The notes below the pieces were generated by a model. The model worked only from the letters and a program-made list of their open reading frames with translations, did not search any database and was not told the origin of the DNA. From NCBI RefSeq assembly GCF_001650715.1, contig NZ_LWQT01000010.1, forward strand, positions 62,001-126,000: a stretch of DNA of 64,000 bases, written 5' to 3'. How positions within the stretch are numbered: the first letter of the stretch is position 1; the number at the start of each line of letters is the position of its first letter. The translations under genes and the position numbers were made by a program. This DNA comes from Paramagnetospirillum marisnigri (GTDB lineage Bacteria; Pseudomonadota; Alphaproteobacteria; Rhodospirillales; Magnetospirillaceae). Of this stretch, positions 1 to 64,000 are shown piece after piece.

Positions 1-516
1 TCCCAGCACCACGGCTACCACCACGGCGCCGATGGCCCCGCCTCCCATCCAATGGGTCCAATGCGCGACGCTGGCGTCAGTGGGATCGGCCCCCGGAGTC
101 TGCTGCTGCCGCACGCCCTGGATCAGCACCAGGTCGCTGCGCTCACCCACCGAGATCACAAGGCTAAGGTCAACGGCCTCGACCATGGGCGCCCAGGCCA
201 GGGTGTAGACCCCTTCGCCATTGGTGGGGGCCGCGACTCCCCGCCATGGACCAGCCTCGGCCTCGATGGCGGCGTTCGCCACCGGCGCGTTGCTGTCGGC
301 TTCGGCCAAATAGAGCAGGCTGCCTCCCTCCGCCGATGGCACCAGCACGGCCTGGAACGCCTCGCCCTCGGCGCCAAAATTGGCCTTCTGCGCCGCTGGA
401 CCATGCGATGGCGCATTGGGGAGGCTATGGTCGATACCGTCATGGGCGAAGCTGCCCATGGAGGCAATGGCGAGGCCAGCCGCAAGGACGGCGGCGGAAA
501 ACAGGCGACGGGGCAT
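1..516 (-). CDS. Periplasmic part of a putative heavy-metal RND efflux adaptor (partial)
   Basis: The reverse strand is open from an ATG at 516 to the window edge, so only the first 172 residues are visible. It begins with a clear signal peptide (MPRRLFSAAVLAAGLAIAS), then a His-containing segment (AHDGIDHS), a beta-rich domain of about 90 residues, and a hydrophobic helix (GAIGAVVVAVVLG) near residue 160. The middle domain resembles the N-terminal domain that precedes the HlyD part of CzcB-type adaptors. A GGGAG-like Shine-Dalgarno lies about 7 nt upstream of the ATG. It follows a small His/Cys-rich exported protein (599-949, same strand), a usual arrangement in cobalt/zinc/cadmium or copper efflux operons. 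The HlyD domain itself is not in the window, so a separate periplasmic protein is also possible. Confidence 0.5.
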   Translation of the reverse strand, partial: MPRRLFSAAVLAAGLAIASMGSFAHDGIDHSLPNAPSHGPAAQKANFGAEGEAFQAVLVPSAEGGSLLYLAEADSNAPVANAAIEAEAGPWRGVAAPTNGEGVYTLAWAPMVEAVDLSLVISVGERSDLVLIQGVRQQQTPGADPTDASVAHWTHWMGGGAIGAVVVAVVLG

Positions 517-598
517 AGGAGGGCTCCCAAAGACTCATGGACGCTTCGCCGCGCCACGGGCGCGACGGCTCACCCGTCCGCGACGGGTTGGTGGAGCG

Positions 599-949
599 TC
601 AGAGTCTGGGAGGTTTGGCGGGCGGCCCGATGCTGGCGAGTTGGCGGATGGTCTGCTGGCCAGGCGCGCCGTGACTGATTTTCACCGGCAGGAGGACCTG
701 GATGTGAAAGCCCGATGGCAATGCGGCCACGCAGCATGATGACGCAAAGACGCAATGGCGCCCCTTGTCGTCATGAGAGGGGGCGTTCCTGTCGAGCAGG
801 CTCTGCTCCGCTCCGTCATGACAGGGATGGTCAATGAACGGCCGCGAGGGGGATTCGGCTTGGCCGTCATGGACATGCGCCGACGCCTGCCCGACGAAGG
901 CAAGCATCAACCCCATGACCAATACCACCAATGCGCACGCCGTTCTCAC
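599..949 (-). CDS. Small exported His/Cys-rich protein (CzcI/DUF2946-like)
   Basis: A 116-residue protein starting at a GTG (949) with a strong GGAGG ribosome site 8 nt upstream. Residues 1-24 form a signal peptide ending in GQASA. The mature part carries potential metal ligands in HVHDG, HPCHDG and RHCVFASSCCV, and then a short hydrophobic stretch. Small exported proteins of this kind often head heavy-metal RND efflux operons, where they are proposed to sense or buffer metal. The next gene downstream (516-1) fits that arrangement. I see no catalytic motif. The family label is from recall; the signal peptide and Cys/His pattern are directly visible. Confidence 0.6.
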   Translation of the reverse strand: MRTACALVVLVMGLMLAFVGQASAHVHDGQAESPSRPFIDHPCHDGAEQSLLDRNAPSHDDKGRHCVFASSCCVAALPSGFHIQVLLPVKISHGAPGQQTIRQLASIGPPAKPPRL

Positions 950-1099
950 TTAAGGCGCCTCCCATTCCATGGCGTCATGAAGCGTCGTCGGCGGCCCCCG
1001 TGTCAACGGTTCCGGACTGAATCATCAAAAATTCTCCAGGCGGGGGGGCTCGCCGGGCTAGACTGACGCGAGAGAGGCCACCCGATCGCGGGTCCGTCC

Positions 1100-1849
1100 A
1101 TGCAAGGCCCCATTGTCATGATCGAGCCCATCCTGCTTACCGCCGCCCGCGTCATCACGTTCAGCCAGTCGACCTGCCTGACCAATGCCAGCGGCTTCTT
1201 TTTTGAACGCGATGGCCGTCTGTACCTGGTGACCAGCCGACACGTCCTGTGCGATCCCGCCACCCGTCATGCCCCCGATCGGATCGAGATCGAGCTTCAC
1301 ATCAATCCGGACAATCTCGCCGAATCGACCGGGTTCTCCATACCCCTTTATCGGGACGGGCAGGGGCTGTGGAAGCAGGGGGCGGATCATTCCGGCGATA
1401 TCGACGTGGCGGTGATTGAACTTGATCGGGCGGCACTGCCATCCACCATGGTCTACCGGGCCTTCACCCCCGAACATCTGCTCGATTGCCTGGATCGGGT
1501 GGAAGTGGGCGAGCCGTTGCTGGTGGTGGGCTTTCCGCTGGGCTTCCATGACGCCTTGCATCACATGCCGGTGGTTCGGCAAGCCATCATCGCCTCGTCC
1601 TTCGGCCTGCGTTTCCAGGGGATGGGATATTTCCTCAGCGACGCCAGAACCCATCGCGGCACCAGTGGGGCTCCGGTGGTCATGCGGGTGACGCACCCCA
1701 ATCCCCGGCAGAGCGAATTGCCGTGGATGCTGTTGGGGGTGCATTCAGCGCGCCTGGATGTCGGGACCCGGGATCTGGCGCTGGACGAGGCGCTGGGGCT
1801 CAATTGCGTCTGGTATACCGACATCCTGATGGCCTTGACCGCCGACTGA
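1100..1849 (+). CDS. Trypsin-like serine protease domain protein
   Basis: A 249-residue protein with a trypsin-fold catalytic triad: His48 in TSRHVL, Asp102 in GDIDVAVIE and Ser189 in HRGTSGAPVV. The triad spacing and the GFPLG strand match HtrA/trypsin-like peptidases. No signal peptide, transmembrane helix or PDZ domain is visible, so it probably acts in the cytoplasm as a stand-alone protease domain. The start is uncertain: ATG 1100 has no good ribosome site, and ATG 1118 (MIEPILL) has a weak AAGG. It stands alone, with the divergent efflux genes to the left and a converging small operon to the right. Its substrate cannot be inferred. Confidence 0.75.
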   Translation: MQGPIVMIEPILLTAARVITFSQSTCLTNASGFFFERDGRLYLVTSRHVLCDPATRHAPDRIEIELHINPDNLAESTGFSIPLYRDGQGLWKQGADHSGDIDVAVIELDRAALPSTMVYRAFTPEHLLDCLDRVEVGEPLLVVGFPLGFHDALHHMPVVRQAIIASSFGLRFQGMGYFLSDARTHRGTSGAPVVMRVTHPNPRQSELPWMLLGVHSARLDVGTRDLALDEALGLNCVWYTDILMALTAD

Positions 1850-1883
1850 GATGCCGCCGTCCATCCCCGGTCCCGGACAGGGG

Positions 1884-2219
1884 TCAGTCCGGGGCTTGCG
1901 CCATCGCCACCGGCGAGAAAAACGTGGAATCGGTCAAGGTCATGGCGGAGATGATGCGTGTCTCTCCCTGGCCGTCCAGGCATCTCAACCGCACATGGAC
2001 CAGTCCGTCGACGGTGGTCCAGATGCGGGCGACTTCCCAGACCCTGTCGAACCGGTCATGAACCTTGCGGAAGCGATCGCCAAGCCGCAAGGGCGGGGGA
2101 TTTCGCCCCAGTTGCATGAATTTCGACACAATGCGGCCGGCCAGGGTCGTCAGGCCCGCATCCGGCGTCCTGATCGCCAGGGATTGGTCGATGGTGGTGC
2201 CGCGAGATCGGGCCATCAT
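1884..2219 (-). CDS. Hypothetical protein, second gene of a two-gene operon
   Basis: A 111-residue protein with no signal peptide or membrane segment and no family I recognise. The middle is rich in Arg and aromatic residues (RFRKVHDRFDRVWEVARIWTT). Its ATG overlaps the stop of the upstream 65-residue ORF in an ATGA tetranucleotide (2216-2219), a strong sign of translational coupling, and this is the main reason to accept both ORFs as real. Codon choice is GC-rich at third positions like the neighbours. Function unknown. Confidence 0.55.
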   Translation of the reverse strand: MMARSRGTTIDQSLAIRTPDAGLTTLAGRIVSKFMQLGRNPPPLRLGDRFRKVHDRFDRVWEVARIWTTVDGLVHVRLRCLDGQGETRIISAMTLTDSTFFSPVAMAQAPD

Positions 2220-2413
2220 TGGATACGCCCTTGCGTCATTCTGATGAGCGCCAGCATGGCCGTCATCTCGATTCCGTCCCGCGCCATCAGGCGATGGATG
2301 ATGGGATCGCGCAGGACATCAACCAGCAGCGGTTCGCTACCACCGCTGAATGCAGCTTGATAGCCTGGCGGCGAGGCCCGGGGTGGAGCGGTTTTCGTCC
2401 ATGGGTGCGACAT
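2216..2413 (-). CDS. Hypothetical small protein, first gene of a two-gene operon
   Basis: A 65-residue soluble protein with a good ribosome site (CAGGAG, 8 nt before the ATG at 2413). The C-terminal half (RDPIIHRLMARDGIEMTAMLALI) looks like a short helical module, of the sort seen in small alphaproteobacterial proteins of unknown function. It overlaps the next gene by 4 nt. Its promoter region is the unusually AT-rich stretch at about 2505-2660. I do not recognise the family. Confidence 0.55.
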   Translation of the reverse strand: MSHPWTKTAPPRASPPGYQAAFSGGSEPLLVDVLRDPIIHRLMARDGIEMTAMLALIRMTQGRIQ

Positions 2414-2744
2414 GATGGCGTCTCCTGGGTGTGACCGCGCACGGAGGGCGTGTTGTTTGCGATTGGGGATGGATGTGTGTCAGGGGTTGGTTCTTGGACG
2501 TGCCGTAACCGTCGATGCGCGAATATTTTTGTTTGTATTGTTTTGGTGTTGCGTGATGGGTGTTAATTATTTTGATGATTATTTATATGCGCCCATCGCG
2601 CTGATGCGTTGATTATACACCGTGTCGCCGCTTTGTGTGTGGATATTTAATTATCTATGAGTCCCGTGTCGGGGGAACCGCTCCGGCCCGGTCGTCTCCG
2701 TCAACGACCGGGGTCATTCGCAGGCCAATCGGTCGGTTGTTTCC
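2414..2744. other. Gene-free interval with AT-rich island and a stem-loop
   Basis: This 331-bp gap holds the upstream region of the small operon ending at 1884 and the downstream region of the D-lactate dehydrogenase gene. Bases of about 2505-2660 are strikingly AT-rich (runs such as gttaattattttgatga) compared with the GC-rich surroundings. A perfect 9-bp stem-loop lies at 2687-2712. The only ORF here (2412-2612, plus strand) shows no coding character. Confidence 0.6.
2687..2712 (-). terminator. Stem-loop downstream of the dld operon
   Basis: CCCGGTCGT pairs perfectly with ACGACCGGG across an 8-nt loop. It lies about 32 nt past the dld stop codon. No U-run follows on the minus strand, so intrinsic termination is not certain; an mRNA-stabilising hairpin is the alternative. 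Confidence 0.4.
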
Positions 2745-5558
2745 CTATCGGCTGGCGCGGTCCAGCAGGGTCACGATGGAGCGATAGGGCACTCCGGCAT
2801 GGTCGGCCAGGCCGATCTCGCAGGTGCGGTTGGAGGAATAGCCCGCCTCGCATCCGGCCGGGACCTGATCGGCCAGCTTGCGCAGCGCATGGTCGTTGAG
2901 CTCGGGATGGGTGAAGCCCTTGTCACCGGCGAAGCCGCAGCAGCCCACGGCTTCCGGCACTACGGCGGTCTCGGCGCAGGCCTTGGCGAGGCCCAGCATC
3001 TTGTCGTCGAGGCCCATCTTGCGGGCACCGCAATTGACATGGACCAGCACCGGGGCGGCCTGCCTGGAGAGTTTCAGGCGCGGCATCACCGCGTCATGCA
3101 GGAACTCCACCGAATCCAGCACCTTGAGCCGCTCACCGAGATAGGTCTTCATGCGCCAGGAACAGGCCGAGGCATCCATCACCACCGGCAGCCGCCCGTT
3201 ATCGGAGGCCTTCATCAGGGCGGCCTCCAGGTCGGACGCCTTGCGGTCGGCGGCGTCCTGCAGTCCCTTGCTCTCGAAGGCCTGGCCGCAGCACAGGGAG
3301 TCCAGTCCCTCGGGCACCACCACCTTGTATCCCGCCCGCGCCAGCACCCGGCTCATGACCGTGGGCAGCGAGTCCTGCTCGGGGTCGCCCGAGGCCGGAC
3401 CCATGGTCCGGGCGGCGCAGGTGGGGAAATAGACCACCGCCTCGCCATCAGCGGGGCCGGAGGCGAGGGTGTAATGGGCGGCGGTGGGGAGGGCCTCGCT
3501 CAGCTTGGGCATGGAGCCCACCAGCTTGCGGGCCGCGCCCGCCAGGGCGGCCATGGATTTCGGCCCGGCCACTCGGCTGACCAGGGCGCAAGCGCCCAGT
3601 CCCAGGCGGGTGGCGGTCATGGCGCCGCCATAATGGCGGCTCATCCACTCCCCGGCCGAGCGGGCGGCGGCGGGCAGGCGGCGGCCGCGCAGCGCCTTGG
3701 TCAGGCGGCCGGTCTCGATCCCCACCGGGCAGGCGGTGGCGCACAGCCCGCAGGCGGCGCAGGTGTCGATGCCCTGGTAATCGTAAAGGCGGCGCAGTTC
3801 GGTGGCGGGATCGCCCTTGGCGGCCAGGCGCGAAATCTCGCGCCAACTGGTGATGCGCTGGCGTGGGCTCAGGGTCATTCCGTGGCTGGGGCACATGCGC
3901 TCGCAAAAGCCGCATTCGATGCAGGTATCCACCAGGGAATCGGCGGCGGGCAGCGGCTTGAGATTTTCCAGATGGGCCTGGGGATTGGTGTCGAGCACCA
4001 CGCCGGGATTGAGCAGCCCGGCCGGGTCGAGCAGGCGCTTGATCTCCCACATCAGGGCGGTGGCGTCCTTGCCCCATTCCATCTCGACGAAGGGCGCCAT
4101 GTTGCGCCCCGTTCCATGCTCGGCTTTCAGGCTGCCGTCGTATTTCTTCACCACTAGCTCGCAGACTTCATCCATGAAGCGGGCATAGCGCTCCACCTCG
4201 GCCTTGGAGCCGAAATCCTGGGTGAAGACGAAGTGGAGATTGCCGTCCAGGGCGTGGCCGAAAATGATGGATTCGTGATAGCCGTGGGCGCGGCACAGCC
4301 GCTCCAGGTCGACGGTGGCATCGGCCAGCGCGGCGATGGGAAAGGCCACGTCCTCGATGATGACGGTGGTGCCCACCGGCCGCACCGCGCCGACGGCGGG
4401 GAACAGGCCCTTCCTGATCTTCCACAGCTTGCCGTATTCGTAGGGATCATGGGTGAAGGCGGGGGCGAACAGGGTGGTCACCGCCGCCAGACTGGCGCCG
4501 ATGGCGGCGATATTGGCGTCCAGTCCGGCGGAATCCTCGGCCCGGGTCTCCACCAGCAAGGCGGTGACGCCCTCGGCCAGACCGACGATCTGGGCGGGCA
4601 TGCCGGGCTTGTCCTCCACCGAGCGCAGGCTGGCGCGGTCCATCAGTTCCACCGCCGAGACCGGGGCGGATTTCAGCAGCACCACGGCGCGGCAGGCCTC
4701 GGCGATATCGGGGAACAGCAGCAGGGCGCTGGCCTTGTGGGCGTGCTCGGGCACGGTGCGGTAGGTGATCTCGGCGATGAAGCCCAGCGTGCCTTCCGAG
4801 CCGATCAGCAGATGGGTCAGGATGTCCAGGGGATCGGTGAAATCCACCAGGGCGTTGAGGCTGTAGCCGGTGGTGTTCTTGATGGCGAATTTGCGCCGGA
4901 TGCGCTCGCGCAGGGTCTCGTCGGCCTGGACCCGCCTGCCCATGGCGTCGAGCGAGTCCAGCAAGGCGGCGTGGCTGGCGCGGAAGGCGGCGGTGCTGGC
5001 GGCATCGCCGGTATCCACCAGGGTGCCATCGGCCAGCACCAGGCGCATGGACATCACGGTCTGATAGGAATTGTCCGCGGTGCCGCAGCACATGCCGCTG
5101 GCATTATTGGCGGCGATGCCGCCGATCTTGCAGGAATCGATGCTGGCCGGGTCGGGGCCGATCTTGCGGGCGAAGGCGGCGAGGCGGCGGTTGGCCTCGG
5201 CGCCGATGACGCCGGGTTGCAGCCGGATGCGCTTGCCCTGGTCCTCGACCACCGCCTGGGTCCAGCCGGTGCCCAGGATCATCAGCACCGAATCGCTGAC
5301 CGCCTGGCCCGACAGCGAGGTTCCGGCGGCGCGGAAGGTGACGGGGGCGCGGTGGCGGCGACAGGCGGCCAGCACCGCCATGACCTCGGCCTCGTCGGCC
5401 ACTTCCACCACCAGTTTGGGAGTCAGTCGGTAGAAGCTGGCATCGGTGCCGTAGGCGAGGCGCTTCAGGGGATCGGTGATCAGTCGGGCGGCGGGAATCG
5501 CCCCGGCGAGGTCGCGCAGCAGGGCGTGGGTATCGGTGGCGGTGGCGACGTGGTTCAT
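2745..5558 (-). CDS. dld: FAD/Fe-S D-lactate dehydrogenase, Dld-II type (fused GlcD-GlcF architecture)
   Basis: A 937-residue protein that fuses a flavin oxidase to an Fe-S electron-transfer module. The FAD-binding PCMH domain has PVTFRAAGTSLSGQ (residues 72-85) and the GGIAANNASGM segment. The FAD-linked oxidase C-domain follows, with HGTGRNMAPFVEMEWG. Two 4Fe-4S motifs lie near residues 545 (CIECGFCERMCP) and 596 (CAACGLCATACP). The C-terminal part has CCG-type cysteine motifs (FPTCAARTMG, CCGQAFESKG, HVNCGARKMG, CCGFAGDKGF). Length and architecture match Shewanella Dld-II, which oxidises D-lactate to pyruvate and passes electrons to quinone. It overlaps lutC by 4 nt (ATGA) and is the last gene of the lutABC-dld operon. 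A glycolate or other 2-hydroxyacid substrate cannot be excluded, but the neighbours favour lactate. Confidence 0.88.
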   Translation of the reverse strand: MNHVATATDTHALLRDLAGAIPAARLITDPLKRLAYGTDASFYRLTPKLVVEVADEAEVMAVLAACRRHRAPVTFRAAGTSLSGQAVSDSVLMILGTGWTQAVVEDQGKRIRLQPGVIGAEANRRLAAFARKIGPDPASIDSCKIGGIAANNASGMCCGTADNSYQTVMSMRLVLADGTLVDTGDAASTAAFRASHAALLDSLDAMGRRVQADETLRERIRRKFAIKNTTGYSLNALVDFTDPLDILTHLLIGSEGTLGFIAEITYRTVPEHAHKASALLLFPDIAEACRAVVLLKSAPVSAVELMDRASLRSVEDKPGMPAQIVGLAEGVTALLVETRAEDSAGLDANIAAIGASLAAVTTLFAPAFTHDPYEYGKLWKIRKGLFPAVGAVRPVGTTVIIEDVAFPIAALADATVDLERLCRAHGYHESIIFGHALDGNLHFVFTQDFGSKAEVERYARFMDEVCELVVKKYDGSLKAEHGTGRNMAPFVEMEWGKDATALMWEIKRLLDPAGLLNPGVVLDTNPQAHLENLKPLPAADSLVDTCIECGFCERMCPSHGMTLSPRQRITSWREISRLAAKGDPATELRRLYDYQGIDTCAACGLCATACPVGIETGRLTKALRGRRLPAAARSAGEWMSRHYGGAMTATRLGLGACALVSRVAGPKSMAALAGAARKLVGSMPKLSEALPTAAHYTLASGPADGEAVVYFPTCAARTMGPASGDPEQDSLPTVMSRVLARAGYKVVVPEGLDSLCCGQAFESKGLQDAADRKASDLEAALMKASDNGRLPVVMDASACSWRMKTYLGERLKVLDSVEFLHDAVMPRLKLSRQAAPVLVHVNCGARKMGLDDKMLGLAKACAETAVVPEAVGCCGFAGDKGFTHPELNDHALRKLADQVPAGCEAGYSSNRTCEIGLADHAGVPYRSIVTLLDRASR

Positions 5559-6226
5559 GGACGGGCTCCCTCGGGTCCGACCAGCAGCACCACCAGCTCC
5601 TTGGGGCCGTGGACGCCATAGGCCAGGGTCTGTTCGATATCGGCGGTCTTGCTGGGGCCGGACACCAGCAGGGCATTGGTGGGCATGGCGGTGGCCCAGC
5701 CCTGGGCGCGGATGGTCTCGGCCAGGGAATCGGTCAGGTCGGCTTCATTGACCAGCGCCACATGGATGGGCGGCAGCAGGCTCATCAGCCGGGGCTCGTC
5801 GGGCGTCGGCCACAGCACCAGCGAACCGGTCTGGGCGATGCCGCCCCGCGCCGTGGTCAGGGCGGCGTCGGCCTGGTGGACCAGCACCTCCTTCAAATCC
5901 TCGACGCTGCGGTCATAGGCCAGCAGCGCCGGGCCGCCGTCGCTCCAGGCGTCGGACAGGCGACGCCCGGCCTCGGTGGCGGGGGCGTAGAGCAGGGTGC
6001 GCGCGCCCTTGTTGCCCAGGATGGACAACAGCCGTTCCGGCCAGCTTTCGTCGGTGACCTCGTGGACCTCGGCGTGGGAGGCTTCCAGCATGGCCTTGAA
6101 CCGGGCCTTGCGCTCGGACCCGAAAGCGGGCGGTGTCCAATCGGGGCGCGGCGGCGCCGGGCGCTTGGGCGCGGATTTGAGACGGGCGAGGATGCGGTCG
6201 CGGGCGCTGGCATTGGCGTCAGTCAT
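5555..6226 (-). CDS. lutC: L-lactate utilisation protein LutC/LldG
   Basis: A 223-residue LUD-domain protein, the third subunit of the LutABC (LldEFG) L-lactate oxidising complex. The N-terminus is Arg/Pro-rich (RILARLKSAPKRPAPPRP), as is usual for LutC. The LUD core has the GIAQTGSLVL segment near residue 135, which also occurs in LutB as GISGVNFAIAETGSLVL. The gene overlaps lutB by 8 nt and dld by 4 nt, so the four genes are very likely co-translated. No membrane or signal segment is present; the complex is cytoplasmic. The enzymatic role of the subunit itself is not settled in the family. Confidence 0.88.
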   Translation of the reverse strand: MTDANASARDRILARLKSAPKRPAPPRPDWTPPAFGSERKARFKAMLEASHAEVHEVTDESWPERLLSILGNKGARTLLYAPATEAGRRLSDAWSDGGPALLAYDRSVEDLKEVLVHQADAALTTARGGIAQTGSLVLWPTPDEPRLMSLLPPIHVALVNEADLTDSLAETIRAQGWATAMPTNALLVSGPSKTADIEQTLAYGVHGPKELVVLLVGPEGARP

Positions 6227-7652
6227 GGGAGAACCCCTTCTCGCGGGCCAGTTGGTGCAGGCTCTTGGCCGCGAATTTCGGTTTTGTCCGCACGGCGGTC
6301 CAGGTTCTCAGCATGGGGGCCGAGGCGGGCATCAGATTACCGAACCAGCCCAGCGCCCGGCTGGCCAGCCCATAGAGCGCTGGCGAGGAATACAGGGCCT
6401 TCCAGCCCGCCCAGCCCAGGCTGTCGGCCAGCGTGGCGGAGCTGCCGCCGCCCTTGACCGCGTCGCTGCTGGGCTTGACCGCCTCGGTGCGCAATCTGGC
6501 CAGCAGGTCGGGAATGGGAATCTGCACCGGGCAGACCTCGGCGCAGGCGCCGCACAGGGTGGAGGCGTGGGGCTGGTCCCCGGCGCAGTCGAGGCCTTCC
6601 AGCTGCGGCGTCAGGATTTTCCCGATGGGGCCGGGATAGGTGAAGGTATAGGTGTGGCCGCCGACGCGGGTATAGACCGGGCAATGGTTCATGCAGGCGG
6701 CGCAGCGGATGCAGCGCAGCGTGTCGGCCAGTTGGGTATCGCCGTAGACCTTGGACCGGCCATTGTCCAGCAGCACCAGATGGACCTCCCTCGGCCCATC
6801 CTTTTCGCCCGGCTTGCGCGGCCCGCTGATCATGTTGACATAGGTGGTGATGGGCTGGCCGGTGGCCGAGCGCGGCAGCAGCGACAGCAGCGGCGCCACG
6901 TCCTCGAGGCGCTCGATCACCTTCTCGATGCCGGTCACCGCGATATGAACCGGGGGCAGGGTGGTGGACAGCCGCCCATTGCCCTCATTCTCGATCAGCA
7001 CCAGACTGCCGGTCTCGGCAATGGCGAAATTGACCCCGGAAATCCCGGCCTGGGCATCGGCGAAGCGGCCGCGCAAGGCCCGGCGCGCGGCGGCGGTCAA
7101 TTCGTCCACATTCTCGGTATAGCCGAGGCCCTCGATCTTGTCGGCGAACAGCTCGGCGATCTCGCCCTTGTTCATATGGATGCAGGGCATGACGATGTGG
7201 GATGGCGCCTCGCCCGCCAGCTGGATGATGTATTCGCCCAGGTCGGATTCCACCGGGATGACGCCGTTGGCCTCCAGGAAGGCGTTGAGATGCATCTCCT
7301 CGGTGACCATGGACTTGCCCTTGATCACCCGCGTCGCCCCGGCTTCGCGCAGGATCCCCAGCACGATGGCGTTGGCTTCCTCGGTGGATTCGGCCCAATG
7401 GACGGTGACGCCGTTGCGGGTCAGGTTGGCTTCCAGCCGTTCCAGCAGTTCCGGCAGCCGGGCCAGGGCATCGGCGCGGATGGCGGCGCCCCGGGCGCGC
7501 AGGGTCGCCCATTCCTCGGGATCGGCGAACTGGGCGGCGCGCTTGGTCATCAGCCCGTCCATGGCGCGGCGGAAATTGGCCCGCAGCTTGGGGTCGTTCA
7601 GGGCGACATGGGCCTTGCCGGTGAAATCGGAGACGCGGGCTTCAGCGGCCAT
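6219..7652 (-). CDS. lutB: L-lactate utilisation iron-sulfur protein LutB/LldF
   Basis: A 477-residue protein with an N-terminal LUD domain and a C-terminal ferredoxin-like part. The first 4Fe-4S motif (CIRCAACMNHCPVY) lies near residue 314 and the second (CGACAEVCPVQIPIP) near residue 367, as in Bacillus LutB and Shewanella LldF. It is the central Fe-S subunit of the lactate oxidation complex that feeds electrons to the respiratory chain. It overlaps lutA by 11 nt at its 5' end and lutC by 8 nt at its 3' end. All expected cysteines are present and the length is normal. Confidence 0.92.
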   Translation of the reverse strand: MAAEARVSDFTGKAHVALNDPKLRANFRRAMDGLMTKRAAQFADPEEWATLRARGAAIRADALARLPELLERLEANLTRNGVTVHWAESTEEANAIVLGILREAGATRVIKGKSMVTEEMHLNAFLEANGVIPVESDLGEYIIQLAGEAPSHIVMPCIHMNKGEIAELFADKIEGLGYTENVDELTAAARRALRGRFADAQAGISGVNFAIAETGSLVLIENEGNGRLSTTLPPVHIAVTGIEKVIERLEDVAPLLSLLPRSATGQPITTYVNMISGPRKPGEKDGPREVHLVLLDNGRSKVYGDTQLADTLRCIRCAACMNHCPVYTRVGGHTYTFTYPGPIGKILTPQLEGLDCAGDQPHASTLCGACAEVCPVQIPIPDLLARLRTEAVKPSSDAVKGGGSSATLADSLGWAGWKALYSSPALYGLASRALGWFGNLMPASAPMLRTWTAVRTKPKFAAKSLHQLAREKGFSHD

Positions 7653-8391
7653 GGCAGCGCTCCATCAGGAATTGGGCGATATGGGTGCCGGAGAAGGGCT
7701 TGCGGGACTTCTCGGCGGCGCCGGTGATGTTCATCAAACAGCCGCAGTCGCCGGAAATCACCCGGGACGCTCCGGTAGCCTCGATGGAGGCGACCTTGTC
7801 GGTGACCATGGCGGCGGAGACCTCGGGCTGGCGCACCGCGAAGGCGCCGCCGAAGCCGCAGCATTCCGTCTCGCGCGGATTTTCCACCAGGGTGACATTG
7901 GCAAGCTGGCCCAGCAGCGCCTTGGGCTGGTCCACCACCTTGGCTTCGCGCTGGGAATGGCAGGACGGGTGCCAGGTGATGGTGACCGGGCGGCCCTTGT
8001 CCACCAGCCTGACCTTCAGCACATCCACCAGGAATTCGGTCAGTTCGAACACCCGGGCGGAAAACGCCACGGCGCGGGCGTGGTCGGGGGTGTTCTCGAA
8101 CAGCTCGGCATAGTGGGTCTTCATCATGCCGGCGCACGAGCCCGAGGGCACCACGATGGGCCAGTCTTCCGGGAAGGCATCCAGTTGCAGCCGCGCCACG
8201 GCGCGGGCTTCGTCCTGATGGCCGTTATTGCGCGCCGGTTGGCCGCAACAGGTCTGCTTTTGCGGAAACACCACCTTGAGGCCTTCGCGCCGCAGCAGCT
8301 CCATCCCGGCCAGACCGGCCTCGGGATAGAACAGGTCGATCAGGCAGGTTCCGAAAAAATAGACGGAGTCCGGGCGGATGCTGGCAGACAT
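7642..8391 (-). CDS. lutA: L-lactate utilisation protein LutA/LldE (CCG domain)
   Basis: A 249-residue protein with the paired CCG-type cysteine motifs of LutA: FFGTCLIDLF, TCCGQPARNNG, WHPSCHSQRE and ECCGFGGAFAV. These bind an Fe-S cluster in related heterodisulfide-reductase-like subunits. I place the start at ATG 8391 (MSASIRPDS) because GAGGGAG sits 5-7 nt upstream; the ATG at 8418 in the same frame has no such site. It is the first gene of lutA-lutB-lutC-dld. The leader region carries a GntR-type operator at 8466-8484 and an inverted repeat at 8443-8469, about 50-90 bp upstream of the start. Confidence 0.9.
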   Translation of the reverse strand: MSASIRPDSVYFFGTCLIDLFYPEAGLAGMELLRREGLKVVFPQKQTCCGQPARNNGHQDEARAVARLQLDAFPEDWPIVVPSGSCAGMMKTHYAELFENTPDHARAVAFSARVFELTEFLVDVLKVRLVDKGRPVTITWHPSCHSQREAKVVDQPKALLGQLANVTLVENPRETECCGFGGAFAVRQPEVSAAMVTDKVASIEATGASRVISGDCGCLMNITGAAEKSRKPFSGTHIAQFLMERCHGR

Positions 8392-8442
8392 GGGCGCTCC
8401 CTCAAGCGGTGCCGACATCGTTGGTCGGCCAGATACGGCTAG

Positions 8443-8469
8443 ACCATTTTACATGTTTCGTAAAGTGGT
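8443..8469. promoter_or_regulatory. Inverted repeat upstream of lutA
   Basis: ACCATTTTAC and GTAAAGTGGT form a 10-bp inverted repeat with one mismatch around a 7-bp centre. It overlaps the first bases of the 19-bp operator at 8466-8484 and contains a TTTACATG motif that recurs near pyc. It is probably part of a compound operator. Confidence 0.45.
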
Positions 8470-8484
8470 AAAATCTTTTGTCCA
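8466..8484. promoter_or_regulatory. Putative lactate-regulon operator upstream of lutA
   Basis: TGGTAAAATCTTTTGTCCA is an imperfect palindrome. Closely similar 19-mers occur at 9301-9319 (permease) and 12116-12134 (pyc/GntR). The consensus is TGGTAAAAnnnTTTnnCCA. GntR/FCD regulators such as LldR and PdhR bind short TGG/CCA palindromes, so the GntR gene at 11238-12023 is the likely binder. Confidence 0.6.
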
Positions 8485-8494
8485 GCTACTTCGA

Positions 8495-8596
8495 TCATCC
8501 CGACGCCCATGGGGCGGAGGGATCTCGTCTTGGGTCGGTGTCTCAGAATCGGCACCGTCCTTTCAAGCGGGGATCCCTCGCTACCGCTCGGGATGA
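8495..8596. repeat. 102-bp palindromic repeat element, copy 1
   Basis: The element is bounded by perfect 9-bp inverted ends, TCATCCCGA and TCGGGATGA, with inner arms GGAGGGATC and GATCCCTC that would extend a hairpin. An element of exactly the same length and ends occurs at 55239-55340. The outer 25-30 bp are well conserved and the middle is divergent, as expected of an old non-coding mobile or REP-type repeat. Confidence 0.75.
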
Positions 8597-8605
8597 CAAG
8601 ACGCC

Positions 8606-9193
8606 TCAGCCGCCCTTCACCCGGCTGGTCAGGTCCGGGCCGGAACGGCGGCGCATGGCGACTTCGCGCCTTGCGTCGGCATGCTGGGCCTCGCGCAGGG
8701 CTTCCTCGATGGAATTGATATGGGCCTCGGCGGCCTGGCGCGCCAGGGCCGGATTTCTGGCTTCGACCGCCTTCCAGATGGCCTGGTGCTGGCGCAGGAA
8801 GCCGTCGCGCACGCCGCGCCTGCGATAGAGGTCGGAGCGGTCGTAGAACACGCCGCCCTTCAGCATCTCGAATACGCGCCGCATCACATGGGTCATCACC
8901 AGATTGTGGGCGGATTCGTAGATGGCCAGATGGAATTCGGCATCGGCGGCGGCTTCCTGGCTGGGGTCGTCCAGGGCATGGGCGCGCTCCATGGCATCCA
9001 GGCAGGCGCGCAGGCGGGCCAGATCGGCGGCCGAGGCCCGCTCGGCCGCCAGGGCGGCGGCGCTGCCCGCCATGACGCGGCGGAATTCCAGATAGTCATA
9101 GGCGGTATGGGGATGGGCCTGCAGCAGCCGGGACAGCGGGTCGCTGGCGGGCTCTGGGGATGGGGCGGCAACTGGTGGGGTGTTTCGGCTCAT
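8606..9193 (-). CDS. FCD-domain protein lacking the GntR winged-helix domain
   Basis: A 195-residue protein (from ATG 9193) made almost entirely of an FCD effector domain. It aligns well with the FCD half of the GntR regulator at 11238-12023: YDYLEFRRVMAGSAAALAAE against FDYLEFRRFVEGSAAYYAAL, FHLAIYESAHNLVMTHVMRRV against LHLAVYEASHNLVMLHIMRSL, and DRSDLYRRRGVRDGFLRQHQAIW against NRAKLYQRQGVRELLLEQHRAIY. Only about 24 residues precede the alignable linker (DPLSRLLQAHPHTAYDYLEF), so the usual N-terminal HTH is absent. Extending to ATG 9277 adds MISRCKWKKSRTYFSGLAEP, which is not an HTH. The FCD metal/ligand residues (Asp, His, His) look retained. It could bind lactate or pyruvate and modulate the full-length paralogue. 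Confidence 0.75.
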   Translation of the reverse strand: MSRNTPPVAAPSPEPASDPLSRLLQAHPHTAYDYLEFRRVMAGSAAALAAERASAADLARLRACLDAMERAHALDDPSQEAAADAEFHLAIYESAHNLVMTHVMRRVFEMLKGGVFYDRSDLYRRRGVRDGFLRQHQAIWKAVEARNPALARQAAEAHINSIEEALREAQHADARREVAMRRRSGPDLTSRVKGG

Positions 9194-9300
9194 GGAGCCA
9201 GGATAGCCCCAGCCCAATGGCTCGGCCAATCCGGAAAAATAGGTACGACTCTTTTTCCATTTACATCGAGATATCAAATCGTATATCCAGCAAGAATGTT

Positions 9301-9319
9301 TGGTAAAAAAGTTTGACCA
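9301..9319. promoter_or_regulatory. Putative lactate-regulon operator upstream of lactate permease
   Basis: TGGTAAAAAAGTTTGACCA is the most symmetric of the three 19-bp sites (TGGTnAAA nnn TTTGACCA). It lies 51 bp before the permease start codon and also upstream of the divergent FCD gene, so one site could control both. Confidence 0.6.
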
Positions 9320-9369
9320 TTGGCGCCGGAGCCCCGGGTTCCGCCGCCCAGATCGAGAGGGGAGGAAAC

Positions 9370-11013
9370 ATGCAGCCTTGGATGCAGGTCTATGATCCGG
9401 CCGGAAGCCTGGTGCTTTCGTCGCTGGCCGCCGCCATACCCATCATTTTCTTTTTCGTGGCCCTGGCCCTGCTCCGCATGAAGGGGCATGTGGCGGGAAC
9501 CATCACCGTCCTGCTGGCCATCGCGGTGGCCATCGTGTTCTACAAGATGCCGGTGGCGGCGGCGCTGATGGCGGGCGTCCAGGGCTTCCTGTTCGGCCTG
9601 TGGCCCATCGCCTGGATCATCATCGGCGCGGTGTTCCTCTACAAGGTCACGGTCAAGACCGGCCAGTTCGAGATCATCCGCGCCTCGGTGGTGTCCATCA
9701 CCGCCGACCAGCGTCTGCAGATGCTGATGATCGGCTTTTCGTTCGGCGCCTTCCTGGAAGGCGCGGCGGGCTTCGGCGCCCCGGTGGCCATCACCGCCGC
9801 CCTGCTGGTGGGCCTCGGCTTCAACCCGCTTTACGCCGCCGGTCTGTGCCTGATCGCCAATACCGCGCCGGTGGCCTTTGGCGCCATGGGCATTCCGATC
9901 ATCGTCGCGGGTCAGGTCTCGGGCCTCGACCCGTTCAAGATCGGCGCCATGGCCGGTCGCCAGCTGCCGCTGCTGGCGGTGTTCGTGCCGTTCTGGATTA
10001 TCTTCATCATGGACGGCTGGAAGGGCGTGCGCGAAACCTGGCCCGCCATCCTGGTGGCCGGCGGGTCCTTCGCCTTTGGCGTCTGGTTCACCTCCAACTA
10101 TATCGGGCCGGAACTGCCCGACATCACTTCGGCGCTGATCAGCCTGGTCTGCATCACCGTGTTCCTGAAGTTCTGGCAGCCCAAGACCATCTTCCGCTTC
10201 AAGGAAGAGGGCGAGGACGAGAAGCATTCCCACGACTATACCGCCGGTCAGATCGCCCGCGCCTGGGCGCCGTTCCTGATCCTGACCGCCGTGGTGACGG
10301 TGTGGAGCCTGAAGCCGTTCAAGGCGCTGTTCGCCAAGGGGGCGGACCTGGCCTTCACCAACCTGACCTGGGATGTGCCCTATCTGCACAACCTGGTGGC
10401 CAAGGTGCCGCCCATCGTCGCCGCCGCCAAGGCCATGCCCGCCGTCTATACCCTGAACCTGCTTTCGGCCACCGGTACCGCCATCCTGATCTCGGCCATC
10501 ATCACCATCCTCATGCTGCGCATGAAGGGGTCGGACGGGTTCAAGACCTTCGTCGAAACCCTGAACGAGCTGAAGCGGCCCATCTATACCATCGGCACGG
10601 TGCTGGCCTTCGCCTATGTCTCCAACGCCTCGGGCCTGTCCACCACCCTGGCGCTGCTGCTCACCGGGGCGGGACCGACCTATCCCTTCTTCGCGCCGGT
10701 GCTGGGCTGGCTGGGCGTGTTCCTCACCGGGTCCGACACCTCGTCCAACGCCCTGTTCGGCGCGCTGCAGGCCACCACGGCCCATCAGCTGGGGCTCAGC
10801 GACATCTTGATGGTGGCGGCCAACACCACCGGCGGCGTCACCGGCAAGATGATCAGCCCGCAATCCATCGCGGTGGCCTGCGCCGCCGTGGGTCTGGTGG
10901 GTCACGAGAGCAATCTGTTCCGCTTCACCCTGAAGCACAGCATCTTCTTCGTGGTCATCATTGGTGTGATCACCACGCTGCAGGCCTATGTCTTCACCTG
11001 GATGATTCCGTAA
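9370..11013 (+). CDS. lldP: Lactate permease (LctP/LldP family)
   Basis: A 547-residue polytopic inner-membrane protein with about 12-14 hydrophobic helices, the length and sequence style of the LctP lactate:proton symporters. Recognisable family segments are [52 protein letters not shown] and, near the C-terminus, [39 protein letters not shown] choose ATG 9370 ([10 protein letters not shown]) because GAGGGGAGGAAAC lies directly upstream; the ORF extends to 9313 without a ribosome site. It would import L- and D-lactate, and possibly glycolate, for the adjacent dehydrogenases. An operator-like palindrome lies at 9301-9319 and a strong terminator follows at 11201-11234. Confidence 0.92.
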
Positions 11014-11054
11014 AAGTTCGCGCGGCTTAGGGCGACGTATTCTCTCCACGCGTC

Positions 11055-11127
11055 ATGGCCGGCCCCCGGATCAAGTCCGGGGGTGACCCGGCCATCCATG
11101 GACCCCCGGGTCAGGCCCGGGGGTGAC
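11055..11127. repeat. Tandem pair of REP-like palindromes
   Basis: Two near-identical 21-bp palindromes of the form CCCCCGG(A/G)TCA(A/G)G(T/C)CCGGGGG occupy 11063-11083 and 11103-11123, each followed by TGAC. The first is nested in a longer ATGGCCGG/CCGGCCAT repeat. Elements of this form are common in intergenic spaces of alphaproteobacteria. They lie between the permease stop codon and its terminator. Confidence 0.7.
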
Positions 11128-11200
11128 GATAAGGAGAATTCTATTCGGCCAAACCCGGGCAGACACCAACCCTCCCGCATCCCCTGATGCCGGACAACCT

Positions 11201-11234
11201 GGCCCGGACGAGCGATCGTCCGGGCCTTTCTTTT
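11201..11234 (+). terminator. Rho-independent terminator after lactate permease
   Basis: GGCCCGGACGA and TCGTCCGGGCC form a perfect 11-bp stem with a 4-nt loop, followed by TTTCTTTT. It ends three bases before the stop codon of the convergent GntR gene. Confidence 0.88.
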
Positions 11235-11237
11235 GAT

Positions 11238-12023
11238 TTACTTGCGGGCGGAGGCCAGGTCGGCGTTGGCGAAGCGGCGCAGGCTGACTTCCAGGCGGGC
11301 GTCGGCCTCGGCGATTTCCATCAGGGCGGCGCGGGTGAAGTCGATATGGGCCTCGGCGGCGGCCTTGGCGGCGTCGGGATCGCCCGCCATCACCGCCAGA
11401 TAGATGGCGCGGTGCTGCTCCAGCAGCAATTCGCGGACGCCCTGGCGCTGATACAGCTTGGCGCGGTTGTAGAACACGTCCTTGCGCAGCATGTCCGACA
11501 GCGAGCGCATGATGTGCAGCATCACCAGATTGTGCGAGGCCTCGTAGACCGCCAGATGCAGGTCGGCATCGGCCTCGGCCTCGTCCGAGGAATCGTCCTT
11601 GCCATGGGCGGCTTCCATGGTCTCGAAGCGCTGGCGCACGATATCGCGGTCGATCTCGGTGCCCCGCAGCGCAGCGTAATAGGCGGCCGAACCCTCGACG
11701 AAGCGGCGGAATTCCAGATAGTCGAAAGTGGTTTCCGGCCGCGACGCCAGGGCGGCGTAAAGCGGCTCGGTGAAGCCCTCGCCCAGCAAGGGCGCCACAT
11801 AGGTGGCGCCACCGCGCCCCGAGGTCAGCATGCCGCGCTTTTCCAGCTTTTCCAGCGCTTCGCGCAAGGAGGGGCGGGAGACATCGAAACGCTGGGCCAA
11901 TTCACGCTCGGCCAGCAGTCGCTCGCCCGGGCGCAGGCTCCCCTCCAGGATCAACTGCTCCAACCGGTCGGCGATGGTATCGGCCAGCTTGGCCGGCCTG
12001 ATGGGGTCCGTCATCGTCACCAT
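11238..12023 (-). CDS. GntR/FCD-family transcriptional regulator (LldR/PdhR-like)
   Basis: A 261-residue regulator with an N-terminal winged helix (residues about 8-75: LADTIADRLEQLILEGSLRPGERLLAERELAQRFDVSRPSLREALEKLEKRGML) and a C-terminal FCD domain (about 95-235). I choose ATG 12023 because CAGGAG lies 9 nt upstream; the frame is open to 12065. Regulators of this class control lactate genes (LldR) or pyruvate dehydrogenase (PdhR) and release DNA on binding lactate or pyruvate. It is divergent from pyc, and the shared 140-bp region contains the third copy of the 19-bp palindrome and a CATGTAAAG/CTTTACATG inverted repeat. It probably represses lutA, lldP, pyc and itself. Confidence 0.85.
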   Translation of the reverse strand: MVTMTDPIRPAKLADTIADRLEQLILEGSLRPGERLLAERELAQRFDVSRPSLREALEKLEKRGMLTSGRGGATYVAPLLGEGFTEPLYAALASRPETTFDYLEFRRFVEGSAAYYAALRGTEIDRDIVRQRFETMEAAHGKDDSSDEAEADADLHLAVYEASHNLVMLHIMRSLSDMLRKDVFYNRAKLYQRQGVRELLLEQHRAIYLAVMAGDPDAAKAAAEAHIDFTRAALMEIAEADARLEVSLRRFANADLASARK

Positions 12024-12062
12024 CTCGTTAAACTCCTGGTTTCTGTACCCCCGGCCTTCGCT

Positions 12063-12113
12063 CATGTAAAGTCGCTAATCCCTCGGCTGGGAGTGTCCGG
12101 CCACCTTTACATG
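12063..12113. promoter_or_regulatory. Long-spaced inverted repeat between GntR gene and pyc
   Basis: CATGTAAAG (12063-12071) and CTTTACATG (12105-12113) are perfect inverted copies with 33 bp between them. The TTTACATG core also occurs upstream of lutA (8443-8469 region), and a partial TTTACAT upstream of the permease (about 9260). It may be a second operator type. Confidence 0.45.
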
Positions 12114-12115
12114 GG

Positions 12116-12134
12116 TGGTAAAAAGATTTATCCA
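12116..12134. promoter_or_regulatory. Putative lactate-regulon operator upstream of pyc
   Basis: TGGTAAAAAGATTTATCCA lies 31 bp before the pyc start codon and about 95 bp before the divergent GntR start. It matches the lutA and permease sites at the TGGTAAAA half and the CCA end, placing pyruvate carboxylase under the same control. Confidence 0.58.
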
Positions 12135-12164
12135 ACAATTCTCTTTAGTGAAAGTTGGTGATCC

Positions 12165-15100
12165 ATGGCTGTCGCGACCTCCGCTTCCCATCCGCTGCGC
12201 AAGCTGCTCGTCGCCAATCGCGGCGAAATCGCCATCCGCATCTGTCGAGCCGCCACCGAACTGGGGTTGGCGACGGTGGCGATCTATTCCACCGAGGACC
12301 GCTTCGCGCTGCATCGCTTCAAGGCCGATGAAAGCTATCTGATCGGCAAGGGCAAGGGACCCATCGAGGCCTATCTCGCCATCGACGAGATCGTTCATGT
12401 GGCCAAGGAGGCCGGCTGCGATGCCGTTCATCCCGGTTATGGCTTCCTGGCGGAGAACCCGGATTTCGCCGATGCGGTCCGCGCGGCGGGCATGGTGTTC
12501 GTGGGGCCAAGCTCCCATGTGATGCGGCTGCTGGGCAACAAGGTGGCGGCGCGCAATCTGGCGGTGAGCGCCGGGGTGCCGGTGATGCCCGCCACCGGGC
12601 CGCTGCCCGCCGATGAGGCCGAATGCAAGCGGCTGGCGGCGGCGGTGGGCTATCCCCTGATGCTGAAGGCCAGTTGGGGCGGCGGCGGTCGCGGCATGCG
12701 GGTGGTGGAGGGCGAGGCCGAACTGACCGAGCTGGTGGCGGTGGCCCGGCGCGAGGCCAAGGCCGCCTTCGGCAATGACGAGGTCTATCTGGAAAAGCTG
12801 GTGCGCCGTGCCCGCCATGTGGAGGTCCAGGTCCTGGGCGATTCCAAGGGCAATCTGGTGCATCTGTTCGAGCGTGACTGCTCGGTGCAGCGCCGCAATC
12901 AGAAGGTGGTGGAACGCGCCCCGGCGCCTTATCTCGACGGCCGCCAGCGGGCGGAGCTGTGCGCTTCGGCGCTGAAGCTGGCCCAGGCGGCGGGCTACGA
13001 GAACGCCGGTACCGTCGAATTCCTGATGGATATGGATTCGGGGCTGTTCTACTTCATCGAGGTCAATCCCCGCGTCCAGGTGGAGCACACGGTGACCGAG
13101 GTGGTCACCGGCATCGATATCGTCAAGGCGCAGATCAAGATCGCGGGCGGTGGTTCCATCGGCTCGCCGGGCTCCGACGTGCCCAAGCAGGCAGATATCG
13201 CGCTCAACGGCCACGCCATCCAGTGCCGCATCACCACCGAGGACCCGGGCAACAACTTCATCCCCGATTACGGCCGCATCACCGCCTATCGCGGCGCGGC
13301 GGGCTTCGGCATCCGTCTCGATGGCGGCACCGCCTTTTCCGGCGCGCTGATCACGCGGTATTACGATTCCCTGCTGGAAAAGGTCACCGCCTGGGCGCCG
13401 ACCCCGGAGGAAGCCATCGCCCGCATGGACCGGGCGCTGCGCGAATTCCGCATCCGCGGTGTCGCCACCAACCTGACCTTCCTGGAATCGGTGATCAGCC
13501 ATCCCCGCTTCGTCGGCTGCGCCTACACCACCCGCTTCATCGACGAGACGCCGGAACTGTTCGCCAAGCAGGATCGCCGCGACCGCGCCACCCGCATCCT
13601 GCGCTTCGTCGGCGAGGTCATGGTCAACGGCAATCCCGAGGTGGAGGGGCTGGTCAAGCCCAAGAGCCCGGTGGTGCCCGAGGCGCCCGCCCATCCCCTG
13701 TCGGACCCGCCCGCCGGGACCAGGCAACTGCTGGACCGGCTGGGGGCCGAGGGGCTGGCCCAGTGGATGCTGGAGCAGAAGCGGGTGCTGGTCACCGACA
13801 CCACCTTCCGCGATGCCCATCAGTCGCTGCTCGCCACCCGCATGCGGAGCTATGATCTGCAGGCCGCCGCGCCCGCCTATGCCCGGCTGCTGCCGGGGCT
13901 GTTCTCGGTGGAATGCTGGGGCGGCGCCACCTTCGACGTGGCCATGCGCTTCCTCAAGGAGGACCCGTGGGAGCGGCTGCACGGCTTCCGCAATTCCATG
14001 CCCAACCTGCTGCTGCAGATGCTGCTGCGCTCGGCCAATGCGGTGGGCTATACCAACTATCCCGACAATGTGGTGCGGCATTTCGTCAAACAAGCCGCCG
14101 AGAACGGAGTCGATGTCTTCCGGGTGTTCGACTCCCTCAACTGGGTCGAGAACATGCGGGTCGCCATGGATGCGGTGCGTGACTCGGGCAAGCTCTGCGA
14201 GGCCGCCATCTGCTACACCGGCGACCTGTTCGATCCCGACCGCGCCAAATACGACCTGAACTACTATGTCGGCATGGCCAAGGCGCTGGAGAAGGCGGGC
14301 GCCCATGTCCTGGGGATCAAGGACATGGCGGGGCTGGCTCGCCCTCGCGCCATCACCGCCCTGGTCAAGGCGCTGAAGCAGGAGGTGGGGCTGCCCATCC
14401 ACTTCCACACCCACGACACTTCGGGCCTGTCGGCGGCTTCCGTGCTGGCGGCGGTGGACGCCGGGGTGGATGCGGTGGACGCCGCCATGGATTCCATGAG
14501 CGGGTTGACCAGCCAGCCGCCGCTGGGCTCCATCTGCGCCGCGCTGAAAGGCCATGAGCGCGATCCCGGCCTCGATCCCCAGGCATTGAACCGTTTGTCC
14601 GCCTACTGGGAGAAGGTCCGCGCGCTGTATTCCCCGTTCGAGGCCGATATCCGCTCCGGCACCGCCGATGTCTATCGCCACGAGATGCCGGGCGGCCAGT
14701 ACACCAATCTGCGCGCCCAGGCCCGTTCCCTAGGCGTCGAGCAGCATTGGGACTGGGTGGCCCAGGCCTATGCCGACGTCAACCAGATGTTCGGCGACGT
14801 GGTCAAGGTCACTCCCACCTCCAAGGTTGTCGGCGACATGGCGCTGATGATGGTGACCAGCAACCTGACTCCCGCCGATGTGCTGGACCCCGACAAGGAA
14901 ATCGCCTTCCCCGAATCGGTGGTCTCGTTCTTCAGGGGCGATCTGGGCCAGCCGGTGGGCGGTTTCCCCGAAGCCCTGCAGAAGAAGGTCCTGGCCGGGG
15001 CCAAGCCCATCACCCTCCGCCCCGGCGCGGTGCTGGAGCCCACCGATCTGGAGGCCGCCCGCGCCGAGGCCGAGAAGAAGGCCGGGCGCAAGGTCACCGA

Positions 15101-15626
15101 GGCGGAACTGGCCTCATTCCTGATGTATCCCAAGGTCTTCACCGATTATGCGGTGCATCACCGCCATTTCGGTGATGTCTCCATGCTGCCCACCGACGTG
15201 TTCTTCTATGGCATGCAGCCGGGCCAGGAAATCACCATCGACCTGGAAAAGGGCAAGAGCCTGGTGGTGCGCTTCCTCGCCATCGCCGAGGCCGACGAGG
15301 ACGGCGAGCGCAAGGTGTTCTTCGAGCTGAATGGCCAGCCGCGCACCGTCAAGGTGGCCGACCGCAAGGTGGCGCCCGCCCGGGTGGCTCGGCCCAAGGC
15401 CGAACCCGGCAATGCCAATCATGTGGCGGCGCCCATGCCCGGCCTGGTGGTCAGCGTCGCCGTGCGGGCGGGCCAGGAGGTGGAAAAGGGCGACCTGCTG
15501 GTCGCCATCGAGGCCATGAAGATGGAAACGGCGGTTCGCGCCGAGCGGGCGGGCACCATCGCCGAGGTGAGCGTTTCTCCCGGAACCCAGGTGGAGGCCA
15601 AGGATCTGCTGGTGGTGATGGCCTGA
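12165..15626 (+). CDS. pyc: Pyruvate carboxylase
   Basis: A 1153-residue single-chain enzyme that carboxylates pyruvate to oxaloacetate with ATP and biotin. The biotin carboxylase domain begins KLLVANRGEIAIRICRAA and has the ATP-grasp loop GGGGRGMRVV and the EVNPRVQVEHTVTE segment. The carboxyltransferase domain starts near residue 545 (VTDTTFRDAHQSLLATRM) and includes FDSLNWVENMRVAMDAVR. The C-terminal biotinyl domain carries EAMKMET with the biotinylated Lys1119. Length is typical. It lies beside the lactate genes and behind a shared operator-like site, so it probably supplies oxaloacetate when cells grow on lactate. The gene ends 5 bp before the convergent kinase gene with no visible terminator. 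Confidence 0.96.
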   Translation: MAVATSASHPLRKLLVANRGEIAIRICRAATELGLATVAIYSTEDRFALHRFKADESYLIGKGKGPIEAYLAIDEIVHVAKEAGCDAVHPGYGFLAENPDFADAVRAAGMVFVGPSSHVMRLLGNKVAARNLAVSAGVPVMPATGPLPADEAECKRLAAAVGYPLMLKASWGGGGRGMRVVEGEAELTELVAVARREAKAAFGNDEVYLEKLVRRARHVEVQVLGDSKGNLVHLFERDCSVQRRNQKVVERAPAPYLDGRQRAELCASALKLAQAAGYENAGTVEFLMDMDSGLFYFIEVNPRVQVEHTVTEVVTGIDIVKAQIKIAGGGSIGSPGSDVPKQADIALNGHAIQCRITTEDPGNNFIPDYGRITAYRGAAGFGIRLDGGTAFSGALITRYYDSLLEKVTAWAPTPEEAIARMDRALREFRIRGVATNLTFLESVISHPRFVGCAYTTRFIDETPELFAKQDRRDRATRILRFVGEVMVNGNPEVEGLVKPKSPVVPEAPAHPLSDPPAGTRQLLDRLGAEGLAQWMLEQKRVLVTDTTFRDAHQSLLATRMRSYDLQAAAPAYARLLPGLFSVECWGGATFDVAMRFLKEDPWERLHGFRNSMPNLLLQMLLRSANAVGYTNYPDNVVRHFVKQAAENGVDVFRVFDSLNWVENMRVAMDAVRDSGKLCEAAICYTGDLFDPDRAKYDLNYYVGMAKALEKAGAHVLGIKDMAGLARPRAITALVKALKQEVGLPIHFHTHDTSGLSAASVLAAVDAGVDAVDAAMDSMSGLTSQPPLGSICAALKGHERDPGLDPQALNRLSAYWEKVRALYSPFEADIRSGTADVYRHEMPGGQYTNLRAQARSLGVEQHWDWVAQAYADVNQMFGDVVKVTPTSKVVGDMALMMVTSNLTPADVLDPDKEIAFPESVVSFFRGDLGQPVGGFPEALQKKVLAGAKPITLRPGAVLEPTDLEAARAEAEKKAGRKVTEAELASFLMYPKVFTDYAVHHRHFGDVSMLPTDVFFYGMQPGQEITIDLEKGKSLVVRFLAIAEADEDGERKVFFELNGQPRTVKVADRKVAPARVARPKAEPGNANHVAAPMPGLVVSVAVRAGQEVEKGDLLVAIEAMKMETAVRAERAGTIAEVSVSPGTQVEAKDLLVVMA

Positions 15627-15631
15627 GGGTG

Positions 15632-17404
15632 TCAGGACGCCTGGGCCATCATTGGCCCGATATCGCCAGGATCGGGCCGCCCCATGGGCAGAGTGAAGTG
15701 CAGCAGCATGCCGCCTGCCGCCAGCGCCTCCGTCCACATCCGTCCGCCGTGCAGATGGACGATCTTGCGGCATAGCGCCAGGCTGAGGGGGCGGCCGCCC
15801 GCGGTTGCAAAGTCACTGCCCGCCCCGAATAGGGCGAAGGTGGCGCCTTGATGGAGCAACGGCGATCCCTGGCTCAGCGGTAGGGTGAAATGCCACATAT
15901 CGCCCTCGGAGGCGACGTCCAGGTGAATGGTCTGTTCCTGGGATTCGGCCACACAAAGCAGATGGTGGCATAGGCTGGCCAACTGCTGGCGGTCGCCGGT
16001 CACCACCGGCAGGGTTGGAAGAGTGACGCTGTCGGCTGCCGCCTCGGACGGGCGCTGCAAGTTTTCCATCGCCTCGTGCATCAGGCTGGCCATGGGAACC
16101 CGGGTCGGTTCGAACCGGGTGTGCAACCCCAGAGCCAGATACCGCTGCAATGCCTCCAACTGCCGCTTCATGCGGAAGGTTCCCGAGCGGATGAAGGCCA
16201 CGTATTCCTGCATATCGGTATCGGCCCCGGCGGCTACCCTGCGGATCAGCAGCTGGGAATAGGACAGCACCGTCCGCAGCGGCTCCTGCAAGTGGTGGGC
16301 GGAGACCTCCGCCACCTGCCGCAATTCTTCGTTGGCCAATTCCAGGTCCGACGAATGACGGGCCAGCAAATGTTCCATGGCCTCGCGTTCCAGCAATTGG
16401 CGTCGCAGCAGCCAGGTGGCCCAGGCGGTGGCCAAGGCCAGCGGCAGGGCGATCATCAGCAATCGCAGCGCATCGGCCTGCCAAAGCGCGACCACATCGT
16501 CATGGGCGCTGGATACCGAAACCACGGCCGGAAAGCCTTCGATCAGACGATAGCTGGCCAGACGCAGCTTATTGTCGGTAGCCACCACTTGGGTATAGCT
16601 GCCCTTGGGGGCCTGGGGCAGATAGGTCTTGAACAATGGCCCATTGGCGAAGGATTTTTCCATCAGCGAGCTATCGAACGGTCCGCGCGCCAGCAGGCGG
16701 CCATCGGCGCGAAACAGACCGATGGCGCCGTTTGGGCGCGAGCGGACCGAGTCGAACAGGGCATTCATCTGTTCCAGCCGCACCATGGCCGCCACCACCG
16801 CCAGCAGTTTCCCCGCCGGGTCACGGTGGGCAATGCTGATGGGCAGGACCCAGGTGTTGCTGACCCGGCTGACGATGGCCTGACCGAGAAAGATGCCCGA
16901 GCCTGGAGTACGGTGGACGCTGACATAGTCGCGGTCGCCGACCGAGACAGTCGGGTCCGGGCGCTCTGGATAGCTGTGCAGGTAGCGGCCGTCCGGGGTC
17001 AGGACGCGCACCCCGGCCAGCATGGGAACCTCGCCGATCAGGCGGCCGAGGTCGGATGCGAAAATCGGATCGAATGCCGGGATGGCGCGGTCGCGGTGCA
17101 GGCGGTCGCTGATGGTGCTGAGCACCATCTTCGCCTGGTTCAGGGTGCCCCCCGCCTGAAGCACCAAAGTGTCGGCCAGCCGGTCATTTTCCAGCCGCTG
17201 GCGCTCCAGCAAGTGCTCCCGGCGGTCATGGGCGATGTAGGAAAATGTGGCCAGGATGAATGTGATCACCGCCACCCCGAACATCAGGATGCGGGTGCTG
17301 GCCCGGATAGTCTTGTTCTGGATATTGGTTAAGGCTGGCAATGCCGCTGACCGTCCCGTGCTGCTCGATCCACCACATGCTTTCGGCGCGACGACACTAG
17401 CCAA
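15632..17404 (-). CDS. CACHE-domain histidine kinase with degenerate ATPase domain
   Basis: A 590-residue membrane protein: helix at about 39-58, a periplasmic double-CACHE sensor (60-310) with RDYVSVHRTPGSGIFLGQAI, a second helix (about 320-340), then a dimerisation/phosphoacceptor region with EVSAHHLQEPLRTVLSYSQLL (His371). The C-terminal ATPase domain is abnormal. The N-box position reads LCHHLLCVAES instead of the NLIGNAIKY seen in the kinase at 19624, and the DNGIGI G1 box is absent. Only the GRPLSLALCRKIVHLHGG segment resembles the G2 region. It may therefore be a pseudokinase or depend on a partner. The start is uncertain: the frame begins with a TTG at 17404, and ATG 17284 would begin inside the first helix. 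It converges on pyc. Confidence 0.75.
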   Translation of the reverse strand: MASVVAPKACGGSSSTGRSAALPALTNIQNKTIRASTRILMFGVAVITFILATFSYIAHDRREHLLERQRLENDRLADTLVLQAGGTLNQAKMVLSTISDRLHRDRAIPAFDPIFASDLGRLIGEVPMLAGVRVLTPDGRYLHSYPERPDPTVSVGDRDYVSVHRTPGSGIFLGQAIVSRVSNTWVLPISIAHRDPAGKLLAVVAAMVRLEQMNALFDSVRSRPNGAIGLFRADGRLLARGPFDSSLMEKSFANGPLFKTYLPQAPKGSYTQVVATDNKLRLASYRLIEGFPAVVSVSSAHDDVVALWQADALRLLMIALPLALATAWATWLLRRQLLEREAMEHLLARHSSDLELANEELRQVAEVSAHHLQEPLRTVLSYSQLLIRRVAAGADTDMQEYVAFIRSGTFRMKRQLEALQRYLALGLHTRFEPTRVPMASLMHEAMENLQRPSEAAADSVTLPTLPVVTGDRQQLASLCHHLLCVAESQEQTIHLDVASEGDMWHFTLPLSQGSPLLHQGATFALFGAGSDFATAGGRPLSLALCRKIVHLHGGRMWTEALAAGGMLLHFTLPMGRPDPGDIGPMMAQAS

Positions 17405-17515
17405 TGGTAATCATCTTGGAAAGACAGGATACGGGGGCCGGGCATGGGGTGAAGCGCATGGCAATCATGCAACTTCGCCCCAGCCCAAGGCGATACGGGC
17501 GTCCCGTCGACGCCG

Positions 17516-19396
17516 TCAGTATTCCTTCTTGTTTTCCCACATGGATTCGGTGAAGCGCACCACCCGGTTGCGGCCGCTTTCCTTGGCCTGGTACAGCGCC
17601 ACATCGGCGAACTTCACCGCCTGCCAGAAGGTGTCGCTGTCGGTGGGGAAGTCGGCGAGGCCGATGGAGATGGTCTTGCGCAGAACCACCGATCCGGTCT
17701 GCACCGACAGGGCTTCCACCGCGGCGCGGATCTTCTCGGCGACCTGATCCGCGTCGGCCGAAGGGGTGTCCACCAGGACAATCAGGAACTCCTCGCCGCC
17801 GAAGCGGATGACCAGATCCGACGACCGCACCGACTGGCGCAGCACCTTGGCCAAGGCCTTCAGCACCGCGTCGCCCGCGTCGTGGCCGTAGGTGTCGTTG
17901 ACCATCTTGAAGTGGTCGAGGTCCAGCATCATGACGGTCAGGCCGCTCTTGCGCCGATGGACATTGGCCACCAGGGTGTCCACATACTCTTCGAGGAACC
18001 GCCGGTTGTTGAGGCCCGTCATGGGGTCGCTGAGGCTGGATTCCCGCAGGGTCTCCATCAGGCGCTTGGTTTCCAGCACCGGAGCCGCCTCACGCAGATA
18101 CACATTGACGAAGGGAATCTGGCTTTGCAGCCGGGCCTCGTTCTCGGGGCTGGCCACCAGTTGCAGCACATTGCCCACCGAGCCCGACTGGATGATGGGC
18201 AGACAGATATGCTTGTACCCTTCGACCTTTTCCTCGGGCTGGAAGGCGTAGCAGATGGCGGGGCTGGTGATGCCGTCCACCACGTGGCCGGTGCGCCGCG
18301 CCCGGCAGCCCTCGCTGCGCACCAGGATCTGCGGGTCGCACCAGCGGCAGGAGGTGTCGGGCACCCCGTCCACGAACAGCGGCGTCATCTGGTTCTTGTT
18401 GGGCACGATCTCGTAGAGCGAGAAGGTCTTGATGTCGAATTCATTCTCGAGCATGCGGGCCAGGCGCTGGTGGATTTCCGCCTTGGTCTCGTCCTCCTCG
18501 ATGGCCTGCTTGAACCGGGCCGCCCGGGACAGACCGTCCACCATGTCGATGGTGGCGTTCAACAGATTCTCGTCGGGGCTGGGGGTGCGGTTGGTCAACC
18601 GCGCCACGCTTTCGCCGATGCGGTTGAGGCCGCTGTCCAGGAAGGTCAGCAACCGGTTCATGTCGGTGGCGATCTGGCCGACCTCGTCCTCGGTGCGCTG
18701 TTCCACCTGGCCCTTGAAGTCGCCGCGAAGGGCACGCTGGACCGCCAGTTCCACGTTGAAGGCGGTCAGGGACACCGGCTGGATCACCCGGCGGATCAGA
18801 TAGAAGGTGACGGCGCTGAACAGGGCGACGATGCCGACGATGCCGGCCACGGTCAGCAGGGCCTTGGTCTTCAGGTCCTCGATGGACATGGACAGGGTCA
18901 CGGCGCCCAGCACCGAGCCTTCCGGCACCTGATGGCATTGCAGGCAGTTGGGAGAGCCCCGGGTGGACGCGACAAAGGGAATGGTGCCGCGGAACAAGGT
19001 GCCGTCGGGGCCTTCCTCGACGCGATAATGCGGCTTGCCGTCGCGCAGGACCTGCTGCTCGACGTCATCATTGGGAGCCTCGCGGCCCAAGCCCTTGCCG
19101 AACTGCTGTTCCACCAGTGGCGAGCGCACGACCTGGGCCGATGCCAGGCCCTGAACCTCCATCAGGCGCTGCAGAAAGCTCTCCCGCTTGTCGATGACGC
19201 CGTTGATCATGGATTCGGTCAAATGGACCCGGACGATTTCGGCGGCCGTGCGAATATGGTCCGTCGCCGAAGCGATGGAGAATGAACGGAAGGCATACAG
19301 ATTGATGGCCACCAACATGATGACCAAGCTGACGGCCATGGCGACGAAGAACATCGTCACCTTAGAGTTCAGGCTCATAATCGTCTTCTTCCCCAC
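17516..19396 (-). CDS. Diguanylate cyclase with periplasmic c-type haem site
   Basis: A 626-residue membrane-bound sensor. Helix 1 (13-35) and helix 2 (182-202) flank a periplasmic domain that contains CLQCH (Cys151, Cys154, His155), a c-type haem attachment motif, as in Tll0287-like/DUF3365 sensors. A HAMP region follows (203-255), then a GAF-like domain with a cysteine cluster (SCRWCDPQ, EGCRARRTGH, AICYAF), then a GGDEF domain. GGEEF is at 533-537 and an intact RSSD inhibitory site at 524-527, so c-di-GMP synthesis with product inhibition is expected. Haem redox state or a bound gas may control output. The gene is divergent from the kinase at 19624, with a 227-bp shared promoter region. 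Confidence 0.88.
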   Translation of the reverse strand: MGKKTIMSLNSKVTMFFVAMAVSLVIMLVAINLYAFRSFSIASATDHIRTAAEIVRVHLTESMINGVIDKRESFLQRLMEVQGLASAQVVRSPLVEQQFGKGLGREAPNDDVEQQVLRDGKPHYRVEEGPDGTLFRGTIPFVASTRGSPNCLQCHQVPEGSVLGAVTLSMSIEDLKTKALLTVAGIVGIVALFSAVTFYLIRRVIQPVSLTAFNVELAVQRALRGDFKGQVEQRTEDEVGQIATDMNRLLTFLDSGLNRIGESVARLTNRTPSPDENLLNATIDMVDGLSRAARFKQAIEEDETKAEIHQRLARMLENEFDIKTFSLYEIVPNKNQMTPLFVDGVPDTSCRWCDPQILVRSEGCRARRTGHVVDGITSPAICYAFQPEEKVEGYKHICLPIIQSGSVGNVLQLVASPENEARLQSQIPFVNVYLREAAPVLETKRLMETLRESSLSDPMTGLNNRRFLEEYVDTLVANVHRRKSGLTVMMLDLDHFKMVNDTYGHDAGDAVLKALAKVLRQSVRSSDLVIRFGGEEFLIVLVDTPSADADQVAEKIRAAVEALSVQTGSVVLRKTISIGLADFPTDSDTFWQAVKFADVALYQAKESGRNRVVRFTESMWENKKEY

Positions 19397-19623
19397 TCGG
19401 TGGCGCGCCCTGTTCCATTCCCATTTCGGGTGGATACCCCGTTCAATCCATCACCCGATATTCTGCATTGGAAATGTATCTTTGGACGCCAATTGTCATA
19501 TCTTAGTCATTGGTTGAAGTCGGTGCAATCGGATGAAGCAAAGGCCTATGCAAACGGATAGGGCATCACTTACGGACACTCACCTCATAGGCCCTTCTGA
19601 AAATCCCGTGAATAGGGTAGTCT

Positions 19624-22233
19624 ATGTCAAAGGTCTTAGGGGCTGTGCCGGAAGCAGGCGCAGGCCCCTCCTGGGACCCATCAGCCAGAAAGATGCTGAA
19701 CATGTCATCGTCGGCACCGGAATCCGTGCCAGCCACTTCACCGGAACGTACGGCGCGGGGTGCCGTCACCGCGGCGACCATAGGCGCCCTGGCGGTGTTG
19801 TGGGCCATGTTCGGGCTGTGGATTTTCACCTTTCATGCCGAACATCGCCGGGGGGTGGAGCAAGGGCTGAACCGTCAGCGCGAGGTGGTGGAAGAACAGG
19901 TCAATGGCGTCTTCAAGATCACCGAGACCTTTCTGGTGGCTGCGGATCGCTGGGTCGCCGACCATCCGGGGCGCGATCCGCGCAATGACCCCTCCTTCGC
20001 CGATCTTGTCCGCGAATTCCAGCGGGTGACCGACCAGGCCATGCTGGTGCGGCTGGTGGCCGAGGATGGCAGCCTGTATCTGGTTCCGGATACCCCTGGG
20101 GCAAAGGCGGCGAATGTGGTCGACCGCGACTATTTCCGCGAGACCATGAAGGAGCCGCCGGGGCGGATCTATATCAGCGCGCCGTTCCAGGGCCGCTCCA
20201 CCGGCCGCTGGGCCATCGCCGTCGCCAAGCGTTTGTCGGTGCCGCATCACGGTGCGGTCATCGTCTTCGTCGCCATCGAGCAAGGCTTGCTGGACTCGGC
20301 CTTCGCCAAGGCCCAGGTCGGTCCCGAAGGGGCCATCTCACTGTTGCGCGCCGATGGCATCTTGCTGTCGCGCTCCGCGACCCGGCCGTCCGACTTGGGC
20401 AAGGACCTGTCGGGATCGGTGATCTTCACCGAGGGGCTGCCCAAGGCCAGGGAAGGGGTGCTGATCACCACGGGGACATTGACCGATGGCATTCCCAAGC
20501 TGCTGTCCTATGGGAGTCTGCCTACCTATCCGCTGGTGATCGCGGTGGGGACATCGCTGAGTTCGGTCAGTGCCATCGCCTGGGAAGCCGGTTGGCGGGG
20601 TGTCCTGGCCCTGTCGGTCATCAGCGCCCTGGCCCTGCTGTCGCGGCGCCAGATCATGCGCCTGATCGACGATCTGGCTTCCAGCCGCCAGGATCTCATG
20701 GTTTCGCACGATCGTCTGAGCCAGGAAGTGGATGAGCGCCGGCAGGTGGAGGTCGCCCTCAATCGGACCGAGGCCGATCTGCGGGCCATTCTCGATAACA
20801 TGCTGGATGTGTTTTACCGAACCGGCCCGGACGGGCGGGTCACCATCATTTCCCGTTCAGTCCAGGACGTCCTTGGCTTCTCGCAAGCCGATGTGCTGGG
20901 GCAGTTCGCCAATGACTTCCATTTCGACGCCGATGGACGCGAGCGGCTGCAGGCGGCCTTGGCCGCCAATGGTGGCAGCGTGGTGGATTTCGATCTGCGC
21001 ATGCGCCACAAGCAGGGGCATCCGGTCTGGGTCGCCACCAGTTCGCATCTGGTGATGGATCACGAGGGCCACTTTGCCGGTATTGAAGGGGTCTTCCGCA
21101 GTATCGAGGAACGCAAGGCGGTGGAAAAGGCGCTGCGCAATCACGCCAGCCAGATTGAATCGCTGATCAATGCCTCGTCGGATGCCACCATGCTGTTCGA
21201 GCTGGACGGAACCATCCTGGCGGTCAATACCGTCCTGGCCGCCCGCTTCGGCAAGACGCCCCAGGAATTGCGGGGAACCAATCTTTGGGCCTTGTTCCCG
21301 CCAGAGGTCGCCGAGGCCCGCAAGGTCGCAACGGCACGGGTGGTGGAAACCGGTCATGCCGTTCATTTCCTCGACCGGCGCGGCGAGCTGCATTTCGACA
21401 ATTCCATCTATCCGGTGGCGGGGGCCGATGGGGTGATCGACAAGGTGGCGGTCTATTCCCGCGACATCACCGAGCAGACCCTGATCGAGGAGCGCATCGG
21501 CCGCTATATCGCGGAGATCGAGCGATCCAACGCCGAACTGGAACAGTTCGCCTATGTGGCCAGCCACGACCTGCGCGAGCCGTTGCGCATGATCACCAGT
21601 TATCTCACCCTGATCGAGCGTCGCTACGGCACCCATCTGGAAGGGGACGGGCTGGAGTTCCTGGCTTTTGCCCGCGACGGCGCCACGCGCATGGACAGGC
21701 TGGTGCTTGATCTGCTGGAATATTCCCGCATCGACCGACGTGGCGATCCCATCGTGTCCATGCCGGTCGTCCCGGCCATTCGACAGGCCATGCAGCATCT
21801 GGCGGTGGCGATCGAGGAAAGCGGAGCCACGGTCACGCTGGACGAAAGCTGTGGCGACGCCATGGTGATGGGCGATCAGAACCAGATCATCCGCCTGTTC
21901 CAGAACCTGATCGGCAATGCCATCAAGTACCAGCATGGCGAACGTCCCCCCCGGATCGACCTGAAATGGCGGCTGGTGGACGGCGTCTGGGAATTCAGCA
22001 TCGCCGACAACGGCATCGGCATCGAGCCCCAGTATTTCGAGCGGATCTTCGGCATTTTCCAGCGCCTGCATACCCGCGACCGTTATGAAGGCACCGGAAT
22101 CGGCCTTGCCGTCTGCCGCAAGATCGTCGAGCGCCATGGCGGCCGCATCTGGCTGGCGTCGGAGTCTGGCGTTGGAACCACCTTCTTCCTGACCCTGCGT
22201 GATGCGGCGGGAGTGCCCCCAGGAGGCGAATAA
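19624..22233 (+). CDS. CACHE/PAS sensor histidine kinase
   Basis: An 869-residue membrane kinase: a helix at about 45-65, a periplasmic CACHE sensor (70-310) containing RDYFRETMKEPPGRIYISAPFQGRSTGRWAIAVAKRL, a second helix near 320, two PAS domains (about 375-490 and 505-615), then the transmitter. The phosphoacceptor is His648 in FAYVASHDLREPLRM. The ATPase boxes are intact: QNLIGNAIKY, IADNGIGIEPQYFERIF and GTGIGLAVCRKIVERHGG. The transmitter closely resembles that of the phytochrome kinase at 27020. There is no receiver domain and no response regulator nearby, so its partner is unknown. Start ATG 19624 has AGGG 7 nt upstream; ATG 19693 or 19702 are alternatives. Confidence 0.88.
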   Translation: MSKVLGAVPEAGAGPSWDPSARKMLNMSSSAPESVPATSPERTARGAVTAATIGALAVLWAMFGLWIFTFHAEHRRGVEQGLNRQREVVEEQVNGVFKITETFLVAADRWVADHPGRDPRNDPSFADLVREFQRVTDQAMLVRLVAEDGSLYLVPDTPGAKAANVVDRDYFRETMKEPPGRIYISAPFQGRSTGRWAIAVAKRLSVPHHGAVIVFVAIEQGLLDSAFAKAQVGPEGAISLLRADGILLSRSATRPSDLGKDLSGSVIFTEGLPKAREGVLITTGTLTDGIPKLLSYGSLPTYPLVIAVGTSLSSVSAIAWEAGWRGVLALSVISALALLSRRQIMRLIDDLASSRQDLMVSHDRLSQEVDERRQVEVALNRTEADLRAILDNMLDVFYRTGPDGRVTIISRSVQDVLGFSQADVLGQFANDFHFDADGRERLQAALAANGGSVVDFDLRMRHKQGHPVWVATSSHLVMDHEGHFAGIEGVFRSIEERKAVEKALRNHASQIESLINASSDATMLFELDGTILAVNTVLAARFGKTPQELRGTNLWALFPPEVAEARKVATARVVETGHAVHFLDRRGELHFDNSIYPVAGADGVIDKVAVYSRDITEQTLIEERIGRYIAEIERSNAELEQFAYVASHDLREPLRMITSYLTLIERRYGTHLEGDGLEFLAFARDGATRMDRLVLDLLEYSRIDRRGDPIVSMPVVPAIRQAMQHLAVAIEESGATVTLDESCGDAMVMGDQNQIIRLFQNLIGNAIKYQHGERPPRIDLKWRLVDGVWEFSIADNGIGIEPQYFERIFGIFQRLHTRDRYEGTGIGLAVCRKIVERHGGRIWLASESGVGTTFFLTLRDAAGVPPGGE

Positions 22234-22329
22234 TCCTGGGACGGGCGACTATTTACCGCTGGTTCATGCTCGACCATAACCATGTTCACCGGATTGGTTT
22301 ACACGACCTGTGCCGCCAAGGGGGATGTC

Positions 22330-23166
22330 ATGATCTGTCGTAACATTGTTGTCGCCGTGCTGATTGGACTGGTGTGGTCCATGTCGGCCAGGGCCGAGAC
22401 CTTGACCTTCGCCCCCTTGCCCATGGAGACGCCCGAGACGGTGCTGAAGCAGTTCAAGCCCATGCTCGGTCATCTGGAAAAGACCCTCGACGTCAGCTTC
22501 AAGGTGGAGTTTTCCAGCGATTACGCCGAAATCCTCGCCAAGTTCGAGGCGGGCAAGATCGACGTCGCCTATCTGGGGCCGCTGCCCTATCTCACCCTGC
22601 GCGACCGTATCGCCGCCGCCACGCCCCTGGTGCAATTCAAGGAAGCGTCCGGTTCCGCCACCTATACCTGCGCCATCATAGCTCCCGCCGATGCCAAGCC
22701 CGATTTGCGCAACCTCAAGGGGCGCAAGGTGGCGCTGACCCAGCCGTTATCCACTTGCGGCTATCTGTCCACCGATGGCCTGCTGCGTCAGGCGGGATCG
22801 GATCTGGCCCGCAACCGCTATCGCTATGTGGATAAGCATGATGAGGTTGCGCTGGCGGTGGCGCGTGGCGAATTCGACCTGGGCGGCCTCAAGACCGCCA
22901 TCGGACGCAAATACGCCCATATGGGACTGGTGGTTGTGGCGGAATCGGCGCCGTTGCCCGGCTTCGCCCTGGTGGTCAATGCCCGCACGGTATCCAAGGA
23001 GCGTCTGGCCCAATTGCGTGATGCCGTGATCGCCGCCGACCCCGACAAGGCCAAGACCTGGGGCGACAATATCCGCCATGGAGCGGTTCCCGCCTTTGAT
23101 GGCGACTACGATGCCCTGCGCCGCTTGCGTCGCGGCACCGCCATTCCGCAGACCGGAAACTTCTGA
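22330..23166 (+). CDS. PhnD-like periplasmic substrate-binding protein
   Basis: A 278-residue exported protein. The signal peptide MICRNIVVAVLIGLVWSMSARA is followed by LTFAPLPMETPETVLKQFKPMLGHLEKTLDVSFKVEFSSDYAEILAKFEAGKIDVAYLGPLPYL, the hallmark of phosphate/phosphite/phosphonate ABC-type binding proteins (PhnD/PtxB family). ATG 22330 has a GGGG-rich ribosome site and gives a proper signal peptide; the frame is open to 22282. No ABC permease or ATPase gene is nearby. Instead a hybrid histidine kinase starts 21 bp downstream, so this protein probably serves as the ligand-recognition partner of that kinase rather than in transport. The ligand need not be a phosphorus compound. Confidence 0.85.
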   Translation: MICRNIVVAVLIGLVWSMSARAETLTFAPLPMETPETVLKQFKPMLGHLEKTLDVSFKVEFSSDYAEILAKFEAGKIDVAYLGPLPYLTLRDRIAAATPLVQFKEASGSATYTCAIIAPADAKPDLRNLKGRKVALTQPLSTCGYLSTDGLLRQAGSDLARNRYRYVDKHDEVALAVARGEFDLGGLKTAIGRKYAHMGLVVVAESAPLPGFALVVNARTVSKERLAQLRDAVIAADPDKAKTWGDNIRHGAVPAFDGDYDALRRLRRGTAIPQTGNF

Positions 23167-23187
23167 TCCGGAGCCGGGAGCCATCCT

Positions 23188-26100
23188 ATGGGCCGCATCA
23201 TCGTCGTCTTCGTGCTTCTTGAGCTGCTGGCCCTCTCGTTCCTGAACATGGTGCGGCTTGACCGGGAACGCCAGCACCTGGATCAGTACACGGCGGTGTT
23301 GGAAACCGCCTATGGTTCCAGTCTCCAGATGTACCGCCTGGCCATGGAACTGACCTATTTCGATCTGGTCGGGCGGCCCGAGGTGGTGGACATCGTCGCC
23401 CGCGCTGCCGTGGCGGGGGATGAGGAAAAGTCCCTGCTGCGGGGCAGGCTCTATCGCCGCCTGTATCCGCTGTATCAGGAACTGCAGCGGCGCAATCTTC
23501 GCCAGTTGCATTTCCATTTGTCCGACGGCACCAGCTTCCTTCGCTTTCACCAGCCCGACCGCTTCGGCGATCTCCTGTCCGATGTGCGTCCCTCCATCCG
23601 CATCGCCAATACCGAGCATCGCCCGGTCCAGGGCTTCGAGGCCGGACGGATAGCCTCGGGCTTTCGCTTCGTCCATCCCATCAGTTCCGATGGCCGTCAT
23701 GTGGGCAGTGTCGAGACCAGCCTGACCTTCAAGGCGATCCGCGACGCCATGGCCGAGTTGGACGGATCGAGGGAATACGCCTTCGTCATTCGCCGTGACG
23801 TGGTCGAGACCGTGCTGTTCGCCAGTCAATCCAGCCTTTATGCCCCCTCGGCTCTCAGCCCCGACTTCCTGGTGGAGGATGTGGGCGTCAGGTTGGTCGA
23901 TAGCGCGCCGCCGCTGTCGGAGATGGCCCAGATCCTGAACCGCGAACTGGCCACCCGTCCCGATGTGACGCGGCGCATGCTGGCGGGCGAAACCTTCACG
24001 ATCAGGGCGGACCAGGGCGGCAACCCCCATGCGGTATCCCTTGTGGCGGTCCGCGACGTGGGGGGCAAAGCCGCCGGCTATGTCATTTCCTATGTGCCGG
24101 CGCCGGTGCTCCATGCCATCACCAACGACTTCCTGGTCTCGCTGGTGGTTGTGACCCTGATGCTGCTGGCGGGCTGCGTCCTGTTCGTGCGGCTGCAGCG
24201 GGGAGCCAAGGCACTGGAGCACGAGCGGACCAGCCTCAAGGCCATCACCGACACCATGGCCGATGGCCTGTTCGTCATGGACAATCACGGCTTGATCGTC
24301 CTGGCCAATCCGGCGGCCTGCGGCCTGCTTGGATACAGTGAAGCGGAGATGGTGGGGCGACAGGCCCATGCGCTGTTTCACTCCCATGCGGTCAATGATC
24401 ACCTTCCCATTTCCGAGTGTCCGGTGTTCAAGGCGGTCAGCCGTGGCCGGCCGTATTCCGGCGAGGAATCCTTCTGCCATCGCGATGGCCGCATCATTCC
24501 CATGGAAGTGGCCTCGACGCCGCTGGTGCGCCAAGGCGAGTTGCGGGGGTCGGTCAACGCCTTCCGCGACATTACCCTGCGCAAGGAAACCGAGCAGGCC
24601 CTGATCCGGGCCAAGCAGGGGGCCGAGCGGGCCAGTCAGGCCAAGTCCGAGTTCCTGGCCACCATGAGCCATGAAATCCGCACCCCCATGAACGGGGTGA
24701 TCGGTATGACCGGCCTGTTGCTGGATACCCCGCTTACGGGCGACCAGCGCTATTTCGCGGAAACCATCCGTGATTCGGCCGAATCGCTGCTGACCGTCAT
24801 CAACGATATCCTGGATTTTTCCAAGATGGAGGCGGGCAAGCTCGATCTCGACTACACCGATTTCCAGATCCTGCCGCTGGTGGAAAGTATCGTCGACATC
24901 CTGGCGCCCCGCGCCCATGCCAAGGGCATCGAGATGGCCAGTCTGACCGAGCCGGGACTGCCCATGCTGGTCCGCGGCGATCCGGGACGACTGCGCCAGA
25001 TCCTGATGAATCTGGCGGGTAACGCCGTCAAGTTCACCGCCAGCGGTGGCGTCTCCCTGGAAGTCACCCAGATTGGCGCCGAAAGCGGTCGGGTTTCCAT
25101 CCGCTTCGAGGTCCGCGACAGCGGCATCGGCATCCCGGAAGAAGCGCGCGATCGCCTGTTCTCCATGTTCACCCAGGTGGATGCATCCACGGCACGGCGC
25201 TATGGCGGCACCGGGCTGGGCTTGGCCATCTCCCGCCGGTTGGCGGAATTGATGGGGGGAGATATCGGCTTCGACAGCCGCGAGGGGATCGGCAGCCGTT
25301 TCTGGATCACCATTCCTCTGGAGGTTGTCGCGGTGGCGCTGCCACCCCAGGTCAGCCTGGCTGGGCGGCGATTGCTGCTGGTGGACGACAATCCCATCAA
25401 CCGGGATGTGCTGGAACGCCAGCTCAAGGGCTTCGGCATCGTCACCGCAGCCTGCGAGGACGCCCAGTCGGCCATGTCCGAATTGACCCGCGCCATGGGC
25501 GCCGAGGGCTGGGAGGCGGTGATGATCGATGCCCAGATGCCGGGGGTCAACGGCTTGGATCTGGTGCGGATGATCCGGGCGGTACCGGCGCTGGCGGGGC
25601 TCAAACTGATCATTACCTCGTCCCAGGGGGCGGTGGTTTCCGCCGAGGAGGGCGGCTACGACGCATTCCTGCACAAGCCGCTGCGCCAGCAGGCCATCCT
25701 GGATGCCCTGGCCCGGGTCCTGGGGCTGGTCGATGCCGAGGCCCCCGCCCGGTTGGAGGATGTCGGCAACGGCGACGAAGGCGCTCCCGCCGGGAGAAGG
25801 CTGCGGATTCTGGTGGCCGAGGACAATCCGGTGAACCAGCAGGTGGCCATCGGCCTACTGCGCAAGCTCGGCCATTCGGTCGATGTGGCCGGAGACGGCG
25901 TGGAAGCCGTGGAATCGGTGCGGAGCCGTCCCTATGATCTGGTGCTGATGGACGTCCAGATGCCGGAAATGGACGGCTTGGAAGCCACCAGGGCCATACG
26001 GGGTTTGGGCGGGCGGGCGGCGGGCATTCCCATTGTCGCCATGACCGCCAATGCCATGCGCGGCGACGAAACCATGTGTCTGGAGGCCGGCATGGATGGC

Positions 26101-26550
26101 TATATCAGCAAGCCCATCGACCGGGCCAAACTGCGCGAGGTGGTGTCACGCCATGCCGATACCCTTGGCGCGGCGCCAGCCATGCCTTGCGCCCCGGCCA
26201 CGGTTCCCGCCGAACCGGCAGTGGATTTCAGTGTCCTGGATACCCTGGCCGAGGATATCGAGGTGGAAACGGTCGTGGCGATTCTGGCGCGCTTCCACGA
26301 AGACGGCCTGGAGCGGGCCGCCGCTGCCAGGGCAGCCCTGCAGGCGGGGGATCTCGATCAGGTCAAGCGCGAGGGCCACACCCTGAAGGGAGCCGCGGCC
26401 AGTACCGGCTTGCTGGCCATCCGTAACGCGGGCCTCGCCCTGGAAAATGCCGCCAAGGCCGGACAGGGAATTCATGAGGCCCTGGCCGAGTTGGATCGCC
26501 TGCTGGCGCAATTGCCGGGGTGCCTGGCCGGAACACCCTACGAAATCTAG
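23188..26550 (+). CDS. Hybrid sensor histidine kinase (PAS, HisKA, HATPase, two receivers, HPt)
   Basis: A 1120-residue membrane phosphorelay protein. An N-terminal helix (2-20) and a second helix (about 310-335) enclose a periplasmic sensor of some 290 residues. A PAS domain (about 350-470) is followed by HisKA with His495 (FLATMSHEIRTPMNG), an intact HATPase (NLAGNAVKF, DSGIGIPEEARDRLF, GTGLGLAISRRLAELMGG), receiver 1 (VDDNPINRD, Asp781), receiver 2 (AEDNPVNQQ, Asp922 in LMDVQMPEMDG) and a C-terminal HPt domain with His1064 in REGHTLKGAAAS. The layout is that of BarA/EvgS-type kinases. It is 21 bp after the PhnD-like gene, so the two are co-transcribed and the binding protein probably loads the sensor. 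Ribosome site GGAG...GGAG precedes ATG 23188. No cognate output regulator is adjacent. Confidence 0.92.
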   Translation: MGRIIVVFVLLELLALSFLNMVRLDRERQHLDQYTAVLETAYGSSLQMYRLAMELTYFDLVGRPEVVDIVARAAVAGDEEKSLLRGRLYRRLYPLYQELQRRNLRQLHFHLSDGTSFLRFHQPDRFGDLLSDVRPSIRIANTEHRPVQGFEAGRIASGFRFVHPISSDGRHVGSVETSLTFKAIRDAMAELDGSREYAFVIRRDVVETVLFASQSSLYAPSALSPDFLVEDVGVRLVDSAPPLSEMAQILNRELATRPDVTRRMLAGETFTIRADQGGNPHAVSLVAVRDVGGKAAGYVISYVPAPVLHAITNDFLVSLVVVTLMLLAGCVLFVRLQRGAKALEHERTSLKAITDTMADGLFVMDNHGLIVLANPAACGLLGYSEAEMVGRQAHALFHSHAVNDHLPISECPVFKAVSRGRPYSGEESFCHRDGRIIPMEVASTPLVRQGELRGSVNAFRDITLRKETEQALIRAKQGAERASQAKSEFLATMSHEIRTPMNGVIGMTGLLLDTPLTGDQRYFAETIRDSAESLLTVINDILDFSKMEAGKLDLDYTDFQILPLVESIVDILAPRAHAKGIEMASLTEPGLPMLVRGDPGRLRQILMNLAGNAVKFTASGGVSLEVTQIGAESGRVSIRFEVRDSGIGIPEEARDRLFSMFTQVDASTARRYGGTGLGLAISRRLAELMGGDIGFDSREGIGSRFWITIPLEVVAVALPPQVSLAGRRLLLVDDNPINRDVLERQLKGFGIVTAACEDAQSAMSELTRAMGAEGWEAVMIDAQMPGVNGLDLVRMIRAVPALAGLKLIITSSQGAVVSAEEGGYDAFLHKPLRQQAILDALARVLGLVDAEAPARLEDVGNGDEGAPAGRRLRILVAEDNPVNQQVAIGLLRKLGHSVDVAGDGVEAVESVRSRPYDLVLMDVQMPEMDGLEATRAIRGLGGRAAGIPIVAMTANAMRGDETMCLEAGMDGYISKPIDRAKLREVVSRHADTLGAAPAMPCAPATVPAEPAVDFSVLDTLAEDIEVETVVAILARFHEDGLERAAAARAALQAGDLDQVKREGHTLKGAAASTGLLAIRNAGLALENAAKAGQGIHEALAELDRLLAQLPGCLAGTPYEI

Positions 26551-26631
26551 GGTGTCGGGGGCTCATTGCTGCTGTGCTTCGCGTGCTGCTGCCATGCAGC
26601 CTCCGCAGGCACGGGAAACCAGCGACTGTCA

Positions 26632-26637
26632 TATAAT
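26632..26637 (+). promoter_or_regulatory. Putative -10 element (TATAAT) for the small ORF at 26670
   Basis: A perfect TATAAT in GC-rich DNA lies 33 bp before the ATG of the 69-residue ORF and 82 bp after the hybrid kinase stop. No clear -35 hexamer is seen 16-18 bp upstream. Confidence 0.45.
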
Positions 26638-26669
26638 GAGTCGGCTCTCAATCGAGAGAGGAGACCGCA

Positions 26670-26879
26670 ATGATAGAGAATCCGACATTCGCCGTGCTGG
26701 CAGCCAGCAGCCACTTGGCTACGGGCCTGCTGCAGGTGCTCGCCCCCCGCGAAACCAGGGATGTGCGGTGTGAAGCCGCCGAGAAGGCGCGTGTCGCCCA
26801 GCCCATTTGCCTTGGAGATGTCGGCTGGTGCGACCATTACGGCCACCGCCACGGCGACGTGGATGTGGAACGGCTCTGA
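26670..26879 (+). CDS. Small hypothetical protein with His-rich C-terminus
   Basis: A 69-residue soluble protein of no recognised family. Acceptance as a gene rests on its surroundings: a strong GAGAGGAGA ribosome site 6-8 nt before the ATG, a TATAAT box 33 bp upstream, and a textbook terminator 24 bp after the stop. It contains three cysteines and a His/Asp cluster near the end (CLGDVGWCDHYGHRHGDVDVERL), which might bind metal. It forms a monocistronic unit between the hybrid kinase and the phytochrome kinase, suggesting independent expression. Confidence 0.62.
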   Translation: MIENPTFAVLAASSHLATGLLQVLAPRETRDVRCEAAEKARVAQPICLGDVGWCDHYGHRHGDVDVERL

Positions 26880-26901
26880 GCCCTCCCTCCGCTCGACCCT
26901 G

Positions 26902-26941
26902 ACCAAAGTGCCGTCGCTTCTGTCGACGGCACTTTGGTTTT
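26902..26941 (+). terminator. Rho-independent terminator
   Basis: CCAAAGTGCCGTCG and CGACGGCACTTTGG form a perfect 14-bp stem (15 with the flanking A-T pair) around a 7-nt loop, followed by TTTT. It closes the transcript of the small ORF at 26670-26879. Confidence 0.92.
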
Positions 26942-27019
26942 ATGACCTCGATTCGCCATTCTCCCCTTGCATGTGTCGGTATATGATACGTTTGGTATAA
27001 GCCGCTGGAGCGGGGTGGG

Positions 27020-29950
27020 ATGGGCGAGGATGCCGACCTCTCCGAGGTGATCGGGCGTAACCAGGATATTTGCGCCCGCGAGCCGATTCGTACCGTTGGT
27101 GCCGTTCAGCCCCATGGTTGTCTCATTGGTCTGGATGCCCGTTCGCTTGGGTTGGTGACCCGCAGCGCCAATCTCGATGCTCTGGTGGGCGAGATTCGCT
27201 TGGGCGAGGTCCCGTCCTGGCTGGGGGGAGAGGTGCTGGAGACTTGCCGGGGCCTGGTGCGCCAGGGGGGCGGCGACGTGGTGATGGAAACCACGATTGT
27301 CGGGGTCGGGCAGGTCGAGTTGCGTTGTTTCCTCTCGGGACGCGAGGCGTTCTGTGAATTCGAGCCACCCTGGTCGGCCGAAGCCATTCGCGAGCTTTCT
27401 GGATTTGAACGTGTGCTGGTCTATCGCTTTGATGCCGATGGCAATGGCGATGTGGTCGGCGAAAGCCTGGTGGGCGACTGGACGCAATCCTTCCTGGGAC
27501 TGCGCTTTCCCGCCAGTGACATCCCATCCCAGGCCCGCGCGCTCTACCGCGAAACCCGAGACCGGTGGGTGCCCACCCGGGATTATGAACCGGTGCCCTT
27601 GGTTCCCGGCAGCTCGCGTCAGGGGCGGGAATTCGATCTGGGGCCATGTTCGTTCCGCAGTGTTTCCCCCATCCATCGTCTCTACCAGCGCAATATCGAT
27701 GTGGATGGTTCCATGTCCGTCTCGGTGATGCGCGATGGCCGTCTGTGGGGATTGGTGATTGGCCACCATCGGCGGCCGCATCGGGTTTCGGCCTTGGTTC
27801 GCCGTCAGGTGGTGGCCATCGCCCAGGCATTTTCCATGCGCCTTGACTCGCAGCTGAGTCGCGATGCCAAGGAAGAGTTCGAGCGCGACATGCAGGCCTA
27901 TTCCGCCATGCTGGGAAAGCTGGCGGCGGCCGACGACTTCCTCGCCGCCCTGACCGAAGGGCGGCCGAGCATCCTGGATTTGTTGCTTGGCTGCTGCGGA
28001 GCGGCCGTGGTGTGGGAGGACGGCCCCCAGGTCCGGGTGCGGGGCCTGGGGGCGGTGCCGCCCGATCAGGATATGGCGACCCTGGTGGCCTGGATCAGGG
28101 GGCAAAGCAGCGGCGCCATCTTTGCCACCGATTGCCTGCCCATCCGCTATCCGGCCTACCAGATTCATCAGGAGATGGCCAGCGGCGTCCTGGCTTGCTT
28201 CTTCGACGATTCTCGTCGCCCCGTCCTGCTGCTGTTCCGTCCGGAAGTGGTCCGTTCGGTGGCGTGGGCGGGCAAGCCGGAGAAGTCCGAGGCGCCTGAC
28301 GGCAGTTTCAGCCTGCCCCGGCGCTCCTTCGACCGCTGGGTCGAGGTCCGCCACGGCCATTCACAGCCCTGGCAGTCCTGGGAACTGGACATAGCCGCCA
28401 TCATCAGTTCCACGGTCAACCACGTCATCATCCGCCAGCGCCGCCGTATCGAGGATTTGAACGTGGAAGTGGAGCGTTTCACCCAGGCGCTCGATCTCAG
28501 TTCGACCACGCTGTACCACCAGGATCGCACCTTGCGATACATCTGGATTCATAACCCGGATATCGGACTGGGCCGAAAGGCGCAGGGCAAGACCGATTGG
28601 GAGGTCTTCGATCCGGAATTGGCGGCCCGCGTGGTCGCGGTCAAGCGGCAGGTGCTGGACAGCGGCCAGGGGGCGCGGGTGGCCATCCCGTCCCGGCCCA
28701 ATGATCCCATGGCCGAATGGTACGATCTATCGGTGGAGCCGCTGAAGGATGAGGATGGCTATGTGACCGGGCTGTCTTGCGCCGGGGTTCGCATTACCGA
28801 ACGCAAGCGGGCGGAAGAGGCGCTGCGCCGCAATGAGGCGCTGCTGCGCGAGGTGCAGCAGATCGCTCAACTGGGGCACTATGTCTACGATGTCGGCGCC
28901 GATCACTGGGAAAGCTCGCCGGTTCTGGACTCGATCCTCGGCATTGGTCCCGACTTCATCCGGGATTCCGCCCATGCTCTTGATCTTGCCGCCGCCGGAT
29001 TGGACGGTACCGTGATGCCGCTGCTAGAACGGTTGATGCAGGGAGAACAGGACTTCTTCGACATGGTCTTCCAGATTCGCCGCCACGATGACGGACGCCG
29101 CCGCTGGGTGGCCAGTGTCGGCCATCTGGAGCGCGACGAGTCGGGGGCCCCGGTTCGGGTCATCGGCAGCATTCACGACATCAATGATCGCGTCGAGGCG
29201 GAGAGGAATCTGCGAGAGGTCCATGCCGACCTGGATCAACAGGCGAAGGAACTGGCTCGCTCCAACGCTGAACTGGAGCAGTTCGCCTATGTGGCCTCCC
29301 ACGATCTTCGCCAGCCGTTGCGCATGGTCACCGCCTATCTTGGCCTGTTGCGGAAAAAGCTGGGTGCCGACCTGGACCAGGATGCCCGGACCTTCATGGA
29401 TTTTGCCACGGATGGTGCCAGACGCATGGATCGGCTGATCGTCGACCTGCTGGAATATTCCAAGCTGGGGCGCAACCAGCGTCCGTTCGAGCCGGTTCCA
29501 CTGAATGAGGTTCTTACCGAATGCTTGCGCTATCTCCGGCTTGCCATCGAGGATGTCGGCGCGGAGGTTGTGCTGGCCGATGACCTGCCGGTGGTCCTTG
29601 GCGATCGCGGCGAACTCCTGCGGCTGTTCCAGAACCTGATCGGCAATGCCGTCAAGTACAGGGCGCCGGATCGGCCCCCCCGGGTCACCGTTGGATGCCG
29701 TATGGTGAAGCAGGATTGGGAGTTCCACGTCACCGATAATGGCATCGGTATCGCCGCCAGCGACTTCGACCGCGCCTTCGCCGTCTTCCAGCGCTTGGTG
29801 TCCGCCGACGACTATGATGGAACCGGAATAGGCCTGTCCGCCTGCAAGAAGATCGTGGAAAGCCACGGCGGCCGCATCTGGATCGACTCCGAACTGGGCC
29901 ACGGAACCAGCATGCGCTTCAGCTTGCCGGATCGCTTGGCGTCATGCTGA
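27020..29950 (+). CDS. Bacteriophytochrome sensor histidine kinase with two extra PAS domains
   Basis: A 976-residue soluble photoreceptor kinase. The PAS_2 domain has Cys18 in DICAREPIRTVGAVQPHG, the position at which bacteriophytochromes attach biliverdin. The GAF domain (about 125-300) has LRFPASDIPSQARALY and FRSVSPIHRLYQRNIDVDGSMSVSV, which contain the conserved chromophore-contact Asp and His. The PHY domain follows (about 310-500) with LPRRSFDRWVEVRHGHSQPW. Then come two PAS domains (about 485-600 and 620-730) and the transmitter with His761 in FAYVASHDLRQPLRM and intact N, G1 and G2 boxes. Red/far-red light would set kinase activity. No haem oxygenase or response regulator gene is adjacent. 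A hairpin follows at 29968-29991. Confidence 0.92.
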   Translation: MGEDADLSEVIGRNQDICAREPIRTVGAVQPHGCLIGLDARSLGLVTRSANLDALVGEIRLGEVPSWLGGEVLETCRGLVRQGGGDVVMETTIVGVGQVELRCFLSGREAFCEFEPPWSAEAIRELSGFERVLVYRFDADGNGDVVGESLVGDWTQSFLGLRFPASDIPSQARALYRETRDRWVPTRDYEPVPLVPGSSRQGREFDLGPCSFRSVSPIHRLYQRNIDVDGSMSVSVMRDGRLWGLVIGHHRRPHRVSALVRRQVVAIAQAFSMRLDSQLSRDAKEEFERDMQAYSAMLGKLAAADDFLAALTEGRPSILDLLLGCCGAAVVWEDGPQVRVRGLGAVPPDQDMATLVAWIRGQSSGAIFATDCLPIRYPAYQIHQEMASGVLACFFDDSRRPVLLLFRPEVVRSVAWAGKPEKSEAPDGSFSLPRRSFDRWVEVRHGHSQPWQSWELDIAAIISSTVNHVIIRQRRRIEDLNVEVERFTQALDLSSTTLYHQDRTLRYIWIHNPDIGLGRKAQGKTDWEVFDPELAARVVAVKRQVLDSGQGARVAIPSRPNDPMAEWYDLSVEPLKDEDGYVTGLSCAGVRITERKRAEEALRRNEALLREVQQIAQLGHYVYDVGADHWESSPVLDSILGIGPDFIRDSAHALDLAAAGLDGTVMPLLERLMQGEQDFFDMVFQIRRHDDGRRRWVASVGHLERDESGAPVRVIGSIHDINDRVEAERNLREVHADLDQQAKELARSNAELEQFAYVASHDLRQPLRMVTAYLGLLRKKLGADLDQDARTFMDFATDGARRMDRLIVDLLEYSKLGRNQRPFEPVPLNEVLTECLRYLRLAIEDVGAEVVLADDLPVVLGDRGELLRLFQNLIGNAVKYRAPDRPPRVTVGCRMVKQDWEFHVTDNGIGIAASDFDRAFAVFQRLVSADDYDGTGIGLSACKKIVESHGGRIWIDSELGHGTSMRFSLPDRLASC

Positions 29951-29967
29951 AAGCTCGTGAATTTGGG

Positions 29968-29991
29968 GGAAGCCGCCTGAAGGCGGCTTCC
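29968..29991. terminator. Stem-loop between convergent genes
   Basis: GGAAGCCGCC and GGCGGCTTCC form a perfect 10-bp stem with a TGAA loop between the phytochrome kinase stop and the end of the convergent small exported protein gene. There is no U-run on either strand (GAAAAAT on one side), so it is probably a bidirectional but imperfect terminator. Confidence 0.6.
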
Positions 29992-30002
29992 GAAAAATAG
30001 GC

Positions 30003-30278
30003 CTAGCCGCGACATTCGGCTCCGACCTTCTGCCCGGCTTCGCCCGCGACGGCCTGCGGGTTGCCCTTGATCTTGCCGGCCATGGCCAGGGCGGTGACCG
30101 AGTCCCGGGCTGCCGCGCGGATGCCGTCGACGCCCTTCATGCACAGGGACTTCAGGTCGGGGTTGGCGGCCTTGATCCCGGCGACGGTGGCTTCGACCTC
30201 GGCCGGGTCCTCGGCGGCGGTGGCCGTCATCGGGACGGCGATCAGCGTGACGGCCAGGGCAAGTGCGAACTTGAACAT
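30003..30278 (-). CDS. Small exported protein of unknown function
   Basis: A 91-residue protein with a signal peptide (MFKFALALAVTLIAVPMTATA, cleavage near AEDP). The mature part is short, helical and has two cysteines (SLCMKGV and GAECRG) that could form a disulfide in the periplasm. I choose ATG 30278 because of the GGGGAAA ribosome site and the signal peptide; the frame is open to 30341. It is convergent with the phytochrome kinase and followed by the shared hairpin. I do not recognise the family; the size and Cys pattern recall small periplasmic helical proteins. Confidence 0.65.
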   Translation of the reverse strand: MFKFALALAVTLIAVPMTATAAEDPAEVEATVAGIKAANPDLKSLCMKGVDGIRAAARDSVTALAMAGKIKGNPQAVAGEAGQKVGAECRG

Positions 30279-30456
30279 TCCATTTCCCCTTATTCCTAGA
30301 GATTGAATATGGTCGATGTTTGCTTGGTCTTCATCAATCACGGTTTCGGCGCCGATCGACGTCGCGGCAGGGGGCTGCCAGGGACGACGATGGCGCGCCT
30401 TCCAAAGATGGGGCGCTCGTGAGCAGAATCACTCCAAACTTTCAGTGGATCGCGGT

Positions 30457-30849
30457 CTATATCTTCGAGATATAGGGACGGTATTCGAAATCCTCGATTT
30501 CGATGTGGTGCACCAGCCAGCCCGACAGGAACTGGTGCAACTCGACCGCGACCTTGCGGAAATTGTCGGTGTTGACCGAGGCCGAAATGTCCTCGACCCG
30601 CATGGCGATGGTCTGATGCGAGTGGCGGTGAAGGTCCAGGAAGGGAAACTGTGCCCGTTCCATCATCGCCTCCTCTTCCTTGAAGTGGTAGGCGATGTAG
30701 TCGTTCAACTCGGAGATGATGGTGGCCATGGAATCGAATCCGGTGGCGTTCTTCTCCACCAGGATGATGCGATCCAGCAGCGCGAACAGGCGCTGGTGGT
30801 GCTGGTCGAGAATTTCATGGCCGACGCTGAGGTCTTCGGTCCAGGACAA
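30457..30849 (-). CDS. Bacteriohemerythrin
   Basis: A 130-residue single-domain hemerythrin that binds O2 at a non-haem di-iron centre. The ligand set is present in order: His18 (DQHHQRLF), His55 and Glu59 (HFKEEE), His74 and His78 (HRHSH), His115 and Asp120 (HHIEIED). The four-helix length and the terminal FEYRPYI segment match stand-alone bacteriohemerythrins, which are numerous in magnetotactic spirilla. It lies 62 bp downstream of the PAS/EAL gene on the same strand and could share its transcript, linking O2 handling with c-di-GMP turnover. Confidence 0.93.
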   Translation of the reverse strand: MSWTEDLSVGHEILDQHHQRLFALLDRIILVEKNATGFDSMATIISELNDYIAYHFKEEEAMMERAQFPFLDLHRHSHQTIAMRVEDISASVNTDNFRKVAVELHQFLSGWLVHHIEIEDFEYRPYISKI

Positions 30850-30911
30850 GGTGGATGTCTCCCAGATGGGGATTCCACATACCGCGAAGCGGGTTTTGGA
30901 TCAATGCGTAT

Positions 30912-32654
30912 TCATACGGGATCCTGGGCCGACGACGCCCCTCCGCCATTGGCGCCGAAGAATAACAGGCCGTTGCGCCATTGTGTCACCGGAGTCACCC
31001 AGGGGGCCTTGGTCCCCGGATGGCGATCGGATGGCCGCATGGGCTTGCCGAAATAATAGCCCTGGCCATAGCGGACATTGTAGACGCGCAGCAAATTGGC
31101 GGTGGCTTCGTCTTCCACATGCTCGGCGACGGTGGCGATCTTGAGTTCGCGGCACAACTGGGTAATGGCCCGCAGGAAAGGGAGGCTTTCCCCCTTGCCA
31201 GCGGCTTCACGGACATAGGAGCCATCGATCTTGACATGGTCGACCTTGAGGCCGCGCAGATAATGGAAGGCGGCGGCGCCCGAGCCGAAATCGTCGATAC
31301 CGACCGGATGGCCCCGGCCGCGAATTTCCTGGATGACCGCGTTGGCTGCCGCAAGATCGGCGATGGAGGCCGATTCCGTCAGTTCGAACAGCAGGCGCCC
31401 GCGCAGATCGGCGGCGCCAATGATCAGGTGAAGCAACCGCGCCGCCATGGACGAACTGGAAATGGTGCGGCCCGACAGGTTGACGGCGAAGCGCAGCGAG
31501 GGCTCGGCCCCCGGCCCCTGGCGCATGAACTCGATGGTGCGCCCCAGGATGGCCATATCCAACTCGCCCACCAGGCCGGTATCCTCGGCGAAGACCACCG
31601 TATTGTAGGGCGAGGCGCCGGCGTCGCCAAAGCGCACCAGGCATTCGAAGTGGTGGACCGCATTACTCCACAAATCGACGATGGGCTGGAAGTATAGCTG
31701 GAAGTCACCGGACCCGATGGTCTGCTTGACCTCGCGCATCTTGCTGACGGTGGCGCTCAGCGATGGCTTGGCGATGGTCGACAGTTCCTGGATGGTGGCG
31801 CCGCTGTCCTGGCTGAAGCGGTTCAGGGTGTAGATCAGGGCGCTGGTGGCTTCCTGCGACGAGATCCCGGTGGTATCGAACTGGACGCTGGCGGCGGTGG
31901 GGTGGAGGTCGGTGCCCATCAGGGAATGGGCCAGGGTCGAAATGGTATCCTCGATATCGGTTGAGGTGACCTCGGGGCCGTGGATCACGCCGTATTTGGA
32001 TTCGCCCAGATTGGCGGCGGCGTCGCCACCCACGGAACACTGGCGCAGATACTCGGTGAAGCGATTGATGAACTCGGTGGTGGCCTCGGTTCCGACCTTG
32101 GTGCGCAGATCGGCCAGCTCCGGCAGATCCAGCAGGGTCATGCGATAGGCGTCGTCAGCCTCCTTGGCGCTTTCCTTGACCAAGTTGCCAGCCAGGGCCT
32201 CGAAGCCTTCGCGGCCCAGCAATCCCTCGCCGTCGCGACGAACCGTCGGCGACATGATGGTGCCGCTGTGGGTCAGCACCAGCAGCAGTCGGCCCTCGTG
32301 GTCGGGATGGGGGTAGCCCGACAGCGCCACCGGGACGGCGCCGCCCTCGGGCAGGCTGACATGCAAGAGGGTATGGCGGACCCGCTCGCCATTGGCCATG
32401 CGGGTCAGGGCATTGATGGCGCGTGACTGGTCCTCGGAGCGGATCAGGTCCTGCAGGGTCATGGTGGCCAGCAGGCGGGCCGGGCGTCCCACCAGCGACA
32501 TGGAGGCGCCGATGGCAAAGATGATGCGACCGTCATGGGCCACTTCCATCAACAGATCGGCGGCGGCAAAGGCAAAGGCGACATAAGCCTCCTGGGGCTG
32601 GCCCAATTTGGCCCCAGGCTGCAAGTCCACTACGTTTTCCTTGGGAGTCCCCAT
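30912..32654 (-). CDS. PAS - degenerate GGDEF - EAL phosphodiesterase
   Basis: A 580-residue soluble protein (from ATG 32654, MGTPKENVV). An N-terminal PAS-like domain (about 20-130) is followed by a GGDEF-like domain whose signature is lost (NLGESKYGVI in place of GGDEF), and by an EAL domain (about 310-550). The EAL motif reads ECL (FECLVRFGD) but keeps the metal-binding Glu. Other catalytic segments are intact: AVNLSG, LLFELTES, IDDFGSG, VKIDGSYV, VAEHVEDE and YGQGYYFGKP. It should therefore hydrolyse c-di-GMP, with the dead cyclase domain as a possible GTP sensor. The frame is open to 32873, but the added residues look non-coding. Confidence 0.85.
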   Translation of the reverse strand: MGTPKENVVDLQPGAKLGQPQEAYVAFAFAAADLLMEVAHDGRIIFAIGASMSLVGRPARLLATMTLQDLIRSEDQSRAINALTRMANGERVRHTLLHVSLPEGGAVPVALSGYPHPDHEGRLLLVLTHSGTIMSPTVRRDGEGLLGREGFEALAGNLVKESAKEADDAYRMTLLDLPELADLRTKVGTEATTEFINRFTEYLRQCSVGGDAAANLGESKYGVIHGPEVTSTDIEDTISTLAHSLMGTDLHPTAASVQFDTTGISSQEATSALIYTLNRFSQDSGATIQELSTIAKPSLSATVSKMREVKQTIGSGDFQLYFQPIVDLWSNAVHHFECLVRFGDAGASPYNTVVFAEDTGLVGELDMAILGRTIEFMRQGPGAEPSLRFAVNLSGRTISSSSMAARLLHLIIGAADLRGRLLFELTESASIADLAAANAVIQEIRGRGHPVGIDDFGSGAAAFHYLRGLKVDHVKIDGSYVREAAGKGESLPFLRAITQLCRELKIATVAEHVEDEATANLLRVYNVRYGQGYYFGKPMRPSDRHPGTKAPWVTPVTQWRNGLLFFGANGGGASSAQDPV

Positions 32655-32781
32655 TTCATCCGCCGAAACCGCTGATGAACGTATTGTTGCATACCGAGGC
32701 CCAAGGATGGAACAATAATACGATTGTGATAAGTCAATATTTATTGACGTTCTGTGACGTGATGCTCCAGCTCGACTGCGA

Positions 32782-33690
32782 TCAATAAGGGATTGTCGGG
32801 AGTAATGCGTCAATATTGCGGCGCATGGAGGTTTCGGCAGCGAACTTGTCGCGCAACTGTTGCGCCATGCCAAGCCGTTCCGTATCGGGCAGGGCCAGGA
32901 TTTCCAGGCAGCGCTCCGCCAGTCGTTCGTATGGGGTGCGCAGCGTGTAATCGGCCAGCTTTCCCATGATGCTGGTATCGAAATCCTCGGCCACCACCAG
33001 ACTGCCGTAATGCAGGGCGGCGGTGATGCGGGACGCCGACAGGAAACGGACCACCGGTCCCCGGCGCATGTCCAGCACGATCTTCGAGCGCGAGATCATG
33101 TTGTGACGAATATACTCCGGCATGTCGCCGAAGGTGGCCTGGACCCGGACACCTTGTTTCAGCAGCTGATGAATGGGGGGGGCCCGGTGGGGGGTGAACT
33201 TGCCATAGAGCAGGATGTCGATGGTCTGGTCCTCGGCCGGTTGGGCCTGCAGGCTGGGGCAGTGGCCGAAGGCGAGAAAGTGCGCCTTGTTCGTCGCCCC
33301 CGCCTTGGTCAGTTCCACATCGTATTGCTGGTCGGCCATCAGCAGCCAGACGAAGTCGAAGAACGGCAGCGATCGCAGCAGGTTGGTCACGCGCGGCCTG
33401 TCGCCGACCTTGCCCAGTGACAGGCTGTCGGACAGGTCCTCGGTGGCGACCAGGCCGATGATCAGATCGTCGCCGAATTTTTCCTTGGCGGCCATCATGT
33501 CGTTGAGCAGGCCGGGGCCGGGGAAGTGTTCCAGCACCAGGTTGACATAGGGGCGCGGCAGCAGGTGGGTGTATTCGAACTGGACCTGATGGCCGCCCTC
33601 GATCATTCCCGCCGCCATGGGGCGCAAGGCGTCCTCCAGCATGGCGACGCCGCCCATCTCGTGATTCTTCAGGAAGAAATTGAACTTCAT
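32782..33690 (-). CDS. Putative GT-B-type glycosyltransferase
   Basis: A 302-residue soluble protein. The N-terminal half has Rossmann-like strands (HQVQFEYTHLLPRPYVNLVLEHFPG), and the C-terminal half resembles the group-1 glycosyltransferase end (TIDILLYGKFTPHR, SKIVLDMRRGPVVRFLSASRITAALHYGSLVVAEDF, then ERCLEILALPDTERLGMAQQLRDKF). I infer a sugar transferase acting in surface polysaccharide or flagellin glycosylation, because it begins the glycan cluster and is divergent from a CDP-glycerol transferase-like gene. No clear ribosome site precedes ATG 33690. Donor and acceptor are unknown. Confidence 0.55.
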   Translation of the reverse strand: MKFNFFLKNHEMGGVAMLEDALRPMAAGMIEGGHQVQFEYTHLLPRPYVNLVLEHFPGPGLLNDMMAAKEKFGDDLIIGLVATEDLSDSLSLGKVGDRPRVTNLLRSLPFFDFVWLLMADQQYDVELTKAGATNKAHFLAFGHCPSLQAQPAEDQTIDILLYGKFTPHRAPPIHQLLKQGVRVQATFGDMPEYIRHNMISRSKIVLDMRRGPVVRFLSASRITAALHYGSLVVAEDFDTSIMGKLADYTLRTPYERLAERCLEILALPDTERLGMAQQLRDKFAAETSMRRNIDALLPTIPY

Positions 33691-33832
33691 GGTGGGGCTT
33701 ACGCGGTCTGTGGGACATTCGATACGGTCATGCTAGCATCATCTCCCGTGATCACCCAACATTGACCCGTTCGGCAGATGGTTCCATTTTGGTGTCGTCG
33801 CGGTTTTGCGCCAACTATTCACAGGCTGGGCC

Positions 33833-35161
33833 ATGACGTCCGTCGATCGGGATCAAGTCGCCGATGTTCTTGCCGAGTTGACCGAGACATCGCCGCCTTG
33901 CGCGGCAATGTTGCGCGGCGCCGCGCCGATCATCGGTTCCATGCTGACCCATGTGGTCTCCAGCCTGAATGACTGGAATGGCGACGAGGAAGAACTGGCC
34001 AATTGGGTGGTGCATCACTTGCGTAATGCCCAATTCCAGGTGATCCAGGGCAAGGTGGCGAAGGGAGAGACTGTCGTCTTTTACTCGCCGCTGAAATCCT
34101 ATCGCCGTCATTTCGGCGATGTACCTGAATTTTTTCGCCAGGCCGGGGGCAAGGTCCTCAAATTATATGGCGTCGTCGGCGGTGATGCCTTCGAGCAAGG
34201 CGATAATGCCTTCTTCGCGGGACTGGGGCTCATGGGGCAATTGGAGGGCCTGGGGGCGGTCATCATCAATACTCTGTGCGCGGGTCTTCCCCCGGGGCCG
34301 ACCAAGGCGCTGATGCTTCACGACATCTTTGATTCCCCCATGGGCGATCCCCGGGACTTTCTCGATCTGGTGCGCCAGATCGACTATCTGCTGGTGCCAT
34401 CGGCCCCGGGCATGGAGTCCGCGCGGCGGGTGCTGGATCGTTTCGATGAGGTCGGTCTCGAGTTGGAGCGGCCCATCCGTCTGGTTGCCGCCGGATATCC
34501 TCGCCTGGACGAGAACCGGCGACTGTTCAGGGAGGTGGGCAGGGACGAGAAGGTGCTCGTCTATGCTCCGACCATGACCCTGGAAAGCTGGCAGGGCTAT
34601 GCCTCGGTGGCCCGGTGGGGGCGAGGGATCATCCAGGCATTGCGTGACGCCTTTCCCGATCACACCATTATTTTCCGCCCCCATCCCAATTCCTATGCCG
34701 ATCCCGCCGTGGCGGCCCTGATGGCCGAGGTGGCCGGGCTGGCAGGATGCGAAGTCGATGCCAACCCGTCCAACTATATGGCCACTTATGGCCGGGCTAG
34801 GCTGATGGTGACCGACATGTCCGGCACCGCCTTCACCTTCGCCTTCACCTCCAACCGCCCGGTGGTGTTCTTTTCCCCCGAGGACGCGCGCGCCCGCTCC
34901 GATAATCCGGATGTCGCCTATTTCGAGATGCGTGACCAGATCGGCTTGGTGGCGGAACGTCTGGAGGACCTGCCCGCCATGGTTTCCACCGCCTTGGATT
35001 CCGGTTTCGGCGGCCGCTCCGACGAACTTTGCCGTGCTTCGGTCTTCAATCTGGATTGCAGCGAGCAGAGAATCGCCGACCTGATTCCCTACATGATCCT
35101 GGGACAAGACATTCCCGGCGGCTTTGTCCTTGATCCCGCCACGGGGTGGCGAGCCACCTGA
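33833..35161 (+). CDS. CDP-glycerol:glycerophosphate glycerophosphotransferase-like protein
   Basis: A 442-residue soluble or peripheral protein from ATG 33833. The C-terminal half carries the features of the Glyphos_transf (TagB/TagF) family: KVLVYAPTMTLESW, HTIIFRPHPNSYADP and LMVTDMSGTAFTFAFTSNRPVVFF. Such enzymes add glycerol phosphate or a related polyol phosphate to a carbohydrate chain. The N-terminal half (KSYRRHFGDVPEFFRQAGGKVLKLYGV) also fits a GT-B fold. No CDP-glycerol synthase gene is visible in the window, so the donor could be another activated group. It opens the rightward glycan cluster. Confidence 0.7.
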   Translation: MTSVDRDQVADVLAELTETSPPCAAMLRGAAPIIGSMLTHVVSSLNDWNGDEEELANWVVHHLRNAQFQVIQGKVAKGETVVFYSPLKSYRRHFGDVPEFFRQAGGKVLKLYGVVGGDAFEQGDNAFFAGLGLMGQLEGLGAVIINTLCAGLPPGPTKALMLHDIFDSPMGDPRDFLDLVRQIDYLLVPSAPGMESARRVLDRFDEVGLELERPIRLVAAGYPRLDENRRLFREVGRDEKVLVYAPTMTLESWQGYASVARWGRGIIQALRDAFPDHTIIFRPHPNSYADPAVAALMAEVAGLAGCEVDANPSNYMATYGRARLMVTDMSGTAFTFAFTSNRPVVFFSPEDARARSDNPDVAYFEMRDQIGLVAERLEDLPAMVSTALDSGFGGRSDELCRASVFNLDCSEQRIADLIPYMILGQDIPGGFVLDPATGWRAT

Positions 35162-35246
35162 AGGCCGGCGCGGCCTGGGTGAGCTTGTGAGACGGTAGGG
35201 TATCTGCCATGCTTCCCTCGTCTCCACTCGTCTCGTATTGGAAGCA

Positions 35247-36326
35247 ATGGCTCCTCCTATTACGTTCGTGCCGCCGAAGCATCCCGACCTCGTCGCCTTG
35301 GAGGAATTGCTCCAGGAAAGTCGGATGCATAGCCGCTACGCCAATTTCGGGCCGGTCTCCAGGCGCCTTGGGGCGGAGCTCCATCGACGGCTTGGCCATG
35401 GGGATGGGCGAGATTGCGCCGCCTGCGCCAGTGGTACGGTGGCCTTGACCGCCGCGGCCGGGACGCTGGCGGTGACGGCGGGGCGTCCGCTGCGCTTGGT
35501 CGGCAGCGCCTTCGGCTTCTTCTCCTCGGCCATCGGATGTCTACACCAGGGACATCTGCTGGACTGCGGTCCCGACGGGTTGCTGGACCTAGCGGCGGTG
35601 GAAGCCATGGACCCCGACGACTGGGACTGTCTGGTCTATACCAACACCTTTGGCCTTTATCATGATTTCAGGGCGGTTTTCGCCTTGTGCGCCCGACTGG
35701 GCAAGTCGCTGATACTCGACAACGCGTCCGGGTTCGGCGTGATCTCGGCCGCGAACCTGCCCGCGGAGGCGGCGGAGGTGGAGTGGATCGAGACCTTCAG
35801 CTTTCACCACACCAAGCCCTTTGGCCTGGGGGAGGGCGGGGCGGCGCAGATGGCTGCCGGGCTTCGGCCGGTGTTTGACGCCATTCTCAATTTTGGAGTC
35901 GGGCTGCCGCAAGAGTTTCGCCGCTATTTCGGCAATGGCAAGATTTCCGATATCGCCGCCGCCGCGATTCTTGCCCGGGTCCAGTCGTCCGAGCAGTGGA
36001 GCGGCGCCTATGTGGAGCAGGCGGCCCGCGTAGTCGCCCTGGGCCGGTCGGTGGGATACGGCGTTCTGGTGGAGCCGGGGGCGCCAGGGCAGGTTCCCGC
36101 CCATGTGGGGCTGCTGGCGCCGGGAGCGCTTTCCGTCGCCGAACTGGCCAATCCCGTGGTCAATCTGGGGAAATATTACGTTCCGCTGGGTGGGCGGGAA
36201 TTTGTCAATTCCTGGCGCCTTTACGACCGGATGGTCAATGTCCCGACCCATCCGGGAATGGCCGAACCGAGCGACGGTGAGTTGCGCGCCTGCCTGGAAG
36301 CGGTGCTGGCCCGCAGTGGGACGTGA
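35247..36326 (+). CDS. DegT/DnrJ/EryC1-family PLP aminotransferase
   Basis: A 359-residue PLP enzyme of the sugar aminotransferase family. Key segments: YANFGPVSRRLGAELHRRLG at the N-terminus, a phosphate-binding CASGTVALTAA, LILDNASGFG with the cofactor Asp, and SFHHTKPFGLGEGG containing the Schiff-base Lys (about 190). DegT enzymes usually aminate keto-sugar nucleotides such as those leading to viosamine or bacillosamine derivatives. The start is uncertain (ATG 35247, or the TTG at 35238). WbqC follows after only 3 bp, suggesting a common transcript and related work on an amino sugar that may then be N-acylated. Confidence 0.82.
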   Translation: MAPPITFVPPKHPDLVALEELLQESRMHSRYANFGPVSRRLGAELHRRLGHGDGRDCAACASGTVALTAAAGTLAVTAGRPLRLVGSAFGFFSSAIGCLHQGHLLDCGPDGLLDLAAVEAMDPDDWDCLVYTNTFGLYHDFRAVFALCARLGKSLILDNASGFGVISAANLPAEAAEVEWIETFSFHHTKPFGLGEGGAAQMAAGLRPVFDAILNFGVGLPQEFRRYFGNGKISDIAAAAILARVQSSEQWSGAYVEQAARVVALGRSVGYGVLVEPGAPGQVPAHVGLLAPGALSVAELANPVVNLGKYYVPLGGREFVNSWRLYDRMVNVPTHPGMAEPSDGELRACLEAVLARSGT

Positions 36327-36329
36327 CCC

Positions 36330-36995
36330 ATGCGCATCGCCGTGATGCAGCCCTATTTCCTGCCCTATCTGGGATACTTTCGTCTGTTCGATGTGGACCT
36401 GTTCGTGGTCTATGACTGCGTCCAGTTTCCTCGTCGGGGCTGGGTTCACCGCAATCAGCTGCGTAGCGATGGCGGGTCGCTGTCCTGGCTGACCCTGCCG
36501 CTGGCCAAGTCGGCGCGCGAGGCATCCATCCAATCCCTGGCCTTTGCCGAGGGGGCGGAAACCGCCATGGCCGAGCGGGCGCGACCGTTTGGCGCCTTGC
36601 GCGCCCCCCGTACCGAAGCTTCCGCCCGGCTGGCCGAGGAGGTGATGCGGCCGACCGCGACGCCAGTGGATTACATTCTTGGCCTGTTGCTTCGGGCCGC
36701 GTCCGGTCTGGGGCTGTCTCCGGCCGTGCAGCGCTCAAGCTCCCTTGGCCTTGGCAACGAGTTGCGGGGCCAGGACCGTATCTTGGCAATCTGCAAGCAT
36801 TTTGGCGCCGACGACTACGTCAATGCCCCCGGTGGCCGGGCACTCTATGACGTGGAACGGTTCCGCGGCCAAGGTGTGCGGCTGCGTTTCCTTTCAGACT
36901 ACCGGGGTGATTTCGGGTCAATCCTGCAACGCCTCGATGATCACGAGCCGAGGGACTTGCGGCGGGAGTTGGCGGACAATCTCGTCTTGGAGTGA
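36330..36995 (+). CDS. wbqC: WbqC-like family protein
   Basis: A 221-residue protein that starts MRIAVMQPYFLPYLGYFRLF and continues FVVYDCVQFPRRGWVHRNQL, the signature of the WbqC family. These proteins occur in O-antigen and flagellin-glycan clusters, usually beside DegT aminotransferases, and are thought to act as N-acyl or N-glycyl transferases, though the chemistry is poorly defined. Here the gene follows the DegT gene after 3 bp and precedes an acyl carrier protein gene by 68 bp, which would fit an acyl transfer role. No signal or membrane segments are present. Confidence 0.88.
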   Translation: MRIAVMQPYFLPYLGYFRLFDVDLFVVYDCVQFPRRGWVHRNQLRSDGGSLSWLTLPLAKSAREASIQSLAFAEGAETAMAERARPFGALRAPRTEASARLAEEVMRPTATPVDYILGLLLRAASGLGLSPAVQRSSSLGLGNELRGQDRILAICKHFGADDYVNAPGGRALYDVERFRGQGVRLRFLSDYRGDFGSILQRLDDHEPRDLRRELADNLVLE

Positions 36996-37063
36996 AGGCG
37001 CTTGTGACGGCTCGGGTGTTATGGTGATGTCATGACACAGGCTTCTTGTGAGGAGAAAGAGGA

Positions 37064-37297
37064 TTGGATCCGCTTGTCGGCCTGATTTCCGAAATACTGA
37101 GAGTGCCGCCTGCCGCGGTGGTGGACGACATGGCCATGGTGGATGTGGAGACCTGGGATTCGCTGCGTCACCTGGAACTGGTGGTCGGGATCGAGCAGTT
37201 GTTCGGCATCGACCTCACCTCCGACGAGATCGTGACCATGGTCAGCATCGGGCGGATTCGCGCCGTGCTGGCGGTCCGGGGGGTATCGGGACCATGA
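37064..37297 (+). CDS. Free-standing acyl/peptidyl carrier protein
   Basis: A 77-residue acidic four-helix carrier protein with the phosphopantetheine site DSLRHLELV (Ser33). It begins with TTG at 37064; AGGAGAAAGAGGA sits directly upstream and no in-frame ATG precedes the first conserved residues. It is too divergent to be the housekeeping fatty-acid AcpP. Its stop overlaps the ATG of the SDR gene (ATGA at 37294-37297), so the two are translationally coupled. With the adenylation enzyme encoded downstream it forms a loading pair that would hold an activated amino or hydroxy acid for attachment to a sugar. Confidence 0.88.
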   Translation: MDPLVGLISEILRVPPAAVVDDMAMVDVETWDSLRHLELVVGIEQLFGIDLTSDEIVTMVSIGRIRAVLAVRGVSGP

Positions 37298-38028
37298 AGC
37301 TCGACGGGGCCAGGATGGTTGTCGCCGGGGGCGGTGGTTGCCTGGGAAGCGCCATCGTCGCGGCGCTGCTGGCCGCCGGTGCCCGTGTCGCCGTGCTGGA
37401 TCGGGTGGAAGGGGCGGCGGCCGGGGAAGCCCTTCGCCTGGTCTGCGATCTGGCCGAGCCATCATCCGTGGCGGCGGCGCTGGTCGAGGTCGAGACCGCG
37501 TTGGGCGGGCCGGTCCAGGGGCTGGTCAACGCCGCCGGACATATCCGCAGCATTCCCCTGGTCAATGTGTTCGGCGGCGCCGAGCGCAGCCATGCCCTGA
37601 GTGCATGGGACGACATCCTGCGCGCCAATCTCACCACCGCTTTCGTTACCACCGCCGCCGTGGCGGACCGCATGGTTGCCACCAGGACGCGTGGCGCGGT
37701 GGTGTCGCTGGGGTCCATCGCGGCGGGGGGTAATCCGGGGCAGGGTGCCTATGCCGCCGCCAAGGCGGGGCTGGCCGCCGCCTCCGCCGCCTGGGCCAGG
37801 GAGTTGGGAACGCTCGGACTGCGCTTCGTGGTCATCGAGCCGGGCTTCATCGACACGCCCTCGACCCGGGCCGCCCTGACCGAGGCCCAATTGGAGGAGT
37901 GGCGGCGCCGGGGACCGCTGCGGCGGTTGGGGACGCCGGAGGACGTGGCCGAGACGGTGCTGCACGCTCTCCGTTGCGATTACCTGACCGCACAGACCGT
38001 CCAGGTGGCGGGGGGATTGTCCGTCTGA
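37294..38028 (+). CDS. Short-chain dehydrogenase/reductase
   Basis: A 244-residue classical SDR. The nucleotide-binding motif is VAGGGGCLGSAI (10-21), with NAAG at 79-82 and the catalytic Ser141, Tyr153 and Lys157 (SLGSIAAGG...GQGAYAAAK). The C-terminal PEDVAETVLHAL and QVAGGLSV segments match FabG-like enzymes. The Asp at 36 (VLDRVEG) suggests NAD preference. It overlaps the carrier protein gene by 4 nt and precedes the adenylation gene by 17 bp, so it may reduce the carrier-bound acyl group or produce its precursor. Confidence 0.88.
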   Translation: MKLDGARMVVAGGGGCLGSAIVAALLAAGARVAVLDRVEGAAAGEALRLVCDLAEPSSVAAALVEVETALGGPVQGLVNAAGHIRSIPLVNVFGGAERSHALSAWDDILRANLTTAFVTTAAVADRMVATRTRGAVVSLGSIAAGGNPGQGAYAAAKAGLAAASAAWARELGTLGLRFVVIEPGFIDTPSTRAALTEAQLEEWRRRGPLRRLGTPEDVAETVLHALRCDYLTAQTVQVAGGLSV

Positions 38029-38045
38029 CCTGAGGGAGAAACCGC

Positions 38046-39605
38046 GTGGGGGAGGCGGGAGGATATCACTGGTCGTTGGGTCATGCCTTTCTGGCGGTGG
38101 CCCGTGCGCATACCAACGACACCGCCTTGGTCTTGGCCGATGGCGGCCAGGTCAGCTATGGCGCGTTGGCGGCGCGTGCCCTTCGCATTGCCGCGATCCT
38201 AGCCGAGGAGGGCGTGGCGCCGCGTGGCGTGGTGGCGCTGCGTAACGGAAAATCCCCCACCGGCTATGCCGCCATGCTGGCTTGCCTGATGCTGGGGGCG
38301 GCCTATGTCAATCTCGACGAGTTGAATCCTGTCCTGCGCCTGACCCGGATTCTGGAAACCTGCCGCCCGAGCCTGCTGGTGGCCGATGGCGAATCCGAGG
38401 CGGCGGTGACCGAGGCGGCGTCCGCCCTCGGCCTGCGGGTGCTGAACTTGGCCGCCCCGGAATTGGCGGGCCGCCTGGACCAGGCGCCCACGGCCGTTCC
38501 CGCCGCGCTGGATCAGGTCCACGGCGGCCTTCCCGCCTATATCATGTTCACCTCCGGCTCCACCGGCTTTCCCAAGGGCGCCGCCATATCCCATGCCGCC
38601 GTGCTGAATTTCGTCCAGTGGAGCCAGACCACTTTCGGCATCGGTCCCGGCGACATACTGACCAACCTCAACCCCCTGCATTTCGACAATTCGGTTTTCG
38701 ACGTCTATTCGGCCCTGTTCAACGGTGCCGCTCTCGCCCCGGTGGCCCGCGATCTATTGCGTGATCCCCGCGCCGCGGTCGAGACGGTGGAGCGGGCGGG
38801 CTGCACCGTCTGGTTCTCGGTGCCGTCGCTGCTGATCTATCTGGTGAGCCTGAAGGCGATCAGGCCGGGCTCGCTGGCCAGCCTGCGGACGGTGGTGTTC
38901 GGCGGCGAGGGCTATCCGGTGCCGGAACTGTCCCGGCTGCGGCGGCTGTTGGGTGATGGCCCCCGCTTGGTCAATGTCTATGGCCCCACCGAATGCACGT
39001 GTATCTGTTCCGCCCATGAGGTCGGCGCCGCCGATCTGGCTTCCGCTCGGGGCCTGCCGCCGCTGGGGCGCATCGCTCCCAATTTCGGGGCGCTGATCCT
39101 GGATGGTGACGGGCCGGTCACCGAGGGCGAGGTGGGGGAGCTGTGCCTGCTGGGGCCGCAAGTGGGGCTGGGCTATGTCAACGATCCCGAGCGAACCGCC
39201 GCCGCCTTCGTTCCCAACCCGCTGAACCCGGTCTGGCCCGAGACCATGTACCGCACCGGCGATCTGGTCCGGGTCGAGGGTGGAGCGCTCTATTTCGTCG
39301 GGCGCAAGGACAATCAGGTCAAGCACCAGGGCTATCGCATCGAGTTGGAGGAGATCGAGGCGGCGCTGGCGGCGCTGGATGCCGTGGAGCGGGCGGCGGT
39401 GGTCTATCGTCGGCAGTCCTCCACCCACGGGCATCTGGTGGCCTTCGTGGTCGGCGGCGGGCCCGATGGCGAGGCCGGGCTGCGGGCCGCGTTGCGTGCC
39501 CGGCTGCCCGACTACATGATTCCCAATCGCTTCGAAATCGTGGCCGAGCTGCCGCTCAACACCAACGGCAAGGTCGACCGGACCCGCTTGCGGGACGGGG
39601 ACTGA
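38046..39605 (+). CDS. AMP-forming adenylation enzyme (DltA/NRPS A-domain-like)
   Basis: A 519-residue stand-alone adenylation enzyme beginning at GTG 38046 with GAGGGAGA upstream. Adenylation core motifs are visible: A3 IMFTSGSTGFPKG (about 167-179), NPLHFDNSVFDVYSALFNGAAL, A5 VNVYGPTECTC, A7 YRTGDLVR, A8 GRKDNQVKHQGYRIELEEIE and A10 NTNGKVDR with the catalytic Lys. It resembles DltA and amino-acid-activating NRPS domains more than fatty acyl-CoA ligases. It would activate a small amino or carboxylic acid and load it on the carrier protein encoded at 37064. Substrate pocket residues would need modelling to name the acid. Confidence 0.88.
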   Translation: MGEAGGYHWSLGHAFLAVARAHTNDTALVLADGGQVSYGALAARALRIAAILAEEGVAPRGVVALRNGKSPTGYAAMLACLMLGAAYVNLDELNPVLRLTRILETCRPSLLVADGESEAAVTEAASALGLRVLNLAAPELAGRLDQAPTAVPAALDQVHGGLPAYIMFTSGSTGFPKGAAISHAAVLNFVQWSQTTFGIGPGDILTNLNPLHFDNSVFDVYSALFNGAALAPVARDLLRDPRAAVETVERAGCTVWFSVPSLLIYLVSLKAIRPGSLASLRTVVFGGEGYPVPELSRLRRLLGDGPRLVNVYGPTECTCICSAHEVGAADLASARGLPPLGRIAPNFGALILDGDGPVTEGEVGELCLLGPQVGLGYVNDPERTAAAFVPNPLNPVWPETMYRTGDLVRVEGGALYFVGRKDNQVKHQGYRIELEEIEAALAALDAVERAAVVYRRQSSTHGHLVAFVVGGGPDGEAGLRAALRARLPDYMIPNRFEIVAELPLNTNGKVDRTRLRDGD

Positions 39606-39621
39606 CACAGGGAGGATCGCC

Positions 39622-40290
39622 TTGGCATCCGTGGTTATCTTTGGAACCGGCAAGATCGCGCAGGTGGCCCATGCCTGCCTGTCGGACGAGCACGATGTGG
39701 TGGGGTTCACCGTGGACCGCGCCTATCTGGACCCGTCGCCGCCAACCCCGCTGCCGGTGGTGGCGTTCGACGACGTCGTCGAACGCTTTCCGCCCGCCGA
39801 GGTCCGGATGTTCGTCGCCATGGGCTACCATGATCTCAACGCCGTCAGGGCGGCACGCCTCGCCCAGGCCGCCGCCCTGGGCTATGGCTTCGTCAGTTGG
39901 GTTTCACCCCGGGCGTCCATCGGCAAGGGAGTGGAGATTGGGGCCAACTGCCTGGTGATGCCCCAAGCCTCGGTGCAGCCCTTCGCCCGCCTGGAGGACG
40001 GAGTGTTCGTCTGGGACAATGCCGTCATCGGCCATCATGCCCATATCGGTGCCCATTGCTGGATCACCGCCGGGGCGGTGGTGGCCAGTTCGGTGGGCTT
40101 GGGGGCGGAATGCTTTCTCGGCGCCAATGCCGTCATTGTCAACGAGGTGACGGTGGGGCGGCGCTGCCTGATCGGTGCGGGGGCCTTGGTTTCCGCCGCG
40201 GCGGCCGACAACGGAGTCTATGTCGCCCCGGGCACCGAGCGGCTTCGTCTGGATAGCGATCGCTTTCTTAAGATCAGCAAGATGCGCTGA
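39622..40290 (+). CDS. NeuD/PglD-type sugar O/N-acyltransferase
   Basis: A 222-residue protein that starts with TTG 39622 behind GGAGGATCGCC. The N-terminal Rossmann-like part (VVIFGTGKIAQVAHACL) is followed by a left-handed beta-helix of hexapeptide repeats (SIGKGVEIGANCLVMP, VIGHHAHIGAHCWITAGAVV, GLGAECFLGANAVIVNEVTVGRRCLIGAGALV) with a His typical of the active site (GHHAHIG). NeuD/PglD enzymes acetylate sialic acid or UDP-amino sugars. Here the acyl donor could be acetyl-CoA or the carrier-bound acid made by the three preceding genes. Confidence 0.87.
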   Translation: MASVVIFGTGKIAQVAHACLSDEHDVVGFTVDRAYLDPSPPTPLPVVAFDDVVERFPPAEVRMFVAMGYHDLNAVRAARLAQAAALGYGFVSWVSPRASIGKGVEIGANCLVMPQASVQPFARLEDGVFVWDNAVIGHHAHIGAHCWITAGAVVASSVGLGAECFLGANAVIVNEVTVGRRCLIGAGALVSAAAADNGVYVAPGTERLRLDSDRFLKISKMR

Positions 40291-40354
40291 TGCTGATTCT
40301 AACCATTCCTTAAAGGCTTGCCGTAATTCTGGAAGAAGCCAGAGAGAGGGGACC

Positions 40355-41428
40355 ATGGCCGCGCAGACCATCTTGTTTTTTCCCGCAGGCATGATGGAAG
40401 TCGCCGGTGAAGCGGTGGCCGCTCAACGCCGGGGCGAGCAGGTCATCGGGGCGTCATCCTTGGATCATGACCCGGATCGGGTCAAATTCCGCGACTGGGA
40501 GTGGCTGCCCTTCGTGTTTGCCCCAGAATTCGACGCCCAGTTCGCCGCGCTGGTTGCGCGGCGGCACGTTACCCGTGTCGTCAGCTTTCATGGCGCGGTC
40601 TGGGCGCATCTGGCCCGTTTGCTGCCGAGCCTGCCCAATCCGCCGGAGTTACATCCGCCACGCTCTCCCATATCGGCCCGAGAGGGTGGTCAGGGGCGCG
40701 TCTGGCGCGAGGATGCCGAGTATCTGGCCGAGGCGTGGCTAGGCCTCGCCGTGCCGTCTCTTCCGTCTGGACTTGAGTTTGATGGATTGGCCGATACCGC
40801 AGCCCGAATTCAAGGGGAGTCCAATGCGTTGAAGCTGGCAGCCCTGGTGGCGGTGGCCTCGGTGGCGCCCCTCGGCGACGTGGTGGAAATCGGTACGTTG
40901 TACGGCCGATCCGCCTTTGTCCTCGGATGGCTGGCTCGTCGCTATAGTCTGGGGCCGGTGCTGTGTGTCGATCCCTGGCGGGCCGAGGCCGCCCGGCAGG
41001 CCCCAGCCTTTCTAGCGGAGCTGTCCCAGGGCTGGGACATGGACCCTATTTTCGAAGGCTTTCGGCGGAATTTGAGCCCCTGCTTTCACGGCACCCTCAA
41101 TTACCAGCGCCAGACATCGAGGCAGGTCCGGGGCGATTATGGTCCAGGCTGGCAGGTGACGACGCCGGAATTTGGTGCCACCAGCTACACCGGCCGGATC
41201 TCCATTTTGCATATCGACGGCAATCATGATTTCGACTGCGTCCAATCCGATGTGGCAGACTGGCTTCCCCTAGTGAGTCCTGGCGGTTGGCTGGTGCTTG
41301 ACGACTATTTCTGGCCATTCGGCGATGGGCCTCGCCGGGTGGGGGATCGTCTCCTGGCCGAAGGTGGCTTCGATTTTGCGGCGGTGATCGCTAAGGCGCT
41401 GTTCCTGCGGCGATCGGCTTGTGAGTGA
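40355..41428 (+). CDS. Class I SAM-dependent methyltransferase with unknown N-terminal domain
   Basis: A 357-residue protein from ATG 40355 (GAGAGGGGACC upstream). The C-terminal half (about 155-350) is a Methyltransf_24-like fold: VVEIGTLYGRSAFVLGWLARR, VLCVDPWR, ISILHIDGNHDFDCVQSDVADWLPLVSPGGWLVLDDYFWPFGDG. The N-terminal 150 residues (ILFFPAGMMEVAGEAVAAQRRGEQVIGASSLDHDP) look like a nucleotide- or acyl-binding domain I do not recognise. The frame is open to 40175 but overlaps the NeuD gene. Likely role: methylation of a glycan or of its acyl group. Confidence 0.78.
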   Translation: MAAQTILFFPAGMMEVAGEAVAAQRRGEQVIGASSLDHDPDRVKFRDWEWLPFVFAPEFDAQFAALVARRHVTRVVSFHGAVWAHLARLLPSLPNPPELHPPRSPISAREGGQGRVWREDAEYLAEAWLGLAVPSLPSGLEFDGLADTAARIQGESNALKLAALVAVASVAPLGDVVEIGTLYGRSAFVLGWLARRYSLGPVLCVDPWRAEAARQAPAFLAELSQGWDMDPIFEGFRRNLSPCFHGTLNYQRQTSRQVRGDYGPGWQVTTPEFGATSYTGRISILHIDGNHDFDCVQSDVADWLPLVSPGGWLVLDDYFWPFGDGPRRVGDRLLAEGGFDFAAVIAKALFLRRSACE

Positions 41429-41497
41429 GGTGCAACCCCAGACCCATCAGGCCTGATCAGGCGCGGACATCCGGTGAACCGAGGAGGAATTTTCATC

Positions 41498-42295
41498 ATG
41501 TCTCGTAATCCGCTTGAGATATTCTCCGGTGCCGAGGTGATGGAGCAGTACCGTCTGCGCGAGGCCGCCTATTGGCAGGGAATCCAGGAGGTCGTTGCCG
41601 ATGCCGGGCTGGGGTTGAAGGATGTCCTTCAGAACGTTCCGGCGTTCTGGCGTCGGCGCGACGTGCCGCGTTTTCTCGCCAATTACGAGCTGTTCAAGAT
41701 GGTTGTCGATCTTCCAGGTTCGGTGGCCGAGGTGGGGGTGTTCCGCGGGGCCGGGCTGATGACCTGGACACATCTGCTGGAGACATTCATTCCTGGAGAC
41801 CGGCTGCGGCGAGTCTTCGGTTTTGATCACTTCCAGGGATATGACGGTTTTTCCGAGCAAGACGGTGACGCCCGGCAATGGCTGTCCGCTCACCAGGGCG
41901 GCGACTTGATGTCGGCTGACCGCCGTCTGGTGGACCGTCTGCTGGAAATTCATGATGCGGATAGTTTCTGTCCGGGGGTTCCGCGTGCCCTATTGATAGC
42001 CGGTGATGTCACCGAGACATTGCCGCGTTTCGTGGCCGAGGCCGATGGCGTGCGCTTTTGCCTGATTCATCTGGATGTGAATGTTCATCAGGCGGTGCGG
42101 GCGGCGCTTGATGCGCTGTATCCTCGCCTAGTTCCAGGGGGCATCGTCGCGCTGACCGCCTATGGCAGCCCTCCCTGGGAGGGGGAGGCGTCGGCGGTGG
42201 AGCAATATTTCGGAGATAATGGCCTGCCTATGCCGGCCATGGCGACCTTGCCGTTCTCTCCCATTCCCAGAGCCTATTTCAGAAAGCCGCTTTAG
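41498..42295 (+). CDS. TylF/MycF-family methyltransferase
   Basis: A 265-residue class I methyltransferase with GAGGAGGAA upstream of ATG 41498. The sequence VAEVGVFRGAGLMTWTHLLE, RVFGFDHFQGYDGF, RALLIAGDVTETLPRF, RFCLIHLDVNVHQAVRAALDALYPRLVPGGIVALTAYG matches TylF-type macrocin/sugar O-methyltransferases, including the metal-site Asp in HLDVNVH. Such enzymes methylate sugar hydroxyls. The stop codon TAG (42293-42295) coincides with the TA target of the MITE inserted immediately after it; the element starts with GG, so the stop is unchanged. Confidence 0.82.
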   Translation: MSRNPLEIFSGAEVMEQYRLREAAYWQGIQEVVADAGLGLKDVLQNVPAFWRRRDVPRFLANYELFKMVVDLPGSVAEVGVFRGAGLMTWTHLLETFIPGDRLRRVFGFDHFQGYDGFSEQDGDARQWLSAHQGGDLMSADRRLVDRLLEIHDADSFCPGVPRALLIAGDVTETLPRFVAEADGVRFCLIHLDVNVHQAVRAALDALYPRLVPGGIVALTAYGSPPWEGEASAVEQYFGDNGLPMPAMATLPFSPIPRAYFRKPL

Positions 42296-42560
42296 GTTCT
42301 GTCCCCATAAACCTCGCGAGAGGCGCTGCTGGAGAAAATGGCGGGATGGTAGGAGAAACGCGATGGGCATAGTGGGGCTATGGACGAGCGTTTCGACGCA
42401 CCAGTCCGCCATTTTCTCAGCAGCCCGAAGGGACGCGGGCCTTTTGGCGGCCGGGTTCGTTGCTCGTCGCTTGTGGACGGCCGGCCCACGGCGCGCCAAG
42501 CGCCTGCCCGGCCTCCAAAATTCCTCGCGTCGCATCCGTGACGTTTATGGGTACAGGACC
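42295..42560. mobile_element. 266-bp MITE-like element with 18-bp terminal inverted repeats
   Basis: The ends GGTTCTGTCCCCATAAAC and GTTTATGGGTACAGGACC are inverted copies with 16 of 18 matches, and the element is flanked by TA on both sides (42293-42294 and 42561-42562), consistent with a TA target duplication. An inner inverted repeat pairs 42326-42346 (GGAGAAAATGGCGG core) with 42405-42423. No transposase is encoded, so it is a non-autonomous element mobilised in trans, probably by an IS630- or IS5/IS427-type transposase. It separates two methyltransferase genes without disrupting either. Confidence 0.8.
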
Positions 42561-42575
42561 TAGGAGAGACCGACA

Positions 42576-43586
42576 ATGCGCGCTGGCGAGGAGACATTCT
42601 ACCGAGACCCAGAGACGCTTGCCCCCTTGCGGCTGTCTGATCCGGTGATGGTCGGTGGCGAGATCACCTCGGGAGTTCTGCTCGGTTCCGGCGGAAACCG
42701 CTTCGATATCCGTGACGGCCTTCCCAATCTTGTTTTTCCTTTCGAGTTGCCCCGCGCCGATCGTGACGCGCTGCAGGTCTACGAGGATCGGGCCGAGGTC
42801 TATGACCGCTATCTTCCCCTGACATTCAGCACCTATGGCGAGGACGAGCAAGCGGTTCGCAATGCCATGATCGATAAGCTGAATCTACGTCCGGATTCCG
42901 TGGTGCTGGAAACAGGAGCCGGAACCGGACGCGATTCCGAGATCATCGCCCGACGGCTCGGCCCGGATGGGCGCCTTTACATCCAGGACCTGTCGCCATC
43001 CTTCCTGGCCAGGAATATCGAGCGCATGCGTGGCGTCGACGCCAAGGTCGAACCGGCCTTGGCCAATGGCTATTACCTGCCTTTCGCCGACAACAGTTTC
43101 GACGCCTGCTACCATTTCGGCGGCATCAATGCGTTCGGCGACATCAAGCGGGCCTTCGCGGAAATGGCGCGCGTCACCAAGCCTGGCGGCAAGGTCGTGG
43201 TGGGTGATGAAAGCATGCCGCCATGGCTGCGCGACACGGAGTTCGGCAAGATTCTGATGAACTCCAATCCCGAATTCAGATATCCCCTGCCGCTGGACAA
43301 GCTGCCCATCGAGGCGCGCAAGACCCGGCTGGAATGGATCATTGGCGGCGTCTTCTATGTGTTCGACTTCGAGGTCGGCGAGGGTGAACCCGGCGCCGAC
43401 TTCGATTTCGCGATCCCCGGAGCACGAGGCGGAACCCATCGGACCCGCTATTTCGGGCAGCTGGAGGGCGTCACCCCCGAGGCCAAGCAATTGGCCCAGC
43501 AGGCCAGGGCCAAGATGAACAAGAGCATGCATCAATGGCTGGACGAGGTGATTCGCGAGGCGGCACGCCGTGATCTCGGAGACTAG
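42576..43586 (+). CDS. SAM-dependent methyltransferase (Methyltransf_11 type)
   Basis: A 336-residue protein from ATG 42576 with GGAGAG upstream. The N-terminal 60 residues (YRDPETLAPLRLSDPVMV...FDIRDGLPNLVFP) look like a small Trm112-like beta domain. The methyltransferase fold follows: VVLETGAGTGRDSEIIARRL (motif I), LYIQDLSPSFLARNIERM, ANGYYLPFADNSFDACYHFGGINAFGD and KPGGKVVVGDESM. The C-terminal 100 residues form an extra domain. Length and layout match ubiE/COQ5-like methyltransferases found in glycan clusters. The small-molecule or glycan substrate is unknown. Confidence 0.82.
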   Translation: MRAGEETFYRDPETLAPLRLSDPVMVGGEITSGVLLGSGGNRFDIRDGLPNLVFPFELPRADRDALQVYEDRAEVYDRYLPLTFSTYGEDEQAVRNAMIDKLNLRPDSVVLETGAGTGRDSEIIARRLGPDGRLYIQDLSPSFLARNIERMRGVDAKVEPALANGYYLPFADNSFDACYHFGGINAFGDIKRAFAEMARVTKPGGKVVVGDESMPPWLRDTEFGKILMNSNPEFRYPLPLDKLPIEARKTRLEWIIGGVFYVFDFEVGEGEPGADFDFAIPGARGGTHRTRYFGQLEGVTPEAKQLAQQARAKMNKSMHQWLDEVIREAARRDLGD

Positions 43587-43605
43587 AATCGGGACACTAG
43601 ACACG

Positions 43606-44541
43606 ATGCGATGGGAGCGGCAGGGACTGCTGTTTGCGCCCTCTGGCCAGGGCGGATGGATGAACAGCCATGCGCAGGTGCCAACCGCCCTGCTGCTGGG
43701 CGATGTGTTGCGCCTGTATTTCGCCTCGCGTCCTTATCGCTCCCTCAGCCTTCCCACCTTCATCGACCTGGATGCACACGACCCGTCCCGCATCCTTCAT
43801 GTCAACGACACCCCGCTGTTGGAGCCTGGGCCGCCCGGCACTTTCGATGAACACGGCATCATGCCTTCGGCGGCGGTTCGGGTCGGCGGGTTGGTCTACC
43901 TCTATTACAGTGGTTGGAGTCGCTCGACCCAGGTGCCCTACATCAATACCACCGGCCTTGCGGTGAGCGAGGACGGCGGAAGGCGTTTTCGGCGGATGTT
44001 CGATGGGCCGGTGCTGGGGCGCGGCCCGCACGAACCCTATTCGGCGACCTCGCCCTGCATCCTGATCCATGAGGGAATCTGGCATATGTGGTACTGTTCG
44101 GGAGCCCTGTGGCAGGCCGAGGGTGACGCATTTGAGCCAGTCTACCACATCAAGCATGCCGCCTCCGTCGATGGGATGCATTGGCGTCCGGATGCCGGAC
44201 GGTTTTGCATTCCGCCCCACCATCCGTTGGAAGCCAGCACGCGGCCGACCATTGCCCGCATGGGTGACCGTTGGCATCTCTGGTTCTGCCATCGCGACAG
44301 CCGTGATTTTCGCGATGGGGTGGGGGCCTACCGGTTGGGCTATGCCTGGTCGACGGATTTGACAACCTGGTGCCGCGAGGACTGGAACGCGGGTCTGGTC
44401 CCCGCCGACCATGGCTGGGACAGCATCATGGTGGCCTATCCCGAGGTGGTGGAAACCCCTGGTGGTTGGGTGATGTTCTATAACGGCAATGGATTCGGCG
44501 TCGATGGCGTGGGATGGGCGCGGCTTGCCGCTAAGGCGTAA
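43606..44541 (+). CDS. Glycoside-hydrolase-like beta-propeller protein
   Basis: A 311-residue protein that I start at ATG 43606 (MRWERQGLLF), because related proteins begin with this stretch followed by a SHAQVPT motif; the frame is open to GTG 43570, overlapping the previous gene. Repeated blades with Trp/Tyr-rich strands (GLVYLYYSGW, GIWHMWYCSG, RWHLWFCHRDSRDF, GGWVMFYNGNGFG) indicate a five-bladed propeller like GH43/GH32 hydrolases. Such proteins are common in surface-glycan clusters but their catalytic status is uncertain. No signal peptide is present, so it is cytoplasmic and may act as a sugar-binding or phosphorylase-like enzyme. Confidence 0.68.
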   Translation: MRWERQGLLFAPSGQGGWMNSHAQVPTALLLGDVLRLYFASRPYRSLSLPTFIDLDAHDPSRILHVNDTPLLEPGPPGTFDEHGIMPSAAVRVGGLVYLYYSGWSRSTQVPYINTTGLAVSEDGGRRFRRMFDGPVLGRGPHEPYSATSPCILIHEGIWHMWYCSGALWQAEGDAFEPVYHIKHAASVDGMHWRPDAGRFCIPPHHPLEASTRPTIARMGDRWHLWFCHRDSRDFRDGVGAYRLGYAWSTDLTTWCREDWNAGLVPADHGWDSIMVAYPEVVETPGGWVMFYNGNGFGVDGVGWARLAAKA

Positions 44542-47086
44542 TTCCCAGCCGATCGAGCGCCCCGCGCACCTCGTCGAGAGGGACATGGAAGTCGGCATGC
44601 TTGTCGGCCTTGCCCCGGGCCTCGATCACCGGGCCGCAGACCAGATAGGGGCGGCAGCCGATATCGGTCATCATGGTGCTCCAGGTGTTGGAATTGGAGA
44701 CGAACCCCTGACTCAGGGTCAGGACCGGAGTTCCGGGGCGGCAGACTAGGCCGTTGGCGAGGCACGAGCCGTGGACCGCGATCACAATGTCGGCACCGTG
44801 GAATAGCGCCAGTTGTTCCGCCAGGGGCAGATCCTCCGCCGCCAGGCACAGGAATCCCCTTTCCTTGAGAAAGTCCATGATCTCGTCCTGGTTCGTCAGC
44901 AGCCTTCGGCCATAGGCGGGCTTGCGCAAGACGAATATCCGTTTGGGGGAGCCAGGGGATGGCGGACTTACATGGCGGAGCAGTCGGTCGCGCATGAACA
45001 GCGTCGATGCCGTGGGCATAACCAGATACCCGGAATCCATCATGAAGTCGGGGCCAAAGCCATGGGGCCACCATGCATGATTGGGCGCGACCCATAGGCG
45101 CTGGACCCGGACGTCCTGGTCTGGTTCGACGAAGATGATGTTCCTCGGCTCGTCCATCACCATCTTAAGGGCGTCCAAATGGCTGGCAGGCATGCCCGCA
45201 TCCACCAGAACCGGGACATCGGCGGCGATGTTCGCCTGTGACAGGAAATGCCAGCGGGGAAGATATTCGTGCATCCAGTGGCCATAGTGGTGGGTTCGGG
45301 CTCCCATCATCATGATCGCTTCGGCAACCCGCAGGGAGTTGTTGGACCGAGCCTCGACCATGACGCGCCGACCGCTGCGGGCCGTGACCATGGGGTCATG
45401 CTCCAGGCTGTGGGGATTATCCCTCGGGTCGGCGACCACGTCATGCAACGCGATACCCTCATTTAAGAAGATGAATTCGCAGCGGTGGAACAGCCGGACC
45501 CATGGGATTTCCGCTACATATCCCTCGTTGATGGGAGCCGAGGCTCCTTCGGCGATAAGTTCATCCTTCCAGTTGCGCAGCGTCGGCGGATAGTCGGCCA
45601 CGGTCGGGAGGGACAAGGTGCGATAGGGCGCGCCGGTGTCCAGGCACCATTCCTTGACGCCGCGCAGGATGCGGGGGAAGTGGAGCGCATTGGCGGGCCA
45701 GATGCCCGCAACCATGGTGATGAGGCCGATCTTGTAGCTCGCCAGCAGCCGGGACAGGACCAGCCGCCGCAAGCGCTTCGTGACTTCCCCCAAGATACCG
45801 GTGCCGGCGATGCGCCGCAGCAGCACCAGATCCTTGTCGCAACCAAGGGCGATGATGAATGCCGAGGCCGCAAGATCAATCTGCCCCGTTGAATTGAGGA
45901 TCATGGCGGCGGCGTAAATATCGGGGGCGTTGCCACCGGCCATGGAAGAGGCTTCCGCCAGCATTGCCGTCGCCTCATCGGCCTGGCCGCGATCAACGGC
46001 CTCCACCGCTTGGCGGACCAAGGGGGTCGGGTCGGAGGCGGTGGAATGGCCGATGACCCTCTGATGCGCCGCTCCGCCTGGGTTGAACATGCAGTTGTCG
46101 CATTGCTCGGGGGCGCCATCCAGGTACGACTCCAGCCAGGTGCTGATCGGTCCGGCGCTCCAGTTGTCGGAGAACGAGCGGTCGACCAGGGAGGAGTTCT
46201 GGTAATGATGGGTTTCATGCATGCCGCAGCACGGGGTGATATAGCCATCGACGGTGACCGTCGGGGCGAGGAACGGCATGGTGCAACGCCCCCCCGCCAA
46301 TCCGAAGAATGACGCTGGAGTATAGGTGATGTCCAAAGACGGGTAGGTCCGGTTGGCCGACTCGACATAGGAGGCCAAGCTTTCCTGCTGTTCCAGACTC
46401 AGCCCGGCGGAATGGGGGGCGGACCTATCCGAGCGCTGGTTCTGAGCCGGCAGGATCAGGACCCGGATCTCGCCAATTCGTGACAACTTCTCGATCGTCG
46501 ACGGGATGTCGTCGACATTGTTGGAACTTGCCACCATGGTGACGCTGATCGGGAAGATACGTGAAATCATCCCGATATTGGCGTAAAGCGTATCCACATT
46601 GGTGCCGCTGCGGCACCGCTGCACCACCACGGGGTCGAGCGAATCCACCGAGATGGTGACACTGTCCAGCCCCTCGGCGGCCAGCCGCTTCCAATAGTCC
46701 TGGTCTCCATTCAAGGCGTTGGTGGTGAAGCGGACACTGTCGAACTTCGTCATTTCCCTGATCGTCGCGATCATGGACGGCAGTTGGGGATGAAGAGTCG
46801 GCTCGCCGATGCCGTGAAGGACGAGAATTCCGGCCGGGGGCAGGTGATCCAGGATCGTCGCGAACTGACCCATGCCGATATGCCGAGAAGTCCAGCGCCG
46901 TTGTTCAACCTCTTGGGTGCGGAAGCATTCCGGGCAGCGCAGGTTGCAGGCGGTGGTGATTTCGATATAGCACTGCCGCAATCGGCTTGGTTTCGACAGC
47001 AGGCGATTGCGGATATCCGGGTTGCTCAGTCCTCGCCCGCTCCCCAGGGTGTCTGATACGAACTGGTCTCGATCGGGAAAAGACAT
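44531..47086 (-). CDS. Radical SAM/SPASM - GT61 glycosyltransferase fusion protein
   Basis: An 851-residue two-part protein from ATG 47086. Residues about 35-340 form a radical SAM enzyme: CNLRCPEC (Cys47, Cys51, Cys54), HGIGEPTLHP, FTTNALNG, and a SPASM-like C-part with cysteines in GRCTMPF, TPCCGMH and EQCDNCMF. A helical repeat-like linker follows (about 350-450). Residues about 500-850 match GT61/DUF563 glycosyltransferases: GARTHHYGHWMHEYLPRWHFL, RIFVLRKPAYGRRLLTNQDEI, and HGADIVIAVHGSCLANGLVCRPGTPVLTLS. It converges on the propeller gene, overlapping its end by 11 bp. The radical enzyme may modify the acceptor or sugar that the transferase handles. The frame is open to 47236, where no ribosome site is visible. 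Confidence 0.82.
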   Translation of the reverse strand: MSFPDRDQFVSDTLGSGRGLSNPDIRNRLLSKPSRLRQCYIEITTACNLRCPECFRTQEVEQRRWTSRHIGMGQFATILDHLPPAGILVLHGIGEPTLHPQLPSMIATIREMTKFDSVRFTTNALNGDQDYWKRLAAEGLDSVTISVDSLDPVVVQRCRSGTNVDTLYANIGMISRIFPISVTMVASSNNVDDIPSTIEKLSRIGEIRVLILPAQNQRSDRSAPHSAGLSLEQQESLASYVESANRTYPSLDITYTPASFFGLAGGRCTMPFLAPTVTVDGYITPCCGMHETHHYQNSSLVDRSFSDNWSAGPISTWLESYLDGAPEQCDNCMFNPGGAAHQRVIGHSTASDPTPLVRQAVEAVDRGQADEATAMLAEASSMAGGNAPDIYAAAMILNSTGQIDLAASAFIIALGCDKDLVLLRRIAGTGILGEVTKRLRRLVLSRLLASYKIGLITMVAGIWPANALHFPRILRGVKEWCLDTGAPYRTLSLPTVADYPPTLRNWKDELIAEGASAPINEGYVAEIPWVRLFHRCEFIFLNEGIALHDVVADPRDNPHSLEHDPMVTARSGRRVMVEARSNNSLRVAEAIMMMGARTHHYGHWMHEYLPRWHFLSQANIAADVPVLVDAGMPASHLDALKMVMDEPRNIIFVEPDQDVRVQRLWVAPNHAWWPHGFGPDFMMDSGYLVMPTASTLFMRDRLLRHVSPPSPGSPKRIFVLRKPAYGRRLLTNQDEIMDFLKERGFLCLAAEDLPLAEQLALFHGADIVIAVHGSCLANGLVCRPGTPVLTLSQGFVSNSNTWSTMMTDIGCRPYLVCGPVIEARGKADKHADFHVPLDEVRGALDRLGITP

Positions 47087-47263
47087 CGACGTCTCGCCAT
47101 GGTTAGGTTGGTTGCCCGTGATTCTTCCGATCACGGTGCCGCAGTCCGATCTTGGGTGCAATATAGAACCTGATCGCCGTTGCCCGACGCTTTTGGGGGC
47201 AGATTGCAAAATTCTGCGACGCCGGAGCCACTCCAAACTATGATAGGCTGGAGCTCTTGATCA

Positions 47264-48526
47264 ATGGCGAACGGGTGGGGAGTCTTGGTGCCGGAGAACT
47301 CGGAGACGCTGGCAGAAGTGTTGGCTGTGTGGAGGCAGGGGAAGCGCGATGAAGCCCGCGTCATGCTGCAGCATCACCTGGACGCCGATCCGGAGGATGC
47401 GGCGGCCTGGGCGCTGTATGGCAAGCTTTTGCTGGACATGGACGAGACCGAGGTGGCCCGCATCGCCTTGGAGGAAGCCTTGTTCCTGGCTCCGGACGAC
47501 CTCGGAGCAGCCTGTGCTCTGGCCGAAGTTGAGCGCCGCCAGGGGGAGTTGGTGGCGGGCCTGGCCCGCTTGGGCGAGGTTCTGAAGTTCCTGCCGGAAC
47601 ATCCAGAGGCCAGTCGGCTGGCCCGGATTATGGTTCTCCAGCGTTTCGCCTTGGGAGATGCGGCCGCAGTCCTTCCGATCACAGCGGATCAGGCGGTGCC
47701 GGTGGCCCGGGCCTGCTCGATCATCGGCAGGGCGCTGAGCGAGGCCCATATGCGCAAGGAAGCGGTCTGCGCCTTTCAACTGGCGGCCCAGGCACTGCCG
47801 GATGATTACAATAGTCTCAACGATCTGGCCTGCGCCTTGCTGCGGTCCATCCCCGCCATTGATGGCGGGCACGAGGAATCCAACTCCATGTTAGATGCGC
47901 GCATGTTGCGTGCGCTGAGCAATGCCCTGATGTCCTATCTGCGCTGCATCGAGATCGCCCCGAAATCCGCCTTGGCCTATAAAAATCTGGGATCACTGCT
48001 GACAAATTTGGCCCGTCGCGGGATTTATGATGCCGAGGGGGCGGCGGCCTATACCCAGATCAAGGCTTTTCAACTGGAACCCGAGGATTACTCCCAGCGC
48101 CTACTGGCTGCCAGCCTGCTGTTCGACCTGAAGCAGTTGGAAGCCTCGGCGGCGCTGTACTCGGGCGAGAACATCATTCCGGGCGGCGACGAGGAGGAAG
48201 ATGGCGGGCGCTGGCGCCTGGATGTCTTTGTCAAAGGCTTCACCCAGGGAATTGATAAGATCGAGGAGCAGATTCTGGTCTCGGTCGATCCGGCGCGACG
48301 GGCCGAGGCGCTGATTCGCGTCGGCGACATCCTGGTGGGGTTGGGCATGGAGGGCGAGGCGGTGCTGTTCTTCGCCCTGGCGCTCCAGGACGAGCCTGAC
48401 AACATCCATTGCCGCGAGGCGGTTCGGGCCGCCATGTCCTCGCGGCGGCTGCTGCACGAGGCCATCGCCGTCAGCACCGGCGACCGCTCGATCCTGCCGC
48501 CGCCCCTGGTGATGGCGTGGCCGTAG
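47264..48526 (+). CDS. TPR-repeat protein
   Basis: A 420-residue soluble helical protein. At least four tetratricopeptide repeats are recognisable in the N-terminal half (LAVWRQGKRDEARVMLQHHLDADPEDAAAWALYGKLLLDMDETEVARIALEEALFLAPDD) and more around residues 215-270 (SYLRCIEIAPKSALAYKNLGSLL). A last repeat is at the C-terminus (GEAVLFFALALQDEPDN). There are no catalytic motifs and no signal peptide. It is divergent from the radical SAM-GT61 gene and 102 bp upstream of the B12-type radical SAM gene. TPR proteins in such clusters usually scaffold glycosyltransferases or flagellin. Confidence 0.78.
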   Translation: MANGWGVLVPENSETLAEVLAVWRQGKRDEARVMLQHHLDADPEDAAAWALYGKLLLDMDETEVARIALEEALFLAPDDLGAACALAEVERRQGELVAGLARLGEVLKFLPEHPEASRLARIMVLQRFALGDAAAVLPITADQAVPVARACSIIGRALSEAHMRKEAVCAFQLAAQALPDDYNSLNDLACALLRSIPAIDGGHEESNSMLDARMLRALSNALMSYLRCIEIAPKSALAYKNLGSLLTNLARRGIYDAEGAAAYTQIKAFQLEPEDYSQRLLAASLLFDLKQLEASAALYSGENIIPGGDEEEDGGRWRLDVFVKGFTQGIDKIEEQILVSVDPARRAEALIRVGDILVGLGMEGEAVLFFALALQDEPDNIHCREAVRAAMSSRRLLHEAIAVSTGDRSILPPPLVMAWP

Positions 48527-48628
48527 AAGGATTTTTTTGGCCGAGGTATTGGCCTCTTGTTTGCTTTTCATTGGCACCCAAGTAGTGTAGGCGCCCGAAA
48601 TCACTCCTTTCTGATCGGTGGACATGGC

Positions 48629-50608
48629 ATGACGGGCTTGAAGCGAGTTTACTTCAACGAATTCAACGTTCTGATGGGCGATGCTGCTTATCTGCCGCTG
48701 GTCTCCGGCCTGCTTCACGCCCATGCCCTGACTTCGGAGAAGGTGCGGGCCACCTACGAATTCGCGCCCTATCTGTTCCATATCGATTCGCCCGCCAACA
48801 TCCTGGCCCATTACGACAAGCCTCCTGCGGTGGCGGCGTTCTCGCTGCTGATGTGGAACGAGCAGTTGAACCTGCACATCGCGGCTGAGATCAAGCGGCG
48901 CCATCCCGACTGCGTCATCGTGTTCGGCGGCGCCCAGGTGCCGCACCACCCCGAGGAGTTCTTCGCGACCTATCCCTTCGTCGACGTTGCGGTGCGCGGC
49001 GAGGGCGAGGAGGCCTTCACCGAGATTCTCGAGCGCCTCGCCGATGGCGCCGATCTCGACAATCTGGCCGGGGTCAGCTGGCGGGCGCCCGATGGGACCA
49101 TCCACGCCGCCGAGAACGAGCGCGAGTTCCAGCGCGACCTCGACGTCTATCCGTCGCCCTATCTGGAAGGGCTGTATGACGAGCTGATGGCGTCGCGACC
49201 CGACGTCACCTTCCAGGCCATCGTCGAGACCAATCGCGGATGCCCCTTCCACTGCACCTTCTGCTATTGGGGCAAGGGCGGGCTGTCGCGCAAATACCGC
49301 TATCACGGCCTGGACCGGGTGTCGGCCGAGATCGTCTGGATGGGCGAAAACAAGATCCGCTATGTCTTCAACGCCGATTCCAATTTCGGCATGAACAAGC
49401 GCGACCGCGAGATCGCCGACCTGCTGGTGGAAACCAAGCGCAAATACGGTTTCCCCGAGAAGTTCCGCACCTGCTACGGCAAGAACACCGACGACAAGAT
49501 CTTCGAGATCGGCAACCTGTTCCACGAGCACCAGCTCGAGAAGGGCATCACCATCAGCTATCAGAGCACCGATCCCACGGTGCAGAAGAACATCAAGCGC
49601 GACAATATCAAGCTGTCGGTGGCGCGCGAGCTGCACCAGCGCTTCAACAAGCTGGATGTGCCAGTCTATACCGAATTGATCATCGGCCTGCCCGGCGAGA
49701 CCGAGGAGACCTGGCGCAAGGGCATCGACGAAATCCTGTCATCGGGCCTGAAGAACCAGTTGTTCATGTATTTCTGCCAGGTCTATCCCAATACCGATCT
49801 GGCCGATCCCGAATATGTGCGCGAACACGGTCTGGTCACCCAGCGGGTGGAACTCAACGAGATTCACGGCTCGGTTCGCCACTCCGACTGGGTGGCGGAA
49901 TACGAGGATCTGGTGGTCACCTCCAGCACCATGCCGCTGGACAGCTGGAAGCGCATGGCCATGCTGTCCTGGATGACCATGCTGATGCACAGCCTGAAGC
50001 TGGGCTTCTTCGTCATGTGCTGGATGCATGAAAAGCTGGGCGTCAGGCATTCCGATTATTTCCAGCGGCTGATCTCGGTGAGCCCCGAGGACGAGGCGCC
50101 CATGCTGTCGGCGCAGTTGGCCCTGTTCCAGGACAAGCTGGGCCGCATCGGCCGGGGCGAGGGCCGGGGCTGCATCCTGCCCGATTGCGGTGTCATCTAC
50201 TGGGATGTGGAAGAGGCTGCCTTCCTGGACCTGTCGCGGGACTTTGGCGCTTTCTACGACGAGTTGGAGCGCCTGACCCGGGGCTATCTCAAGGATCGGG
50301 GTATCGCCTACGATTCCGAGGAATTGGCTGAGGTCTTCCACTATCAGCGCCTGCGCCTGCCCACTCCGGCCGGCAGTCTGGCGGGCCGTCATGGCTTCGC
50401 CCATTCGGTGCCGTCCTATTTCGAGACCTTCTTCGACGATCATCGGGTCGATCTGGCCCGCCGCCCCGAGGTTCTGGTGGTGGAACCGCGCGACTTCGGC
50501 GGCGACCGCGAGCGCTTCGCCCGAGAAACCATCCTGTGGGGCCGCAAGAGCGGCACCATGCTGGCCAAGGCGCGGGTGGCGGAATTGGAAGCCCAACTGG
50601 CGGGCTGA
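48629..50608 (+). CDS. B12-binding-domain radical SAM enzyme
   Basis: A 659-residue enzyme from ATG 48629. Residues 1-150 form a cobalamin-binding-like Rossmann domain (PPAVAAFSLLMWNEQLNLHIAAEIKRRHPDCVIVFGGAQVPHHPEEFF) without the DxHxxG His motif. The radical SAM core has CPFHCTFC (Cys205, Cys209, Cys212), and VFNADSNFGMNKRDREIADLL, ITISYQSTDPTVQKNIKRDNI and TELIIGLPGETEETWRKGI. A long C-terminal region (about 400-659) is helical and unassigned. Members of this class perform methylation or other radical rearrangements. The position at the end of the glycan cluster suggests modification of a sugar or lipid carrier. The ORF is open from 48557. Confidence 0.82.
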   Translation: MTGLKRVYFNEFNVLMGDAAYLPLVSGLLHAHALTSEKVRATYEFAPYLFHIDSPANILAHYDKPPAVAAFSLLMWNEQLNLHIAAEIKRRHPDCVIVFGGAQVPHHPEEFFATYPFVDVAVRGEGEEAFTEILERLADGADLDNLAGVSWRAPDGTIHAAENEREFQRDLDVYPSPYLEGLYDELMASRPDVTFQAIVETNRGCPFHCTFCYWGKGGLSRKYRYHGLDRVSAEIVWMGENKIRYVFNADSNFGMNKRDREIADLLVETKRKYGFPEKFRTCYGKNTDDKIFEIGNLFHEHQLEKGITISYQSTDPTVQKNIKRDNIKLSVARELHQRFNKLDVPVYTELIIGLPGETEETWRKGIDEILSSGLKNQLFMYFCQVYPNTDLADPEYVREHGLVTQRVELNEIHGSVRHSDWVAEYEDLVVTSSTMPLDSWKRMAMLSWMTMLMHSLKLGFFVMCWMHEKLGVRHSDYFQRLISVSPEDEAPMLSAQLALFQDKLGRIGRGEGRGCILPDCGVIYWDVEEAAFLDLSRDFGAFYDELERLTRGYLKDRGIAYDSEELAEVFHYQRLRLPTPAGSLAGRHGFAHSVPSYFETFFDDHRVDLARRPEVLVVEPRDFGGDRERFARETILWGRKSGTMLAKARVAELEAQLAG

Positions 50609-50676
50609 GGCTCGCCGGGGGTTTCCGCCATGGCCGTTTGCTGCTACACCTCCGCTGCTTCAGCGGAGGATAGGGC

Positions 50677-51255
50677 ATGGTCAGGCGGCTTTACGACTGG
50701 ATGATGGACAAGGCGGCGCATCGTCATGCCATCTGGTGGCTGGCCGCCGTCTCCTTCATAGAAAGCTCGTTCTTTCCCATTCCGCCCGATGTCATGCTGA
50801 TTCCCATGGTGATCGCGGCGCCAACCCGCTGGTTGCGCATCGCTATGGTCTGCACCCTGGCCTCGGTGGCGGGCGGCTTCCTCGGCTATGCCATCGGCCA
50901 TTTCGCCATGGACAGTATCGGCGCCGCCATCCTGGGGGCCTTCCACCTTCAGGACAAGTTCCTGGCGCTCAAGCCCATCATCGACGAATGGGGCGTCTGG
51001 TTCATCATCATCAAGGGGATGACCCCGATTCCCTACAAGCTGGTGACCATCACCGCCGGTGCCTTCGACTTCGACCTGCTGAAGTTCACCCTGGCCTCGG
51101 TGGTGGCGCGGGGCATGCGATTCCTGATGGTGGCGGCGCTGCTGTGGAAGTTCGGTCCGCCCATCCGTGACTTCGTGGAAAAGCGGCTGACCCTGGTCAC
51201 CACCGTGTTCGTGGTGCTGCTGGTGGGCGGCTTCCTGGTGCTGAAACTGCTGTAG
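50677..51255 (+). CDS. YqaA-family (DedA-like, VTT domain) membrane protein
   Basis: A 192-residue inner-membrane protein with four or five hydrophobic helices. The VTT/DedA-type motifs are visible: FIESSFFPIPPDVMLIPM in the first re-entrant region, GGFLGYAIGHFAMD, and KGMTPIPYKLVTITAGAFDFDLLKFTLASVVARGMRF. DedA/VTT proteins are involved in lipid flipping (undecaprenyl phosphate or phospholipids) and membrane homeostasis. Placement beside the glycan cluster may be chance, but a lipid-carrier recycling role would be compatible. ATG or GTG 50677 with GGAGGATAGGGC upstream. Confidence 0.85.
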   Translation: MVRRLYDWMMDKAAHRHAIWWLAAVSFIESSFFPIPPDVMLIPMVIAAPTRWLRIAMVCTLASVAGGFLGYAIGHFAMDSIGAAILGAFHLQDKFLALKPIIDEWGVWFIIIKGMTPIPYKLVTITAGAFDFDLLKFTLASVVARGMRFLMVAALLWKFGPPIRDFVEKRLTLVTTVFVVLLVGGFLVLKLL

Positions 51256-51264
51256 CCGCCGTTG

Positions 51265-52011
51265 TCAGTGAGCCAGGCTGCCGTCCTCGACCTTGAAGGC
51301 GTCCAGGATGTCCTCGAAGCCGCCATCGATATTGTCGGGCGCGATCTGGGCGAACAGGTCCAGGATGATCACGGCGTTCAGCGCCGCGTCGCGCTTGACC
51401 CCGGCTCGTAGCCGTTCGGCTAGGCAGGAATTCATCACCGAGAGTTCCTGATAGGCCTGTTTCAGCCCGTCCAGCGTGACGCAGGCGGTGCTGCCGCGCA
51501 TCTTGCCCTGGACATAGGACATCAGCAGCCAGCTCGAGAATGAGCGGTACAGCGTCTCCTGTTCCTCGGCGAAAGGCATGTGGAAGCGGGCCATGGGCCG
51601 CAGGAAGCGGGTCAATGGGCAGCCGGAGGTGGCGCAGACCAAGCCGATCAGGGACGCCATGGCGCTTTGGAAGGTAGTCTTGGCGACGATGCTGCGTTGG
51701 GCGGTTTCAACCTCGACCACCGTTTTCTCGTGCGACACCCGATGCTCGAACTTGGGCAGAAACTGGGCGATGCCCAGAGCCGACGGGCAGTATTCGCAGG
51801 ACTCGGCCAGGGGGCAATTGGGGCAGCGGTTATAGCTCAGCTTGGCCCAGGCCGGGTGAGGAGCTTCGGGGGGAATGACAAGCTGGAAGGTTTCAGGATC
51901 AAAAGCCAGATTCACAGTGGCTGGATCGCTGCTGTTCACAAAGAATTTATAATTTATTCGTTTATGGTTGTTAACCATGAGGGCTTGGCTTGAACAATCC
52001 AGCGGGGCCAT
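51265..52011 (-). CDS. Hypothetical protein with CxxC-x5-CxxC motif
   Basis: A protein of about 248 residues that I do not recognise by function. The N-terminus has a beta-like stretch (KRINYKFFVNSSDPATVNLAFDPETFQLVIP) and then the motif NRCPNCPLAESCEYCPSA, in which four cysteines could bind zinc or an Fe-S cluster. The C-terminal two-thirds are helical, with another CATSGCPLTRFLRPM segment. The layout recalls a domain-of-unknown-function family common in Gram-negatives. The start is ambiguous: ATG 52011 has GGAG 7 nt upstream; 51978 (MVNNHKRIN) is an alternative. It is convergent with the YqaA gene. Confidence 0.65.
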   Translation of the reverse strand: MAPLDCSSQALMVNNHKRINYKFFVNSSDPATVNLAFDPETFQLVIPPEAPHPAWAKLSYNRCPNCPLAESCEYCPSALGIAQFLPKFEHRVSHEKTVVEVETAQRSIVAKTTFQSAMASLIGLVCATSGCPLTRFLRPMARFHMPFAEEQETLYRSFSSWLLMSYVQGKMRGSTACVTLDGLKQAYQELSVMNSCLAERLRAGVKRDAALNAVIILDLFAQIAPDNIDGGFEDILDAFKVEDGSLAH

Positions 52012-52130
52012 CATCATCTCCTGCCGCATCCCAATACCATCCCGATGATCGGATGATATTCCATGAACATGCGGAAAGACAATCGGGCGAGGGCCTTAAC
52101 CCCTTCGCACCCGCACAACATCTGGAGGTA

Positions 52131-53168
52131 TTAACCTGTCAGACTGGGGCCGTTCAGCAGGGTGGATATGAATAGCGCCATACCCAATAGGGTAATGGCC
52201 AGGGCGCCGGCAAGCGCCAGGGCGGTCCGGATGCGTCTCCCCAGGCTGCCCTGGCCGAACAGGCGGTCGATCAGCCGGTTCAGCCCCAACGCCCCCAGGC
52301 CGATGGCCGAGACGGTGATGGCCACTCCCAAGCCCATGGCCAGGGTGGCGAGGACGCCCACCAGGAACAATCCGTTGGCGAAGGTGAACAGCAGCACCAG
52401 GATGGCGCCGGAACAGGGGCGGAAGCCCACGGCGGCGGCCATGGCGAACAAAGCGTTTCGCTCGGTCTTGGCGGTTTCCGGCTCCTGGATGTCGTGAAGT
52501 TCGGGGGGATGATGCCCGCAGCAGGCGTCGTCGTGATGGTGGTGGCCGCAGCCCTTGCCGGTCAGGGTCCGCCAGACCATCACGGCGCCGATGCCGGTGA
52601 TCAAGGCGTAAGATGCGACCTCCAGCCAGGCGGCCCCCGCCGTCACGTCGCGCGGTGCCAGGGACAACAGCCCGGCCAGGGCCAGCACGGCGGCAATGGC
52701 GGAACCCGCCTGCACCATGGCGGCGATCAGGCTGGCGGTCAGGCCGTGCAGGATGCGGGCGCGGCGGGTGGCGAACCATCCGGCGATCACCACCTTGCCG
52801 TGGCCCGGCCCCACGGCGTGGAAGATGCCATACATGAAGGCGGCCAGCAGGATGGCGGCCGCCGGTTCCCACGATCCGGTCTCCTTCATGGCGGCGAGGT
52901 TCTGGCGCATTTCGCCGGTCAATTGGCGCTGCAGGGCGAAGCCCCAGGCGGCCAGCGAGCGCAACGGTTCGGGAAGGTCGCTTCCGCCGCCGCTTCCACC
53001 GCCACCGGGAACCAGCGCCGCCTGGGCCAGGGACGGCATCAGGCAGAGGAGGGCCGCGACCGAAACGCGCCCTAAATCCGCTTTGCCCGTCCTCCCTCCC
53101 TCGGCTTCGCCGGGGGAGGGTCGGGGTGGGGGCTGATGGACGCCGGAAGATCGGCGTTCTACTCGCAC
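52131..53168 (-). CDS. NicO-family nickel/cobalt transporter (RcnA-like)
   Basis: A polytopic membrane protein of up to 345 residues, with about six helices in its last 250 residues. The family motif HAVGPGHGKVVIAGWF and the second motif GFRPCSGAILVLLFTFANGLF are present, and a His/Asp/Cys-rich loop (CGHHHHDDACCGHHPPELHD) lies between the halves, as in RcnA-type Ni/Co efflux proteins. The start is unclear. The frame is open to a GTG at 53168 but the first 25 residues are coded by a palindromic repeat (53094-53120); the convincing sequence starts at about AALLCLMPSLAQAA. The next gene upstream is a DUF1007 protein, a common NicO partner. Confidence 0.85.
   Translation of the reverse strand: MRVERRSSGVHQPPPRPSPGEAEGGRTGKADLGRVSVAALLCLMPSLAQAALVPGGGGSGGGSDLPEPLRSLAAWGFALQRQLTGEMRQNLAAMKETGSWEPAAAILLAAFMYGIFHAVGPGHGKVVIAGWFATRRARILHGLTASLIAAMVQAGSAIAAVLALAGLLSLAPRDVTAGAAWLEVASYALITGIGAVMVWRTLTGKGCGHHHHDDACCGHHPPELHDIQEPETAKTERNALFAMAAAVGFRPCSGAILVLLFTFANGLFLVGVLATLAMGLGVAITVSAIGLGALGLNRLIDRLFGQGSLGRRIRTALALAGALAITLLGMALFISTLLNGPSLTG
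53094..53120. repeat. REP-like GC-rich palindrome near the NicO start
   Basis: CCCTCCCTCGGC and GCCGGGGGAGGG can pair over 12 positions (one G-T) around a 3-nt loop, followed by TCGGGGTGGGGG. Palindromes of this form are scattered in alphaproteobacterial intergenic DNA. It falls between the DUF1007 stop and the first convincing NicO residues. Confidence 0.6.
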
Positions 53169-53752
53169 GACACCACCGCCCGCTTGGGGATCACTATGCC
53201 GCCATAGATGGCGGAAGCGGGGTCGGGGGCGATGGTGGCCCTGCAGCCCTGCGAGCCCTCGCCGGTGAGGGTGACAGCCTTGTCGTTGGGAAAGTCCATG
53301 TCGATGTAGAAGCTTTCCTCGTAGGTGACGACGCCGAGCACGCCCTTGCGCGGATCAATGGGCTCGGGGAAATGCAGGCGGAAGGCGTAGAGCAGGGAAT
53401 CCTTCACCCCCATGACCGTGAAGTCGCTGACATCCTTCCAGGCCACCGGCTTGCCGTCCAGCTTGGCATAGGTAAAGTAGCCCTGGTCCTTGGTCTCGCG
53501 AAAGGCCTGGGCCTCGATCTCCCGGATCTCGGCGGGATCCAGCTTGCCGTTCTTGTCCTTGTCGAAGTCCTGGAACAGGGTGGCGCTGTAGACCGGATCG
53601 AACTTCCAGCCCATGAACAGGCTGACGATGCGGCCGTTCTTGAACTCGGCCAGGGCGTGCACATCCACCAGGACATGGGGATGGGCGGCAGCGCTGCCGC
53701 CCCAGCTCAGCCAAGCCAGAACGGCGACCAGGGCTGCGGCCGGGCGGCGCAT
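53159..53752 (-). CDS. DUF1007 periplasmic protein with EF-hand-like loop
   Basis: A 197-residue exported protein from ATG 53752. The signal peptide MRRPAAALVAVLAWLSWGGSAAA is followed by HPHVLVDVHALAEFKNGRIVSLFMGWKFDPVYSATLFQDFDKDKNGKLDPAEIREI, the DUF1007 start. The segment DFDKDKNGKLDPAEI fits a calcium-binding EF-hand loop. Two cysteines (QGCRATI, VVSCE) may form a disulfide. DUF1007 proteins are regularly encoded with NicO metal transporters and are assumed to deliver or sense metal in the periplasm. The gene shares one base with the metC stop (TGATG), and NicO follows at once, so metC, DUF1007 and nicO may be one transcript. Confidence 0.85.
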   Translation of the reverse strand: MRRPAAALVAVLAWLSWGGSAAAHPHVLVDVHALAEFKNGRIVSLFMGWKFDPVYSATLFQDFDKDKNGKLDPAEIREIEAQAFRETKDQGYFTYAKLDGKPVAWKDVSDFTVMGVKDSLLYAFRLHFPEPIDPRKGVLGVVTYEESFYIDMDFPNDKAVTLTGEGSQGCRATIAPDPASAIYGGIVIPKRAVVSCE

Positions 53753-54930
53753 CAGACCGCCTGCCGCAGCCGCTCGAAGCCCTGCTCCAGGTCGGCCAAC
53801 AGGTCGTCGGCATCCTCCAGCCCGGCATGGAAGCGGAGAGATGGCCCCGCCGGTTCCCACGCCGAGGCGGTACGGATGATGGAATGGCCCGAGGTGGGAA
53901 TCACCAGGCTTTCGAAGCCGCCCCACGAAAAACCCAGCTTGAAGTGGTCATATCCGTCCAGCATGGCATCCACCGCCGGTTTGGACGCGGGCTTCAAGAT
54001 GACGCCGAACAGGCCGCAGGCGCCGGAAAAATCCCGCTTCCACAAGGCGTGGCCGGGGTCGGAAGGCAGCGGCGGATACAGCACCCGGTCCACCTCTGGG
54101 CGGGCTTCCAGCCATTGGGTCAGGCGCAATGCCGTGGCGGCGTGCTGGCGCAGCCTGACCGCCAGGGTGCGCAGGCCGCGCAGGCCCAGATACATCTCCT
54201 CGGCGCCGGGCGACTGACCGAAGGCCGCCACCGAGCTTTTCACCCTGTGCCACAGTTCGGGTGTGGCACAGGTGATGGTGCCCAGCATGGCGTCGGCATG
54301 GCCGACGATATACTTGGTCGCCGCCTGGATGGAGATGTCGATGCCCTTGGTGAAAGGCTGGAAGGTCAGCACCCCCCAGGTGTTGTCGATCATCACCACG
54401 GCGCCGCCCGCATGGGCCGCTTCCGCGATGGCGGGAATGTCCTGGACCTCGAAGGTCAGCGAGCCGGGGCTTTCGGTGAAGACCACCTTGGTGTTGGGGC
54501 GCATCAGCGCCTTGATGCCGCCCCCCACCCGCGGGTCGTAATAGGTGGTCTCGACGCCCAGGCCGCGCAGGACGTCATCGCAGAACTTGCGGGTGGGAAA
54601 ATAAGCGGTATCCACCATCAGCAGATGGTCGCCGCTTTTCAGGAAAGCCATCAGGGCCCCGGTGATGGCGGCGAGGCCGGAACAGGTCGCAACGGCGCGA
54701 TGCCCACCCTCCAGCTCGGCCACCGCCTCTTCCAGGGCGAAGGTGGTCGGCGTGCCGAACCGGCCATAGCGCATGCCCTCGAACGGGGTCTTGCCGCTCT
54801 TCTCCATGGCCGCGACGGAAGGGTGCAGCACAGTGGAGACGTGATAGACCGGTGGATTGACGGCGCCGTGGAAGTTTTCGGGATGGCGACCGGCGTGGAG
54901 GAGGCGGGTGTCTTTTTTCATGGCGCTCAT
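53752..54930 (-). CDS. metC: Cystathionine beta-lyase (trans-sulfuration PLP enzyme)
   Basis: A 392-residue Cys/Met-metabolism PLP enzyme. Landmarks: NPPVYHVSTVLHPS, MRYGRFGTPTTFALEEAVAELEGG, ATCSGLAAITGALMAFLKSGDHLL, VVMIDNTWG with the cofactor Asp, SIQAATKYIVGHADAM with the Schiff-base Lys, and SWGGFESLVIP near the C-terminus, which is typical of cystathionine beta-lyases. It would cleave cystathionine to homocysteine, pyruvate and ammonia in methionine synthesis. It may be the first gene of a transcript with DUF1007 and nicO, an unusual pairing. Start ATG 54930; MKKDTRLLHAG at 54921 is an alternative. Confidence 0.9.
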   Translation of the reverse strand: MSAMKKDTRLLHAGRHPENFHGAVNPPVYHVSTVLHPSVAAMEKSGKTPFEGMRYGRFGTPTTFALEEAVAELEGGHRAVATCSGLAAITGALMAFLKSGDHLLMVDTAYFPTRKFCDDVLRGLGVETTYYDPRVGGGIKALMRPNTKVVFTESPGSLTFEVQDIPAIAEAAHAGGAVVMIDNTWGVLTFQPFTKGIDISIQAATKYIVGHADAMLGTITCATPELWHRVKSSVAAFGQSPGAEEMYLGLRGLRTLAVRLRQHAATALRLTQWLEARPEVDRVLYPPLPSDPGHALWKRDFSGACGLFGVILKPASKPAVDAMLDGYDHFKLGFSWGGFESLVIPTSGHSIIRTASAWEPAGPSLRFHAGLEDADDLLADLEQGFERLRQAV

Positions 54931-55017
54931 GACAAGGAAAGCGGGCGTGACAAAAAAATGAGGCGAGCCCGCATGGTGACTCGCCCGCGCATCAGGACCA
55001 AGTGCTGAATCGAAGGG

Positions 55018-55134
55018 TCAGGACAGCGCCGTCGCCACCGCCGCCAGCACCACTACCGCCGCCGCAGCAGCCATGAGGAAGGGCGTGACCGTGTCTTGCG
55101 TCGCAACCCGCGCTCTGATCTTCCGGTTCCGCAT
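55018..55134 (-). CDS. Small single-helix membrane protein (38 aa)
   Basis: A 38-residue ORF with an excellent ribosome site (GAGGAGG, 7 nt before ATG 55134). The first 18 residues are basic and polar (MRNRKIRARVATQDTVTP) and the rest is a single Ala/Val-rich transmembrane helix (FLMAAAAAVVVLAAVATALS). It is short enough to be missed by most gene callers. Small membrane proteins of this kind often bind and tune larger membrane complexes, but nothing here identifies the partner. Upstream is the 102-bp repeat, downstream metC. Confidence 0.6.
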   Translation of the reverse strand: MRNRKIRARVATQDTVTPFLMAAAAAVVVLAAVATALS

Positions 55135-55238
55135 CACGATGCCTCCTCGTGTCCTGACACTTCCAATATGGAGGTGTTTTTCCCGGACATCAATATGGCA
55201 TAGCGAGTCTTTCGATGGCGTTACCAGGAAAGGACTTG

Positions 55239-55340
55239 TCATCCCGACGACCATCGGGAGGAGGGATCTTGTCCTGGTACGGCTTTTCATAAGCGGCATT
55301 CCCGGTTCAGGCGGAGATCCCTCGCTGCCGCTCGGGATGA
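55239..55340. repeat. 102-bp palindromic repeat element, copy 2
   Basis: Same length and same ends (TCATCCCGA/TCGGGATGA) as the element at 8495-8596, with the conserved inner GGAGGGATC and GATCCCTCGCT segments. The middle 40 bp differ strongly from copy 1. It occupies the gap between sseA and the small membrane protein gene; apart from the sseA terminator, nothing else is seen in the 306-bp gap 55135-55440. Confidence 0.75.
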
Positions 55341-55385
55341 CATGAAAAGTCAATTGAAGCGTCGAGTAGTGCAAAGGGGGAAACG

Positions 55386-55411
55386 AAAACCCCCGCCGTT
55401 TCCGGCGGGGG
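55386..55411 (-). terminator. Rho-independent terminator after sseA
   Basis: On the minus strand a 9-bp GC stem (CCCCCGCCG/CGGCGGGGG with a 4-nt loop) is followed by UUUU (AAAA at 55386-55389 on the plus strand), starting about 30 nt after the sseA stop. Confidence 0.85.
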
Positions 55412-55440
55412 CAACGTGTCGGCCTGGGCTTTTCGTAAGC

Positions 55441-56298
55441 TCAGCCCTGTTCGATGGGGGTGTCGTCGCGGTTGCCCCACTCGGCCCAGGAACCGTCATA
55501 GACGGACACGTCCTGGGCGCCCAGCAGGTTCAGGGCCAGCGCCACGGTACAGGCGGTGACGCCCGAGCCGCAGCTGATGGTGATGGGCTTCTTGATGTCC
55601 ACACCCGCGGCGTTGAAGCGGGCCTGCAACTGGTCGGCGGGCAGCATGCAACGGGTCTTGTCGTCGATCAGATCGGCGAAGGGGACGTTGATGGAGCCGG
55701 GGATATGGCCCTGGTGGCGGGTGGCGCGGGGCTCGGGCGCCTCGCCCTTGAAACGGGCGGCCGCGCGGGCGTCGAGCACCTGTTCACGCTTGTTGTCGAT
55801 ATTGGCCCGCACATGCTCCAGGTCACGCACCAGCAGGTGGTTGTAATGGGCGATGAAGTGGCGGGTGCGGGGCACCGGCGGCAGATCCTCGGTGGCGCGG
55901 CCCTCGCGCAGCCACTTGGGGAAGCCGCCGTCCAGCACGCAGACATCGCGATGGCCAAAGGTGCGGAACATCCACCACGCCCGCGCGGCGGCGCTGGCGA
56001 AGCCGGTGCCGTCGTAGATCACGATCTTGTTGCCGTTGCCCAGGCCCAGCTTGCGCACCTTGGACGAGAACTTCTCGGCGGGCGGCAGCATATGGGGCAG
56101 CACGGTGTTGGAATCGGCGATCTCGTCGATATCGAAGAACACCGCCCCGGGGATGTGCTCGGCGTCGTATTCCTCGCGGGCGTTGCGGTTCTGGCCGGCC
56201 GAGTACCAGCTGGCATCCACCACCCGCACATCGGGGGCGCTGAGATGGCTGGCCAGCCACTCGGTGCTGACGAGGGCGTCCGGATTCGGATAGGTCAT
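55441..56298 (-). CDS. sseA: 3-mercaptopyruvate sulfurtransferase (two-domain rhodanese)
   Basis: A 285-residue tandem rhodanese. The N-terminal domain has VVDASWY, REEYDAEHIPGAVFFDIDEIAD and DGTGFASAARAWWMF. The C-terminal domain ends with the active loop SCGSGVTAC, whose CGSGVT sequence is diagnostic of 3-mercaptopyruvate rather than thiosulfate sulfurtransferases. It transfers sulfur from 3-mercaptopyruvate to thiol acceptors or cyanide in cysteine catabolism. It lies 45 bp downstream of cysK on the same strand, so the pair may be co-transcribed, ending at the terminator at 55386-55411. Confidence 0.93.
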   Translation of the reverse strand: MTYPNPDALVSTEWLASHLSAPDVRVVDASWYSAGQNRNAREEYDAEHIPGAVFFDIDEIADSNTVLPHMLPPAEKFSSKVRKLGLGNGNKIVIYDGTGFASAAARAWWMFRTFGHRDVCVLDGGFPKWLREGRATEDLPPVPRTRHFIAHYNHLLVRDLEHVRANIDNKREQVLDARAAARFKGEAPEPRATRHQGHIPGSINVPFADLIDDKTRCMLPADQLQARFNAAGVDIKKPITISCGSGVTACTVALALNLLGAQDVSVYDGSWAEWGNRDDTPIEQG

Positions 56299-56343
56299 GC
56301 GGAGGTTTCCCCTAAGGCTTATTTGGTCTTGACCAGGGGCCGT

Positions 56344-57381
56344 TCACTCCAGCCAGTCCGGCGTCGGCAGATTGCGTTCGCGCAGAAAAGCCGGGTTGAA
56401 CAGCTTGCTCTGATAGCGCGTACCATAATCGCAAAGAACTGTCACCACCGTGTGTCCCGGTCCCAGCGCCTTCGCCACCTTGATTGCCGCCATCACATTG
56501 ATTCCGCTCGATCCTCCCAGAACCAGCCCTTCCTCGCGGACCAGACGGAAAATCAGTGGCAGCGCTTCCTCGTCGGTGACCTGGACCTGATCGTCGATGG
56601 GGGCGCCTTCCAGGTTCCGGGTGATGCGGCCCTGGCCGATGCCCTCGGTGATGGAGGTGCCCTCGGCCTTCAACTCGCCATGGGCATAGTGATGGTAGAG
56701 CGCCGAGCCCATGGGGTCGGCGAGCACGACCTTGATCTTGGGATTCTTCTCCTTCAGGGCCATGCCGGTGCCCGCCAGGGTGCCGCCGGTGCCCACCGCG
56801 CAGGTGAAGGCATCCACCTTGCCGTCGGTCTGGCGCCAGATTTCCTGGCCGGTGGTGTGGAAGTGACCCATGCGGTTGGCCAGATTATCGAACTGATTGG
56901 CCCACAGCACGCCGTTGGGCTCGGTGGCCGCCAGTTCCTTGGCCAGGGTCTCGGAATAGCGGACGTAATTGCCAGGATTGGCATAGGGCACCGCCGGGAC
57001 CAGGCGAAGATCGGCGCCCACCAGGCGCAGCATGTCCTTCTTCTCCTGGCTTTGGGTCTCGGGCATGACGATAACGGTACGATAGCCCAGGGCATTGGCC
57101 ACCAGGGCGAGGCCGATGCCGGTATTGCCCGCCGTGCCCTCGACCACGGTACCGCCCGGCTTCAGCAACCCTTTGGCCTCGGCGTCCCGGATGATGGCCA
57201 GGGCGGCCCGGTCCTTGACCGATCCGCCGGGGTTAAGGAATTCCGCCTTGCCCAGGATGTCGCAGCCGGTTTCCTCCGAGGCCCGCTTGAGGCGGATCAG
57301 GGGGGTGTTGCCGATGGAATCGAGGAAGCCGTCGCGAATATCCGTCATGATTGGTGTATAATCCGTTAATTTACCATTCAT
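56344..57381 (-). CDS. cysK: Cysteine synthase (O-acetylserine sulfhydrylase)
   Basis: A 345-residue fold-type II PLP enzyme. Key segments: SIGNTPLIRLKRAS, NPGGSVKDRAAL with the Schiff-base Lys, EGTAGNTGIGLALVANALGYR (substrate loop), AVGTGGTLAGTGMALKE (phosphate cup) and LGGSSGINVMAA. The catalytic cup and the C-terminal FNPAFLRERNLPTPDWLE extension match bacterial/eukaryotic-type cysteine synthases of about 340 residues. The start could be ATG 57381 or ATG 57345 (MTDIRDGF, the more usual N-terminus). It follows a small Cys-rich ORF by 27 bp and precedes sseA, forming a sulfur-amino-acid group. Confidence 0.9.
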   Translation of the reverse strand: MNGKLTDYTPIMTDIRDGFLDSIGNTPLIRLKRASEETGCDILGKAEFLNPGGSVKDRAALAIIRDAEAKGLLKPGGTVVEGTAGNTGIGLALVANALGYRTVIVMPETQSQEKKDMLRLVGADLRLVPAVPYANPGNYVRYSETLAKELAATEPNGVLWANQFDNLANRMGHFHTTGQEIWRQTDGKVDAFTCAVGTGGTLAGTGMALKEKNPKIKVVLADPMGSALYHHYAHGELKAEGTSITEGIGQGRITRNLEGAPIDDQVQVTDEEALPLIFRLVREEGLVLGGSSGINVMAAIKVAKALGPGHTVVTVLCDYGTRYQSKLFNPAFLRERNLPTPDWLE

Positions 57382-57408
57382 CTAATGTAGCTTGACGGAA
57401 TGATCAGT

Positions 57409-57609
57409 TCAAGAGTTTGAGGCTTGGCGCTGGAACCCAAGCTGCTCGGACAGACAGTGGTCCAGGCTCAGATAGTAGTCGATGCGATTGCTCAGCCAGG
57501 AATTGCCCCGGATGGTGGGGATCTGCTCGCGGACCAGGGACAGCCAGTTCAGGCGTTCCGATATCCGGCATTTCGAGGCAATTCCCGGGCAGTGCAGGCA
57601 TGCTTGCAT
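57409..57609 (-). CDS. Small Cys-containing ORF upstream of cysK
   Basis: A 66-residue ORF with strongly GC-rich third codon positions, which argues for coding. It starts MQACLHCPGIASKCRISER (three cysteines, CxxC-like spacing) and continues with an aromatic, Leu-rich helical part. The ATG lies four bases past a perfect 19-bp hairpin whose lower arm contains the likely AGGGGAT ribosome site. The ORF ends 27 bp before cysK. It may be a small conserved protein or a regulatory leader ORF. No family recognised. Confidence 0.5.
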   Translation of the reverse strand: MQACLHCPGIASKCRISERLNWLSLVREQIPTIRGNSWLSNRIDYYLSLDHCLSEQLGFQRQASNS

Positions 57610-57612
57610 GAT

Positions 57613-57660
57613 TGGTCATCCCCTATCTTTTGGCAGGTGCGAAAAGATAGGGGATGACCA
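57613..57660 (-). promoter_or_regulatory. Perfect 19-bp hairpin between the molybdoenzyme operon and the cysK region
   Basis: TGGTCATCCCCTATCTTTT (57613-57631) and its exact inverse (57642-57660) flank a 10-nt loop. It is 19 bp after the molybdenum hydroxylase stop and 3 bp before the small ORF start. No U-run follows, so besides termination it may sequester the ribosome site of the small ORF or be an operator or mobile-repeat remnant. Confidence 0.7.
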
Positions 57661-57679
57661 TGTCGTGGGAATGACTCGC

Positions 57680-59866
57680 TCAAGAAGATTCCATGATAGC
57701 GGCCTTGACCCTCTCCGGTGTGAAGGGAACAGTGCGCAGCCGCAGCCCGGAGGCATCGAACACCGCATTGGCCAGGGCGGCGGGAACCGGCGTGGCGGCG
57801 GCCTCGCCACCGCCCATGGGCGGCTGGTCGGGCCGGTCCACCAGATCCACCTCGATTTCCGGGATGTCGGCGAATCCCAGGATGGGATAGCTGGTCCAGT
57901 CGGTGGCGGTGACGCGATGACTGTCGAAGGTGACTTCCTCCAGCAGGGTGCGTGACAGGGTCTGGATGATGGCGCCTTCGATCTGCAGACGCAGCGCGTC
58001 CGGATTGATCACCAGGCCGCAATCATGGGAGCAGACCACGCGGCGGACCCGGATACGGCCCGACTCCTTGTCCAGCTCGGCCTCCATGGCGATGGCCACA
58101 TAGGTTTCGGAGCGCTTGTAATGGACATAGGCGGCGCCGCGGCCGATACCGGGCTCTGGATTGGGCGAGGGGCGGGGCTTCCAGCCCAAACGGGCGGCGG
58201 CACGGGTCACCACGGTGAGGCCGCGCAGGTCGCGCAGCCCCTGCAGCCGGGCCACCAGGGGATCGAGTTGCGCTCCGGCGCACAACTCGTCGAAAAAGCT
58301 TTCCACGGCAAAGACATTGGCAATCTTGCCCGGCGCCCGGATGTTGGAGGGGCGCAGTGGCGCATCGGCCAGCCAGTGGACCTTGACCTCCTGGGCGGGC
58401 ACCCCGTAGGGCGGGTCGCCATTCTGGGCGATCAGGCCGGTTATGAGTCCCGGCGGTTGCGGCAGTCCGGCGGCCTGGGGGGCCAGCAGGGGCACATTGG
58501 GCAATCCGGCGGTGGCCTTGGGCAGCCACATCTCGGTGCGCCAGCCGGTGATCAGCCCGTTTTCGTCGCGGCAGCCTTCCAGGGCCAGCAGTTGCGGCGG
58601 ACCCTTGGGGTCCCAGCCCAGTTCGTCCTCGCGGCTCCACTGAACCCGCACCGGCTTGCCGACCGCCTTGGACAGCAGGGCGGCATCGGCGGCGGCGTCG
58701 TCATGGCCGTTCATGCCGTAACAGCCCGATCCGTCGAGATAGACCAGGCGGACCTTGTCCTCGGGCAAGCCCAGCAGACGGGCGAAGGCGGGGCGGAACC
58801 GATGGGTGGCCTGGGACGCGGTCCAGATGGTGGCGGAATCCGACCGGACATCGGCGACGGCGCAGCTCGGTCCCAGCGAGGCATGGGACTGAACCGGCCA
58901 GTAGTATTCGGCCCGGTGCACCCGGTCGCCCGCCTCGGCCAGGGCCTTGTCCACGTCGCCCTTGGCGACCAGGGTCTCCTCGGCGACGAAGGGGCCTGCC
59001 TTCATGGCGTCGCGCACCCGCTCATGCCCCGACAGGGTGGCGGCCTCGCTCCAGACCGGCTTCAGCAGGGCGGCGGCGCGGATGGCATTCCATTCACTGT
59101 CGGCCAGCACCGCCAGGAAGTCCCGGATACGGATCATGCGGGCGCCCTTGATCGCCTTCAGTCCCGTCTCGTCCACCGACAGCAGCGTGGCGCCCACCGC
59201 GTTCGGCCGGATGACGCGGCCATGCAGCATGCCCGGCAGGGTGAAGTCGTGAACATAGACATGGCGGCCCGTGACCTTGGCGGGGACATCGGGGCGGGGC
59301 AGCGGTTGGCCAACGACCTTATAGGTCGAGGGCCTGCGCAACGGTGCCGCCGGATCGAGCGCGAGGCCGAAGCCGCCCTCGCCCAGCAGGTCGCCGATGC
59401 CCAGGGCGCGGTTATCGCCCGACAGCGGCCGGACCTCGCCGTCCATCAGGTCGAGTTCGCCTTCGGCGATCTCCAGCCGCTGGGCGGCCAGACGGATCAG
59501 GGCCTGGCGGGCGGTGGCGGCGGCCTGGCGGATCTGGACGCCGCCCTTAGCCACGCCGGTGCTGCCCGCCGTGGGGCCCTGGTCCGGTGTCAGGTCGGTA
59601 TCGCCTTCGATCAGGGCGATGCGCTCGACCCCCAGGCCGAGTTCCTCGGCCGCCATCTGACGGATGGCGATGCGCAGCCCCTGGCCCAGATCGACCTTGC
59701 CGCAATAGATGGTGACCGAACCGTCGGGCGCGATGGCCAGGAAGGAATCCACCTGATCGGCGGCCACGGATCGCGCATTGGCCAGAACCGGGACGGGCAG
59801 AGTGAAGCCGACCACCAGGGCGCCGGCCGCCTTCAGCAGGTCGCGACGGGACAAGGCGGTGGTCAT
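57680..59866 (-). CDS. Molybdenum hydroxylase large subunit (isoquinoline 1-oxidoreductase-like)
   Basis: A 728-residue member of the xanthine oxidase family. It begins with a Tat-type signal (SRRDLLKAAGALVVGFTLPVPVLA), indicating export of the folded enzyme. The Moco-binding part includes DGSVTIYCGKVDLGQGLRIAIRQMAAEELG, GPTAGSTGVAKGG and, near the C-terminus, DRPDQPPMGGGEAAATPVPAALANA, with the base-catalyst Glu in GGGEAA. The architecture (N-terminal domain first, no FAD domain) matches IorB/aldehyde dehydrogenase large subunits that use molybdopterin cytosine dinucleotide. It overlaps the Fe-S subunit gene by 4 nt. Substrate unknown: an aldehyde or N-heterocycle. Confidence 0.88.
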   Translation of the reverse strand: MTTALSRRDLLKAAGALVVGFTLPVPVLANARSVAADQVDSFLAIAPDGSVTIYCGKVDLGQGLRIAIRQMAAEELGLGVERIALIEGDTDLTPDQGPTAGSTGVAKGGVQIRQAAATARQALIRLAAQRLEIAEGELDLMDGEVRPLSGDNRALGIGDLLGEGGFGLALDPAAPLRRPSTYKVVGQPLPRPDVPAKVTGRHVYVHDFTLPGMLHGRVIRPNAVGATLLSVDETGLKAIKGARMIRIRDFLAVLADSEWNAIRAAALLKPVWSEAATLSGHERVRDAMKAGPFVAEETLVAKGDVDKALAEAGDRVHRAEYYWPVQSHASLGPSCAVADVRSDSATIWTASQATHRFRPAFARLLGLPEDKVRLVYLDGSGCYGMNGHDDAAADAALLSKAVGKPVRVQWSREDELGWDPKGPPQLLALEGCRDENGLITGWRTEMWLPKATAGLPNVPLLAPQAAGLPQPPGLITGLIAQNGDPPYGVPAQEVKVHWLADAPLRPSNIRAPGKIANVFAVESFFDELCAGAQLDPLVARLQGLRDLRGLTVVTRAAARLGWKPRPSPNPEPGIGRGAAYVHYKRSETYVAIAMEAELDKESGRIRVRRVVCSHDCGLVINPDALRLQIEGAIIQTLSRTLLEEVTFDSHRVTATDWTSYPILGFADIPEIEVDLVDRPDQPPMGGGEAAATPVPAALANAVFDASGLRLRTVPFTPERVKAAIMESS

Positions 59867-60375
59867 GGCTGGGGCCTCCCCGAGGCGCGCATGACGGCGC
59901 GCAGGATGCGTCGATGGCTGCCGCAGCGGCACAGATGGCCGGACAGGGCCTGCTTGGCATCCTCCAGGCTGGGCTCGGGGGTGGTGGCCAGCAGCGCCGC
60001 CGTCTCCATCACCATGCCACTGGTGCAATAGCCGCATTGGGAGGCCTGTTCGGCGATGAAGGCGGCCTGGACCGCATGGGGAGCCTTGGGCGTGCCCAGA
60101 CCCTCCAGGGTGGTGATGGATTTGCCCGCCGCCTCCGCGACCGTCATCAGGCAGGCGCGCACCGGCTGGCCATCGGCCAGGACGGTGCAGGCACCGCACT
60201 GCCCCTTGCCGCAGCCATATTTGGTGGCGGTCAGGCCCAACTCATCGCGCAGGGCATGGAGCAGGGGCCGCTTTGAACTGGCCGCCGACAGGGTCCGGGG
60301 CTTGCCATTGACCGAAAGCCGGATATCCGGCGTCTTGGGCGGGGCCTTGCCCTGCTTCGGTGCCGTGGCTGTCAT
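59863..60375 (-). CDS. 2Fe-2S small subunit of molybdenum hydroxylase (IorA-like)
   Basis: A 170-residue protein with two 2Fe-2S centres: a plant-ferredoxin-type site GCGKGQCGACTVLADGQPVRAC and a C-terminal site QCGYCTSGM...HLCRCGSHRRI. This is the standard electron-transfer subunit of the isoquinoline oxidoreductase/aldehyde oxidoreductase type. It lacks a signal peptide and is expected to be co-exported with the Tat-bearing large subunit. It is the first gene of the two-gene operon, with GGAGGG 4-5 nt before ATG 60375. No FAD subunit or XdhC-type maturation gene is in the window, so electrons probably pass to a cytochrome. Confidence 0.9.
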   Translation of the reverse strand: MTATAPKQGKAPPKTPDIRLSVNGKPRTLSAASSKRPLLHALRDELGLTATKYGCGKGQCGACTVLADGQPVRACLMTVAEAAGKSITTLEGLGTPKAPHAVQAAFIAEQASQCGYCTSGMVMETAALLATTPEPSLEDAKQALSGHLCRCGSHRRILRAVMRASGRPQP

Positions 60376-60526
60376 GGAACCCTCCGTTGCCGACAGAAGG
60401 CAAGACTATGGCTCGCCTGACCATCCTGGGCAATCCCCGACAGAGGTAGAGGGAAATACAACCCTTTATGGACGGCTGGAATCGTGCCTATTGTTATCGT
60501 CTAGTGGTGTGGAGAAGGGGTGAACC

Positions 60527-62383
60527 TTGGCGGCAGTGACGACAGCCAGGGGGGCGTGGGTATCCATTGCCGTCATTTGGGCGGCGCTGTTGCTGCTGCT
60601 CGTCCATGTCTATGTGGATCTCAACCGTTCCCTTGCCGACGCCCGGCAGCGCGGCATCCGGCTGGCCACCTCCTATGTCCGGCTGGTGGCCGAGCATGCC
60701 TCGGGCACCTTCGACCGCACCGATCTGGTGTTGGAACGGGCGGTAAAACTGCCGAGCGTCGCCGACATGGCCCAGGCGCGCACCCTTGCGCCCCAGCGGC
60801 GAGCCGAGTTGCAGGCCCAGTTGATGGCGCTGCAGGGGAAATCCCAGGCCATCGTCTCCATGACCATGACCGATCACGAGGGCTATGTCTTCGCCAATAC
60901 GGTGGGGACGCCGCCCGGCGGCAGTCTGGGGGACCGGGGCTATTTCCTCGCCCTGAAGAATGGCGGCGGCGACGGACCGGTGGTGTCGGAAGTGGTCAAG
61001 GGCCGGGTGTCCAACAAATGGGGGATCCAGATTGCCCGGTCCATCACCGGCCCCGATGGCCGCTTTGCCGGCATGGTGGTGGCCAATATCGGCATGACCA
61101 GCTACATGGAGGGCTTCTACGGCGGCCTGTCACTGGCGCAGGGCTCCATCGTATCGCTGCGCGATACCCAGCATCGGCTGCTGGTCCGTCACCCGGTCTC
61201 CGAGGATTTGTTCGGCAAGGCGATCCCCTCCGACGAGGCCGGGGCCATCCTGGCGGGGGGAAACGATGAGGGCTGGTACGAGCGGAAGTCTCCCATCGAC
61301 GGCGTCTACCGGTTCAATGCCATCAAGAAGTTGCCCAAATACGACATCTACGCCCTGGTGGGAATTCCCCAGGCCGAGATTCTGGGGGCCTGGACCAAGT
61401 CACGGGACCAGGCCTTGCTGATTCTGGCGTTGGCCCTGGTGGTGGCGGTGGTGGCCACGGTGCTGTCCTACTGGAAATGGCAGGTGGACAAGGCGCTCAG
61501 GGCGCAACTGTCGTTCCAGGACGCCCTGCTGGAAACCCTTCCCATTCCCATTTTCGCCCGCAACCGCCATGGGGATTTCGTGACCTGCAACAAGGCCTAT
61601 GAGCGCTTCTTTGGTACCGCCAAGGAGGAAATGACCGGACGCACCGTCTTCGACATGTTTCCGGGCGACCTGGCGCAGTCCTATGCCGCCGCGGACCAGG
61701 ATGTGCTGAGCGGGCGTGGCAACCGGACCTATGAGATCGAGGTGCCCCATGCGGATGGTTCCCGGCGCAATGTGGTGATCGACAAGGCCTGCTATGCCGA
61801 TGCCAACGGGGCAGCGGCAGGCATTGTCGGCACCGTGGTCGATATTACGGAACGCGAGGAACTGGAACGCGAACTGCGCCGTCTCGCCACCACCGATCCC
61901 CTGACCGGGGTGGGGAACCGGCGGCATTTCCTCAATCTGGCCGAGGCGGAATTGAGCCGGGTCCATCGTCATGACCGCAAGCTCAGCGTGGTGACCTTCG
62001 ACATCGACCACTTCAAGCGGATCAACGATGGCCATGGCCATGGGGTGGGCGACGACGCCATCCGGGCGGTGGCTGAGGCCTGTGTTTCCGCCTTGCGCGA
62101 CATCGACGTGGTTGGCCGCATGGGCGGCGAGGAATTCGCGGTGCTGCTGCCGGAAACCGATCTGGCGGCCGCAGAGGAAGTGGCGCGGCGCCTTCACGAC
62201 CGGATCGGCGAAATCCGGCTGCACACGGAGAAGGGGAACGGGCCGTTGTGCATTTCCGCCAGCTTCGGCGTCTCCGAGGTGGCCGATACCGATCAGACGA
62301 TCGATTGCGCGCTGCGCCGTGCCGATGCGGCCATGTACGAGGCCAAGGAAGGCGGACGCGACCGGGTCGTCGTCCGCCTCTAA
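60527..62383 (+). CDS. CACHE/PAS diguanylate cyclase
   Basis: A 618-residue membrane-bound cyclase starting at TTG 60527 (GGAGAAGGGGTG upstream). Two helices (about 10-30 and 290-312) flank a periplasmic double-CACHE sensor with GDRGYFLALKNGGGDGPVVSEVVKGRVSNKWGIQIARSI, a typical small-ligand binding stretch. A PAS domain (about 330-445) precedes the GGDEF domain with TTDPLTGVGNRRHFL, RDID inhibitory site and GGEEF, all intact. It should make c-di-GMP under control of an extracellular ligand. Related CACHE sensors occur in the kinases at 15632 and 19624. Confidence 0.9.
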   Translation: MAAVTTARGAWVSIAVIWAALLLLLVHVYVDLNRSLADARQRGIRLATSYVRLVAEHASGTFDRTDLVLERAVKLPSVADMAQARTLAPQRRAELQAQLMALQGKSQAIVSMTMTDHEGYVFANTVGTPPGGSLGDRGYFLALKNGGGDGPVVSEVVKGRVSNKWGIQIARSITGPDGRFAGMVVANIGMTSYMEGFYGGLSLAQGSIVSLRDTQHRLLVRHPVSEDLFGKAIPSDEAGAILAGGNDEGWYERKSPIDGVYRFNAIKKLPKYDIYALVGIPQAEILGAWTKSRDQALLILALALVVAVVATVLSYWKWQVDKALRAQLSFQDALLETLPIPIFARNRHGDFVTCNKAYERFFGTAKEEMTGRTVFDMFPGDLAQSYAAADQDVLSGRGNRTYEIEVPHADGSRRNVVIDKACYADANGAAAGIVGTVVDITEREELERELRRLATTDPLTGVGNRRHFLNLAEAELSRVHRHDRKLSVVTFDIDHFKRINDGHGHGVGDDAIRAVAEACVSALRDIDVVGRMGGEEFAVLLPETDLAAAEEVARRLHDRIGEIRLHTEKGNGPLCISASFGVSEVADTDQTIDCALRRADAAMYEAKEGGRDRVVVRL

Positions 62384-62400
62384 GCCTCGGTTTTCCCGCT

Positions 62401-63732
62401 TCAGCCCGCCCGGATCTGGCTGACGAAGCGATCCACCTGCTGTTCCAGCCGGGTAGAGTTCCGCGATAGGTCCGTCGCCGCCTCCAGGACCTGGCGCGCC
62501 GCCGCGCCAGTCTCGCTGGCGGTGGAGTTCACCATGGTGATGGTCGAGGTGACCTCCATGGTGCCCTGGGCGGCCTGTTGGACATTGCGGGCGATTTCCT
62601 GGGTGGCGGCACCCTGCTCCTCAACTGACGAGGCGATGGACCCGGCGATCTCGTTGATCTGGCCAATGGTGTTGGCGATGCTGCCGATGGCCCCCACCGC
62701 GTCGCGGGTGGCGGCCTGGACGGCATTGATCTGACCAGCGATCTCGTCGGTGGCCTTGGCCGTCTGGTTGGCCAGGCTTTTCACCTCGTTGGCCACCACG
62801 GCGAAGCCCTTGCCGGCATCGCCGGCCCGGGCGGCCTCGATGGTGGCATTGAGCGCCAGCAGGTTGGTCTGGGATGCGATGTCGTTGATCAGCTTGACCA
62901 CCTGACCGATCTTGCTGGCGGCTTCGGCCAGGCTCTGCACCATCTGGTTGGTGCGGTTGGCCTCGACCATGGCATTGGAAGCGATCTGGGCCGACTGGGC
63001 CACCTGGCGGCTGATCTCGGTAATGGACGAGGACAGTTCCTCGGCGGCGGCGGCGACGGTCTGGATGTTGACGGTGGCTTCCTCGGCGGCGGCGGCCACC
63101 GTGGTCGACTGGCGCGAGGTCTCCTCGGCGGTGGCGCTCATGCCCTTGGCGGCATTTTCCATCTGTCCGGCAGACGAGGCAACCGAAGCCACCAAGCCCT
63201 TGACCTCGGATTCGAACACGTCGGCCTTGGCGCCCAGTTCGCGGGCGATGATGGCGGCGGTGTTGGTCTCGATATAGACCGAGGTGGCAAGGTCCATGTC
63301 AAGGAAGGCGGCCTTGTTGACCGCCGCCAGCACCTGGGTCAGTCGCTGGGGATTCTTGCGGTAGTGTTCCACCGCCACGGCGATGACCATGTTCAGCACG
63401 AAGCAGTAGCCCGCCGTGTACCATTTCGGCTCCAGACCGATCCGCTGGTGGACCTTGCCGATTTCGGTGACCTGGGCGAAATAGCGGTCGTCGAACTGTC
63501 CGGCGAACACGCTTTCCATCCAGTGGCGCTTCTGCATGGCGCGGGCATGGGCCATGCGCTCGGGGTTGGAGAACATTTTGGATGTGGCGGGGTTGCTGGC
63601 CACATGCCGATAAAAGGTATCGAGGACCTTGTCGATATGACGGGCCAGGACATCGCGAAACTCTCGCAAGGTGCGCTTGGTTTCCTCGTCGATCTGTAGG
63701 AACGCGATATTGCCCGAACGGTCCAAGCTCAT
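62401..63732 (-). CDS. Globin-coupled aerotaxis receptor (HemAT-like MCP)
   Basis: A 443-residue cytoplasmic chemoreceptor with no membrane helix, from ATG 63732 (MSLDRSGNIA). Residues 1-155 form a sensor globin: FYRHVASNPATSKMF, HWMESVFAGQFDDRYF, and the proximal haem ligand His95 in EIGKVHQRIGLEPKWYTAGYCF. The remainder is a methyl-accepting signalling domain with the conserved tip DIASQTNLLALNATIEAARAGDAGKGFAVVANEVKSLA. O2 or another haem ligand would control the CheA kinase. There is no CheR-docking pentapeptide at the C-terminus. No che genes are nearby, so it is an orphan receptor. The frame extends to 63867, but the added residues look non-coding. Confidence 0.92.
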   Translation of the reverse strand: MSLDRSGNIAFLQIDEETKRTLREFRDVLARHIDKVLDTFYRHVASNPATSKMFSNPERMAHARAMQKRHWMESVFAGQFDDRYFAQVTEIGKVHQRIGLEPKWYTAGYCFVLNMVIAVAVEHYRKNPQRLTQVLAAVNKAAFLDMDLATSVYIETNTAAIIARELGAKADVFESEVKGLVASVASSAGQMENAAKGMSATAEETSRQSTTVAAAAEEATVNIQTVAAAAEELSSSITEISRQVAQSAQIASNAMVEANRTNQMVQSLAEAASKIGQVVKLINDIASQTNLLALNATIEAARAGDAGKGFAVVANEVKSLANQTAKATDEIAGQINAVQAATRDAVGAIGSIANTIGQINEIAGSIASSVEEQGAATQEIARNVQQAAQGTMEVTSTITMVNSTASETGAAARQVLEAATDLSRNSTRLEQQVDRFVSQIRAG

Positions 63733-63974
63733 TTTCAACCCCCAATATAACGAAAGTATCCCTGCCCCCAGACAATGGGCATTCTCAGCGCAAGTTTCAA
63801 TGTTTGTACACTCTCTAATACCAAAGTGGAAGGGACGGGCATGGCGGTGGCGGTCAGGAATCGACATCGGAATCGACTTTCCCTATTTCCCCCGTGGCGA
63901 ACATGTTATAGACAGACCCTCCCGACGGGGCGGCCCTCCGCGCGTGCGGGTCGATCAAGCGTGCTCGGTACCAA

Positions 63975-64000
63975 GCGGGCGTGGTGGAACTGGTAGACAC
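63975..64000 (+). tRNA. tRNA-Leu, 5' part only
   Basis: GCGGGCGTGGTGGAACTGG followed by TAGACAC has the acceptor strand, U8 and the long D-arm (GGTGGAACTGGTAGACAC) typical of bacterial tRNA-Leu. The window ends before the anticodon, so the isoacceptor cannot be named. Confidence 0.85.

Follow-up and report, generated by a model that had tools for sequence, protein, structure and literature searches.

Does a single gene of Paramagnetospirillum marisnigri join a radical SAM (rSAM) enzyme to a GT61 glycosyltransferase, and what might such a protein do? The question arose in a window of 64,000 nucleotides, the whole stretch of DNA analysed here, in which a preliminary description had reported an 851-residue chain at 44531..47086. 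Coordinates and length proved correct, with the gene on the minus strand (ATG at 47086, stop ending at 44531); the plus strand of the interval, read in the given frame, contains stops. The gene and its parts, in window positions, are:

44531..47086, minus strand: fusion gene, radical SAM/twitch, TPR-like linker and GT61, 851 aa (translation, Pfam, third-position GC)
46487..46966, minus strand: radical SAM core, residues 41-200 (Pfam Radical_SAM, 57.9 bits; cut-off 29.5)
46925..46948, minus strand: C47-x3-C51-x2-C54, predicted ligands of the SAM [4Fe-4S] cluster (identical in 20/20 aligned rows)
46091..46285, minus strand: twitch domain, residues 268-332, with C268, C286, C329 and C332 as predicted auxiliary-cluster ligands
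46226..46228, minus strand: extra cysteine C287, proposed hydrogen-atom donor (Cys in 45/48 family rows, Phe in BtrN)
45761..46027, minus strand: TPR-like helical linker, residues about 354-442 (predicted structure)
44723..45286, minus strand: GT61 Pfam match, residues 601-788 (Glyco_transf_61, 85.7 bits; cut-off 27)

The frame is intact and free of internal stops, and third-position GC stays at 0.70-0.92 in every full 60-codon block across the rSAM region, linker and GT61, indicating that there is no frame change at the junction, where the preliminary description had allowed for a sequencing frameshift. The gene also lies in the interior of its contig (about 106.5-109.1 kb of 168 kb). We conclude that a single gene joining rSAM to GT61 is real and that a chimeric assembly is unlikely. 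That two genes were merged by an assembly or frameshift artefact would agree with our finding no second strain with the GT61 fusion among 55 family genomes or 30 protein-database matches, but it is scarcely credible given the stop-free frame, the continuous codon-position signal and the interior position. The start of the gene is uncertain, with an in-frame TTG upstream at 47236; the database copy (P0002) has 816 aa, compared with 851 aa for the frame from the ATG at 47086.

The CX3CX2C motif, together with a Pfam Radical_SAM match above cut-off, assigns the protein to the radical SAM superfamily, bearing out the module reported earlier. Conservation of this motif in homologues had been named as a decisive check, and its cysteines are invariant in all 20 aligned rows (the fusion protein, P0001, and 19 relatives), as are C268, C286, C329 and C332. 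These last four follow the pattern C268-x12-G-x4-C286 and C329-x2-C332. A full SPASM domain is described as holding two auxiliary clusters on a seven-cysteine motif, CX9-15GX4C-gap-CX2CX5CX3C-gap-C. In the fusion protein no CX5CX3C occurs downstream of C332, the next cysteine being residue 416, and Pfam SPASM scores 17.6 bits at 268-332, under its cut-off of 21.5. Of the SPASM auxiliary cysteines first claimed, the four-cysteine set is therefore present and the full SPASM domain is not; instead, the four cysteines, a BtrN profile match and the twitch fold predicted in the model identify the auxiliary domain as a twitch with one predicted cluster.

Profile searches with the family profiles recovered BtrN, and the best PDB match of the family twitch profile was the BtrN twitch (E 3.5e-5); when the twitch piece was searched by itself with phmmer, only chance matches appeared, and a PHROGs search gave only weak radical SAM matches. 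By both sequence and fold, the top match of the rSAM half was the peptide enzyme SkfB, and its predicted structure matches MoaA, SkfB, BlsE and DesII. Since SkfB is among the best matches, the fold by itself is compatible with either a sugar or a peptide substrate.

The GT61 (DUF563) module is also present as described, with PF04577 above cut-off and a modelled GT61 fold, so that glycosyl transfer is predicted; the model of this half matches the POMGNT2 fold over about residues 485-851, at modest confidence (pLDDT 70.8, built from nine sequences). No match to PF13844 (GT41) was found in P0001 to E 1. The linker is short and divergent, giving weak BLAST matches only and leaving its source TPR family indistinct. 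Both halves retain family residues in separate rSAM and GT61 alignments; the two were aligned and modelled separately, and a full-length joint alignment of rSAM and GT61 relatives was rejected after GT61 had been misaligned onto rSAM.

To date, the rSAM-GT61 version has been seen in one genome only: the pairing occurs in 1 of 55 family genomes and, among 30 protein-database matches, only as the copy from this genome. Among the 385 genomes sampled from the class, 40 carried GT61 at E 1e-8, and the only other GT61 frame above 800 aa in that sample (G400, 856 aa) had neither CX3CX2C nor an rSAM profile match in 4 kb. Recurrence across genomes was the check proposed at the outset; the GT61 pairing was not seen again, and other members of the rSAM family carry GT41, GT2, methyltransferase, sulfotransferase, WcbI or TPR domains as fusion partners. 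The GT2 fusions are L043/P0036, P0037 and P0038, the latter two with a second radical SAM stretch, and rSAM-TPR-GT41 fusions are exemplified by L039 of Magnetospirillum fulvum (33-39% identity over the rSAM part). We found no paper on an rSAM-glycosyltransferase fusion, in line with the earlier remark that the combination is uncharacterised; in the system described in PMC4267127, rSAM and glycosyltransferase genes appear as separate neighbours, side by side and not fused.

The surroundings of the gene include several genes of sugar type:

35238..36326, plus strand: DegT/DnrJ/EryC1-type aminotransferase (sugar cluster)
36330..36995, plus strand: WbqC-like protein
37052..37297, plus strand: acyl carrier protein, start codon uncertain (PF00550, 26.1 bits; cut-off 20.8)
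37288..38028, plus strand: short-chain dehydrogenase
38046..39605, plus strand: AMP-binding acyl ligase
39622..40290, plus strand: hexapeptide-repeat transferase
40355..43586, plus strand: three methyltransferase genes (MT24, TylF-like, MT11/25)
43570..44541, plus strand: 323-aa protein, no Pfam match at E 0.001, convergent
47264..48526, plus strand: TPR protein, divergent neighbour
48557..50608, plus strand: B12-binding radical SAM protein

The gene of the 323-aa protein shares the 11 bases at its 3' end with the fusion gene, and of 17 genus genomes searched at E 1e-20 only its own gave a match to this protein. The fusion gene runs opposite to these plus-strand neighbours, so any shared transcription with them is conjectural, a point against the explanation that follows.

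Our best explanation, to which we give somewhat less than an even chance, is a two-step glycan-tailoring enzyme in which the radical half would take a hydrogen from a sugar carbon and the GT61 half would then add the next sugar. The radical half likely epimerises a sugar and otherwise oxidises it; substrate, reaction and step order are our proposal. A 5'-deoxyadenosyl radical generated at the C47/C51/C54 cluster would abstract hydrogen from a sugar within an intermediate of the surface glycan, either a chain or a nucleotide sugar. Cys287, adjacent to the auxiliary ligand C286, would return hydrogen on the opposite face, for net epimerisation; were Cys287 inactive, the auxiliary cluster could, as in BtrN, accept an electron, and a keto-sugar would result. 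The TPR-like linker may bind a partner protein or the carrier of the glycan, and after the radical step the GT61 half would lengthen that same surface sugar chain. This explanation draws on the intact frame, the domains and the cluster cysteines kept in 20/20 rows. It is also consistent with the twitch match to BtrN, by analogy with an aminocyclitol dehydrogenase, with the model matches to MoaA/SkfB/BlsE/DesII and POMGNT2, and, as judged from sequence, with the partner domains of the rSAM family and the sugar-type neighbour genes. We count against it the occurrence of the GT61 version in one genome and the modest GT61 model.

The epimerisation step is modelled on donor cysteines proposed for other enzymes. 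HygY is, by the title of its study, reportedly a twitch radical SAM epimerase with a proposed donor cysteine; Cys249 of NeoN and Cys223 of EpeE have been described as proposed hydrogen donors. A cysteine fills the C287 column in 45 of 48 family rows, a set that includes P0001 itself, near-identical rows and the fragment P0027 and omits nine ids of own copies and duplicates (L001, L106, L003, L022, L023, L004, L107, P0002, P0032). With the same ids and all gapped rows dropped, 47 family and 40 other rows were kept, and the cysteine is found in 44/47 and 18/40, respectively; its presence outside the family makes it weak evidence for epimerisation.

Within the same architecture, the radical half could instead be a BtrN-like sugar dehydrogenase that turns a hydroxyl into a ketone, with the electron passing to the auxiliary cluster, before GT61 acts. 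BtrN is the best PDB match of the twitch profile with identical C-x12-G-x4-C spacing, and its four-cysteine cluster is described as the likely electron acceptor (PMC9012708); the cysteine beside C286 in 45/48 family rows, where the profile alignment gives BtrN a phenylalanine, speaks against this alternative, which we consider unlikely. Whether the substrate is a protein or a sugar had been left open in the preliminary description. The partner domains, methyltransferase, sulfotransferase and WcbI among them, would favour a glycan, and we retain protein as a rival: the radical half would modify a protein or peptide that GT61 then glycosylates, with the TPR-like linker (present in the model) binding it as the FlmG TPR domain is described to bind flagellins (PMC7591256). 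The top rank of SkfB, the GT41 and TPR partners among relatives and the POMGNT2 structures reported with a mannosyl peptide point that way. However, no RRE/PqqD-type domain appeared among Pfam matches to E 1 (a divergent RRE could escape Pfam), the two flagellin genes found in the genome both lie on other contigs, and a mere 177 bases separate the fusion gene from its divergent TPR neighbour; we regard a protein substrate as quite unlikely. Occurrence in a single genome would also suit a chance fusion of two active enzymes serving separate pathways, but the rSAM family is repeatedly joined to glycosyltransferases and other tailoring domains and family residues are kept in both halves, making such a fusion improbable. 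The GT41 and GT2 fusions lend support to the earlier claim that radical chemistry and glycosyl transfer are coupled, in a reaction that is our proposal.

The radical SAM enzymes known to act on sugars come mainly from the biosynthesis of antibiotics. HygY and NeoN, aminoglycoside epimerases that we set beside the fusion protein by description, would resemble it in the proposed sugar C-H abstraction and hydrogen return by cysteine; to our knowledge, neither is fused to a glycosyltransferase. BtrN, described as the twitch radical SAM aminocyclitol dehydrogenase of butirosin biosynthesis (PMC9012708), is a stand-alone protein of about 250 aa with Phe at the extra-cysteine site and without TPR or glycosyltransferase. 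POMGNT2 is described as a GT61 enzyme with a mono-mannosyl peptide acceptor in its structures and without rSAM, and FlmG as having a TPR domain beside a GT-B transferase, a likeness, but without rSAM or GT61 and acting on flagellin, the genes for which are unlinked here. Further parallels are the rSAM-TPR-GT41 (SPINDLY) fusions, of the same rSAM/twitch family and domain order with GT41 in place of GT61, for which a literature search found no functional study, and the rSAM-GT2 fusions, where GT2 takes that place. If our glycan-tailoring explanation is true, the fusions of rSAM-half relatives to other glycosyltransferases and tailoring enzymes would point to an undescribed form of bacterial glycan editing, carrying radical sugar chemistry to cell-surface sugars (the family lies partly in surface-glycan islands). 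It would also mean that rare sugars can be made by oxygen-sensitive routes, and it would supply a physical pair whose radical product and transferase acceptor could be matched in one assay.

A broader proposal, possible but doubtful, is a modular family of radical glycan editors in which a twitch epimerase module with Cys287 as donor would invert surface-glycan stereocentres, and GT41, GT2, GT61, methyltransferase, sulfotransferase or WcbI partners would act on the edited sugar. Loci of some near relatives also support our glycan-tailoring explanation, in that they hold WcbI, GSCFA, WbqC, DegT, GT41, GT4 or a mannose-1-phosphate guanylyltransferase-like gene, and L040 adjoins a GT4-type gene (L125, to judge by length the same contig). 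Other loci have no glycan gene beside the rSAM gene, which counts against the glycan reading: of the two genes scanned beside L038, one encodes a GST and the other a GAF/PAS protein, and the neighbours of L028 are an HlyD-type gene and an asparagine synthase. In a tree, P0001 sat on a long branch outside the GT41 clade (95/87), grouped with stand-alone members and TPR-rSAM proteins; 13 rows bore the stand-alone label, four after Pfam scanning (L031, L037, L045, L046) and the rest by length, and L037 is in fact a GT41 fusion split over two frames. The AU test rejected none of three single-clade groupings, with GT41 (p 0.253), of GT41 and GT2 (p 0.083) or of GT61 and GT2 (p 0.153), and given this and the long branch, the tree does not show that the rSAM parts arose independently. 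Our case for separate joining of the partners rests instead on the different glycosyltransferase families involved.

The gene encoding P0001, an 851-residue protein joining a radical SAM (rSAM)/twitch module through a TPR-like linker to GT61, represents a real, intact and unusual fusion, whose domains are ordinary singly and whose combination is new. The features are as follows (window coordinates unless residues are named).

47086 to 44531, minus strand: fusion gene (rSAM/twitch-GT61, P0001), unbroken from ATG to stop, 851 aa
P0001 residues 41-200: Radical_SAM (Pfam, above cut-off)
P0001 residues 268-332: SPASM (Pfam, below cut-off)
P0001 residues 601-788: GT61 (Pfam, above cut-off)
P0001 cysteines: C47, C51, C54; C268, C286, C287, C329, C332
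35.2-44.5 kb: DegT, WbqC, acyl carrier protein, SDR, acyl ligase, hexapeptide transferase and three methyltransferases
47.2-50.6 kb: TPR protein and B12-binding radical SAM protein

The preliminary description placed both modules in one 851-residue chain and raised, as the alternative, a frameshift joining two genes. Third-position GC stays at 0.70-0.92 across all full 60-codon blocks, the linker included, while the remaining two minus-strand frames contain 23 and 12 stops and the plus-strand reading is also interrupted by stops, so the gene is a single reading frame rather than a frameshift-joined pair. It lies at about 106.5-109.1 kb of the 168 kb contig, in an assembly of 4,619,819 bases and 131 contigs. 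The start codon is uncertain, because the database copy from the same genome (P0002) has 816 aa versus 851 aa here.

All eight cysteines are identical in 20/20 aligned rows, P0001 counted, and these include C47, C51 and C54, which disposes of the other doubt raised earlier, a non-conserved radical SAM motif. The pattern C-x12-G-x4-C ... C-x2-C occurs in 48/48 rSAM family rows examined, and a second cysteine directly follows the GX4C cysteine in 45 of them, as well as in 18/40 rows outside the family. The SPASM half of the original "radical SAM/SPASM" label did not hold, although Radical_SAM did: the seven-cysteine SPASM motif, as defined in PMC6231123, is absent from the P0001 cysteines, which marks the protein as a twitch enzyme predicted to bind a single auxiliary cluster.

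The proposed check for recurrence across genomes was carried out at family, genus and class level, finding the GT61 version in its own genome only. In a search space of 5.8 billion proteins, where scoring was limited to the 7,994 candidates with the most words in common, rSAM and GT61 occurred together, among 30 matches, in that genome's copy alone. The same genome accounts for the single full-length match in 55 family genomes and the single genus genome with any GT61 (1/17). GT61 was present in 40/385 genomes of the class sample, where the one frame longer than 800 aa besides P0001 was without an rSAM motif. A distant rSAM-GT61 fusion of other origin could have been missed by these searches. 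The rSAM family itself is sparse, in at least 3/385 class genomes (E 1e-40) and at least 11/317 order genomes (E 1e-50), both lower bounds because few candidates were scored per genome.

Partners in the 48-row set, which includes P0001, were GT41 (30), none (13, nine classed as stand-alone from length only), N-terminal TPR (2), and GT61, GT2 and methyltransferase (1 each). One partner-free row, L037 6986-9932, is an rSAM-GT41 fusion split over two frames. A second family search (32 matches, 28 new) yielded GT2 fusions (P0036, near-identical to the L043 protein, P0037 and P0038), fusions to WcbI (P0039, 651 aa) and to a sulfotransferase (P0040, 697 aa), six more GT41 fusions, and ten proteins with TPR and no transferase listed; 26 of the 28 further proteins share the cysteine pattern and extra cysteine, and two are without the pattern. 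P0037 (1093 aa) and P0038 (1068 aa) each carry a second rSAM stretch, reading rSAM-GT2-rSAM/SPASM in one chain. More distant rSAM modules lie at the C-terminus of long proteins (P0028, L048, L050, L081), in P0028 after an alpha/beta-hydrolase domain. Since GT41, GT61 and GT2 are different families, their joinings to rSAM are separate events irrespective of the tree, which cannot by itself settle the placement of P0001. P0001 belongs to a larger family, apparently unstudied so far, in which rSAM is fused to glycosyltransferases and tailoring enzymes. A full-text search, with most subscription journals outside it, returned no paper on radical SAM fused to GT61, to TPR and a SPINDLY glycosyltransferase, or, with SPASM, to a glycosyltransferase of polysaccharide synthesis.

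Glycan tailoring is the best reading of the fusion: the radical half would abstract hydrogen at a sugar carbon, and the GT61 half would afterwards transfer a glycosyl group. The partner set is the main reason for regarding a sugar as the putative radical substrate, and we infer that the methyltransferase and sulfotransferase partners act on sugars. Known radical SAM sugar epimerases of this kind work on assembled oligosaccharides, which by analogy suggests a glycan chain, not a nucleotide sugar, as the substrate. EpeE Cys223 and NeoN Cys249 are proposed hydrogen donors in PMC8326336 and PMC10991966, respectively. HygY is, by the title of its paper, another precedent, and its mutant reportedly becomes a dehydrogenase. 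Together with such precedents, the extra cysteine, C287, would favour epimerisation; likeness to BtrN would favour dehydrogenation.

At 37052-39605 the acyl carrier protein gene is followed directly by those for the SDR and the acyl ligase, and the three probably form a module that supplies acyl groups to a sugar. Among 21 family loci of named genomes (L026-L046), whose flanking genes were scanned in part, L043 carries WbqC, a methyltransferase like the window's, DegT, another rSAM/SPASM gene and two TPR-GT41 genes; WcbI, GSCFA and a TPR-TylF gene are found in L031, a gene resembling mannose-1-phosphate guanylyltransferase/isomerase in L033, and one of GT4 type in L040 (as L125). Relatives of the B12-binding radical SAM gene at 48557-50608 occur in L042, L044, L045 and L046; with the window counted, five family members have this gene or a relative in their loci. 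An asparagine-synthase-like gene comes next after the stand-alone member in L028, L029, L032 and L034 (Pfam on L028, L032 and L034). The flanks of L038 (where the genes scanned encode a GST and a GAF/PAS protein) and L028 (an HlyD-type gene on the opposite side) count against a universal glycan-gene link. In three genomes a further rSAM/SPASM gene lies a short distance ahead of the family member (L043 4556-5527, L045 5132-6256 and L126 2975-4135).
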